Source: a virus
Reading direction: 5' to 3' (one strand)
DNA: 32,215 bases
Virus record (IMG/VR): IMGVR_UViG_3300031027_000035
Location: 1-32,215 of that record
A program made the translations under genes and the position numbers. How positions within the stretch are numbered: the stretch's first letter is position 1; each line of letters opens with the position of its first letter. The notes beneath the pieces were generated by a model. The model was not told the DNA's origin and did no database searches. It saw only the letters and a list, made by a program, of their open reading frames with translations. Shown piece by piece: positions 1 to 32,215 of this stretch.

Positions 1-132
1 AAGCCGCGCCCGATCAAGGCGGTGGCCGTTGCCAAGGCGATAGAACCCGAACTCGACGAGACAGAGGAAGAGTACGCTCGGTTGCTTACACCGTCAGAGG
101 TAGAAAAGGAAGCGTATGCAGCTGTTTATTGA
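1..132 (+). CDS. 3' end of an unidentified gene
   Basis: An open frame runs in from the left edge in frame 1 and stops at TGA 130-132. The 43 visible residues are rich in Glu, Lys and Ala (for example PELDETEEEYARLL), which suggests a charged, helical C-terminus. It overlaps the next gene by 17 bases, matching the packing in the rest of the window. The start lies outside the window and no function can be given. Confidence 0.6.
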   Translation, partial: KPRPIKAVAVAKAIEPELDETEEEYARLLTPSEVEKEAYAAVY

Positions 133-586
133 TTGTGACGGTGTGTTAGCGGACTTCGATCAATACTTCATCGACCACTACGGACGACATCCGACACTGG
201 TGGAGGAAGAGCACGGCAGTAAACGACTGTGGCAAGATCTGCAGGACCATGAAGATTACTACTTCAAGCTGCCGCTCATGCCGGACGCCATGGAGCTGTA
301 CGATAGCGTCAAGCATCTGAATCCGATCATTCTGACTGGAAGACCAGCAAGCGGACTATGGGCCGTGGATCAAAAGATTCGTTGGACGGCCAAGCATTTT
401 CCAGGCGTACCGACCATCGTCTGTCTATCGCGTGACAAGTGCCATCACATGACCGCGCCTGGAGACATACTCGTGGATGATCGGGTGAAGTACGCACCAT
501 TTTGGACTGACGCTGGCGGAGTGTTCGTTCATCACAAGTCGGCGGAAGCGACGATTGTTACACTAGAGAGGCTGGGTTTGCTGTGA
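116..586 (+). CDS. HAD-superfamily 5'(3')-deoxyribonucleotidase-like phosphatase
   Basis: This 156-residue protein probably dephosphorylates (deoxy)nucleoside monophosphates in the cytoplasm. It starts with the HAD motif I (IDCDGVLADFD, nucleophile Asp6, acid/base Asp8). Motif II is the Thr in ILTGRP, motif III is the Lys in LSRDKC, and motif IV is the acidic pair in ILVDDR. Order and length fit the NT5C-like branch that phages often carry. An AAAGGA site lies 6 bases before the ATG. With dCTP deaminase, the thymidylate-synthase-like protein and the YfbR-like phosphatase further along, it fits a set of genes that reshape the nucleotide pool. The exact substrate is inferred from the family. 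Confidence 0.85.
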   Translation: MQLFIDCDGVLADFDQYFIDHYGRHPTLVEEEHGSKRLWQDLQDHEDYYFKLPLMPDAMELYDSVKHLNPIILTGRPASGLWAVDQKIRWTAKHFPGVPTIVCLSRDKCHHMTAPGDILVDDRVKYAPFWTDAGGVFVHHKSAEATIVTLERLGLL

Positions 587-672
587 AACATTTATGGCAC
601 GAGTTCATCGGCGTGCTTGGTATGATCTGGAGCGCTATTTTATTTCTATTCACAGGACTTGGTGATCAATGA
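583..672 (+). CDS. Small single-span membrane protein
   Basis: A 29-residue frame opens with GTG in a GTGA overlap with the nucleotidase stop and ends at TGA 670-672. Residues 8-25 (FIGVLGMIWSAILFLFTG) form one hydrophobic span, so it is probably an inner-membrane peptide. Its start and stop overlap both neighbours in the way usual here, which supports translation. Function unknown. Confidence 0.5.
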   Translation: MKHLWHEFIGVLGMIWSAILFLFTGLGDQ

Positions 673-842
673 AGATATGGATTCTGAACGTACTGGTTAG
701 TGACCAATACGGCACCATTGAGGACGTTGGTTACTTCTCTTCAAAGGAACTAACCGAAGCGGCGCAGGCTTCCATTCCAACGCAACTTAGTTTGGTGCGA
801 GAGAAAGAGCTGGACAGACCGCTGGAACCGAGGTGGTTGTGA
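669..842 (+). CDS. Hypothetical 57-residue protein
   Basis: The ATG overlaps the stop of the small membrane ORF (ATGA) and the frame ends at TGA 840-842, where it overlaps the next gene. The sequence begins MKIWILNVLV and has a mixed beta-like N-terminus followed by a charged helix (SSKELTEAAQ). I do not recognise a domain. Tight coupling on both sides suggests it is translated as part of the same early operon. Confidence 0.5.
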   Translation: MKIWILNVLVSDQYGTIEDVGYFSSKELTEAAQASIPTQLSLVREKELDRPLEPRWL

Positions 843-1177
843 CGCCCTACTGCATCCTGTTGGCGAAGCCAAACGACTCTGACGAGATCATTCGTAAATT
901 ATACCATGGGCTGGCGCGGTACTGCCATCCGGATGCGCGGCGTGGAATGCCAGAGGCGTCGCAGGAGAAGTTGAACTTCCAGTGGCACCGCATCACCGAA
1001 GCGTACTCAGCCATCAAGACTGACGCGCTGCGTGCACAGTGGGCGGCGTCGCAGTTTCTGCTGTCAGGGCAGTGTGGCAAGTGCGCAGGCTCGGGCGTGG
1101 TCGGTACACGTATGTTCAAGGGCAAGATAACGGAGTGCAAGGATTGCAAGGGAGAGGGACGCACGCGTGATGGCTGA
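839..1177 (+). CDS. J-domain protein with DnaJ-type zinc motifs
   Basis: This 112-residue protein carries the HPD signature of a J domain (YCHPDARRG, about residues 28-36) after a basic helix, then two DnaJ-type zinc-binding CxxCxGxG motifs (CGKCAGSG and CKDCKGEG) near the C-terminus. J domains stimulate Hsp70 (DnaK) ATPase, so it could redirect the host DnaK system, for example in phage replication or assembly; that role is inference. The GTG at 839 is preferred over one at 833 because it makes a GTGA overlap with the upstream stop and lies 6 bases after GAGG. It is a compact J domain plus half of the usual four-repeat zinc region. Confidence 0.75.
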   Translation: MTPYCILLAKPNDSDEIIRKLYHGLARYCHPDARRGMPEASQEKLNFQWHRITEAYSAIKTDALRAQWAASQFLLSGQCGKCAGSGVVGTRMFKGKITECKDCKGEGRTRDG

Positions 1178-1190
1178 AAACCGGTCACGC

Positions 1191-1196
1191 TATAAT
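1191..1196 (+). promoter_or_regulatory. TATAAT box, candidate promoter
   Basis: A perfect -10 hexamer sits 19 bases before the gene starting at 1215, in the only real gap after the J-domain gene. No good TTGACA lies 16-18 bases upstream. This is the first of seven intergenic or gene-end TATAAT boxes on this strand. Unlike several of the others it has no evident hairpin after it. Confidence 0.45.
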
Positions 1197-1214
1197 TGAA
1201 GCAAGGAGGTCGTT

Positions 1215-1670
1215 ATGGCCAAGAGAAAACAGAAACAGCAAGAAACAGTAGTTCAGCCAACCAACCACGACCGTGCCCCTTACTGGGAAGTATTCTTCAA
1301 GTGTCAGCGTAGTCCTGTTCTACGGAGCCAGCTGATTACTGCACTCATGGCAGGTAAACCGTTGGAAGTTGAACGGCTTCCACCAGCCGCGCTGCTGGAC
1401 GTCGTAATGCTGTCCATGGTTACGCGTGAGTATTATCAAGCTGAGATAATTGACGATTACGTGGCTCTTCTTCGCAAGACTGACACTATTTGGCGCGAGC
1501 CGATGTGGACGTGCAAAATTTTCGACCAATACCACTTGCACACGGCGGACTACGTGGTACGCGGTTCTACTGAGCTCGTCAGCTACGAGGACAGATATTT
1601 GCCAGGGTTAGTGCAGTGGTATTTGAACGCCGAAGCACCATCGTACTTCAAGGAGGAAATCACTAAGTGA
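1215..1670 (+). CDS. Hypothetical protein, 151 aa
   Basis: The start is clear: AAGGAGG lies 6 bases before the ATG. The N-terminus is basic and Gln/Lys-rich (MAKRKQKQQE). A predicted mostly helical globular region with several Trp and Tyr residues follows, ending in FKEEITK. No catalytic motif or known domain is visible. It sits between a candidate promoter and a 36-residue basic ORF that begins in its stop codon. Confidence 0.7.
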   Translation: MAKRKQKQQETVVQPTNHDRAPYWEVFFKCQRSPVLRSQLITALMAGKPLEVERLPPAALLDVVMLSMVTREYYQAEIIDDYVALLRKTDTIWREPMWTCKIFDQYHLHTADYVVRGSTELVSYEDRYLPGLVQWYLNAEAPSYFKEEITK

Positions 1671-1780
1671 TGAAGACGCTGCGTAAGGAATGGCGGATAG
1701 CGCGCTACTACGGGGCCAGCAGGAAACTTGCTTTAAAGATAGTGTTTAGAAATTGGCGCTACAAGCGCCTGGGCCTCTAA
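1670..1780 (+). CDS. Small basic protein, 36 aa
   Basis: The ATG overlaps the preceding TGA, and an AAGGAGG lies about 13 bases upstream. The product has about ten Arg/Lys residues in 36 (MKTLRKEWRIARYY...), so it could bind nucleic acid. It ends 45 bases before the next start. Nothing in it is diagnostic, and it may be a chance frame. Confidence 0.4.
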   Translation: MKTLRKEWRIARYYGASRKLALKIVFRNWRYKRLGL

Positions 1781-1824
1781 CGCAGCAACAACAATTCGTT
1801 TGGTTGAAAGAAGGAGCTTTACGA

Positions 1825-2079
1825 ATGTACGCATCGATCGATTTCGCCAATAAGACAGAACTCCGCGCAGCAATCAAGCAAGGTCAGACCGTAGTGGCAT
1901 ACTCACCCACGCTCGGTATGGCGGCTGTAACTGGTCGAACTAAGATTGAAGGGCCGTGGCCGATTGGCGCGGTCGCAGCAGACGCCACCACGCAACAACC
2001 GGTGGTACGCTATCGCGGTCTGAACAGGTGGAGCGCGTGGGTCGACGTACGCGATATGCGCGTGGTGGCGGTGCACTAA
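1825..2079 (+). CDS. Hypothetical protein, 84 aa
   Basis: I chose the ATG at 1825 because AAGGAG lies 8 bases before it. An earlier in-frame ATG at 1753 lacks a ribosome site and would overlap the previous ORF. The product is a small, probably beta-rich protein (QGQTVVAYSP, RYRGLNRWSAWVDVRD). No domain recognised. The region just downstream is non-coding and strongly folded. Confidence 0.6.
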   Translation: MYASIDFANKTELRAAIKQGQTVVAYSPTLGMAAVTGRTKIEGPWPIGAVAADATTQQPVVRYRGLNRWSAWVDVRDMRVVAVH

Positions 2080-2098
2080 GTTCGCAATGCGTGACCTC

Positions 2099-2298
2099 AG
2101 CTCGCTGGCAGACCGGGTGCGAAGTGTCTGCCGACTAAGGAGCTACGGACCAGGAAACTGGACGTACGCTTCTCTGGACCTACCGCAACAACCTACCGAG
2201 TGTCCGGAGGGTTCTCTCGGACAGAGCAGCGCGGGACGCGGGTGCCCTTTCCATCCGGGTGCGCTGCGAGTGGTGAGTGGTAGGTCCAGAGAAGCGTA
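2099..2298 (+). ncRNA. Possible structured RNA with a three-way junction
   Basis: This 235-base gap has no convincing gene but dense base pairing. A 20-bp perfect inverted repeat (2165-2184 with 2279-2298) closes two inner hairpins: 2201-2206 with 2218-2223 (TGTCCG/CGGACA, extended by GAG/CTC) and 2226-2232 with 2261-2267 (GCAGCGC/GCGCTGC). A separate upstream stem pairs 2107-2113 with 2126-2132 (GGCAGAC/GTCTGCC), flanked by AGCTC/GAGCT at 2099-2103 and 2140-2144. CCGGGTGCG occurs twice (2113-2121, 2255-2263). It matches no RNA class I know: there is no tRNA T-loop and no hammerhead core. It could instead be an mRNA leader or processing element for the gene at 2316. Confidence 0.5.
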
Positions 2299-2315
2299 AG
2301 ATCAAGGAGAAAGAG

Positions 2316-2783
2316 ATGAGCACAACAACGAATGGAGAAGTTTGCTTTGGAGTACTGCTAAATGACGAGGCGGAGGAATTTGAGCTGCCTTGGATGGCGG
2401 CAGACGTTGACTGTGACGAAGAGGAGTGGTGGCTGAAGGTGAACGGCTACAAGCCGCCGTTTGAGCTCTTCACAGAAGATGGCGACTACATCGGCGGTGT
2501 AGAGCCGCCGCGTGCGAAGGTGCGTGAGTACTACGCGCACAAAACCGCGTGGATGAAGCTGAACCCATTGCCGTTCGAATTGGTTAATTACCGCAGCGGT
2601 GATTGCCCCATGTACATACTGGCCGTGCCTGGAACGGTGCAGACGGCCAATCGTGGATATCCGAAGGAGTTGACGCTGGACACGCGCATCCGCCCACTGA
2701 GGCAGATAGTGCTGCGTGAATTTTGCAAGAAGTACAACCTACCCACTGAATTCAAGTGGTGGCTTACAAGCTACTGGGGCTGA
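2316..2783 (+). CDS. Hypothetical protein, 155 aa
   Basis: The ATG at 2316 follows AAGGAG by 7 bases and is preferred over upstream alternatives that would lie inside the RNA stem. The protein is acidic at the N-terminus (NDEAEEFELPW, DCDEEEWW) and more basic later, with many aromatic residues. No domain recognised. It follows the structured RNA directly, so that structure could affect its expression. Confidence 0.7.
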   Translation: MSTTTNGEVCFGVLLNDEAEEFELPWMAADVDCDEEEWWLKVNGYKPPFELFTEDGDYIGGVEPPRAKVREYYAHKTAWMKLNPLPFELVNYRSGDCPMYILAVPGTVQTANRGYPKELTLDTRIRPLRQIVLREFCKKYNLPTEFKWWLTSYWG

Positions 2784-2784
2784 C

Positions 2785-3231
2785 ATGCAGACCTTCCTTC
2801 CCTACAAGTCGTTCGTCAAATCGGCCGCGTGCCTGGATAATAAGCGGTTGGGCAAGCAGCGCGTGGAAGCCTACCAGCTGCTGAACGCGCTGCTAGGCTT
2901 GACGCACAAGCCAGGATCCGCCGTGCGCAAAGGATGGACCAACCATCCGGCAGCGTTGATGTGGAAAGGCCATGAAGGCGTTTTGTACCAATACGCTTGC
3001 ATTGTATGCGACGAGTGGAAGCGACGCGGATTCAAGAACGAGGCCATGGAGGCTAATCTTCTGCGGCTGTTCAACGTAGTCGCTGTGCGCTTGATAAAGA
3101 CATCGACGAGTCCAACGTGGCTAGGTAGTAGGAAGTTCCATGCGTCGCATCGCAGCAATCTACTGCGGAAGGATGCAGCGTGGTATGGGAAGTTCAACTG
3201 GAAGGAGCCGGCAGACCTGGAGTACGTCTGA
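2785..3231 (+). CDS. Pyrimidine-dimer-glycosylase-like (MSMEG_6728-type) protein
   Basis: This 148-residue protein has the pattern of a bacterial/phage family often annotated as pyrimidine dimer DNA glycosylase-related: MQTFLPYKSF at the start, LDNKRLGKQRVEAYQ, then GWTNHPAALMWKGHE and CDEWKRRG. The ATG is 1 base after the upstream stop. The family is thought to act on damaged DNA, but the biochemical role of this branch is not firmly established, so repair or modification of phage DNA is an inference. Length is close to the family norm. Confidence 0.7.
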   Translation: MQTFLPYKSFVKSAACLDNKRLGKQRVEAYQLLNALLGLTHKPGSAVRKGWTNHPAALMWKGHEGVLYQYACIVCDEWKRRGFKNEAMEANLLRLFNVVAVRLIKTSTSPTWLGSRKFHASHRSNLLRKDAAWYGKFNWKEPADLEYV

Positions 3232-3253
3232 CCGGTGCAGAAGGAGAAGTAGC

Positions 3254-3907
3254 ATGCCATTTGACGCAATGTACGACCAAGGAGTAGGTTTGAACCTGAC
3301 GTCTAAGCCGCCTCTAGTAATACACCACAGTCCATGTCTTGACGGCTTCACCGCTGCGTGGGCCATGTGGCTGCAGTACCCTGACGCCGAGTTCGTGCCG
3401 GGCGTGTACGGACAGGCTCCTCCGGATTGCACCGATCGTGACGTGTACCTGTTGGACTTCAGCTACAAGCTGGAAGTCATCGACGCCATGCAGCGTGTCG
3501 CCAAGAGCATCACCATCTTGGACCACCACAAGACGGCCGAGAAGGACCTGTCCAATCTCTGGTCGCTGAACGACTGCAAAGGGGGTCACGAACGTGACGT
3601 GCATCTTCGACATGACCAAGTCCGGCGCGCGGTTGGCATGGGAGTGGTTCCATCCGCACACCGAGGTTCCCATGCTGGTCAGGGCAGTGGAGGACCGCGA
3701 CCTGTGGCGCTTTTCTCTCGCGTACACCAAAGAACTAAACGCCGTATTGTTCAGCTACGACTACGACTTCAAAATATGGGGTTCCTTATCGCGACAAATG
3801 GAGTCTATTCCTGGTCTTGCCAGCATGCTGGAGGCCGGTCGAGCCATCCTTCGCAAGCAGGACAAGGACGTTCGCGAGCTTATCGGCATGACGAAGATGC
3901 GTCGTAG
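3254..3907 (+). CDS. DHH phosphoesterase, N-terminal half (frameshifted)
   Basis: AAGGAG at 3241-3246 and ATG 3254 open a DHH-family frame. It has the motif I region VIHHSPCLDGFTAAW, the Asp of YLLDFSY and the signature DHH in ILDHHKTAEKD. Family resemblance ends near 3580 at NDCK-G. From there the frame runs on to 3907 as an Arg/Ser-rich nonsense tail, while the rest of the protein continues in the next frame. Removing one G from the AAAGGGGG run at 3578-3585 would join the halves into about 308 residues, a normal length. DHH/DHHA1 proteins (NrnA/RecJ-like) degrade short oligonucleotides or cyclic dinucleotide products. Confidence 0.7.
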   Translation: MPFDAMYDQGVGLNLTSKPPLVIHHSPCLDGFTAAWAMWLQYPDAEFVPGVYGQAPPDCTDRDVYLLDFSYKLEVIDAMQRVAKSITILDHHKTAEKDLSNLWSLNDCKGGHERDVHLRHDQVRRAVGMGVVPSAHRGSHAGQGSGGPRPVALFSRVHQRTKRRIVQLRLRLQNMGFLIATNGVYSWSCQHAGGRSSHPSQAGQGRSRAYRHDEDAS

Positions 3908-4181
3908 CATCGGCGGAATCATGGTGCCGTGTGCCAACATGCCGTATACGCTGGCCTCGGATGCAGCGAACTTGATGGCGGAGGGTAAGCCATTCGCCGC
4001 CACGTACTACAGCGACAAGGACGGCTTTGCGGTGTTCAGCCTGCGCTCCAGGGAGGATGGCGCTGACGTCAGCGAGATAGCCAAGAAGTACGGCGGAGGA
4101 GGCCACAAGCATGCCGCTGGGTTCCGCATCGAGTTGGTGAATCACATGCTCGGGTTGTACGACTATGAGAGGACAAAATGA
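3594..4181 (+). CDS. DHH phosphoesterase, C-terminal half with DHHA1 domain
   Basis: This frame continues the DHH protein in the +1 register. It carries FDMTKSGARLAW and the Asp pair of AVEDRDLW, typical of the DHH domain, and ends in a DHHA1 domain with the substrate-binding GGGGHKHAAGFR. The GTG at 3594 has no ribosome site and lies inside the conserved domain. It is therefore more likely reached by frameshifting, or split by an error or mutation at the upstream G run, than started independently. It overlaps the next gene by ATGA. Confidence 0.75.
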   Translation: MTCIFDMTKSGARLAWEWFHPHTEVPMLVRAVEDRDLWRFSLAYTKELNAVLFSYDYDFKIWGSLSRQMESIPGLASMLEAGRAILRKQDKDVRELIGMTKMRRSIGGIMVPCANMPYTLASDAANLMAEGKPFAATYYSDKDGFAVFSLRSREDGADVSEIAKKYGGGGHKHAAGFRIELVNHMLGLYDYERTK

Positions 4182-4525
4182 CGGAGATCAAGATTCTAAG
4201 CGCGCTGTTCGTATTGTTGTTCGGCCTGAACGTGTGGTTGCGCAGCCATCCAGTCAAGAAGCGGAATACAAGCATGAAGCTGATACCACTTCTGTTAGTA
4301 GTAGTTGGCTTGACCGGTTGCTCTTTGCGTCCAAGTCTGGACGTTCACCTTTATTGCGGAAAACACGATACATGGCAGGTCTGTGTGCGGTGCCCGGCAG
4401 GATTCAAGCCAAAGGTGCAATGGAGACCGCTTAACGGCGAAGTTGGCGACAACGTAGTTACGGCATTCACCGATGCGCAGGCCGCGCGGTGTGTCGTCGA
4501 CTGGAAAAGCTTGGTGAAACGCTGA
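4178..4525 (+). CDS. Membrane/lipoprotein candidate with two possible starts
   Basis: The 115-residue frame begins in an ATGA overlap. Residues 6-21 form a hydrophobic span. A second in-frame Met (residue 33, base 4274) opens a textbook lipoprotein signal, MKLIPLLLVVVGLTGCS, with lipobox LTGC and Cys at position 16. Either the long form is a two-span membrane protein, or the short form is a secreted lipoprotein with Cys-containing motifs (YCGKH, CVRCPAG). Ribosome-site evidence for the inner start is weak. Function unknown; a spanin role is not supported by its position. Confidence 0.6.
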   Translation: MTEIKILSALFVLLFGLNVWLRSHPVKKRNTSMKLIPLLLVVVGLTGCSLRPSLDVHLYCGKHDTWQVCVRCPAGFKPKVQWRPLNGEVGDNVVTAFTDAQAARCVVDWKSLVKR

Positions 4526-4713
4526 TGGCGCACTTGTGGAGATGGTCGGTGCCGAAGGACGAATGGGAGCTGATCACGCAGGCTACGGACGAGAACAGGC
4601 AGACCGTGCTGCGCGGCTACAAGCGACGCGACCGCAAGGGCGTGCGGTTCAAGTGGACTGCCACGCAGGAAAAGCCGAAGAAGTTCAGGACGAGGGTGAA
4701 GAAGGAGGTTTGA
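4525..4713 (+). CDS. Small basic protein, 62 aa
   Basis: The ATG overlaps the stop of the upstream gene (TGATG). The product is strongly basic in its second half (KRRDRKGVRFKW, KPKKFRTRVKKE) with a Trp-rich start (MAHLWRWSVP). Nucleic acid binding is plausible but unproven. No known domain. Confidence 0.6.
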   Translation: MAHLWRWSVPKDEWELITQATDENRQTVLRGYKRRDRKGVRFKWTATQEKPKKFRTRVKKEV

Positions 4714-4714
4714 G

Positions 4715-4873
4715 ATGACAAGGGAGCATGGCACGGACTACGGTGCGCCGTTAACTGACTATGAGATAGAGGCATTGCGCTGTCTTATCGGCAGTCATAA
4801 GTACAAGGATGTCGGCAATGAGGATGGCAAGGGCCGGTGTGTAACCTGTGGGGAGGAAGAATCCGATGAGTAA
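4715..4873 (+). CDS. Small acidic protein with a CxxC pair, 52 aa
   Basis: A strong GAAGGAGG lies 6 bases before the ATG. The product starts MTREHGTDYGAPLTD, has one Cys in the middle (LRCLIGSHKY) and ends with RCVTCGEEES, a possible half zinc site. It overlaps the start region of the next gene. Function unknown. Confidence 0.6.
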   Translation: MTREHGTDYGAPLTDYEIEALRCLIGSHKYKDVGNEDGKGRCVTCGEEESDE

Positions 4874-4888
4874 ACTCTGGAGGCTGTG

Positions 4889-5158
4889 GTGAAGATTTTC
4901 AAGTATGCACTACAGATAGAGGATGAGCAAACGGTGGAGCTGCCATTATGCTCTACCATACTATTCACTGGCGCGAATAATGGCGAGCTTTGTATCTGGG
5001 TACAGGTCCTGAACCCAAACGCGGCTAAGAAGCCGCACAAGCTGTTTATTCATGGTACTGGGCGTGAAATTAACGGCATGCTACAAAAGAAGTATCTAGG
5101 TTCAGTCGTGATGGAACCCTTCGTTTGGCACGTATTTCTCGAGGTGCCGCGTGGCTAA
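4889..5158 (+). CDS. DUF7352-like protein, 89 aa
   Basis: The pattern KIFKYALQIEDEQTVELP, then LCIWVQVLNP, FIHGTGREI and a terminal PFVWHVFLEV matches the small phage/bacterial DUF7352 family, whose function is unknown. I chose GTG 4889 because GGAGG lies 5 bases before it; the adjacent GTG 4886 is too close. It overlaps the ligase start by 8 bases. Confidence 0.75.
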   Translation: MKIFKYALQIEDEQTVELPLCSTILFTGANNGELCIWVQVLNPNAAKKPHKLFIHGTGREINGMLQKKYLGSVVMEPFVWHVFLEVPRG

Positions 5159-6149
5159 CCTCTGGAAACCTATGCTCGCCGCCAAACCCGATCCCAAGGA
5201 ACTAGACGCCACCCTGGAGAAGCTCTTCACGCTCGGTCGCACGTGGCTGGCGTCGCCGAAGCTGGACGGCATACGCGTAACGGTGCAGAACGGCAGGCTG
5301 TACAGCCGATCGTTGAAGCTCATCCCCAATAAGGCCATGCAGCAGCTATGGGGGCGTGAGGAGCTCGACGGTCTTGATGGAGAAGTTATCGTTGGATCGC
5401 CCACGGCTGAGGACTGCTTCAATCGCTCCACCAGCGTGGTCATGAGCCGGGATAAACCAGCCGACGATGCTACGTTCAACATATTTGATTGCTACGACGA
5501 GATGGAGCCCTTCGAGATTCGACTGAGTAATGCGACATCGACGGCCGATCAACGACCATTCATGAATCTTGCTGGTAACCACTCTACTACTGAGCGCTTC
5601 ATACGTCGCGTGCCGCACACGGTTATCAAGACTCTGGAGCAGCTGGCCTCTTACGAAGGAAAGCAGACAGGCTTAGGCCACGAAGGAATCATGTTGCGCG
5701 ACCCAATCGGCGCGTACAAGCACGGCCGCTCCACGGTCAAGGAGGGCGGGCTGATCGCCGTCAAGCGGTTCGTGGACGCCGAGGCCGTGGTGATCGGCAC
5801 GTACGAGCAAATGGAGAACACGAATCAGCGGGTGGTTAACGAACTCGGCAAGATGAAGCGCTCCAGCCACAAGGCCGGTAAGGTCGGGAAGGGGACACTG
5901 GGAGGGTTCACGGTAAGACCGTTGGCGTGTGCTTGTGAAGCATGTCTTCGTGACAGGTCCGAGGCGTGTCTGCGACAGTTCAGCATCGGCACCGGTCAGG
6001 GTCTTACGGACGCGGTGCGCCTGGAGCTCTGGAAGAAGCGTAATACGCTACCGGGTAAGATCATCAAGTTCCGCTACCAGCTTATAGGCACCAAGGACGC
6101 ACCTAGACAGCCGATATTTCTGGGCTGGCGGGACCCGCGCGACCTGTAG
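5151..6149 (+). CDS. ATP-dependent DNA ligase
   Basis: This 332-residue enzyme seals nicks in DNA using ATP. Motif I is SPKLDGIR (AMP-accepting Lys37), motif III LDGEVIV, motif IIIa FNIFDCYD, motif IV HEGIMLRDP and motif V IAVKRF. The OB domain shows FSIGTGQGLTD and ends with PIFLGWRD. A Cys-rich insertion (CACEACLRDRSEAC, near residue 263) sits where the OB domain starts and might bind zinc; most small phage ligases lack it. Translation starts at GTG 5151 in an overlap. It belongs with the polymerase and helicase downstream as a replication gene. Confidence 0.93.
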   Translation: MANLWKPMLAAKPDPKELDATLEKLFTLGRTWLASPKLDGIRVTVQNGRLYSRSLKLIPNKAMQQLWGREELDGLDGEVIVGSPTAEDCFNRSTSVVMSRDKPADDATFNIFDCYDEMEPFEIRLSNATSTADQRPFMNLAGNHSTTERFIRRVPHTVIKTLEQLASYEGKQTGLGHEGIMLRDPIGAYKHGRSTVKEGGLIAVKRFVDAEAVVIGTYEQMENTNQRVVNELGKMKRSSHKAGKVGKGTLGGFTVRPLACACEACLRDRSEACLRQFSIGTGQGLTDAVRLELWKKRNTLPGKIIKFRYQLIGTKDAPRQPIFLGWRDPRDL

Positions 6150-6160
6150 CCCATCCGGGT

Positions 6161-6166
6161 TATAAT
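6161..6166 (+). promoter_or_regulatory. TATAAT box, candidate promoter after the ligase gene
   Basis: A perfect -10 hexamer followed by TAAG begins 12 bases after the ligase stop, in a gap of about 100 bases before the next likely start. No convincing -35 box or hairpin is visible. It could start the transcript for the 6.2-15.9 kb replication genes. Confidence 0.45.
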
Positions 6167-6253
6167 TAAGCCAGCAACCAAACTTTACAGTAACTAGATA
6201 CCAAGACGTACGTGACCAAACTACACCGTAACTCAGAAGCCGAGGACTACAGA

Positions 6254-6538
6254 ATGATCATGCAGTGGAAACAGCAAGGCAATGATTACACAGCAAGCTG
6301 GCAGGGGATTCATTTCGTGCTATTTGAGCATCCTACAACGAAGCGTTGGAACTTGTTCGCCGACGGAAAGCAAGTTCGGCAGACTTGGTCCAAGGCTCGT
6401 TTGGCGATGGAGCAGATTGACGGCAAGCAGCAAGCGTTGGTGCTGAAGGCGTCGAGGGCGCAGGCACCTCGTCTGAGTCTGGAACTGCACACTACGTCGG
6501 CTCGTACGAGCGAGGTTGGTGAAGCGCGTGGCCACTAA
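6254..6538 (+). CDS. Hypothetical protein, 94 aa
   Basis: I place the start at ATG 6254, with GAGG about 8 bases upstream. An in-frame GTG at 6212 without a ribosome site is the alternative. The N-terminal half looks like a small beta fold with aromatic residues (WQGIHFVLFEHPTTKRWNLF, then a basic helix KARLAMEQI). The tail is low-complexity. No function recognised. Confidence 0.6.
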   Translation: MIMQWKQQGNDYTASWQGIHFVLFEHPTTKRWNLFADGKQVRQTWSKARLAMEQIDGKQQALVLKASRAQAPRLSLELHTTSARTSEVGEARGH

Positions 6539-7034
6539 GACCGCACTCAAGCTGGACATCACTCCGGAGGTTACAGCGGCCAGCAAGGCACTGTCTCCGG
6601 CTGTGAAGCGACTGACGAAGATACTGGCTGGATTCGACGCCGACAGCATTCCGTACGGCGCACTTGCCGATTCGCTCTATGATCTGAAACAACTCAGCAA
6701 GATTCTCAACAGTATTACAGTACCATTCGACGACCTACTACTTCCGTCGGTGAAAGCTACGGAAGAGCATTTTGTGCAGAAGCTGGCCGTGGGCGAGTCC
6801 AGCGGCGTGCAAGGGCTGAAGAGCCGCGTGCAGGTGACGGAGTCCATTATTCCGGTTGTGAAGGATTGGGAGAAGTTCTACGCCCACATCAAGAAGAAGG
6901 GGGAATTCGAATTACTCAATCGAGCAGTGAACCGAGCGGCGGTACAGGAGCGCTGGGACGCGAAGAAGCAAGTTCCGGGCGTAGACAAGTTCCATGCAAA
7001 GAAAGTGAGTGTGACGAAGTTGAGCGGGAAGTAA
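6519..7034 (+). CDS. Phage replication-module protein of unknown function
   Basis: This protein of about 171 residues ends in a pattern I associate with hypothetical proteins next to phage DNA polymerase genes: DWEKFYAHIKKKGEFELL, then ERWDAKK and VPGVDKFHAKKVSVTKL. The first half is helical and could pack as a coiled coil. Start choice is uncertain between TTG 6516, GTG 6519 and GTG 6528; a CGAGG lies just upstream. A DNA-binding or polymerase-accessory role is only suggested by position. Confidence 0.65.
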   Translation: MKRVATKTALKLDITPEVTAASKALSPAVKRLTKILAGFDADSIPYGALADSLYDLKQLSKILNSITVPFDDLLLPSVKATEEHFVQKLAVGESSGVQGLKSRVQVTESIIPVVKDWEKFYAHIKKKGEFELLNRAVNRAAVQERWDAKKQVPGVDKFHAKKVSVTKLSGK

Positions 7035-7085
7035 CTCCGGTCGATCCAGAAGATATTCTTCCCTCCATCTACTAAGGAATTGCTA

Positions 7086-7304
7086 ATGAGAGAACATTTC
7101 TGCGAAGACTGTCGAGACGAACGAATTCAGTTGAATCATCTGGTCGGTCAGCGAATCACAAAGGCGCAGGTCAACTGCGATGGACCCGGTACCTACACGT
7201 TTGAATTTGAAGATGGTACCGTACTTAGCATTACGTCGTCAGGTAGCGATCTTACTACTACCGATGCAACGTTCACGATACCAAAACACACCAAGAAAAT
7301 GTAG
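7086..7304 (+). CDS. Hypothetical protein with an N-terminal CxxC, 72 aa
   Basis: AAGGA lies 8 bases before the ATG. The product starts MREHFCEDCRDE, a single CxxC that may bind metal with His5, followed by a beta-rich stretch (GPGTYTFEFEDGTVLSI). No domain recognised. It directly precedes the SPFH gene. Confidence 0.65.
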   Translation: MREHFCEDCRDERIQLNHLVGQRITKAQVNCDGPGTYTFEFEDGTVLSITSSGSDLTTTDATFTIPKHTKKM

Positions 7305-7317
7305 TGCAAGGAGCATT

Positions 7318-8229
7318 ATGGATTTCGCAACAATCGCAATGTACGTGGGACTGGGCGTTCTAGCCATCATAGTCCTGAGCATATTCTTCGGGTCGTTCTA
7401 CACGGTGCCTACGCAGGAAGCGGCTGTAGTAGCGCGCTTCGGCAAGTTCAGTCACATCGCACGGCCAGGGCTCAACTTCAAGCGGCCATTCGTGGACTCT
7501 GTCGAGTTAGTTAGGCTGGCCACGTACCAGCTAGACGACACCATTGAGACGAAGACCAAGGACAACGTGTTCGTCACGCTGCCGGTGTCCTGCCAGTGGC
7601 AGGTGGGTAGTTCGGATCAAGCCATCCAGGACTATCATTACAAGCTAACCAACAACGAGCAGATCAGCTCCTACCTGTCCAACATCCTGTTGGGACACAT
7701 TCCGGACATGGACCTGGACACACTCTTCACGTCGCAGCAGCAGGTATCGGACAAGGCGTCGGCAGAACTTGAACTACAGATGTCCAAGTTCGGTGTCGAA
7801 ATCACCAAAGTAATGATCACTGACATCCAACCGGACGCCGGAGTGGTCAAGGCCATGAACAGTATCAACGAGCAGACCCGGCTGGCCGTGGCTAATAAGG
7901 CACAAGGTGACGCGGAGTATATACTCAAGGTGCGGCAGGCTGAGGCTGATGCCGAGGTCAAGCGCCAAGAAGGTTTGGGCGTGGCTAACGAGCGTAAGGC
8001 CATCGCTGACGGGTGGGCTGACTCGATCGACAAGATAAAGGGCAGTACCGACCTGTCGGATAACGACGCTACGTTCCTGCTGCTGTTCACCAACTGGACC
8101 GACATGATGCAGAAGGTCGGCGGCTCTGACAACACCACCATGGTCTTTATGCCCTCTGGACCGGAGGGCTTGCAGAACTTCCAGGCGACGATGGCCAACG
8201 CGCAGTTGCATATGCTGGCGGCGAAGTGA
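7318..8229 (+). CDS. SPFH/band-7 (stomatin/HflC-like) membrane protein
   Basis: This 303-residue protein has an N-terminal transmembrane segment (about residues 9-27), then the SPFH start FYTVPTQEAAVVARFGKF and the ARPGLNFKRPF turn typical of HflK/HflC, QmcA and stomatin. A long charged helical region follows (about 185-250: QGDAEYILKVRQAEADAEVK). Such proteins form ring- or cage-like oligomers on the membrane and can modulate FtsH protease. In a phage this may alter host protease activity, membrane state or superinfection; that is inference. The ribosome site AAGGAG is 6 bases before the ATG. Confidence 0.88.
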   Translation: MDFATIAMYVGLGVLAIIVLSIFFGSFYTVPTQEAAVVARFGKFSHIARPGLNFKRPFVDSVELVRLATYQLDDTIETKTKDNVFVTLPVSCQWQVGSSDQAIQDYHYKLTNNEQISSYLSNILLGHIPDMDLDTLFTSQQQVSDKASAELELQMSKFGVEITKVMITDIQPDAGVVKAMNSINEQTRLAVANKAQGDAEYILKVRQAEADAEVKRQEGLGVANERKAIADGWADSIDKIKGSTDLSDNDATFLLLFTNWTDMMQKVGGSDNTTMVFMPSGPEGLQNFQATMANAQLHMLAAK

Positions 8230-8241
8230 TAAGGAGAAAGT

Positions 8242-8502
8242 ATGAACAACGAAGCAAGCGATGAAGTGGAATTGTACCAAAAGAAAATGTTGATCACGTT
8301 CGGCCGTCCGGTTGCCGTCATGATTGCTGGTAGTCCGGTGTTTACGGAAGTGGTGATTGCCGAAGTGAAAGACAAGAATCGAGACTTTATATACGGCGGC
8401 TCGATACGTGTCGTCGGTATGCCCAATCGTCCTGACTTTGAGAAGGCGCAGATTATGCACATTCACAGTATCAGCATTGCTGCTATGATCGAGCTCGATT
8501 AG
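8242..8502 (+). CDS. Hypothetical protein, 86 aa
   Basis: AAGGAG precedes the ATG by 6 bases, 12 bases after the SPFH stop. The protein has an acidic start (MNNEASDEVELY) and alternating hydrophobic strands (KMLITFG, AVMIAGSPVFTEVVIAEV). It is probably a small beta-barrel-like cytoplasmic protein. Co-transcribed with the SPFH gene; function unknown. Confidence 0.7.
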   Translation: MNNEASDEVELYQKKMLITFGRPVAVMIAGSPVFTEVVIAEVKDKNRDFIYGGSIRVVGMPNRPDFEKAQIMHIHSISIAAMIELD

Positions 8503-8564
8503 GTCGGGTTGCTCAGCGTCGCAGAAACCAAGCACCAATACGAACGCAGCACAAGGAGAACTGA

Positions 8565-9383
8565 ATGCCAGTAGTAAAGAAGACAGCAGCCAAAGGTAAG
8601 AAGACAACGTCCACGGCGATAATTCCTTGGACGGAAAAATTTGCGAAGTACGCCAAAGAAACAAAGGAACAGACCAAGAACATCGGAGTCGGCGGCGTCA
8701 GTATTAAGTTCGGCCGTGGACGCATCTCTATCGGCGACGTCGAAGTCAAGGGCGGCAAGCTGGAGTGCGTCATTGTCGGCAGCTGCGCGCTCAATCGCTG
8801 GAACGAGCAGCCGTTTGATGCGTCCAATCCGCTGCCGCCGGATTGCTACGCGTTCTCTGTCATCTCGGACGACCCAGAGATGGCTCCTCACCCGTCGGCA
8901 CCTGACAAGCAAGCTGTGAAGTGCGCCGATTGTGAAAAGAACCAGTTCGGTACGGCGCGCGTTGGCAAGGGCAAGGCATGCGGCAATACTATTCGTCTCG
9001 GCCTGCTGACCGGCAATGACGCCACCGAGGACGCTGACAGCGTCGCCGCTGCGGAGATGGCCAATGCCGGTGTCAGCCCTACCAACCTGAACCATTACAA
9101 GAAGTACACCGACCTGTTGGAAGAGGAGTATGGTCGTCCGCCGTGGGCCGTGGTGACGGAGATTGCCAGTTACGATGATCCGAAGACACAGATTCGTCTG
9201 GAGTTCAAGATGGTGTCTCTGATTGACGACGACGACGTTCTCCAGGCTCTTGAGAAGCGTGTGCTCAAGGTGCAGGAGCAACTTCAGAAGCCGTTCTCCG
9301 TGGCCGATAAGACCGCGAAGAAGGCTCCGGCTGCGTCGAAGTCCAATTCCAAGTTCGCCGGCAAGAAGACTACACGGCGGTAG
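8565..9383 (+). CDS. Zinc-site phage protein, candidate ssDNA-binding protein
   Basis: A 272-residue protein with Lys-rich ends (MPVVKKTAAKGKK... and KKAPAASKSNSKFAGKK). Its central motif, CADCEKNQFGTARVGKGKAC followed by NTIRL, is a conserved Cys pattern found in phage proteins encoded beside DNA polymerases, here preceded by PFDASNPLPPDCY. Proteins of this type are sometimes annotated as ssDNA binding. The basic tails, the zinc site and the position before dCTP deaminase and polymerase fit that, but it is not shown. AAGGAG precedes the ATG. Confidence 0.65.
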   Translation: MPVVKKTAAKGKKTTSTAIIPWTEKFAKYAKETKEQTKNIGVGGVSIKFGRGRISIGDVEVKGGKLECVIVGSCALNRWNEQPFDASNPLPPDCYAFSVISDDPEMAPHPSAPDKQAVKCADCEKNQFGTARVGKGKACGNTIRLGLLTGNDATEDADSVAAAEMANAGVSPTNLNHYKKYTDLLEEEYGRPPWAVVTEIASYDDPKTQIRLEFKMVSLIDDDDVLQALEKRVLKVQEQLQKPFSVADKTAKKAPAASKSNSKFAGKKTTRR

Positions 9384-9448
9384 AATTCTAAGTCGTACTT
9401 GGTCGGTAGCCCTCACTGCTGGCCAAGTACGGCGAAGAAAGGAGTACT

Positions 9449-9553
9449 ATGAAACTGATCTTACTGATCCCGCGCATCTTCCTCATCATTTGTTTGATTC
9501 CTTTTGCGTTGGTTTTTGGCCCTGCACTATTTACGAAGCGGAGATTGTTTTGA
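9449..9553 (+). CDS. Small hydrophobic protein, 34 aa
   Basis: AAAGGAG lies 6 bases before the ATG. Nearly the whole product is hydrophobic (LILLIPRIFLIICLIPFALVFG) and it ends with KRRLF, consistent with a single membrane span with a cytoplasmic basic tail. Its TGA overlaps the TTG start of the dCTP deaminase, suggesting coupled translation. Function unknown. Confidence 0.6.
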   Translation: MKLILLIPRIFLIICLIPFALVFGPALFTKRRLF

Positions 9554-9981
9554 TTCTATCGCGGCAAGATCTTATGAAGTACGTAGAGCGGGGTGCGCTA
9601 CGGTTCGAGCCAGCATTGGCTGACGATCAGTTTCAGCAAAACGGCATTGACATGATTGTGAGTCAGGTGGAGAGCGACTTGTTGGCCGCAGGTGGATTCA
9701 CGTTAGGTCGTACGCGCGAGATTATAACCATGCCTGACGACCTTATGGCGTTCGTGCAAATACGGTCCACTTGGGCGCGTATGGGCTTCATCATGCCACC
9801 GACTGTGATAGACGCTGGCTTCCAGGGCAGTATCACCCTGGAGATAGCCAAGTTCGGCGCGCCGGGTTACGTGCCTGTTGGACAGCGATTCGCCCACGTC
9901 ATCTTCGCGAAGCTTACCAGCGCCACCGAGCCTTATCGCGGCAAGTACCAGGGCCAAGTGGCCATTACGGGGGCGCTGTAG
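9550..9981 (+). CDS. dcd: dCTP deaminase/dUTPase family protein
   Basis: This 143-residue protein begins MILSRQDLMKYVERG, the standard dCTP deaminase start. It has the substrate-binding IRSTWARMGF and the VIDAGFQGSITLEI strand with the catalytic Glu. The enzyme converts dCTP to dUTP (some members go on to dUMP). The start is a TTG overlapping the previous stop (TTGA) with GGAG 6 bases upstream. It is shorter than typical Dcd (about 170-190 aa), so part of the C-terminus is missing. Its product feeds the dUMP pool that the thymidylate-synthase-like protein at 25673 would use. Confidence 0.87.
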   Translation: MILSRQDLMKYVERGALRFEPALADDQFQQNGIDMIVSQVESDLLAAGGFTLGRTREIITMPDDLMAFVQIRSTWARMGFIMPPTVIDAGFQGSITLEIAKFGAPGYVPVGQRFAHVIFAKLTSATEPYRGKYQGQVAITGAL

Positions 9982-11961
9982 ATGCCACGTGCGCCGCAGG
10001 TGATTCTCGCAGATTTTGAAACGAAGGGTATTCAGTCGCGGCCAAAGTACCCACCGAAGCCGGGTTCGCTCGCTCTTAAGTGGCCCGATCAGTCAGATTA
10101 CAAACTCATGGCATGGGGTCATGGGGATGGAACGCGTGCGTTCGACAACAATTGCACAGAGAAGGAAGCGCGCGGCGAGCTCAAGAAGGCACAGGAAAGC
10201 AAGTATCCAGTGCTTTGGCAGAACGAGAAATTCGATCTGGACGTCGCCGAAATACATTGGGAACTACCAATCCCGGATTGGCGGAAGCGTCACGATACTA
10301 TGTATCTTCTCTTCCTCGAGAACCCTCATGCTCCGTCTCTAGCGTTGAAGGAATCGGCCCAGCGCATACTAGGGATTGCGCCTGAGGAGCAGGACAAGCT
10401 GAAGGAGTGGATCCTAGCCAACATCGAGGCGGCGCGTAAGAAGCCCAGCACATGGGGTGCGTATATCTGCGAAGCGCCTTATCGAATTGTCAAGCCCTAC
10501 CACAAAGGCGATCTCACGCGCATGGGTCGGTTGTTCAATAAGATCTACCCGTATATCGTCGAGTCCGGAATGCTGGAAGCGTATCAACGTGAATTGAAGC
10601 TCATGCCAATACTGCTGGAGAACGAGCGGGTGGGGATGCGCGTGGACATGAATGGCCTAGAGCGTGACTTGCCGGCGATGATAGCTGGCGTAGAGAAGAC
10701 CGATGTCTGGCTGCGCAAGAAGCTGGGTATTGAGAACATCGACAGTGATCGGCAGCTTGGCGAGGCGCTTTACAATAAAGGAATCGTAAGCGACTTTAAG
10801 AAGACAGCCAAGGGCCATCTGTCGGTGAGTAAGAAGACACTTACGTTGAATAAGTTCAAAGACCCGAAGGTGTATCAAGCCCTGCAGTATCGCGGTCAGA
10901 TGAGTACGTCCATCTCGATGTTTATCAAGCCTTGGTTGGAACTTGGTACAGCCGGCAAGGGTACCATTCACCCTAACTGGTCGCAGGTGCGCAGTCCGAA
11001 GGGTAACAACGATACAGGAGGAGCGCGCAGCGGTCGCATCATTTGCTCAAAGCCTAACTTCTTAAATATTCCGAAGAAATGGAAGCGCGCAGCTTCTGCC
11101 GGTTACGTCCATCCAGCATTCTTGAAGGTTCCAGAATTGCCGTACGTACGTAGTTACTGCTTACCGGATAAGGGTCAGCGGTGGGGCAAAAGGGATTTCG
11201 ATCAACAAGAATTGAGATTGTTCGGCCACTTTGAAGAAGGACCCGTTATGGCAGGTTTCTTATCTGCCCAAATAGATTTGCCATGCTCTAAGTGCGGCGC
11301 ACCTGTAGGTAAACAATGCGTTGGTGGCAAATTTCACGCAGAACGCAAATACGACATCCATGAACTGGTGCGTGCAGAAGTAGAACGGCGTTTGATTGAA
11401 GCGTGTTTACGCGAAGGATTCGACCGTGACACTGCCAAGAGTTGCGTGTTCGGTCGTCTGTATGGCCAGGGTATAACCGGCCTGATGCAGCTTCTACAGC
11501 TACTAGATGAAGAGAAGCCTATTGCGCAGATCATCCAGGCTTCTATCAACGCGGCTGTGCCATCGATCAAGGAACTGGACAATCGTTTGAAGGCGCTCTC
11601 GGATGAAGGCTTGCCGATTCGCACGTTTGGGTCACGTCTGTACTATTGTGAAGAGCCGAAGTACAGTCCTCTGTATGGCAGAGACATGACATTTTCATAT
11701 AAACTTCTCAACTACCTCATGCAAGGTAGCGGAGCTGATGTAACGAAAGAAACATTGATACGTTATAACGAAGCCAAGAAGAATAGCAGATTCGTCGTCA
11801 CTGTGTATGACGAAGTTAATTTCAGTGCACCTGCTAAAGCAATGAAAGAAGAACAGAAAATAATGCAAGATTGTATGCGTAGTATCGCCACCGACGTTCC
11901 CATGTTGTCGGAAGGCGAATCTGGTGTTAATTGGGGGACTTTGACAAAATGGCAGGATTAA
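9982..11961 (+). CDS. Family A DNA polymerase with 3'-5' exonuclease domain
   Basis: This 659-residue replicative polymerase has an N-terminal exonuclease domain: Exo I ADFETKG (Asp11, Glu13), Exo II WQNEKFDLD, Exo III around YHKGDLTRM. The polymerase motifs are A, RDFDQQELRLFG (about 402); B, RDTAKSCVFGRLYGQG (about 482); and C, VTVYDEVNF (about 605). Two features are odd. Motif C has YDE in place of the usual HDE. A zinc-ribbon-like insert, CSKCGAPVGKQC followed by HAER, lies between motifs A and B at about 436-455. The ATG is right after the dcd stop. It is the core of the replication module. Confidence 0.95.
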   Translation: MPRAPQVILADFETKGIQSRPKYPPKPGSLALKWPDQSDYKLMAWGHGDGTRAFDNNCTEKEARGELKKAQESKYPVLWQNEKFDLDVAEIHWELPIPDWRKRHDTMYLLFLENPHAPSLALKESAQRILGIAPEEQDKLKEWILANIEAARKKPSTWGAYICEAPYRIVKPYHKGDLTRMGRLFNKIYPYIVESGMLEAYQRELKLMPILLENERVGMRVDMNGLERDLPAMIAGVEKTDVWLRKKLGIENIDSDRQLGEALYNKGIVSDFKKTAKGHLSVSKKTLTLNKFKDPKVYQALQYRGQMSTSISMFIKPWLELGTAGKGTIHPNWSQVRSPKGNNDTGGARSGRIICSKPNFLNIPKKWKRAASAGYVHPAFLKVPELPYVRSYCLPDKGQRWGKRDFDQQELRLFGHFEEGPVMAGFLSAQIDLPCSKCGAPVGKQCVGGKFHAERKYDIHELVRAEVERRLIEACLREGFDRDTAKSCVFGRLYGQGITGLMQLLQLLDEEKPIAQIIQASINAAVPSIKELDNRLKALSDEGLPIRTFGSRLYYCEEPKYSPLYGRDMTFSYKLLNYLMQGSGADVTKETLIRYNEAKKNSRFVVTVYDEVNFSAPAKAMKEEQKIMQDCMRSIATDVPMLSEGESGVNWGTLTKWQD

Positions 11962-12109
11962 AACATTAGCAGTAGTAAAGAGGCAGCCTGGACCACTGTG
12001 CTGACCGGGTTACTGCATGAAGTAGATTCACTGCTTGATCCTGAGCATGTCTATCACTTGCCAAGTACGCAAGACGACGGCGAACCAACCACTGAGTAAG
12101 AAAGGCACA
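11962..12109 (+). other. Gap after the polymerase gene with a doubtful 33-aa frame
   Basis: About 150 bases separate the polymerase stop from the next clear start. A frame with GTG at 11998 ends at TAA 12097-12099 (VLTGLLHEVDSLLDPEHVYH...). It is acidic and protein-like but lacks a ribosome site. It lies in the same frame as the polymerase, directly after its TAA, so it could be a decayed extension. No promoter or terminator is seen. Confidence 0.35.
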
Positions 12110-12901
12110 ATGGCACCTAAGAAAGTACCCGCACCCGAGGTCAAGAAGACAACAACTACATTCACAGTGCCGCAGAAGTTAGCGACCCTTTCCTCGTGGT
12201 CATATTCGGTGTACACTTCGTGGCTGCGCTGCCCAGCAGCGGTGTGCTACGACAAGATTAAACGTATAAAGATATTCGAGCCGGAGAACCCAGCATTCGT
12301 CAAGGGCAACGCTGTCCACAAATTTGCCGAGGATTACATCGCCGGAAGACTTCCGGCCAAGGAGCCAATCCATCCAGGCTTAAAGCAAGTGCAAGATCGT
12401 GTGACTACGTATCGCAAGGTCAAAGCCATGGTGGAGCAAGACTGGGCGTTCACGAAAGAATGGGTTCCCACCAAGTGGAATGATTGGACTCATTGCTGGT
12501 TGCGTATCAAGGTTGACGTCTGCGCGGTTACGGAAGCCACCAAGAAGGCGCCACCGCTGGTACATATAACGGATTGGAAGAGCGGTAAGGTGTATGAGGA
12601 GCATAAGCAACAGCGTAGCCTGTACGCGCTGGGAGGACTGCAGCTAGTCGAGCTCGGCTTACTAGCCGGTGGAAACAAGGATACCAAGGTAGTAGCCGAG
12701 CATCTATACACCGACACCACCCAGTCGGCGACGGAGGAGTATTCACTCAAGGATCTGAAGCCGCTGAAGAGTGAGTGGTTGACGCGTACCAAGCAAATGA
12801 TGGCCGATACAAAGTACGAGCCGAAGCCGGGTTACCATTGTCGGTGGTGCAGGTTTAGGGCTTCTAACGGTGGGCCTTGCGAGGCGGAGCAGAAGTCCTA
12901 G
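12110..12901 (+). CDS. Cas4/RecB-like PD-(D/E)XK nuclease with four-Cys site
   Basis: This 263-residue protein has the RecB-type nuclease core: GNAVHKFAED (His70), then DVCAV and ITDWKSGK, the DxK-type active site. Cysteines flank it as in Cas4/AddB-like Fe-S nucleases: SWLRCP (Cys41) at the N-terminus and CRWCRFRASNGGPC at the C-terminus. Such enzymes are exonucleases or recombination nucleases on DNA ends. ATG 12110 follows AAAGG and is preferred over an upstream ATG without a ribosome site. It sits between polymerase and helicase, fitting a replication/recombination role. Confidence 0.85.
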   Translation: MAPKKVPAPEVKKTTTTFTVPQKLATLSSWSYSVYTSWLRCPAAVCYDKIKRIKIFEPENPAFVKGNAVHKFAEDYIAGRLPAKEPIHPGLKQVQDRVTTYRKVKAMVEQDWAFTKEWVPTKWNDWTHCWLRIKVDVCAVTEATKKAPPLVHITDWKSGKVYEEHKQQRSLYALGGLQLVELGLLAGGNKDTKVVAEHLYTDTTQSATEEYSLKDLKPLKSEWLTRTKQMMADTKYEPKPGYHCRWCRFRASNGGPCEAEQKS

Positions 12902-13077
12902 TGGGTAGAACTGCGAAGTATCGCTCGTCGGACGCACTCCTAGTTGATCTGTTCTTCTTGACCAAGGCTGTACCGCCGAAGGTAGAGCAACTAGGAGAAT
13001 GGATAGCGGATCTACAGAGCATGTACGCGCAGTATCAGAAGGCGCTACGAAGGGAGAAGCGGCGTGCTAAAAGTTAG
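12901..13077 (+). CDS. Hypothetical protein, 58 aa
   Basis: GTG 12901 overlaps the nuclease stop (TAGTG) with GGAG about 11 bases upstream. The product is helical, with a basic C-terminus (YQKALRREKRRAKS) and a hydrophobic middle (LLVDLFFLTKAV). No domain recognised. Its end overlaps the next gene by 14 bases. Confidence 0.55.
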   Translation: MGRTAKYRSSDALLVDLFFLTKAVPPKVEQLGEWIADLQSMYAQYQKALRREKRRAKS

Positions 13078-13318
13078 TGCTGGGTACGAAACGATAGAAG
13101 AAGAGTTCGAAGCGAGTTTGCGCCGAGTATTCGTTGACGGCAAAGCTGATTTTATACGTCTGGACGATCGTAGACGTGAATTTCTAGTGCGAAGTGCAGG
13201 CTATGGAGAAGAGCAAGGTTGGTTGCGCTTAGAGTTAATTGAAGTAGACGAACAATCTAGTTACCTTGAGGGACGTCTAACATCTGCTGGGAAGGTTCAC
13301 TTTGGCCTCGCGGTATAG
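13064..13318 (+). CDS. Hypothetical acidic protein, 84 aa
   Basis: It starts at GTG 13064 with GGAGAAG upstream. Composition is acidic and mixed (ETIEEEFEASLRR, ELIEVDEQSSYLEG), with a likely helix then strands. It overlaps the nuclease gene downstream by 17 bases. Function unknown. Confidence 0.55.
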   Translation: MLKVSAGYETIEEEFEASLRRVFVDGKADFIRLDDRRREFLVRSAGYGEEQGWLRLELIEVDEQSSYLEGRLTSAGKVHFGLAV

Positions 13319-13685
13319 GCGTGAATCCCCCACGGAGGCGTGGTGCGTGGCATGGGCACGATTCCGTGGTGTCGTAGTGGCCAAGATGACCGGCTGTAAT
13401 GGCATTCCGGATCGTATCTTCTTCTTACCCAGTGGAGCGCCAATCATCGGCGAGTTCAAAGCCAAAGGTAAGAAGGGTAAGGGGCTCCAGGCTGAGACTC
13501 AACCGTACTACCTGACTAAGCTGATTGAATACGGCTACGAGGCGTACTGCTGGGACACCAAGGAAGCGTTTCTAGAGGTCATGAAAGGTAGGCTGGAATG
13601 TCCGCAAACCGCACCATCCAGGACGAAGAAGTCGAAGAAATCATCGATCGCGTCGAGCAAACGCAAGACGGCTTTATCATCGTAG
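13302..13685 (+). CDS. VRR-NUC domain nuclease
   Basis: The pattern PTEAWCVAWARFRG, KMTGCNGIPDRIFFLP, then IIGEFKAKGKK and a Gln-containing helix is a VRR-NUC domain, a PD-(D/E)XK nuclease fold found in phages, with Asp in PDR and Glu/Lys in EFKAK as catalytic residues. It may act as a structure-specific or Holliday-junction-type nuclease. The start is TTG with GGAAGG upstream. The last 29 residues are a Lys/Ser-rich tail read from DNA that also encodes the 48-aa frame at 13598. Confidence 0.85.
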   Translation: MASRYRRESPTEAWCVAWARFRGVVVAKMTGCNGIPDRIFFLPSGAPIIGEFKAKGKKGKGLQAETQPYYLTKLIEYGYEAYCWDTKEAFLEVMKGRLECPQTAPSRTKKSKKSSIASSKRKTALSS

Positions 13686-13744
13686 AACTGTTGCATGAAC
13701 TTTTGAAACTGAGACGGAAGGTTAGAAATGACTCCAGTAATTGA
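13598..13744 (+). CDS. Nested small helical protein, 48 aa
   Basis: ATG 13598 lies inside the 3' end of the VRR-NUC gene in another frame, with AAAGG upstream. The product (TIQDEEVEEIIDRVEQTQDG..., then a Leu-rich helix and a basic tail) looks more like a folded helical peptide than the host frame does here. It overlaps the next gene by 17 bases. Function unknown. Confidence 0.5.
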   Translation: MSANRTIQDEEVEEIIDRVEQTQDGFIIVELLHELLKLRRKVRNDSSN

Positions 13745-13970
13745 AGGCGTAAAGATTGGCGACGAGGTGAAGGCGCACGGTATCAAGTGGCGTGTGGCAG
13801 CGTTGAACGAGAAGAATGGTCACGTGTACCTGGAGCGAGGCGCTGTGGGTTATGAGAAGGGCGCGCAGTGGGTGCAGACGGTAACGGCTGAGACGGCGAA
13901 GGATTACGCAATTGTTAAAGAAAACAGCGTAAGCATAACCAGTAGGAAGGGACTTGACCTTGCCGACTGA
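13728..13970 (+). CDS. Hypothetical protein, 80 aa
   Basis: GGAAGG precedes the ATG at 13728. A small, probably beta-rich protein (GDEVKAHGIKWRVAALNEK, GHVYLERGAVGY), reminiscent of SH3-like barrels but with no family assigned. It overlaps the helicase start by 17 bases. Confidence 0.6.
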   Translation: MTPVIEGVKIGDEVKAHGIKWRVAALNEKNGHVYLERGAVGYEKGAQWVQTVTAETAKDYAIVKENSVSITSRKGLDLAD

Positions 13971-15450
13971 CCTCGTACCAAAATCACTGGCTCTGAAGAT
14001 GGAGCAGTGGCGGAAAGCGGCTAAACCGTGGACGCCATGGCCGTATCAGGAACGCACACTGAAGTTCATGCTAGAGAATCCTCGGTCTGGCTTGCTGCTC
14101 GATCCTGGAATGGGCAAGACAAGCGTTTCATTGGCTATGTTCAAGATATTACTGAAGAAGAAGTTAGCCAAGCGCATGTTGGTCATCGCACCGTTACGGG
14201 CGTGCTACTATACTTGGCCAGCGGAGGTGTGTGATTGGACAGACTTCAAAGACATGCGTATCGCTCTGTTGCATGGTGCCGACAAGGAGAAGAATCTACG
14301 CAATTTGCAACCAGAGCATCAGATCTGCATTATTAATCCTGAGGGCATTCCATGGTTATTCGAGACCATGAAGCGCGCTAAATTGCTGGAAGCTGATGTG
14401 CTGGATATTGATGAATCGTCTCTATGGAAGAGTAGTGCAACGGTGCGTTTCCGCGCTTTGCGGAAGCACCTGCGTACGTTTAAGCGGCGACATATACTCA
14501 CAGGTAGCCCTCGTCCTCGTAACTATCTGGACTTGCATGGGCAGGTGTATCTACTGGATCAGGGTGCAGCGCTGGGAGAGTACATATCCAGCTATCGCAA
14601 TACGTACTTCTTCCCTACCGGCTACCAGATGCGCGAGTGGCAGATACTGCCAGGTGCTGAGAAGAAGATCGACGCGCTGGTAGCGCCCATGATGATGCGT
14701 CTGGACGCCAAGGACTATCTGAAGCTGCCTAAGGAGATGGAGCGCACCCACCGGGTTGATCTACCCACGGCGGCGCGCGTTGAATATGACAAGATTGAGA
14801 ACTCGCTACTCAGTACACTCTTCACGCAGCCGTTGGTGAATTCAGCCAGCGCGCGGTCGAAGTGCTGCCAGATTGCCAACGGATCGGTATACCTGGACTA
14901 CGACCCGGAAGAGAATTGGGGTAACAAGCAACGACCAGTTAAGGTAGTGCACACGGCCAAGGTGGAAGCGGTAGTGGACCTTGTACGTGAGCTACAGGGT
15001 GAGCCGTTACTACTTGGTATCGGTTTCCAGCATGACGTAACGGCGCTGCGGTTGGCGCTGGGTAAGGACGTTCCATGCATCAACGGGCAAACCACACGGT
15101 CGCAAGCGGCGGACTACATCGAGCGGTGGAATAAGGGCCAATTGCCGTTGCTGCTAGGTCACCCGGCCAGCATGGCGCATAGTTTGAATATGCAGAAGTT
15201 CAGCTCTAGACACGTCGGTTACTTCGACATACCAGACAACTACGATCTTTATCACCAATTCTTCCTGCGTGTATTGCGCCAAGGCAACAAATCGGCGTGG
15301 GTCATGAAGCACCACTTCGTCGTCAACAATACGGTGGACATACCAAAGATTCGAAATTTAAGGTCTAAGGAAACTGGGCAGAAGGCGTTTCTAGCGTCCA
15401 TGAAGGAGTACTCGGAAGAAAGAGCTGGTGGTAAGAAAGGGAAGAAGTGA
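13954..15450 (+). CDS. SNF2-like superfamily 2 DNA helicase/translocase
   Basis: This 498-residue ATPase has Walker A LLDPGMGKTS, motif Ia IAPLRACYYTWP, a DEAD-box variant LDIDESS, motif III LTGSPRP and a C-terminal RecA-like half with LLLGHPASMAHSLNMQ and motif VI VLRQGNKS. The order matches phage SNF2-type helicases that replace replicative helicases or remodel DNA-protein complexes. Motif VI lacks the usual double arginine (QxxGRxxR). The start is TTG 13954 or the better-spaced TTG 13960 after GGAAGGGA. It is coupled to the HNH gene by a GTGA overlap. Confidence 0.9.
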   Translation: MTLPTDLVPKSLALKMEQWRKAAKPWTPWPYQERTLKFMLENPRSGLLLDPGMGKTSVSLAMFKILLKKKLAKRMLVIAPLRACYYTWPAEVCDWTDFKDMRIALLHGADKEKNLRNLQPEHQICIINPEGIPWLFETMKRAKLLEADVLDIDESSLWKSSATVRFRALRKHLRTFKRRHILTGSPRPRNYLDLHGQVYLLDQGAALGEYISSYRNTYFFPTGYQMREWQILPGAEKKIDALVAPMMMRLDAKDYLKLPKEMERTHRVDLPTAARVEYDKIENSLLSTLFTQPLVNSASARSKCCQIANGSVYLDYDPEENWGNKQRPVKVVHTAKVEAVVDLVRELQGEPLLLGIGFQHDVTALRLALGKDVPCINGQTTRSQAADYIERWNKGQLPLLLGHPASMAHSLNMQKFSSRHVGYFDIPDNYDLYHQFFLRVLRQGNKSAWVMKHHFVVNNTVDIPKIRNLRSKETGQKAFLASMKEYSEERAGGKKGKK

Positions 15451-15902
15451 GCAGTAAAACTGAAGCACAATACTTACGCGAAGCTACGAAAGTAGGCAAG
15501 TGTCGTCTTCATCCTTCGCGAAATGTAGCCAGACGCGTTTACATTCTACGTCATGGCTACGTACCCAGTCACATATACGTTTGCCATAAATGTGATCAAC
15601 CGCAATGTATCGTGGATACGCATCATTTTCTTGGTACGCAGCTTGACAATGTTCGTGACATGATTCGCAAGGGTAGAAAACGACAGGTAGAGTGGACGTC
15701 TGAAATGCGTGCTAAGAAAGCTGAATCATCTAGAAGTATGTGGGCCGATCCGAAGTTTCACAAAGCACAGAAGAAGCGTATAAAGGATGCTTACGCGAAG
15801 AAAGTGTGGACTAAAGAAGAGCTCGCAGCGAAGTCTGCCGCTGTGAAGCTTGGCCACATCACCAGAGCGATAAATAAAGCAGCAAGAGCGAAGGCGCTAT
15901 AA
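15447..15902 (+). CDS. HNH homing-type endonuclease with NUMOD-like tail
   Basis: A 151-residue protein with the HNH_3 pattern: HGYVPSHIYVCHKCDQPQC, then THHFLGTQLDNVRDM and KGRK. A repeat-like basic DNA-binding tail follows (SEMRAKKAESSRSMWADPKFHKAQKKR), resembling nuclease-associated modular domains. Such free-standing enzymes cut related genomes and spread themselves; some aid phage DNA processing. GTG start in a GTGA overlap with the helicase. Its stop TAA lies inside the TATAAT box at 15898. Confidence 0.88.
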   Translation: MSSKTEAQYLREATKVGKCRLHPSRNVARRVYILRHGYVPSHIYVCHKCDQPQCIVDTHHFLGTQLDNVRDMIRKGRKRQVEWTSEMRAKKAESSRSMWADPKFHKAQKKRIKDAYAKKVWTKEELAAKSAAVKLGHITRAINKAARAKAL

Positions 15903-15930
15903 TTCAAAGAGCGTCAGAAGGAGGCGCTCT
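15898..15930 (+). promoter_or_regulatory. TATAAT box and hairpin holding the ribosome site
   Basis: TATAAT (15898-15903) contains the stop codon of the HNH gene. Five bases on, AGAGCG (15908-15913) pairs with CGCTCT (15925-15930). The loop contains AGAAGGAGG, the ribosome site of the gene at 15935. The box-to-stem spacing puts the stem at or near the 5' end of a transcript. No TTGACA is seen. Confidence 0.55.
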
Positions 15931-15934
15931 GAAA

Positions 15935-16225
15935 ATGAACTGCATCGCGAGAGTTCCCATGGGTGGGCGCAGCGTTAGTATGCGCTCGTGCTTACGCGCC
16001 GCATGCGTGGGCGGTTACTGTACGCAGCACAATCCAGAAAATGTGGCTAGGAAAGCTGAAGAGCGAAGCGCCAAGTGGGATGCCGCGCAGAAGGAGCGCG
16101 TAAAGAAGTTTAGCTGTCTACCGTGCGCTATTGCGCTACTGAAACGTGCGCAAGCCCAGCTTCGCGTTGACAGCAAGTTGAACAAGGACGTTGAGAAGTT
16201 CCTGCGGGAGGTCTCCAATGGTTGA
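15935..16225 (+). CDS. Small Cys-rich, zinc-finger-like protein, 96 aa
   Basis: The N-terminus has RSCLRAACVGGYCTQHNP, a Cys/His pattern seen in small phage zinc proteins. A basic helix (EERSAKWDAAQKERVKK), a CLPC pair and a charged C-terminal helix follow. Metal binding and nucleic acid contact are likely but unproven. AAGGAGG sits in the hairpin loop 13 bases upstream. Confidence 0.65.
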   Translation: MNCIARVPMGGRSVSMRSCLRAACVGGYCTQHNPENVARKAEERSAKWDAAQKERVKKFSCLPCAIALLKRAQAQLRVDSKLNKDVEKFLREVSNG

Positions 16226-16712
16226 GCAGCTGGAACTCCCCGTAAACGCGGTAGAAGTAGTGCCGCAGCCTGGACTCTTGGCTACGTGGGCCGAGGTCCA
16301 GGCATTCATCTTTGCCGGCAAGGCGACGTTCACCCTGGTGTCGCTGAAGACGGGCGTACGCTTCACGTACAAGGTCACCAAGCGCAAAGAGAATCCGGCC
16401 GACGACACTGTGTACTTCGCAAACCTACTGCGTGGCCCCGACAACACGTCGGACTTTGCGTACATGGGTGTTCTTCGTAAAGACCCGGCGCGCTTCTTCT
16501 GGACGGCTACCAGCGGCAAGGTCGGCCGGCAAGCGGCGGCGTACAAGGCGCTGGTCTGGTTCGTGGACGCCATGAAGTGTGGGCGCGAGGTGCTTGGCGA
16601 TACGCTGGCGGTCTGGCATGAGGGAGCGTGCGGTCGGTGCGGTCGGAAGCTTACGGTTCCAGGCTCCATCGCGGCGGGTCTTGGCCCCGAGTGTGCAGGG
16701 AGGATGGTATGA
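16218..16712 (+). CDS. DUF6011-type zinc protein
   Basis: This 164-residue protein ends with CGRCGRKLTVPGSIAAGLGPECAGR, the Cys4 signature of the DUF6011 family in actinobacterial and phage proteins. The N-terminal 120 residues look like a separate alpha/beta domain (FTLVSLKTGVRFTYKVTK, DFAYMGVLRKD). ATG 16218 follows GGGAGG and overlaps the previous stop. Function unknown. Confidence 0.75.
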   Translation: MVEQLELPVNAVEVVPQPGLLATWAEVQAFIFAGKATFTLVSLKTGVRFTYKVTKRKENPADDTVYFANLLRGPDNTSDFAYMGVLRKDPARFFWTATSGKVGRQAAAYKALVWFVDAMKCGREVLGDTLAVWHEGACGRCGRKLTVPGSIAAGLGPECAGRMV

Positions 16713-16900
16713 CCTTTGAGCAAGAGTACACCGAAGAAGAGGTCACGATGTTACTGCGCGGATTAGACCTGTTGGCAACTGAGATGCGTCAAGCGCAGTA
16801 CGTTGCCGTGCGTGACGGCAACAAGCCGTTCGTCAAGCACAATGCGTATTTTCTTGGAGTTTTACGTAAACTCCGCGAGAAGCTGCGTTCAGAGGTATAA
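16709..16900 (+). CDS. Hypothetical helical protein, 63 aa
   Basis: ATGA overlap with the DUF6011 gene, with GGGAGG upstream. The product is an acidic then basic helical pair (EQEYTEEEVTMLLRGLDLLATEM..., GVLRKLREKLRSEV). Its stop TAA forms part of the TATAAT box at 16896. Function unknown. Confidence 0.6.
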   Translation: MTFEQEYTEEEVTMLLRGLDLLATEMRQAQYVAVRDGNKPFVKHNAYFLGVLRKLREKLRSEV

Positions 16901-16926
16901 TGTTTTCAGCGGACTGAAGGGGCCGC
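16856..16926 (+). promoter_or_regulatory. TATAAT box with upstream palindrome and downstream hairpin
   Basis: TATAAT (16896-16901) overlaps the upstream stop codon. Upstream, GGAGTTT (16856-16862) and AAACTCC (16868-16874) form an inverted repeat that could bind a dimeric regulator. Downstream, TTCAG/CTGAA (16905-16909, 16914-16918) or GCGG/CCGC (16909-16912, 16923-16926) can pair around the AAGGGG ribosome site of the gene at 16933. Confidence 0.45.
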
Positions 16927-16932
16927 CAAGAC

Positions 16933-17118
16933 ATGACAAAGATAATGGCACGGCATCACAAGACACGCGTTGCGAACTGTAAAGGGCGCATGCGTGGTGA
17001 ACGTTCTGAATACGGTGTGTGGGCTTATTGGTGTCCAGAAGCTCAGAAGTCGACGAAGACTAGTGGCTGGACCGCGCAGCCTTGCACGTGCGCAAAGAAG
17101 GCGGCCAGCGATGCCTAA
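16933..17118 (+). CDS. Small basic Cys-containing protein, 61 aa
   Basis: ATG 16933 follows AAGGGG by about 11 bases. The product is basic at first (MARHHKTRVANCKGRMRGER) with Cys residues spaced NC..., WCP and CTC, a possible zinc site. It overlaps the next gene by 8 bases. Function unknown. Confidence 0.55.
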   Translation: MTKIMARHHKTRVANCKGRMRGERSEYGVWAYWCPEAQKSTKTSGWTAQPCTCAKKAASDA

Positions 17119-17335
17119 GCTCACCGTCCTTTGCCTGAACGACTATCCGATAGGCGTCTACTCATCCGAGCAGTTCGCCGAGTTCGCCGCCGTCGTGGAC
17201 TGGAAGGGCCGCGAGCCGCGCTGGCGGGAACAGGGCTTGAAGTTCAAGGAGTCGTTCGACGGTACCATCGGCTCCTACGTCAAATGGCACTACCACCAGC
17301 ACGAGTTTGAAGTGGATGCGGAGGCGCGGCTATGA
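17111..17335 (+). CDS. Hypothetical protein, 74 aa
   Basis: ATG 17111 overlaps the previous stop, with GAAGG 11-15 bases upstream. The sequence (MPKLTVLCLNDYPIGVYSSE, then DGTIGSYVKWHYHQHEFEVD) has a strand-helix pattern and a cluster of His residues. No family recognised. Confidence 0.55.
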   Translation: MPKLTVLCLNDYPIGVYSSEQFAEFAAVVDWKGREPRWREQGLKFKESFDGTIGSYVKWHYHQHEFEVDAEARL

Positions 17336-17532
17336 GTGAACAATCTAGACGCATAGCTGCAGAGCAAAGACGCTCCACTATTCTCTCTAAGCGTTTCAAG
17401 ACAATGGCCGATCACATTAACTCGCTTCGTGACAGTCAGTTTGAAACTCTAGACATCAGCGAAGAAAAGTTGCTTATCAACATGGAACAATGCTTACTGG
17501 CGCTGGCAAAAGCGCGGATTGGAGCGAGATGA
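17332..17532 (+). CDS. Hypothetical helical protein, 66 aa
   Basis: ATGA overlap at both ends. The protein is charged and helical (SRRIAAEQRRSTILSKRF, then EEKLLINMEQCLLALAKARI). It could be a small DNA- or protein-binding factor, but nothing is diagnostic. Confidence 0.55.
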   Translation: MSEQSRRIAAEQRRSTILSKRFKTMADHINSLRDSQFETLDISEEKLLINMEQCLLALAKARIGAR

Positions 17533-17759
17533 GTAAGCCATTCTCCGTCATGGTTCCTTGCCCCGGCGTTACCAACGACGGTCTTGCCGGCCACTCTATG
17601 CGCGACTTCTGTTCGTCGTGCGCGCCGCATTGGGAGCAATATCCAACGTGCCCAACGCATCATCGGAAGCTACCATCCAGCGGATTCTGCAGCGATTGTA
17701 AGAAGTTCTACCGCGAACCGGAGCGTTTGGATCTCTCGGAGTACAAGGGGTTTGCATGA
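17529..17759 (+). CDS. Zinc-ribbon-like protein, 76 aa
   Basis: ATG 17529 overlaps the previous stop. Cysteine pairs (FCSSC and FCSDC) with a further CPTHH between them suggest one or two zinc ribbons, and the C-terminus is charged (FYREPERLDLSEY). It ends in an ATGA overlap. Function unknown. Confidence 0.6.
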   Translation: MSKPFSVMVPCPGVTNDGLAGHSMRDFCSSCAPHWEQYPTCPTHHRKLPSSGFCSDCKKFYREPERLDLSEYKGFA

Positions 17760-17935
17760 AACTCTTGAGCGATCCAATCACCTTGGAAGAGCTTGAAGTC
17801 GTCCTAGCGCGCGTACTGGATTCGCCATTCGAAGTTGACAAGTGGCGGTCCACTGTAGAGGACGCGTACATCCGCATCGGCGGAAAGAACGCGCGGCTGG
17901 TACAGCCAACGAAGAGGGAGTTCCTCCATGGCTAA
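17756..17935 (+). CDS. Hypothetical protein, 59 aa
   Basis: ATG 17756 overlaps the zinc-ribbon stop, and TAA 17933-17935 overlaps the next ATG. The product (MKLLSDPITLEELEVVLARV..., VDKWRSTVEDAYIRI) is acidic and helical. No family recognised. The chain of overlaps argues that it is translated. Confidence 0.55.
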   Translation: MKLLSDPITLEELEVVLARVLDSPFEVDKWRSTVEDAYIRIGGKNARLVQPTKREFLHG

Positions 17936-18119
17936 ACAACGCGTGGTCGTCAACGGCACGGAGTACAACCTGATCATACCGCATGGACAAGAAATCACGC
18001 TTTCCAGCGATAAGCACGCTGCGACTATGACCACGACCCTCCACGAACTTCAAACGCAGTACGGCGTGAAGACGGCGTACTTTGTGCGGTTGGCACTGAA
18101 TGAGTGGAGACGGCGATGA
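17928..18119 (+). CDS. Hypothetical protein, 63 aa
   Basis: GAGGGAG lies about 8 bases before ATG 17928. A mixed beta start (QRVVVNGTEYNLIIPHG) is followed by a helix ending in LALNEWRRR, a fold reminiscent of small phage regulators, but the family is not recognised. It overlaps the next gene by ATGA. Confidence 0.55.
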   Translation: MAKQRVVVNGTEYNLIIPHGQEITLSSDKHAATMTTTLHELQTQYGVKTAYFVRLALNEWRRR

Positions 18120-18400
18120 TCTTCCTACTATTCGTAACGAACATACTCACGATGTGGCTGCTGTGGCTGGCGATCTACCGCCTGCATCAAGCGAAGAAGC
18201 GCCCACTGATTACGGCTGAGCTCAAAGTGGAACGCACGCAGCGCGTAGAGCATTCCACGTTGACCGACGATGTGATCAGCGCGTTGATGAATCTCGGTTA
18301 CAAGAAGAAGGTAGCGCAGCGTGCGGTAACTGAGGTGGTCGGCAACGGCTGGACGACGTTCGACGACCTGTTCCGCGCGGCGCTGAGGAGGGCGGGATGA
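18116..18400 (+). CDS. Membrane-anchored RuvA C-terminal-like domain protein
   Basis: A 94-residue protein with an N-terminal transmembrane helix (about 2-22: FLLFVTNILTMWLLWLAI). After a basic linker comes a domain resembling the RuvA C-terminal/UBA-like three-helix bundle (DDVISALMNLGYKKKVAQRAV). In RuvA this bundle contacts RuvB; the combination with a membrane anchor is unusual. ATG 18116 overlaps the previous stop. The assignment rests on sequence pattern only. Confidence 0.6.
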   Translation: MIFLLFVTNILTMWLLWLAIYRLHQAKKRPLITAELKVERTQRVEHSTLTDDVISALMNLGYKKKVAQRAVTEVVGNGWTTFDDLFRAALRRAG

Positions 18401-18585
18401 CACCGGATCGTGGGACTGAGGTCGTGTATACAGCGCCCAATGGAACGTCGTTCCAGGCGGTCGTAGTGAATGGTCGTCTGGAGGATGACGGGCTTTTGGC
18501 GATTCGGCACAAAGCGGATGGCCGGTTGGTGTTCGCGAATCCAGATTTTCTGGAGAAAGTCGTAGTTCCAGAAAACGAGCTATAA
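18397..18585 (+). CDS. Hypothetical protein, 62 aa
   Basis: ATGA overlap with the RuvA-like gene, with GAGGAGG upstream. A small, probably SH3-like beta protein (GTEVVYTAPNGTSFQAVVVNG, then LVFANPDFLEKVVVP). Its final codons overlap the operator-like repeat and the TATAAT box that drives the next gene. Confidence 0.6.
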   Translation: MTPDRGTEVVYTAPNGTSFQAVVVNGRLEDDGLLAIRHKADGRLVFANPDFLEKVVVPENEL

Positions 18586-18610
18586 TCCTAATCAGCGCAC
18601 AAGGAGCGCT
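18546..18610 (+). promoter_or_regulatory. Operator-like repeat, TATAAT box and ribosome-site hairpin
   Basis: TTTTCTGGA (18546-18554) and TCCAGAAAA (18567-18575) form an inverted repeat over the -35 region. TATAAT lies at 18581-18586 and includes the upstream stop. AGCGC (18594-18598) pairs with GCGCT (18606-18610) around the loop ACAAGGA, which holds most of the ribosome site for ATG 18616. The same nonamer pair recurs at 19672-19710. Confidence 0.6.
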
Positions 18611-18615
18611 ACCCA

Positions 18616-19647
18616 ATGCCTGAAGTGATCTCAGAAAACATCGTCCGCAAGATTCAACTCCTCCTCCAACTCGCAGAGCGCGCCGCTGGTAACGAAGTGG
18701 AAGCCGCCGCCGCCATGGCGAAGGCTCAAGAGCTTCTAGCACAGTACAACCTGGACCTCGCCACCGTACAAGACAAAGTCGTCAAGGGCGGTACGAACAC
18801 GCCGGACGACGCCATGGCGAAGCGTGATTACGCCGTAACGAAGCGTTCAGCCATGTACCAGTGGCAGCGGAATCTTGTGCGCGCTTTGGCCGAGGCGAAC
18901 TACTGCATCTACTGGACGGCCGAGGTACAGGAAGAGCTCTACATTCCGAAGAGCAAACGGAAGTACGATGATGACGAGGCCATGCAGAAGCGTTGGGTGA
19001 AGCGTCATAAGGTGCTTGGACGCACCGCCAACACGATGTCGGTCTTGATGATGGTGGACTACTTGATGGACACGATTGAACGTCTACTACCGTACGAACA
19101 GAAAGAGCGACTCAGCCGGTCGGCTAGCAGCTGGCGCGAGGGCTGCTCTGATCGTCTGATTCAGCGCATCCAGGCGAAGGCCGAAGCCATGAAGAAAGCG
19201 GATTACGCCACTCAGGGAGAAGCTGCTTACACCACGGCCATCGCGTTACGGAACGTCGCTACCGCTGAGGAGATCGGGAACTACGACTTCCAGAACGGCG
19301 CGGGTGCGTGGGCGGCGCGCGCCGCACGTATGAAGGCGAACGAAGAGCGTTGGGCCGCGCAGGACAAGTTGAACGCTGAACGCGAAGCCAAGGAGCTCGC
19401 GGAACTGGAAGCGAAATTGGCACTGGAAACGCCTGCGCAGAAAGCCAAGCGTCTGAAAGCGGAAGCGCGTGAAGCGGAACGGCGCGCTAAGTACAGCGAA
19501 CGGTATTGGGAGGCTCAGGATCGCAAGGCGTATCGTGAAGCTTCGCGACGTGACCACGGAGCGTATCGGGCCGGGTCGGCAACGGCGGAGAAAATCGGCC
19601 TTGACGACCAGCTGAAGTCTGGTAAGACTGCTGGAAATCTAAGCTAA
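18616..19647 (+). CDS. DUF2786-containing protein
   Basis: A 343-residue protein whose N-terminus (RKIQLLLQLAERAAGNEVEA, then KAQELLAQYNL) is a DUF2786 domain, common in phages and bacteria and of unknown function. The middle (about 70-200) is helical. The C-terminal 120 residues are a long Ala/Glu/Lys/Arg-rich helix (KLNAEREAKELAELEAKLAL) likely to form a coiled coil. AAGGAG lies 9 bases before the ATG, in a hairpin loop. It is the first gene of its own promoter. Confidence 0.8.
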   Translation: MPEVISENIVRKIQLLLQLAERAAGNEVEAAAAMAKAQELLAQYNLDLATVQDKVVKGGTNTPDDAMAKRDYAVTKRSAMYQWQRNLVRALAEANYCIYWTAEVQEELYIPKSKRKYDDDEAMQKRWVKRHKVLGRTANTMSVLMMVDYLMDTIERLLPYEQKERLSRSASSWREGCSDRLIQRIQAKAEAMKKADYATQGEAAYTTAIALRNVATAEEIGNYDFQNGAGAWAARAARMKANEERWAAQDKLNAEREAKELAELEAKLALETPAQKAKRLKAEAREAERRAKYSERYWEAQDRKAYREASRRDHGAYRAGSATAEKIGLDDQLKSGKTAGNLS

Positions 19648-19671
19648 GTCGTTGAAATTGGGCCAGTTGCA

Positions 19672-19748
19672 CTCCAGAAAAATAGTTTTCAGATTCTCTG
19701 TTTTCTGGAGTATAATCATTTCAGTGGCAAGAAGCCACTCAAAAGGAG
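19672..19748 (+). promoter_or_regulatory. Operator-like repeat, TATAAT box and 5' hairpin
   Basis: CTCCAGAAAA (19672-19681) and TTTTCTGGAG (19701-19710) are a perfect 10-bp inverted repeat directly abutting TATAAT (19711-19716). Six bases on, AGTGGC (19723-19728) pairs with GCCACT (19734-19739). The ribosome site AAGGAG (19743-19748) follows the stem. This is the clearest promoter in the window and lies in a true gap of 107 bases. Confidence 0.65.
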
Positions 19749-19754
19749 CCTCAA

Positions 19755-20138
19755 ATGAACCTCACCGATAAACTCACAATCGCCGCCCTAGTTGGAATCG
19801 CCTCCATCGGTCTGTCACAGACCCCGACCGTCAAGCCGGTGTCGCTCGCCACCACCGCGCCGTCTACGTCATTCGTAGTGCCTACCGCTCAGCCCGTTAC
19901 CGCGTCGCTCTTCGCGAACGACGGTCCGATCAAGCCGGGTGCGAAGCTCGTAGTGGTAGGTAACGGTTGGTACAAGGCGTCGCCCACTACGTACGAGTTC
20001 CGTTCGGCCGGCAAGCTGATCGCGACGGTCGATTGCTCTCCTAACGGTACGTGGTACGCTCACCTTCACGCTGGTGCCACGCTGGTTGCATTCACCACCC
20101 TGGACGCCGCGCAGTCGTTCATTGCTTCCAGCCGCTAG
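19755..20138 (+). CDS. Secreted or envelope-associated protein candidate, 127 aa
   Basis: The N-terminus (MNLTDKLTIAALVGIASIGLS) resembles a signal peptide. The mature part is Thr/Ala/Pro-rich, then a beta-rich domain with KLVVVGNGWYKA and the end TLDAAQSFIASSR. AAGGAG precedes the ATG by 6 bases behind a dedicated promoter. An exported role is an inference from the leader only. Family not recognised. Confidence 0.65.
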   Translation: MNLTDKLTIAALVGIASIGLSQTPTVKPVSLATTAPSTSFVVPTAQPVTASLFANDGPIKPGAKLVVVGNGWYKASPTTYEFRSAGKLIATVDCSPNGTWYAHLHAGATLVAFTTLDAAQSFIASSR

Positions 20139-20175
20139 TAGCTCGTCTTCACGCCTCTCTAACCTTCGTAGATAT

Positions 20176-20196
20176 AGCGGTACAGGCCGCTAAGGA
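20176..20196 (+). promoter_or_regulatory. Short hairpin ending just before a ribosome site
   Basis: AGCGG and CCGCT pair around TACAGG, followed at once by the AAGGAG ribosome site of the gene at 20205. The layout copies the hairpin-then-ribosome-site arrangement at 19723-19748, but no TATAAT box precedes it. Confidence 0.4.
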
Positions 20197-20204
20197 GAAA
20201 CAAA

Positions 20205-20360
20205 ATGCCACAGTCCATGCAACAGAAGCGCAAGAACTCCCTCGAACTTCTCAAGTCAGCACTCATCAGCCGCATCGCGCAGGAAGAGTTCAAGAAGGCT
20301 GAGAACCTCGCCCGCATGATCCAGTTCACCGAAGCCGCCATCGCGAAGGGTGGACGCTAA
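20205..20360 (+). CDS. Small helical protein, 51 aa
   Basis: AAGGAG lies 7 bases before the ATG. The product is one or two charged helices (SMQQKRKNSLELLKSALISR, EEFKKAENLARMIQF). It ends one base before the next start, so it is probably co-translated with the large Lys/Ala-rich protein. Function unknown. Confidence 0.65.
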   Translation: MPQSMQQKRKNSLELLKSALISRIAQEEFKKAENLARMIQFTEAAIAKGGR

Positions 20361-20361
20361 C

Positions 20362-21921
20362 ATGGCAAAGTCAATCCTGAAGAACATCAAGGCAGCACCG
20401 AGCGCGAAAGCTGTCAAGGCTGTTGGCAAGAAGTTGATCAAGACGGCTAAGGGCGAAACAGTCGTAGCCACGCACGACATCCACAATAAGTCGCTCGCTC
20501 CCACCGCGCCCGTAACGCCGCTGACTCAGGCGTTCGTCAAGGCCGGATTCGTATACAGCCGCACTGAGGAGGTAGATAACAATACCGCTCATGGCTATAC
20601 ACGCGAAGACGGTGCGGCGCTTCTATTCACGCACGCTGGCAGTTCGTCCAGCATCAACACCGCGTGGCAGGTGAAGTTTGCGGACGGCTCCACGGCTGAA
20701 GGCAAGAACGCTCAGCAATTCGTAAAGACCATGTACGACGCTAAGGGACCGGCTCCGTTACCTAGCAACGTCGTGGCCGCGCTGGACGCGCTACGTAAGC
20801 TGACGGCTGGCAAGTATCGCATCAGCGATCTGGCTGGCGACGCCAACTACAAGGCGCGCGTGCAGCTTCTGAAGCTGCTACGTAAGACTGACAAGGTACT
20901 GGTCAAGGAGAGCGGCGTCAACAAAGTGCTGACCGAGTTCTACGTCGCGCTCGGCATCGCGAAGTCGTCCGTGGCCGGTATGGAGTCGGCATTCAGCGCG
21001 AAGTGCATGGAGCTCGCGAAGAGTGCCAGCAAGACGGAGCGCGCGGTAGCGAAGGTAGAGAAGGCTGTAATCGCTGACGAGCTTCGGAAGACGGTACACA
21101 CCCGCGTCGTATTCGATGGCAAGCCGATCCTGGACGCGCCCAAGAAGATGAACAAGAAGCAAGAAGCCAAGGACAGCGCCGATTTCAAGCTGGAACTGGC
21201 GGCACGAGTCAAGCGTGCGGAGCGCGAAACGGCGAACATGCCAATGGCGCAGCCGAAGTCGGATGCTGATATCTACGTCAACCTGGACGAGATATTCCTG
21301 CTGGAAGATCCCAATAATGGTATCGTTTTGCTACAGTTGGAAAAACCCAATTCGCAGGGCGCGATTTGCGTGTATAATAACGGGAGTCGCGTTGCTGCCG
21401 GAGTAGTACCGACAGAAGTTCTGAGAACACTGCGTCAGATCACAAGTAGCGATCTAGTGAGAGACGTAAATCAGTTACTACACCCCATTACGGCTGGAGT
21501 TGTAGTTTCGTCCGTGGCTGAACGCCACCTTACAGCGGTGTTAGATCACTGCAAGGAGAACATCATGACCACTGCAACCGTTGAAACCAAGAAGCAGAAA
21601 TTCGCACCTCCCGCTGGAACAGCCAAGAAGACCGCGAAGAACGCTGTCACGACCAAGGTCAAGGCAACCGTAACCAAGAAGGCCGACAAGGCACCGCGCG
21701 CCGCAGCCGCCGATCGCAAGATCAAGGCGTTAGTAACGTTGAAGTCGGAGTCGTTGCCCCGCGAAGGCAGCTTCTGCTACGGTCAAGTTGAGGCCATCAT
21801 CGGCTCCAAGACCGTGAGCGAGGCTCAGGCCAAGCTGGACAAGTCCAAGCTGAATCCCAGCGGTCGCAAGCTGGAAGTGGCGTGGCTGGTGAAGCAGGGC
21901 TACCTGTCCGTCATCGAGTAG
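20362..21921 (+). CDS. Large Lys/Ala-rich multidomain protein, 519 aa
   Basis: The N-terminus is low-complexity and basic (MAKSILKNIKAAPSAKAVKA). At least three more compact parts follow: about 55-110 (FVKAGFVYSRTEEV...), about 135-205 with a helix-turn-helix-like KYRISDLAGDANYKARVQLL, and about 305-360 with DIYVNLDEIFLLEDPNNGIV. A second Lys/Ala linker precedes a C-terminal domain (GSFCYGQVEAIIGS...). ATG 20362 is chosen over an out-of-context GTG at 20350. An internal ATG at 21565 with its own ribosome site could yield the C-terminal 118 residues separately. Histone-like or DNA-coating roles are conceivable, but no family is recognised. Confidence 0.7.
   Translation: MAKSILKNIKAAPSAKAVKAVGKKLIKTAKGETVVATHDIHNKSLAPTAPVTPLTQAFVKAGFVYSRTEEVDNNTAHGYTREDGAALLFTHAGSSSSINTAWQVKFADGSTAEGKNAQQFVKTMYDAKGPAPLPSNVVAALDALRKLTAGKYRISDLAGDANYKARVQLLKLLRKTDKVLVKESGVNKVLTEFYVALGIAKSSVAGMESAFSAKCMELAKSASKTERAVAKVEKAVIADELRKTVHTRVVFDGKPILDAPKKMNKKQEAKDSADFKLELAARVKRAERETANMPMAQPKSDADIYVNLDEIFLLEDPNNGIVLLQLEKPNSQGAICVYNNGSRVAAGVVPTEVLRTLRQITSSDLVRDVNQLLHPITAGVVVSSVAERHLTAVLDHCKENIMTTATVETKKQKFAPPAGTAKKTAKNAVTTKVKATVTKKADKAPRAAAADRKIKALVTLKSESLPREGSFCYGQVEAIIGSKTVSEAQAKLDKSKLNPSGRKLEVAWLVKQGYLSVIE
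21531..21567 (+). promoter_or_regulatory. Internal ribosome site and in-frame start inside the large gene
   Basis: Inside the 519-aa frame, a GCGGTG/CACTGC stem (one G-U pair) ends just before AAGGAG. An in-frame ATG at 21565 (MTTATVETKK) follows 7 bases later. About 190 bases upstream there is also a TATAAT (21373-21378). The arrangement copies the promoter-hairpin-ribosome-site modules at 18.6 and 19.7 kb. Confidence 0.4.
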
Positions 21922-21987
21922 TTCAGCGTAGTAGCGCGAGTCCGGCGCGTTATCCGGACACATCTCAGCCTGAAAAGGATTGACATC

Positions 21988-22182
21988 ATGCCTACCTCTC
22001 TAGCTCGTCGTATCCGCCGCATTGGCATCCTGCCTTCCATAACCGTTGACGGCGTTACGAAGCGTCGCTTCGAGGAAATGAGCTCGTCTGCTCGTTCTAA
22101 GATGGAAGACGCCATACGAGCCGAACGAGCGCCGCGTCATGCGAAGTTTCTGGCGGCGCGCAAGTCGGCTAGAAGCAAGTAA
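21988..22182 (+). CDS. Small basic protein, 64 aa
   Basis: AAAGGAT precedes the ATG by about 7 bases. The product is Arg/Lys/Ser-rich (MPTSLARRIRRIGI..., RFEEMSSSARSKMEDAIRAE) and probably binds nucleic acid or acts in assembly. A GTCCGG/CCGGAC hairpin (21940-21945, 21954-21959) lies in the gap before it, and a terminator follows it. Confidence 0.6.
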   Translation: MPTSLARRIRRIGILPSITVDGVTKRRFEEMSSSARSKMEDAIRAERAPRHAKFLAARKSARSK

Positions 22183-22215
22183 ACCACTACAGATAGCCTG
22201 AACACGAAGAGTATG

Positions 22216-22270
22216 AGACGCCCAGAACATCGGGCGTCTTTGTATTTCCCCGGGTGTCTTAGACGCCTTT
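22216..22270 (+). terminator. Rho-independent terminator with alternative pairing
   Basis: AGACGCCC (22216-22223) pairs with GGGCGTCT (22232-22239), followed by a T-rich run (TTTGTATTT): a good intrinsic terminator. A second stem, GGTGTC/GACGCC (22253-22258, 22262-22267), is followed by TTT. The segment AGACGCC recurs at 22261-22267 and could pair instead with the 3' arm of the first stem, so the two structures are mutually exclusive, as in attenuators. It separates the accessory genes from the modification cluster. Confidence 0.65.
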
Positions 22271-22292
22271 GCCACGTAAGAGGAGAACGATC

Positions 22293-23192
22293 CTGAAAAA
22301 CCTAACACTCATCATCCCCACGCACGGTCGTGTTAACAAGCAGATAACGCTCCAGGCGCTGCCGACTGCGCTCCAGGCCGAGGTCATCCTCGTGGCTTCG
22401 TTGCCTGACGAAGCCAAGGCGCTGAAGAAGCTGTACCCGGCTAACCAAGTGCTTACAGCCAAGGGCACTACATCCATCGCTACGAAGCGTCACTGGATTA
22501 TGAAGAACGTAGCCGGCAAGTTTCTATTTATGATGGACGACGACCTGGCGTTCTTCGAGCGCTGCCCGGCTAAGTGGCGCGTGTGGGAGGAGCATCGCAA
22601 GGCGTACGCCGTAGCTCCGGACGCACCGGCTGGAACCTCGCTGATGATGCGTCGCTATCCTAAGGACAAGGTCCTCTTGAAGCTATTCCAGGAGATGGAT
22701 TCCTACGCTGGTAAAGAGCACGACCTCGGTATGATCGGCATCGCGCATCGGCGTCACTCTGACAAGAAGAAAGCGGCGTGGGAGAAGAACGCAAGGATGA
22801 TGTATGCTTTCGGTGTCAACCGAGAGCTCTATCTCAAAGAGAAGATTCGCTTCGACGCCATAGGTCTGCGCGAGGACTTCCACGTGGTGTTGTCCATGTT
22901 GCGTAAAGGCCATGAGTGCCACAACTACGTCGAGCTACTCAACAACGAGTACGGCACATTCGGCGCGGCGGGAGGGTGCAGCGGCGAGCGCAGTATGGAG
23001 TACAGCGACGCCCAGTGCTTCGAGTTGGCCAAGCTACACCCCGGCTTCGTGAAGGTGGTGGACCGCGCGTACACCACGACGGCTGTGCGTAAGGAGGTCG
23101 TGGTAGCCTGGAAGAAGGCTTACCTCTCCTCTCTGGCTCAGCCCAAGGTTCCAAGCGTACGGAAGGCAGCAAAGAAAGCGGTGACGGCATGA
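22293..23192 (+). CDS. GT-A-type phage glycosyltransferase (TAGT-like candidate)
   Basis: About 300 residues. The start NLTLIIPTHGRVNKQITLQALP, the metal-binding FLFMMDDDLAFF (DxD) and the acceptor-side LREDFHVVLSMLRKGHE, then AAGGCSGERS and LHPGFVKVV, match a phage glycosyltransferase family related to TET-associated glycosyltransferases that modify 5-hydroxymethyl bases. GAGGAG at 22280-22285 points to a rare CTG start at 22293. A TTG at 22269 lies in the terminator T-run without a ribosome site. It heads the predicted base-modification cluster; donor and acceptor are unknown. Confidence 0.75.
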   Translation: MKNLTLIIPTHGRVNKQITLQALPTALQAEVILVASLPDEAKALKKLYPANQVLTAKGTTSIATKRHWIMKNVAGKFLFMMDDDLAFFERCPAKWRVWEEHRKAYAVAPDAPAGTSLMMRRYPKDKVLLKLFQEMDSYAGKEHDLGMIGIAHRRHSDKKKAAWEKNARMMYAFGVNRELYLKEKIRFDAIGLREDFHVVLSMLRKGHECHNYVELLNNEYGTFGAAGGCSGERSMEYSDAQCFELAKLHPGFVKVVDRAYTTTAVRKEVVVAWKKAYLSSLAQPKVPSVRKAAKKAVTA

Positions 23193-23356
23193 AGTGCGAA
23201 AATTGCAAGAAGAAGTGTGCGAATCGGTTCTGTAACCTTGGCTGCTTCAACCGGTGGGTGCGGCGTGGTAATCGCAAACTGGTGGAGGACGCGCACAAGA
23301 GCGGCACGGAGGATTACCGCGTCGTCGTACGGAAGATGATGGGAGGCACGGCGTGA
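23189..23356 (+). CDS. Small zinc-finger protein, 55 aa
   Basis: ATGA overlap with the glycosyltransferase gene. The first 20 residues carry six cysteines (MKCENCKKKCANRFCNLGCF), a compact treble-clef or MYM-like zinc site, followed by a basic helix. It may help DNA or partner binding in the modification cluster. It ends in an overlap with the kinase gene. Confidence 0.65.
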   Translation: MKCENCKKKCANRFCNLGCFNRWVRRGNRKLVEDAHKSGTEDYRVVVRKMMGGTA

Positions 23357-24090
23357 TCATTCACCACAAGATTCAGCGCAACAGCGGAGCAGCCCTAGAG
23401 CCGTGTATCTATAAGAGTGGCCATGGTGTGCCGACGCAAGGCGCTAAGATGCGCGCCTATCCGGACGTATTTGTGCCGGTGCTAGGTATAACGACTGGCG
23501 GCTACGTCATGCCGGTAATGGGCGAACCATCGCCGGTACTGGACCTGCCGTTGGCGCTGGCCCGGTTGGCTGCTTTATGGGACCTGCCGGTGGCGCATGT
23601 CTACGATTATGAGGGCCGCCGTCGCCACCACGTAGTCCAAGTAGAGCCGTTCACTCGCACAGAAGGCTTTCCGCCTATTATCCGGTCGGCGCTGACGACG
23701 TGGTACGAACGAATTGGTAGTACGCAAAGCAAAGGAGCACAGGTCGTACATGGTGATCCCACCCTGGAGAACTACGTACGCGACGGTTATTGGCTAGACC
23801 CTAGTACGCGTCCATTGCCACAAGAGGCCGAGCTTGACGGCGGCAAGCTGCTGCAGTCGTACTTCCACTACGGTCGCCCTTGCCTGGAGTCGGAACGTTA
23901 CATGATACGTAAGTTCTTGGTCGAGCAAAAATTGAACCTGGACCTCTGTATCTACTACATGCTGACGCACATCATTCGGCTGTATGGTGTGCAGCCGCAG
24001 GCGCGTGTATGGGCCATTGACGTCGTATCGGGCCTGCGTAATTTGGCGGAAGAACTTCGCACGGAAATGAGAGTGGATGCATGCAAGTAG
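23353..24090 (+). CDS. APH/choline-kinase-like phosphotransferase
   Basis: A 245-residue protein with the catalytic loop of the aminoglycoside phosphotransferase/choline kinase superfamily, VVHGDPTLENYV, the metal-binding Asp in YWLDPSTRPLP, and ELDGGKLLQSYFHYG. The N-lobe is short and its ATP-binding Lys is not obvious. It starts at GTG 23353 in an overlap and is followed by a nucleotidyltransferase. That pairing resembles LicA-LicC (kinase then cytidylyltransferase), suggesting that a small molecule is phosphorylated and activated. The substrate could also be 5-hydroxymethyluracil. Confidence 0.7.
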   Translation: MIIHHKIQRNSGAALEPCIYKSGHGVPTQGAKMRAYPDVFVPVLGITTGGYVMPVMGEPSPVLDLPLALARLAALWDLPVAHVYDYEGRRRHHVVQVEPFTRTEGFPPIIRSALTTWYERIGSTQSKGAQVVHGDPTLENYVRDGYWLDPSTRPLPQEAELDGGKLLQSYFHYGRPCLESERYMIRKFLVEQKLNLDLCIYYMLTHIIRLYGVQPQARVWAIDVVSGLRNLAEELRTEMRVDACK

Positions 24091-24800
24091 TTATTCTGGC
24101 GGCAGGACGCGGTGAACGATTTGTCAGTAACGGGGTAATGACGCCTAAACCGCTGCTCCCAGCGCGCGGTCGCACGATGATACAGCATGCGCTGGTCCAG
24201 GCGTCTGAAATCATCAAGACGCCTGTCGTTGTGTGCTTGGTGGATTTGTACAGTGAGCTTCACAAGCAAACGCCGAAGAACATGCATCCGATCCGCGTGC
24301 CCATTCGGTTCGTGCAGAAGGGTGCGGCCATGTCTTTGTTGGCGGCGTCAGGTGTGATTCGCGATACCGATCCGGTGCTGGTCATGGACTGTGACACCAT
24401 CTTCAAGAGTGGTGTGCTTGCTAAGTTCTCTGAGTTTAGTGAGGCTTGCTTCAAGTCTGGCGTGCAGTCTTCTATGCTGTGCTTCCGTCCTAAGGATGAC
24501 AGCGAGCGCTACAGTTTCGTTATCATGAAGGATCACTTAGTGACGCAGGTGGTGGAGAAGCAGCGCATAAGCGGTATTGCTTCTTGCGGCGTTCATGCAT
24601 TCCAGTCGTGGGAGCTTGCCAAGCGCGCCATCTACGAGATGGTGATTCTCAGTACGATGACTAACGGTGAGTACTATCTGGCACCGTGCCACAACAATTT
24701 GCAGTTGACCACGGCCATGGTGATCGCAGCCGATGAATTCAACCACGTAGGCACACCGGCTGAACTGGAGGCGTATGAGCAAGCAGTTCCCAAGGCTTGA
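24081..24800 (+). CDS. GT-A-fold nucleotidyltransferase (sugar-1-P/phosphocholine type)
   Basis: A 239-residue enzyme with the nucleotide-binding signature MQVVILAAGRGERF, then PKPLLPARG, and the metal-binding VLVMDCDTIF (DxD). It resembles sugar-phosphate nucleotidylyltransferases and LicC-type cytidylyltransferases that join NTP and a phosphorylated substrate with release of PPi. It overlaps the kinase gene by 10 bases and the next gene by 26. In context it may make the activated donor used by the glycosyltransferase, or activate phosphorylated hmdU. The substrate cannot be read from sequence. Confidence 0.8.
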   Translation: MQVVILAAGRGERFVSNGVMTPKPLLPARGRTMIQHALVQASEIIKTPVVVCLVDLYSELHKQTPKNMHPIRVPIRFVQKGAAMSLLAASGVIRDTDPVLVMDCDTIFKSGVLAKFSEFSEACFKSGVQSSMLCFRPKDDSERYSFVIMKDHLVTQVVEKQRISGIASCGVHAFQSWELAKRAIYEMVILSTMTNGEYYLAPCHNNLQLTTAMVIAADEFNHVGTPAELEAYEQAVPKA

Positions 24801-25647
24801 AGAGTTCGTGTACTTCGTGAACGAGCGTTGGTCCATACATCAGAAGCGATTGGCTGGGAAGCCTGCTCCGTGGACGAAGGATCCTATCCTGTTGGAATAC
24901 CGCTTTACCAACGTACGTCGCGAAGACGACAGGGTCACTAAGTGTATACACGAAAACTGGTTACAGCCGCACGCGGAGGACTACGACACGGTAGTCTTCG
25001 CAATGGCGCTGGCACGGTTGGTGAACTTGCCGGCGAGCCTGGAAGCGCTCGGTTATCCATCAAAATGGAATCCGAAGCGGTTTGTGAAGCTGATGGAGGC
25101 GCGCAAGAAGGACGGCATGGCGACGTTCACAGGGGCATACATGATAAACGCCGTCGGTGCTACCAAAGGACAGTCCAAGGCGTCGTACTTGGCCGACCAG
25201 GTGCTTGGGCCGTTGTGGAACAGCCGTAAGCTGCTAGGTAACTTGGTGCGTACCGGGTGTGAGCTTAGTACGTTGCAAGAAGCGCTCATGTTACATCACG
25301 GCTTCGGAGGTGGGTTCATGAGTGCGCAGGTCGTGGCGGATATTAAGCACCTGCCTTCTATGAAGAAGGCTGAAGACTGGATGACGTTCGCAATGTCAGG
25401 GCCAGGAAGTCGTAGAGGGTTAAACTGGCTCGTGGGAAGAGAACCAACTGCGCGCTGGAACGAAGAGGAATGGCATGCTACGCTGCTGGATTTGATGAAG
25501 GTAGCTCAGCCAAAGTTGAAATGCCCAGTGTTGGATGCGCAGAATCTACAGAACTGTCTGTGTGAATTCAGCAAATACTGCAAGGTGAAGTACAACGGCG
25601 GCAGAGCGAAGCAGAAGTTCCGCGCCAGCGGCGAAGCTTATAATTAA
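24775..25647 (+). CDS. Alpha-glutamyl/putrescinyl thymine pyrophosphorylase-like (clade 3)
   Basis: A 290-residue protein matching the pattern of the aGPT-PPlase clade 3 family, related to HhH DNA glycosylases: LEEFVYFVNERWSIHQKR, DPILLEYRFTNVRREDDRVT, VFAMALARLVN, FTGAYMINAVG, FMSAQVVADIKHL, SGPGSRRGLN and the ending NLQNCLCEFSKYCKV. Comparative genomics and phage biochemistry link the wider family to replacing an activated (pyrophosphorylated) 5-hydroxymethyluracil leaving group in DNA with an amine. GGAGG is 4 bases before the ATG. Its presence is the main evidence for thymine hypermodification here. Confidence 0.8.
   Translation: MSKQFPRLEEFVYFVNERWSIHQKRLAGKPAPWTKDPILLEYRFTNVRREDDRVTKCIHENWLQPHAEDYDTVVFAMALARLVNLPASLEALGYPSKWNPKRFVKLMEARKKDGMATFTGAYMINAVGATKGQSKASYLADQVLGPLWNSRKLLGNLVRTGCELSTLQEALMLHHGFGGGFMSAQVVADIKHLPSMKKAEDWMTFAMSGPGSRRGLNWLVGREPTARWNEEEWHATLLDLMKVAQPKLKCPVLDAQNLQNCLCEFSKYCKVKYNGGRAKQKFRASGEAYN
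25639..25644 (+). promoter_or_regulatory. TATAAT box before the thymidylate-synthase-like gene
   Basis: A perfect -10 hexamer overlaps the last two sense codons of the preceding gene (TAT AAT TAA), 29 bases before ATG 25673. No clear hairpin or -35 box. It may give separate expression of the nucleotide-pool genes. Confidence 0.4.
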
Positions 25648-25672
25648 CCCATAGCAGCGAAAGGAAGTGAAG

Positions 25673-26764
25673 ATGTACAGTTACAAAGCTAGAGACGTAA
25701 ATGAGGCGCTTTCACTTGGACTACAGCATTTGTTACACAGTGGAATCAAAGAGGACTCCAGAGTAGGTCCAGTGCTAGTAGCGCCAGGGCCGGTGTGTAT
25801 CGAGTATACCGACCCAAGGCAGCGAGTGCTGTATTCACCAACGCGCGATGCGAACCACGTATTCCATGTGATGGAGGCGTTGTGGTTTTTCTCGGGGAGC
25901 AACGAACTGGAGTTTCCGGTTTTCTTTAATGCCTCATACTCGCAGTTTTCAGATGATGGCAAGACTATGTGGGACTCTTACGGATGGCGCTGGCGAGAAT
26001 TCTTCGGCTATGACCAGCTCGATGCCATAGTGGAGGAGCTCAAGTCGAATCCGGGAAGCAGGCGCTGCGTATTGGCGATGTGGAACGCTGATATTGCGCC
26101 AAGCGCCCCGCAATGGGAGGCGAAAAGTGGCGTACAGTACAGCGATGATCTTGGCGTTGCGTGCAACGGTGGTAAAGCCGTTCCGTGCAACACGCACGCT
26201 TACTTCGCCATACGAGCCGGCAAGCTGAACATGACCGTCATGAACCGCAGCAACGACAGTATGTGGGGCGCATTCGGCGCGAACGCGGTCCACTTCAGCT
26301 TCCTGTTGGAGTACATGGCGATGCGTATCGGTGTGCCGATGGGCAGTTACTATCAGTTCACGAACAATCTGCATACGTATACCGACAAGTTCAGTATTGA
26401 CAAGCTGAACGCCATTGAATACGAGTGCGTTACGCTCGATCAGTTGGAACCTCTTGGACCCTCTATCACAGAAGGATTCGACGACGACCTGAAGCTGTTC
26501 ATGCCGTGGGCGCTGAAGGTGATACGTGCCACCCCACCGCCGGCAACGTTCCCGTCAGACGTATTACCAGAAGCTACGCAGCTTGCAGCGAACGTCCCCG
26601 CCTGCAAGACGCCATTCTTCCATGCGGTAGCCATTCCGATGTTCCTGTTCTGGGTGTTCCGAAAGTGGAAGGATGAATACAGCAGCAACACTTGCCTCGA
26701 TGGCATTGACGCGCCGGACTGGAAGCGCGCGTGCTACGAGTGGAAAGAACGGAGGCGGAAGTGA
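25673..26764 (+). CDS. Thymidylate-synthase family protein, candidate dUMP hydroxymethylase
   Basis: A 363-residue enzyme with all main thymidylate synthase motifs: WDSYGWRWREF, SRRCVLAMWN (phosphate arginines), catalytic Cys in KAVPCNTHAYF (about residue 171), MNRSNDSMWGAFGAN and LHTYTDKF. The Asn in GAN aligns with the Asn that reads uracil (Asp in dCMP hydroxymethylases), so dUMP is the likely substrate. It would make dTMP or 5-hydroxymethyl-dUMP. The neighbouring pyrophosphorylase-like gene favours the latter; sequence alone cannot decide. ATG 25673 follows AAAGGAAG. The C-terminus is longer than in ThyA. Confidence 0.85.
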   Translation: MYSYKARDVNEALSLGLQHLLHSGIKEDSRVGPVLVAPGPVCIEYTDPRQRVLYSPTRDANHVFHVMEALWFFSGSNELEFPVFFNASYSQFSDDGKTMWDSYGWRWREFFGYDQLDAIVEELKSNPGSRRCVLAMWNADIAPSAPQWEAKSGVQYSDDLGVACNGGKAVPCNTHAYFAIRAGKLNMTVMNRSNDSMWGAFGANAVHFSFLLEYMAMRIGVPMGSYYQFTNNLHTYTDKFSIDKLNAIEYECVTLDQLEPLGPSITEGFDDDLKLFMPWALKVIRATPPPATFPSDVLPEATQLAANVPACKTPFFHAVAIPMFLFWVFRKWKDEYSSNTCLDGIDAPDWKRACYEWKERRRK

Positions 26765-27339
26765 AAGAACTCCTGCAATTCATTTACGAGGGCGGTAGTG
26801 TAATTCGCTACCACGCACGTCCAGGCTTACGCACAGACACCGATGCGTCACACTCGTTCGGCGTTGCTCTTTGGTGCAGTTTACTGGCCGGCAAAGATGC
26901 CGAGGGTCGTACGCAAGCCAGCGCCATGTTGCTTATGGCAGCGCTAACGCATGATCTGGCCGAGCAAGCAGCGTCAGACATCAGCGCTCCAGCCAAGCGC
27001 ATGATGGGCCTGTCTGACCTAGTCCATGACTGGGAGCAGAAGACGCTGCGTAAGTACGACCTGGATTATGAGCAATGGTTGGATCCGGAGGAGTTGCTCA
27101 TCCTTAAGCTGGCTGACTGCTTTGATGGTCTGCTGTATTGCTGCCGTGAGCTTGCCTTAGGTAACAAGAACGTCATGCTGATCTGGAAGCGATTCTGTTC
27201 ATACATCGAAACACTCACGGTAAATACGGAAGTACCCTTGGACATCGCGCTGCGCGCCTCTAACATGTACGAAGCTATAAAGGAGATCTATCGTGAAACC
27301 CGTAGTGAAGCAGGTCCGGAATTCAACGTCTTCGAGTAG
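26761..27339 (+). CDS. YfbR-like HD-domain 5'-deoxynucleotidase
   Basis: A 192-residue HD hydrolase with metal ligands in DASHSFGVAL (His), LTHDLAEQAASDISAPAK (HD pair) and LKLADCFDGL (Asp), the YfbR arrangement. YfbR enzymes remove phosphate from dNMPs. In a base-modifying phage, such an enzyme could remove dTMP so that the modified nucleotide is incorporated; that is inference. GTG 26761 forms a GTGA overlap with the previous stop and follows GGAGG. Confidence 0.83.
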   Translation: MKELLQFIYEGGSVIRYHARPGLRTDTDASHSFGVALWCSLLAGKDAEGRTQASAMLLMAALTHDLAEQAASDISAPAKRMMGLSDLVHDWEQKTLRKYDLDYEQWLDPEELLILKLADCFDGLLYCCRELALGNKNVMLIWKRFCSYIETLTVNTEVPLDIALRASNMYEAIKEIYRETRSEAGPEFNVFE

Positions 27340-27577
27340 CAAGGCTAACGATACGCAGGTAGGAGGTAGTCACTATCAAGAGGCGTCGGCGGTGTGTCCT
27401 CACTGTCATAAAATTATTCAGCACTGGGATCTGTATGCCAAGATGCCATACTTGGTTGGACAGGTGGCCAAGTACACATTACGCTTCCTCGGTAAGAACG
27501 GCCTGGAAGACCTGAAGAAAGCACAGCACTTCCTACAGAAGCTGATCGAAGTGTACTATCCGGATGAGAAGTCTTAA
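27293..27577 (+). CDS. DUF3310 (SaV-like) protein with inserted CxxC
   Basis: A 94-residue protein with the DUF3310 hallmarks VGGSHYQ, IQHWDLY, VGQVAKYTLRF and KNGLEDLKKAQHFL. This family is common in phages next to nucleotide genes and was once called a nucleotide kinase; its function is unproven. A CPHCHK stretch between the first two motifs, not typical of the family, may bind zinc. GTG 27293 with AAGGAG upstream overlaps the HD gene by 47 bases. It is the last + strand gene before the terminator. Confidence 0.85.
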   Translation: MKPVVKQVRNSTSSSSKANDTQVGGSHYQEASAVCPHCHKIIQHWDLYAKMPYLVGQVAKYTLRFLGKNGLEDLKKAQHFLQKLIEVYYPDEKS

Positions 27578-27584
27578 ACGACAA

Positions 27585-27636
27585 AAGACCCGGCTGGCTG
27601 GCACTCGATGTTCTGAGTACCAGCCAGCCGGGTCTT
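27585..27636. terminator. Bidirectional intrinsic terminator between convergent blocks
   Basis: A 17-bp perfect inverted repeat, AAGACCCGGCTGGCTGG (27585-27601) with its complement (27620-27636), is extended inward by a partly paired stem and a loop of about 8 bases. Read on the + strand it is followed by ACTTGTCT, and on the - strand by TTGTCGTTTAA with the stem ending in CTT. It lies exactly between the stops of the convergent genes at 27577 and 27643, so it should stop transcription from both sides. Confidence 0.85.
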
Positions 27637-27642
27637 ACTTGT

Positions 27643-28185
27643 CTACGCTGCCAACGCGTAAATGCAGTGGTTCATGAATAGAGGGCTCAGGTGCAGCGTC
27701 TCGGGTGTGACGAGGTTGTCTTCGTCCTCTAGACAGTTGAGCGGCCACTTGTCTGCCTGCTGCATGAACAGCGTCATCAACGCGGAGCATATCAGCAGAT
27801 GGTTGTCCACACCGATGCGCGCGTGTATGAATAGACCAACTATGTCCGCGTAGTCGTACGGGCACCCGATCTTCGATTCCAGCCAGGTCATGGCCGTCTC
27901 GTACTCGGCATCCGTGACCGGTATGGCGTAGCGGCGTTCCCGCGTCGGTTTGCACCAGTTCAGTGGCCTAGAGTTAACTCCTGTTCCGGAATGTGCCCCT
28001 ACCCAGTGTTGACCATCGCGGCTTAGAGCCTCGGTGTGGCACCACTTACTGTCGGTGGTCCACGTGATGAGCCCGGATATTATTCCTGGTTCATCGATAA
28101 AGCGTATTACCAGATATTTCTGGTTCTGGTCGAATTGCAGAGCCCAGCTGCGATCCCACACAAGAGCGTACGTGCTTTCAGTCAT
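27643..28185 (-). CDS. YiiX/NlpC-P60-like cysteine hydrolase
   Basis: A 180-residue protein with KWCHTEALSRDGQHWVGAHSG (His, about residue 50) and, late in the sequence, LLICSALMTLFM (Cys, about 132), after PYDYADIVGLF. This His-before-Cys order fits the permuted papain-like YiiX/YebB branch of NlpC/P60 hydrolases, which cut amide bonds. It could act on peptidoglycan or on another amide during entry or release. It starts 2 bases after the protease stop and is the last gene of the - strand block. Confidence 0.6.
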   Translation of the reverse strand: MTESTYALVWDRSWALQFDQNQKYLVIRFIDEPGIISGLITWTTDSKWCHTEALSRDGQHWVGAHSGTGVNSRPLNWCKPTRERRYAIPVTDAEYETAMTWLESKIGCPYDYADIVGLFIHARIGVDNHLLICSALMTLFMQQADKWPLNCLEDEDNLVTPETLHLSPLFMNHCIYALAA

Positions 28186-28187
28186 GG

Positions 28188-28949
28188 CTACACCTTCTTG
28201 GCCGCTGCCAGCAGGCCGGTCAGGTCAAGTCCAGACGGCGTCTTGCCGCTGTTTTGGTTCACCCAGTCCTCCGTGACAATGACGTACCCTTCGTCGATGT
28301 AGCCAAGCATGAACTCGTTCGACATCGGAATCTTCATGCCCCAGCTATTGACAGTGCCGCCGGCCGCACCTTCGCCGAGCTGCACGATGCAGTGGCCACC
28401 TTCGGGCTTCAGACCCGGCGCGAAGTTCCAATTGGACGTGTTCTGCTGGCACTGCTCCGGGCACTGTATGCCAAGGTACAGTCCACCGAACGTGTACGCG
28501 GCCCACTTCATCTGCGCAAGGCTGGATACATCCAGCGCCGCGTAGGCGAGTATCTTGTGCGCGGAGACTCCCACTTGCACGCCAATCTTTTGCCAGTAGG
28601 TCAACAGGTCGGTCAGAGCCGTGCCTTGGTCGGTCGGGTTGTCTCCGGATGGACCGGCGTTTATGTTGAACCCGGTTACGGCGGAATACAGACTGAGCGC
28701 ATCGGCGGTGGTCGGCTGCACTGGACGGCCAGTGTTGTAGCTCTGCGCTTGTATAAGGTGCAGTGCCCCGGCGCACGCACAGTCACCCCACTGGTCGTTA
28801 CCCAGGATGCTGAGCGCGGCGTCTGGCACGGCGTACTCCCAGCCGTGCGCGGGCGCGACAGGCCACGTATCAGCCTTGTCCAGGAAATCGCTAAGTGACG
28901 GCATACTCAGCCTGCGCTTCGGGGCGTTCTTTCCGTATTTGAATCCCAT
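28188..28949 (-). CDS. Papain-like (C1) cysteine peptidase
   Basis: A 253-residue protein with the papain triad in standard order: NDQWGDCACAGALH (oxyanion Gln53, nucleophile Cys57), GGHCIVQLG (His) and TVNSWGM (Asn in the NSWG motif). No signal peptide is present; the start is basic (MGFKYGKNAPKRR). Phage members of this type occur near tail and lysis genes. A role in cleaving host or virion proteins is inferred. GGAAGGA precedes the ATG on the - strand. A terminator separates it from the lipoprotein gene. Confidence 0.75.
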   Translation of the reverse strand: MGFKYGKNAPKRRLSMPSLSDFLDKADTWPVAPAHGWEYAVPDAALSILGNDQWGDCACAGALHLIQAQSYNTGRPVQPTTADALSLYSAVTGFNINAGPSGDNPTDQGTALTDLLTYWQKIGVQVGVSAHKILAYAALDVSSLAQMKWAAYTFGGLYLGIQCPEQCQQNTSNWNFAPGLKPEGGHCIVQLGEGAAGGTVNSWGMKIPMSNEFMLGYIDEGYVIVTEDWVNQNSGKTPSGLDLTGLLAAAKKV

Positions 28950-28973
28950 GTTTCAGTCCTTCCAATGTTGCGT

Positions 28974-29011
28974 GCAAAGAAGAAAGGGAGCCGACCCGAA
29001 GGCCGACTCCC
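28974..29011 (-). terminator. UUCG-capped intrinsic terminator
   Basis: On the - strand, GGGAGTCGGCC (29011-29001) pairs with GGTCGGCTCCC (28996-28986, two G-U pairs) around a TTCG tetraloop, and TTTCTTCTTT follows. This is a classic intrinsic terminator just after the lipoprotein stop. It would end or reduce transcription before the two cysteine hydrolases, implying lower or separate expression of those genes. Confidence 0.8.
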
Positions 29012-29024
29012 TGCTTGCCGAAGG

Positions 29025-29564
29025 TTACTTTAGTTCAGCACCGGCCAAACGCGAGTCGGCCTTCACGGCGGCGTTCCAGGCTGCCTTGAAGTCACTGACG
29101 CGACTATGCAGCATGTGGTGCTTGATTTGCACGCGCCCGATGTGCGGGTTATGGGAGGCTGCCACTACTGGTGTAGGCGCCACAGTGCTCGGCGGCAGTG
29201 CAGCCAGGATTGCCTCAATACCGGCAACTAGCACATCGATCAGCGGAGAGTATGCGGCCGTAAGCGGGATGGCTGCCGTAATAGCTACGATGGTATTGAG
29301 CGCGTCCTCTACGATGACCACCGTACCGCCAGCCTGCCACGTCGCCTCTGCGGTCTGCAGTGCGGCCACTGCAGCCTTCAACTGCGGTGCCCAAGGAGCA
29401 TTAGGCTGCGCTACCGCCAGAATGTTCACTGCCTCGGTCAGTACCACGTTGACCTCATTGACCACTTGCGAGCCGGTGCAGCCCACCATTGGCGCGGCGC
29501 ACAGTGTTAGGCAAAGGGCGGCGACTACCGAGCCCTTTGTAATTCCTGCGATAAGATTTTTCAT
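29025..29564 (-). CDS. Lipoprotein in the lysis cluster (outer spanin candidate)
   Basis: A 179-residue protein with a lipoprotein signal: basic start MKNLIAGITKG, hydrophobic core and lipobox MVGC (Cys29). The mature part is Ala/Val-rich and helical with few charges until a basic end (HNPHIGRVQIKHHML). AAGGAG precedes the ATG. Position after holin and muramidase genes suggests a role in lysis, such as an outer-membrane spanin, but it is longer than classic Rz1 proteins and no partner is clear. A Sec-exported virion-independent lipoprotein is the alternative. Confidence 0.7.
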   Translation of the reverse strand: MKNLIAGITKGSVVAALCLTLCAAPMVGCTGSQVVNEVNVVLTEAVNILAVAQPNAPWAPQLKAAVAALQTAEATWQAGGTVVIVEDALNTIVAITAAIPLTAAYSPLIDVLVAGIEAILAALPPSTVAPTPVVAASHNPHIGRVQIKHHMLHSRVSDFKAAWNAAVKADSRLAGAELK

Positions 29565-29579
29565 ATTCAGTCTCCTTGC

Positions 29580-29861
29580 TTACTTGGTTGGTGGTGCGCC
29601 AGGGGTAACCGACACCTTGGTGTCTACTTCCGTTCCGTCCGGTTGTTGCTCCTGTTGGTGAAACAGGATCTGTTCGACGTATGGAGTGTGCAGAACTGCG
29701 ATCGCGGCCAATAGAAACTGACCGAGCGGCGCTAGGCGTGGATGGTAGCTGAGAAAATGGTTGACGGCCGTAACTTGGCTCGCGGCGGCACCCGTGGCGA
29801 TCAAGCCCAGGATGATCAGGGTTTGCTTCTTGATTGCTTTGCCGTTGATGGTCAGGTTCAT
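29580..29861 (-). CDS. Holin candidate
   Basis: A 93-residue protein with two hydrophobic segments (about 14-32, LIILGLIATGAAASQ..., and about 45-62, PLGQFLLAAIAVLHTPYV). The tail is polar (HQQEQQPDGTEVDTK...) and the start is basic (INGKAIKKQT). Size, topology and place between a muramidase and a lipoprotein fit a holin that permeabilises the inner membrane. Holins share little sequence, so this rests on architecture and context. Confidence 0.65.
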   Translation of the reverse strand: MNLTINGKAIKKQTLIILGLIATGAAASQVTAVNHFLSYHPRLAPLGQFLLAAIAVLHTPYVEQILFHQQEQQPDGTEVDTKVSVTPGAPPTK

Positions 29862-30100
29862 GCGATTGGGTCTCCTAGTACTTTCTCTACGTGGCTCCAG
29901 ACTTCGTCATTTGAGACGAAGAACGGCAGCTTGATTATGATGATGGTGACCTGCTTCGCAGTGACAGACCATGCCAGCGTCACGCCGTCGGCGGTGGCCG
30001 TTCCGGTGGGCTGCGTGGGATCCACGGCTGGACCGCCCAGTGATCGCAGCTTGGCGACCAGCGCTACCGGGTCGGTCAATGCGTACGTGTGTGAGTTCAT
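29858..30100 (-). CDS. Hypothetical protein in the lysis cluster, 80 aa
   Basis: ATG 30100 (MNSHTYALTDPVALVAKLRS) is preferred over GTG 30121 because GAGGG lies just upstream of it. The product looks like a small alpha/beta protein with a hydrophobic strand (KQVTIIIIKLPFFV). It overlaps both neighbours by 4 bases. Function unknown; possibly a lysis accessory or a structural protein. Confidence 0.6.
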   Translation of the reverse strand: MNSHTYALTDPVALVAKLRSLGGPAVDPTQPTGTATADGVTLAWSVTAKQVTIIIIKLPFFVSNDEVWSHVEKVLGDPIA

Positions 30101-30618
30101 CGTTCTGCCCTCGCTATCCACTCAGGCAAGTCAGATGCGAGAGTTGGGTTGCCGGACGCTATCGCCTTGTAGTGCGTGATGCGCGCCGTGATGAAGTTTG
30201 CTACCAGGGTTGGTTGGTCGCAGTAGTTAGCCGCTCCTACCGTATTCGAGCCCCAACCGCCATCCACATTTATCTGAGCATCCTCCGGCAGCAGCGTGTT
30301 GACGGCGCGCTGCAGCATGAATACCGCCGTACCAGGTCCGCCGTTGACCGCCTCATCGAATACTCGCTTGGCTAGGTCGTCGGTAGCCAGCGCCGCGTAC
30401 CACTGGTTCCAGAACTTGGTCTGATAGAAGTTTCGCACGGCTGGTCCGCGATCTGCTTGTGGTACGGCGTTTATGGCGGCGAATTCAGACGGGAAGGAGT
30501 GACTGTTGATGCCGGAGATGGCGTGCGCGCCAGGTGGCGGATCGGGCACCATGGCGTAATGATATGTCGGGTCTTCCGAAGTCATGATCCATGCGTAGCT
30601 GACGTCGAAGTTGGCCAT
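30097..30618 (-). CDS. GH108-like muramidase (endolysin)
   Basis: A 173-residue protein with the layout of GH108/ZliS-type lysozymes. An N-terminal catalytic Glu lies in WIMTSEDPTY, the PDPPPGAHAISGIN segment replaces the usual DPGG turn, and FYQTKFWNQWYAALATDDLA, FDEAVNGGPGTAVFMLQRAV and VDGGWGSNTVGAA follow. It would cut the glycan strands of peptidoglycan at lysis. There is no signal peptide, so release would depend on the holin. The ATG overlaps the tail-spike stop (TAATG). Confidence 0.75.
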   Translation of the reverse strand: MANFDVSYAWIMTSEDPTYHYAMVPDPPPGAHAISGINSHSFPSEFAAINAVPQADRGPAVRNFYQTKFWNQWYAALATDDLAKRVFDEAVNGGPGTAVFMLQRAVNTLLPEDAQINVDGGWGSNTVGAANYCDQPTLVANFITARITHYKAIASGNPTLASDLPEWIARAER

Positions 30619-32215
30619 TAGAATGAAGTTCCTTTGCTGAATGCCGAGCCGCTGGAAAACTGGGAGCCTATGAAGGCGGGTGGTGCAAGGTACTCAACCG
30701 CTCCGATGGCTCCCGGTACTGGCCGGGTCACCATGTAGTAGTCGGTTGACGGGCCGCCTGTCGTGTCTGACGCCAGCAGGGGGCTGCCAGATGTTGGGTA
30801 GAAGGAGTTTCTTGCTACAAGGGGGTTGAACACGTCCAGAGCCGCTTCGCTCACCCACGTCTGCGAGGGCTGATTCAACAGAAGCGGACTGACGCAAATC
30901 GTTCCATTCGTAGTCGATGGACATGTTCCACTCCGCATGCCAAACTCATCATTGTGCGAGACGTTCAGCGTGATGCCCGATGGCCCCGTTCCCGGCCCGT
31001 TGGTGAAGTCGTAGACCGTGGGGACGTTGGTTCCACCGTAGGGGTTGTTCGGATCGACGTAGCCAAGGAACACGTTGTTGGTGGAGTTGATGGTCGATGG
31101 GCAGGTGGAGTCCGCGCCGTTGCAGGCCACGAATATGGCTATCTGCTGAGCCGTGATGAATGTGTTGTTGATCAGGTTCCAGGTCGAGCCCGTTGGGATC
31201 ACCGAGGCCATGCCGTTGCCGCCAGCGCGGCAGAAGCCCGTCAGGTACTGGTTGTAGGTTGACGGAGCTCCGGTGATGGACGCGCTCATCCTTGAACAGT
31301 TATTGACCGTGAGGTTGTTCTCGAATAGGGTCGTGTTGACCACCGAGTCGTCCCCGCCCCACTTCCAGTTCGATCCCATGTTGCCAATTGCAACGGAGTT
31401 GGTGATCGTGATGTTCGCGGTCTCGACGTGTGGGCCAATGAAGCCGTCCTTCGTGTTGTAGTCGTCCACGCAATAGTTGCAGGTGAACGAGACCAAGGGC
31501 GTGTTCTGCCCGCTCCAACTATCTCCAAAGCCTGCTGAGTTGGTGTCGTAGCAGACCTGCGCCGGGTAGGTATTGGTGATGGGATACTGCTCGTAGCAGC
31601 CATTGAAGATTTGCGTCACGTACTGTGCGTTGATGCTTGACCCTGGATAGTCAGGGGTAGAATTGTTGATCCAATGACCGCTCTCTGTGGTGAGACCCAC
31701 AGCGGCATGAGGTGTTTGGAGGGGACCAGTGAACTGTGTTGAAGTAACAGAAGTTATAGAGATCACTTGACCGTTTAGGAACGTTGAGGTTCCAAAGGCG
31801 GAGAGGGTTACGATCATTCCTGGATTCAAGCCATTTGTAGGGTTTGGCGTGCCTGCGGGAGCAATTATAGTTACGTTATTGCTACTGTCTATGGAATATT
31901 GTGTGCTGTTGTTATTAAAGAGGTTGGCATCGTCGAAATTCCATCCAGCAAATGCGTTGAAGCCAGAGAAAACCCTAGTTAAATTGATCGTTCCGCCAAT
32001 AGGTCCGAACAGTCCCGAGGCCGTAAATCCGTGAACATAGACATCCTGAAGGTTGATGTCCGCAGACTGATTGTTGAAGATGAAGCCCGTCACCGCGTAG
32101 TCGTCGTAGGGAGGGCTGTTGGAGCAGCCGCGCGGATAGGCCGGGGAACCCGTCTGGTAGGTGCAGACGCCGTTGTGCGTCGTCAACTCGATGCCCTGGA
32201 TGTCCACATGCTGCG
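30618..32215 (-). CDS. Beta-helix tail spike or fibre protein (partial)
   Basis: The frame stays open to the right edge, so the N-terminal end is missing; at least 531 residues are visible. It is rich in Asn, Thr, Ser and Gly with repeated strand-turn units such as TITNSVAIGNMGSNWKWGG and NNTFITAQQIAIFVACNG, typical of right-handed parallel beta-helices (pectate-lyase fold). Paired cysteines (CYEQYPIT, FTCNYCVDD) are unusual for spikes. Such proteins bind and often degrade host surface polysaccharide. Next to the lysis genes it marks the late/tail region. Confidence 0.8.
   Translation of the reverse strand, partial: QHVDIQGIELTTHNGVCTYQTGSPAYPRGCSNSPPYDDYAVTGFIFNNQSADINLQDVYVHGFTASGLFGPIGGTINLTRVFSGFNAFAGWNFDDANLFNNNSTQYSIDSSNNVTIIAPAGTPNPTNGLNPGMIVTLSAFGTSTFLNGQVISITSVTSTQFTGPLQTPHAAVGLTTESGHWINNSTPDYPGSSINAQYVTQIFNGCYEQYPITNTYPAQVCYDTNSAGFGDSWSGQNTPLVSFTCNYCVDDYNTKDGFIGPHVETANITITNSVAIGNMGSNWKWGGDDSVVNTTLFENNLTVNNCSRMSASITGAPSTYNQYLTGFCRAGGNGMASVIPTGSTWNLINNTFITAQQIAIFVACNGADSTCPSTINSTNNVFLGYVDPNNPYGGTNVPTVYDFTNGPGTGPSGITLNVSHNDEFGMRSGTCPSTTNGTICVSPLLLNQPSQTWVSEAALDVFNPLVARNSFYPTSGSPLLASDTTGGPSTDYYMVTRPVPGAIGAVEYLAPPAFIGSQFSSGSAFSKGTSF

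Follow-up and report, generated by a model that had tools for sequence, protein, structure and literature searches.

What do a small-molecule kinase and a nucleotidyltransferase (NTase) do in a viral gene island that otherwise resembles a thymine-modification locus? The question is raised by eight genes in the virus sequence IMGVR_UViG_3300031027_000035, the whole 32,215-nt stretch of which is referred to here as the window. A first-pass annotation favored a route in which the kinase phosphorylates hmdU in DNA, the NTase nucleotidylates the product, and a pyrophosphorylase swaps in an amine; as an alternative, it suggested that the pair builds an activated small molecule that a glycosyltransferase (GT) attaches. 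The alternative is the best-supported reading, and the affinities of the NTase, the co-occurrence of the genes, and a likeness to phage RB69 sharpen the small molecule to a sugar. We consider it likely that the island is a thymine-position DNA-glycosylation cassette, in which hmdU in DNA receives a sugar from a TAGT-family GT assisted by an HMUDK_hel protein, the NDP-sugar being made by the phage. The thymidylate-synthase (TS) homologue would produce hmdUMP, to be built into phage DNA instead of T, the APH-like kinase would phosphorylate a sugar, and the NTase would turn sugar-1-phosphate into the NDP-sugar donor. HMUDK_hel would then present the DNA-borne hmdU base to the GT rather than to a P-loop kinase, and the GT would join the sugar to the 5-hydroxymethyl group.

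Genes of the island

As noted in the first-pass annotation, the eight ORFs lie side by side, at positions 22293-27577; all are on one strand:

22293..23192, + strand: TAGT-family GT-A glycosyltransferase, DDD motif (PF20691, E 1e-14; phrog_842, E 2.6e-43)
23189..23356, + strand: 55-aa Cys-rich ORF, possible zinc finger (ORF call)
23353..24090, + strand: APH-like small-molecule kinase, putative sugar kinase (motif, weak orthologue match, predicted fold)
24081..24800, + strand: NTase of the NDP-sugar pyrophosphorylase kind, putative sugar-1-phosphate nucleotidyltransferase (PF12804, E 6.8e-14; PF00483, E 2.7e-10)
24775..25647, + strand: HMUDK_hel protein, homologue of M6 gp55, putative hmdU-DNA binding/presenting subunit (PF18723, E 1.9e-41)
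25667..26764, + strand: TS homologue, probable hmdUMP synthase (PF00303; Cys174 and N206 retained)
26731..27339, + strand: YfbR-like HD protein, probable deoxynucleotidase (PF12917, E 5.8e-9)
27293..27577, + strand: DUF3310 protein (PF11753, E 2.1e-7)

The start codon of the GT gene is ambiguous and could be CTG at 22293 or TTG at 22269. The GT had been recognized by a DxD motif, and this assignment held, as the protein scores 55.4 bits against PF20691 (curated Pfam threshold 27.5) and a DDD motif of the acidic metal-binding type is invariant in six aligned rows. Pfam likewise confirmed the NTase, the YfbR-like HD protein, and the DUF3310 protein. The uracil-reading Asn ascribed to the TS homologue is indeed present, N206 and the catalytic Cys being retained in 27 of 27 aligned rows, window included, and judged by its sequence the protein is probably an hmdUMP synthase. 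The claimed zinc finger corresponds to a real Cys-rich ORF that may be one, but among the lineages checked (L059 was outside this comparison) it is confined to window-type viruses.

We propose from its family and neighborhood that the window GT puts a sugar on hmdU in DNA, and infer that this DNA contains hmdU and that it becomes glycosylated. According to passages of PMC13216743, the PF20691 enzyme of T2 and T6 is the beta-glucosyl-HMC alpha-glucosyltransferase (TAGT), whose substrate is already glucosylated hmC, whereas here the GT lies beside an apparent hmdUMP synthase and HMUDK_hel; attachment of a first sugar onto hmdU is therefore an extrapolation. Annotated phages are little informative: among 50,697 phage records the GT was matched in 3, and a search of phage records with the kinase gave no match.

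HMUDK_hel and the canonical thymine-modification enzymes

The HMUDK_hel protein had been taken for an alpha-glutamyl/putrescinyl thymine pyrophosphorylase (clade 3), which the PF18723 match does not bear out; in some phages, HMUDK_hel relatives are annotated as 'pyrophosphorylase clade 1'. It is homologous to M6 gp55 and is neither the P-loop kinase (M6 gp54, PF18748) nor the amino-acid:DNA transferase (M6 gp51, PF18724). In SBSphiC, HMUDK_hel is fused to the P-loop kinase; the window protein carries PF18723 alone, and no P-loop kinase domain was detected inside or beside it. The predicted fold is DNA-glycosylase-like (Z about 10, moderate for a helical protein). Two matches of its profile to solved structures (E 0.067 and 0.088) were judged to be chance.

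The first-pass annotation saw no canonical P-loop hmdU kinase, and this observation extends beyond the window: PF18748 was not matched in any of nine cassette contigs (the window, G000, together with G001-G004, G005-G007, and G011), and M6 gp54 and the Sonora kinase found no match at E<=0.1 among the ORFs of G001. At the two ends of G001, stretches of 512 and 633 bases recur with 92.8% and 94.6% identity, consistent with a closed genome of about 99.8 kb, although the copies are not identical and G001 may be incomplete. PF18724, which is present in M6 and Sonora, gave no match in G001-G004. The notion of a thymine-modification island without a detected canonical kinase is supported.

The island shares an hmdUMP-synthase-like TS, HMUDK_hel, and an HD protein with the thymidine hypermodification system of M6 and ViI, and the gene order in M6 is similar. 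Unlike that system, the cassette yields no PF18748 or PF18724 match; in their place it carries a TAGT GT together with the APH-like kinase and the NTase. Tentatively, and with somewhat more doubt than confidence, HMUDK_hel might be an interchangeable 'hmdU presenter', serving the P-loop kinase in M6-type phages and the TAGT GT here, where a phage-made NDP-sugar, perhaps one not activated by the host, would be placed on thymine positions. The recurrence of GT, HMUDK_hel, and TS described below likewise suggests that the 5-hmdU kinase's helical portion is a reusable DNA-presenting subunit.

The kinase and the nucleotidyltransferase

The description of the kinase as APH/choline-kinase-like stands on its HGDxxxxN...D motif (K21, H133-G134-D135, N140, and D149 are invariant in seven aligned members), a weak match of the L059 orthologue to PF01636 (E 0.0046, under the cut-off), and the predicted fold, but the window protein itself matches nothing in Pfam at E<=1. 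It has no NCBIfam match either, its best PHROG match reaches only E 0.051, and its profile matched no solved structure at E<=10. The predicted structure has a pLDDT of 69.7 and is poor at the catalytic loop. In a fold search with this model, all but a few of the 50 rows listed were small-molecule kinases or phosphotransferases by title (Z 7.5-10.3), with maltokinase, glucosamine kinase, and LicA at the top, at scores near those of the remaining matches. Motif, orthologue, and modeled fold thus suggest the family, and we infer that the substrate is a sugar. A possible relation of the kinase to the second half of the cyanophage S-SM2 NTase protein was rejected, as there was no match and that half is another NTase.

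The NTase exceeds the Pfam cut-offs for both PF12804 and PF00483, and the best solved relative of its profile, built from eight sequences, is PDB 4evw (E 8.2e-28). It is closest to NDP-sugar pyrophosphorylases, with named NCBIfam sugar-enzyme models matching below their cut-offs; the stronger matches are sugar enzymes of the GlmU, RmlA, and MurU types, and those to the cytidylyltransferase IspD are weak. These likenesses lead us to propose that it acts on a sugar-1-phosphate. At 43 cellular genome loci with relatives of the NTase, the neighbors included no HMUDK_hel or GT match, one doubtful kinase match (L087, E 0.0054), and one TS match (L128). Relatives also occur within a cyanophage sugar-gene cluster.

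Alternatively, the pair could make a non-sugar activated alcohol in the manner of LicA and LicC, such as CDP-choline, to decorate hmdU, the sugar on it, or the surface of the host. LicA ranks level with sugar kinases among the best structural matches, the NTase does match IspD, albeit weakly, and SP-15, the DNA of which carries phosphodiester-linked glucuronolactone on thymine, is a precedent for complex thymine decoration. We nevertheless consider this unlikely, because the GlmU-, RmlA-, and MurU-type enzymes match the NTase better, the cassette has a nucleotide-sugar-type GT and no family hinting at a phospho-alcohol transferase, and a precedent for a sugar exists in RB69.

RB69 is a phage described as carrying arabinosyl-hydroxymethylcytosine. 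Its NTase ORF053c and kinase ORF052c, the latter with the HGD...N...D motif found in the window, lie near a dCMP-hydroxymethylase-like gene and presumably serve UDP-arabinose. Arabinosylation in RB69/Mosigvirus and the cassette thus have in common that a hydroxymethylase of the TS superfamily is encoded near an NTase and near a kinase with this motif, whereas the modified positions are cytosine there and would be thymine here. The window pair resembles the RB69 pair only weakly (15.9 and 16.9 bits), and ORF052c matches kinase families under the cut-off. The arabinose-5-phosphate isomerase of RB69 (SIS, PF01380) was not matched in six records (G001, G004, G005, G007, G011, and G016), so the sugar route differs. 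By analogy, the cassette is best read as a thymine-side counterpart of RB69 arabinosylation. RB69 ORF051c and L052:7516-8007 were labeled HAD-like from a motif seen by eye; neither matches Pfam.

Co-occurrence, trees, and related phages

The order GT, APH-like kinase, NTase, HMUDK_hel, TS, HD, DUF3310 is common to six diverged viral lineages, including that of the window, indicating that the cassette is more than chance. We compared 36 GT loci, counting duplicates of one virus: 28 with a match of at least 197 residues and 8 with at most 90. Near the 28 long-match loci, TS was found 27 times, HMUDK_hel 26, the kinase 11, the NTase at the same 11, and the P-loop kinase 2; none of these occurred at the 8 others. 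The kinase was found exclusively alongside the NTase and the GT. At 15 of the 28, the fetched stretch holds GT, HMUDK_hel, and TS without kinase, NTase, or P-loop kinase, and PF18748 is present in 1 of 16 GT-bearing whole records. The idea that P-loop kinase and GT never occur together was rejected, as the L052/L064 lineage carries both, with the kinase/NTase pair in addition (PF18748 at 28 bits, above its cut-off of 27, and at 25.7, just below it, in another search). GT and TS occur without HMUDK_hel in the whole record of ctUhy936 and in a 20-kb stretch of L062, indicating that HMUDK_hel is dispensable in some viruses.

Trees were made for the GT and HMUDK_hel, with clade tests run after the first tree was inspected. 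The GTs of the six cassette lineages form one clade, whereas a single clade was rejected for their HMUDK_hel proteins (p-AU 2e-5). In L059, it is the GT, and not HMUDK_hel, that groups with the window's (100/99). L059 is the single case behind the argument that the GT follows the donor, since the GTs of L064 fall outside the window-clade GTs.

These data bear on whether the APH-like kinase, guided by HMUDK_hel, could phosphorylate hmdU in DNA, after which the NTase would nucleotidylate it and another group displace the nucleotidyl. HMUDK_hel does partner the 5-hmdU kinase in other phages, up to the fusion in SBSphiC, PF18748 was not found in the nine contigs, and the kinase has no close solved-structure relative by sequence. 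However, such a route leaves the GT without a role, the pair is dispensed with at the 15 loci mentioned above and coexists with a P-loop kinase in L052/L064, the GT and not HMUDK_hel joins the window clade in L059, and the amine-installing family PF18724 was unmatched in G001-G004. We regard it as very unlikely; together with the sugar-like NTase and the RB69 pair, these results also disfavor the amine-swapping route of the first-pass annotation.

Another explanation is that the GT takes host UDP-glucose for hmdU DNA, with the kinase and NTase in a separate pathway, for example for a surface glycan. Of 26 GT loci with HMUDK_hel, 15 lack the pair, and the cyanophage sugar-gene cluster would be in line with such a pathway, but in each of six lineages the kinase and NTase genes stand, always in the same order, between those for GT and HMUDK_hel, and the GTs of these lineages form one clade, making this quite unlikely. 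Supply of a sugar donor by the pair is favored because GT, HMUDK_hel, and TS recur without it, the L059 GT follows the window clade, the NTase most resembles NDP-sugar pyrophosphorylases, and the RB69 pair is comparable.

Glycosylated 5-hmdU is known as base J in trypanosomatids. A sugar on thymine may shield phage DNA from bacterial defences, and the cassette offers candidate enzymes to label hmdU in DNA. Judged by titles or the start of abstracts, in a search that left most subscription papers outside, we found no report of glycosylated hmdU in phages (passages: PMC12838424, PMC13216743, PMC7824862, and PMC13390438). The GT, HMUDK_hel, and TS module predicts such DNA in uncultured phages as well as in two isolates, Brevibacterium phage LuckyBarnes and Microbacterium phage Nebulous. 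Like the cassette, these have HMUDK_hel, one or more TAGT GTs, and TS with no PF18748 match, but no APH-like kinase or NTase is annotated alongside. A different P-loop 'AAA-ATPase' lies nearby in Nebulous, where it adjoins the GT, and in Lucky3, so Nebulous and Lucky3 may possess a diverged kinase.

Gene content of the island and comparison with phage M6

The window record (32,215 bases) is 99.997% identical to part of a larger contig, G001 (101,166 bases). A profile search of the window ORFs confirmed the eight-gene island of the first-pass annotation, on one strand at 22293-27577, by family matches, the kinase-like ORF having none in Pfam:

TAGT glycosyltransferase (GT), PF20691; also phrog_842, beta-glucosyl-HMC-alpha-glucosyltransferase
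Cys-rich ORF, 55 aa
kinase-like ORF, 23353-24090
nucleotidyltransferase (NTase), NTP transferase, PF12804/PF00483
HMUDK_hel, PF18723
thymidylate synthase (TS), PF00303
YfbR-like HD protein, PF12917
DUF3310 protein, last of the eight

Elsewhere in the window, a dCTP-deaminase-like ORF (9223-9981, phrog_1663) could supply a dUMP pool for hmdUMP synthesis, and G001 carries at 96370-98826 an 818-aa ORF for a portal protein (PF06381) that ends in an inorganic pyrophosphatase domain (PF18823).

In phage M6, the amino-acid:DNA transferase (PF18724, gp51), the P-loop 5-hmdU kinase (PF18748, gp54), HMUDK_hel (gp55), TS (gp58) and the HD protein (gp59) are neighbours. The window has counterparts of gp55, gp58 and gp59. 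The protein previously taken for a pyrophosphorylase, which in one model would displace a group from hmdU activated by the kinase and NTase, turned out to be HMUDK_hel, the gp55 counterpart. Since Bacillus phage SBSphiC fuses the P-loop kinase and HMUDK_hel in one 636-aa protein, HMUDK_hel is a partner domain of that kinase. When 12 M6 and 6 Sonora proteins were compared by phmmer with G001 ORFs of at least 50 aa (E<=0.1), the matches were the gp55, gp58 and gp59 counterparts, a DNA polymerase and a primase, with no counterpart of gp49, gp51-54, gp56 or gp65. Profile searches found no PF18724 in G001-G004 and no PF18748 in the window, G001-G007 or G011, so that the reported lack of a visible P-loop hmdU kinase held for the window and for the contig containing it. 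A loose Walker-like motif occurred in seven G001 ORFs, none of which, judged by eye, resembles the M6 kinase.

Enzyme identities

Among solved structures, the best match to the NTase profile was an NDP-sugar pyrophosphorylase (4evw, E 8.2e-28); most of the next hits were sugar enzymes too, GlmU among them. In an alignment of 7 kinase members, K21, H133-G134-D135, N140 and D149 are all conserved. Its low-confidence model (pLDDT 69.7; below 50 for residues 128-156, motif included) aligned to APH-like small-molecule kinases; maltokinase and glucosamine kinase ranked highest at Z 10.3-9.9, with the others not far behind. Foldseek alone gave no E below 0.19. The HMUDK_hel model (pLDDT 86.3) aligned to HhH DNA glycosylases, the 5-PmdU glycinyltransferase 8z2n and queuine-salvage DUF2419 enzymes (Z 10.6 to ~9, moderate for a helical protein; best Foldseek E 0.13). 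In TS, Cys174 and N206, the latter of which we take to be the uracil-reading position, were conserved in 27/27 aligned rows.

Conservation and inheritance of the cassette

The NTase and GT scans found 11 and 36 viral loci, respectively. With local profiles, partly built from the same loci, the order GT - kinase - NTase - HMUDK_hel - TS - HD - DUF3310 was common to six lineages (window type, L010/L058, L045/L056, L046, L048/L049/L057 and L059). The GT scan was seeded with window-type GTs, and its match spanned at least 197 residues in 28 of the 36 loci (duplicates of one virus included); among these, 27 had TS, 26 HMUDK_hel, 11 the kinase, the same 11 the NTase and 2 the P-loop kinase, and 15 had GT, HMUDK_hel and TS alone. 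The remaining 8 loci (match <=90 residues) showed none of these five partners. NTase relatives without the kinase occurred in L050, L051 and cyanophages. A whole-record search found PF18748 in 1/16 GT-bearing records; 16 earlier records, picked mainly for HMUDK_hel, comprised 15 with HMUDK_hel, 9 with PF18748 (7 over cut-off) and 5 with TAGT over cut-off.

The HMUDK_hel tree (31 rows) needs 4 changes for P-loop and GT partners; for the P-loop label, no fewer than 3 are required by its starred branches. A single clade was rejected for the nine P-loop rows (p-AU 9e-5) and for the six cassette rows (p-AU 2e-5), in tests made post hoc, with the tree already known. HMUDK_hel of L059 groups with M6-like ones and L061 (97/93), its GT belongs on the GT tree to the window-clade GTs (100/99), and the TS tree gives a weak separation of L059 from that clade (p-AU 0.044); both L064 GTs fall outside the window-clade GTs. 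The simplest reading for L059, which L064 does not support and does not clearly oppose either, would be that kinase and NTase arrived with the GT, as donor-making genes would.

Proposed glycosylation and the RB69 precedent

The likeliest function of the cassette is to produce hmdU DNA and to glycosylate the hmdU with an NDP-sugar of phage make, HMUDK_hel then acting as helper of the glycosyltransferase and not of a kinase. Phage RB69 clusters an NTase (ORF053c), a kinase-like ORF052c (HGD...N...D motif; APH and fructosamine-kinase matches below cut-off), an arabinose-5-phosphate isomerase and a dCMP-hydroxymethylase-like gene. PMC12838424 presumes a role for ORF052_053c in UDP-arabinose synthesis. 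The cassette profiles are only weakly similar to this pair, at 15.9 bits for the kinase profile on ORF052c and 16.9 bits for the NTase profile on ORF053c. In contrast to RB69, the isomerase (SIS) had no match in six records of cassette or L064 kind. Against this reading of the cassette count the weak similarity to the RB69 pair, the low confidence of the kinase model, the leaning of the tree argument on L059, and some GT and TS loci that lack HMUDK_hel.

A seventh lineage (L052/L064/L065; L052 3981-10895) has HMUDK_hel - GT - P-loop 5-hmdU kinase - GT - APH-like kinase - HAD-like ORF (by eye) - NTase - methyltransferase and, further on, TS, both GTs being TAGT-like; its thymine is possibly doubly decorated. 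Microbacterium phages Lucky3 and Nebulous (L027 6433-7020; L035 6738-7328) carry a P-loop-like 'AAA-ATPase' without PF18748 match, HMUDK_hel also being present. Possible homing-endonuclease ORFs (NUMOD3 or GIY-YIG, below cut-off) were seen at G001 86428-87156 and 92136-92996 and at L010 7806-8474, the last within the L010 cassette.
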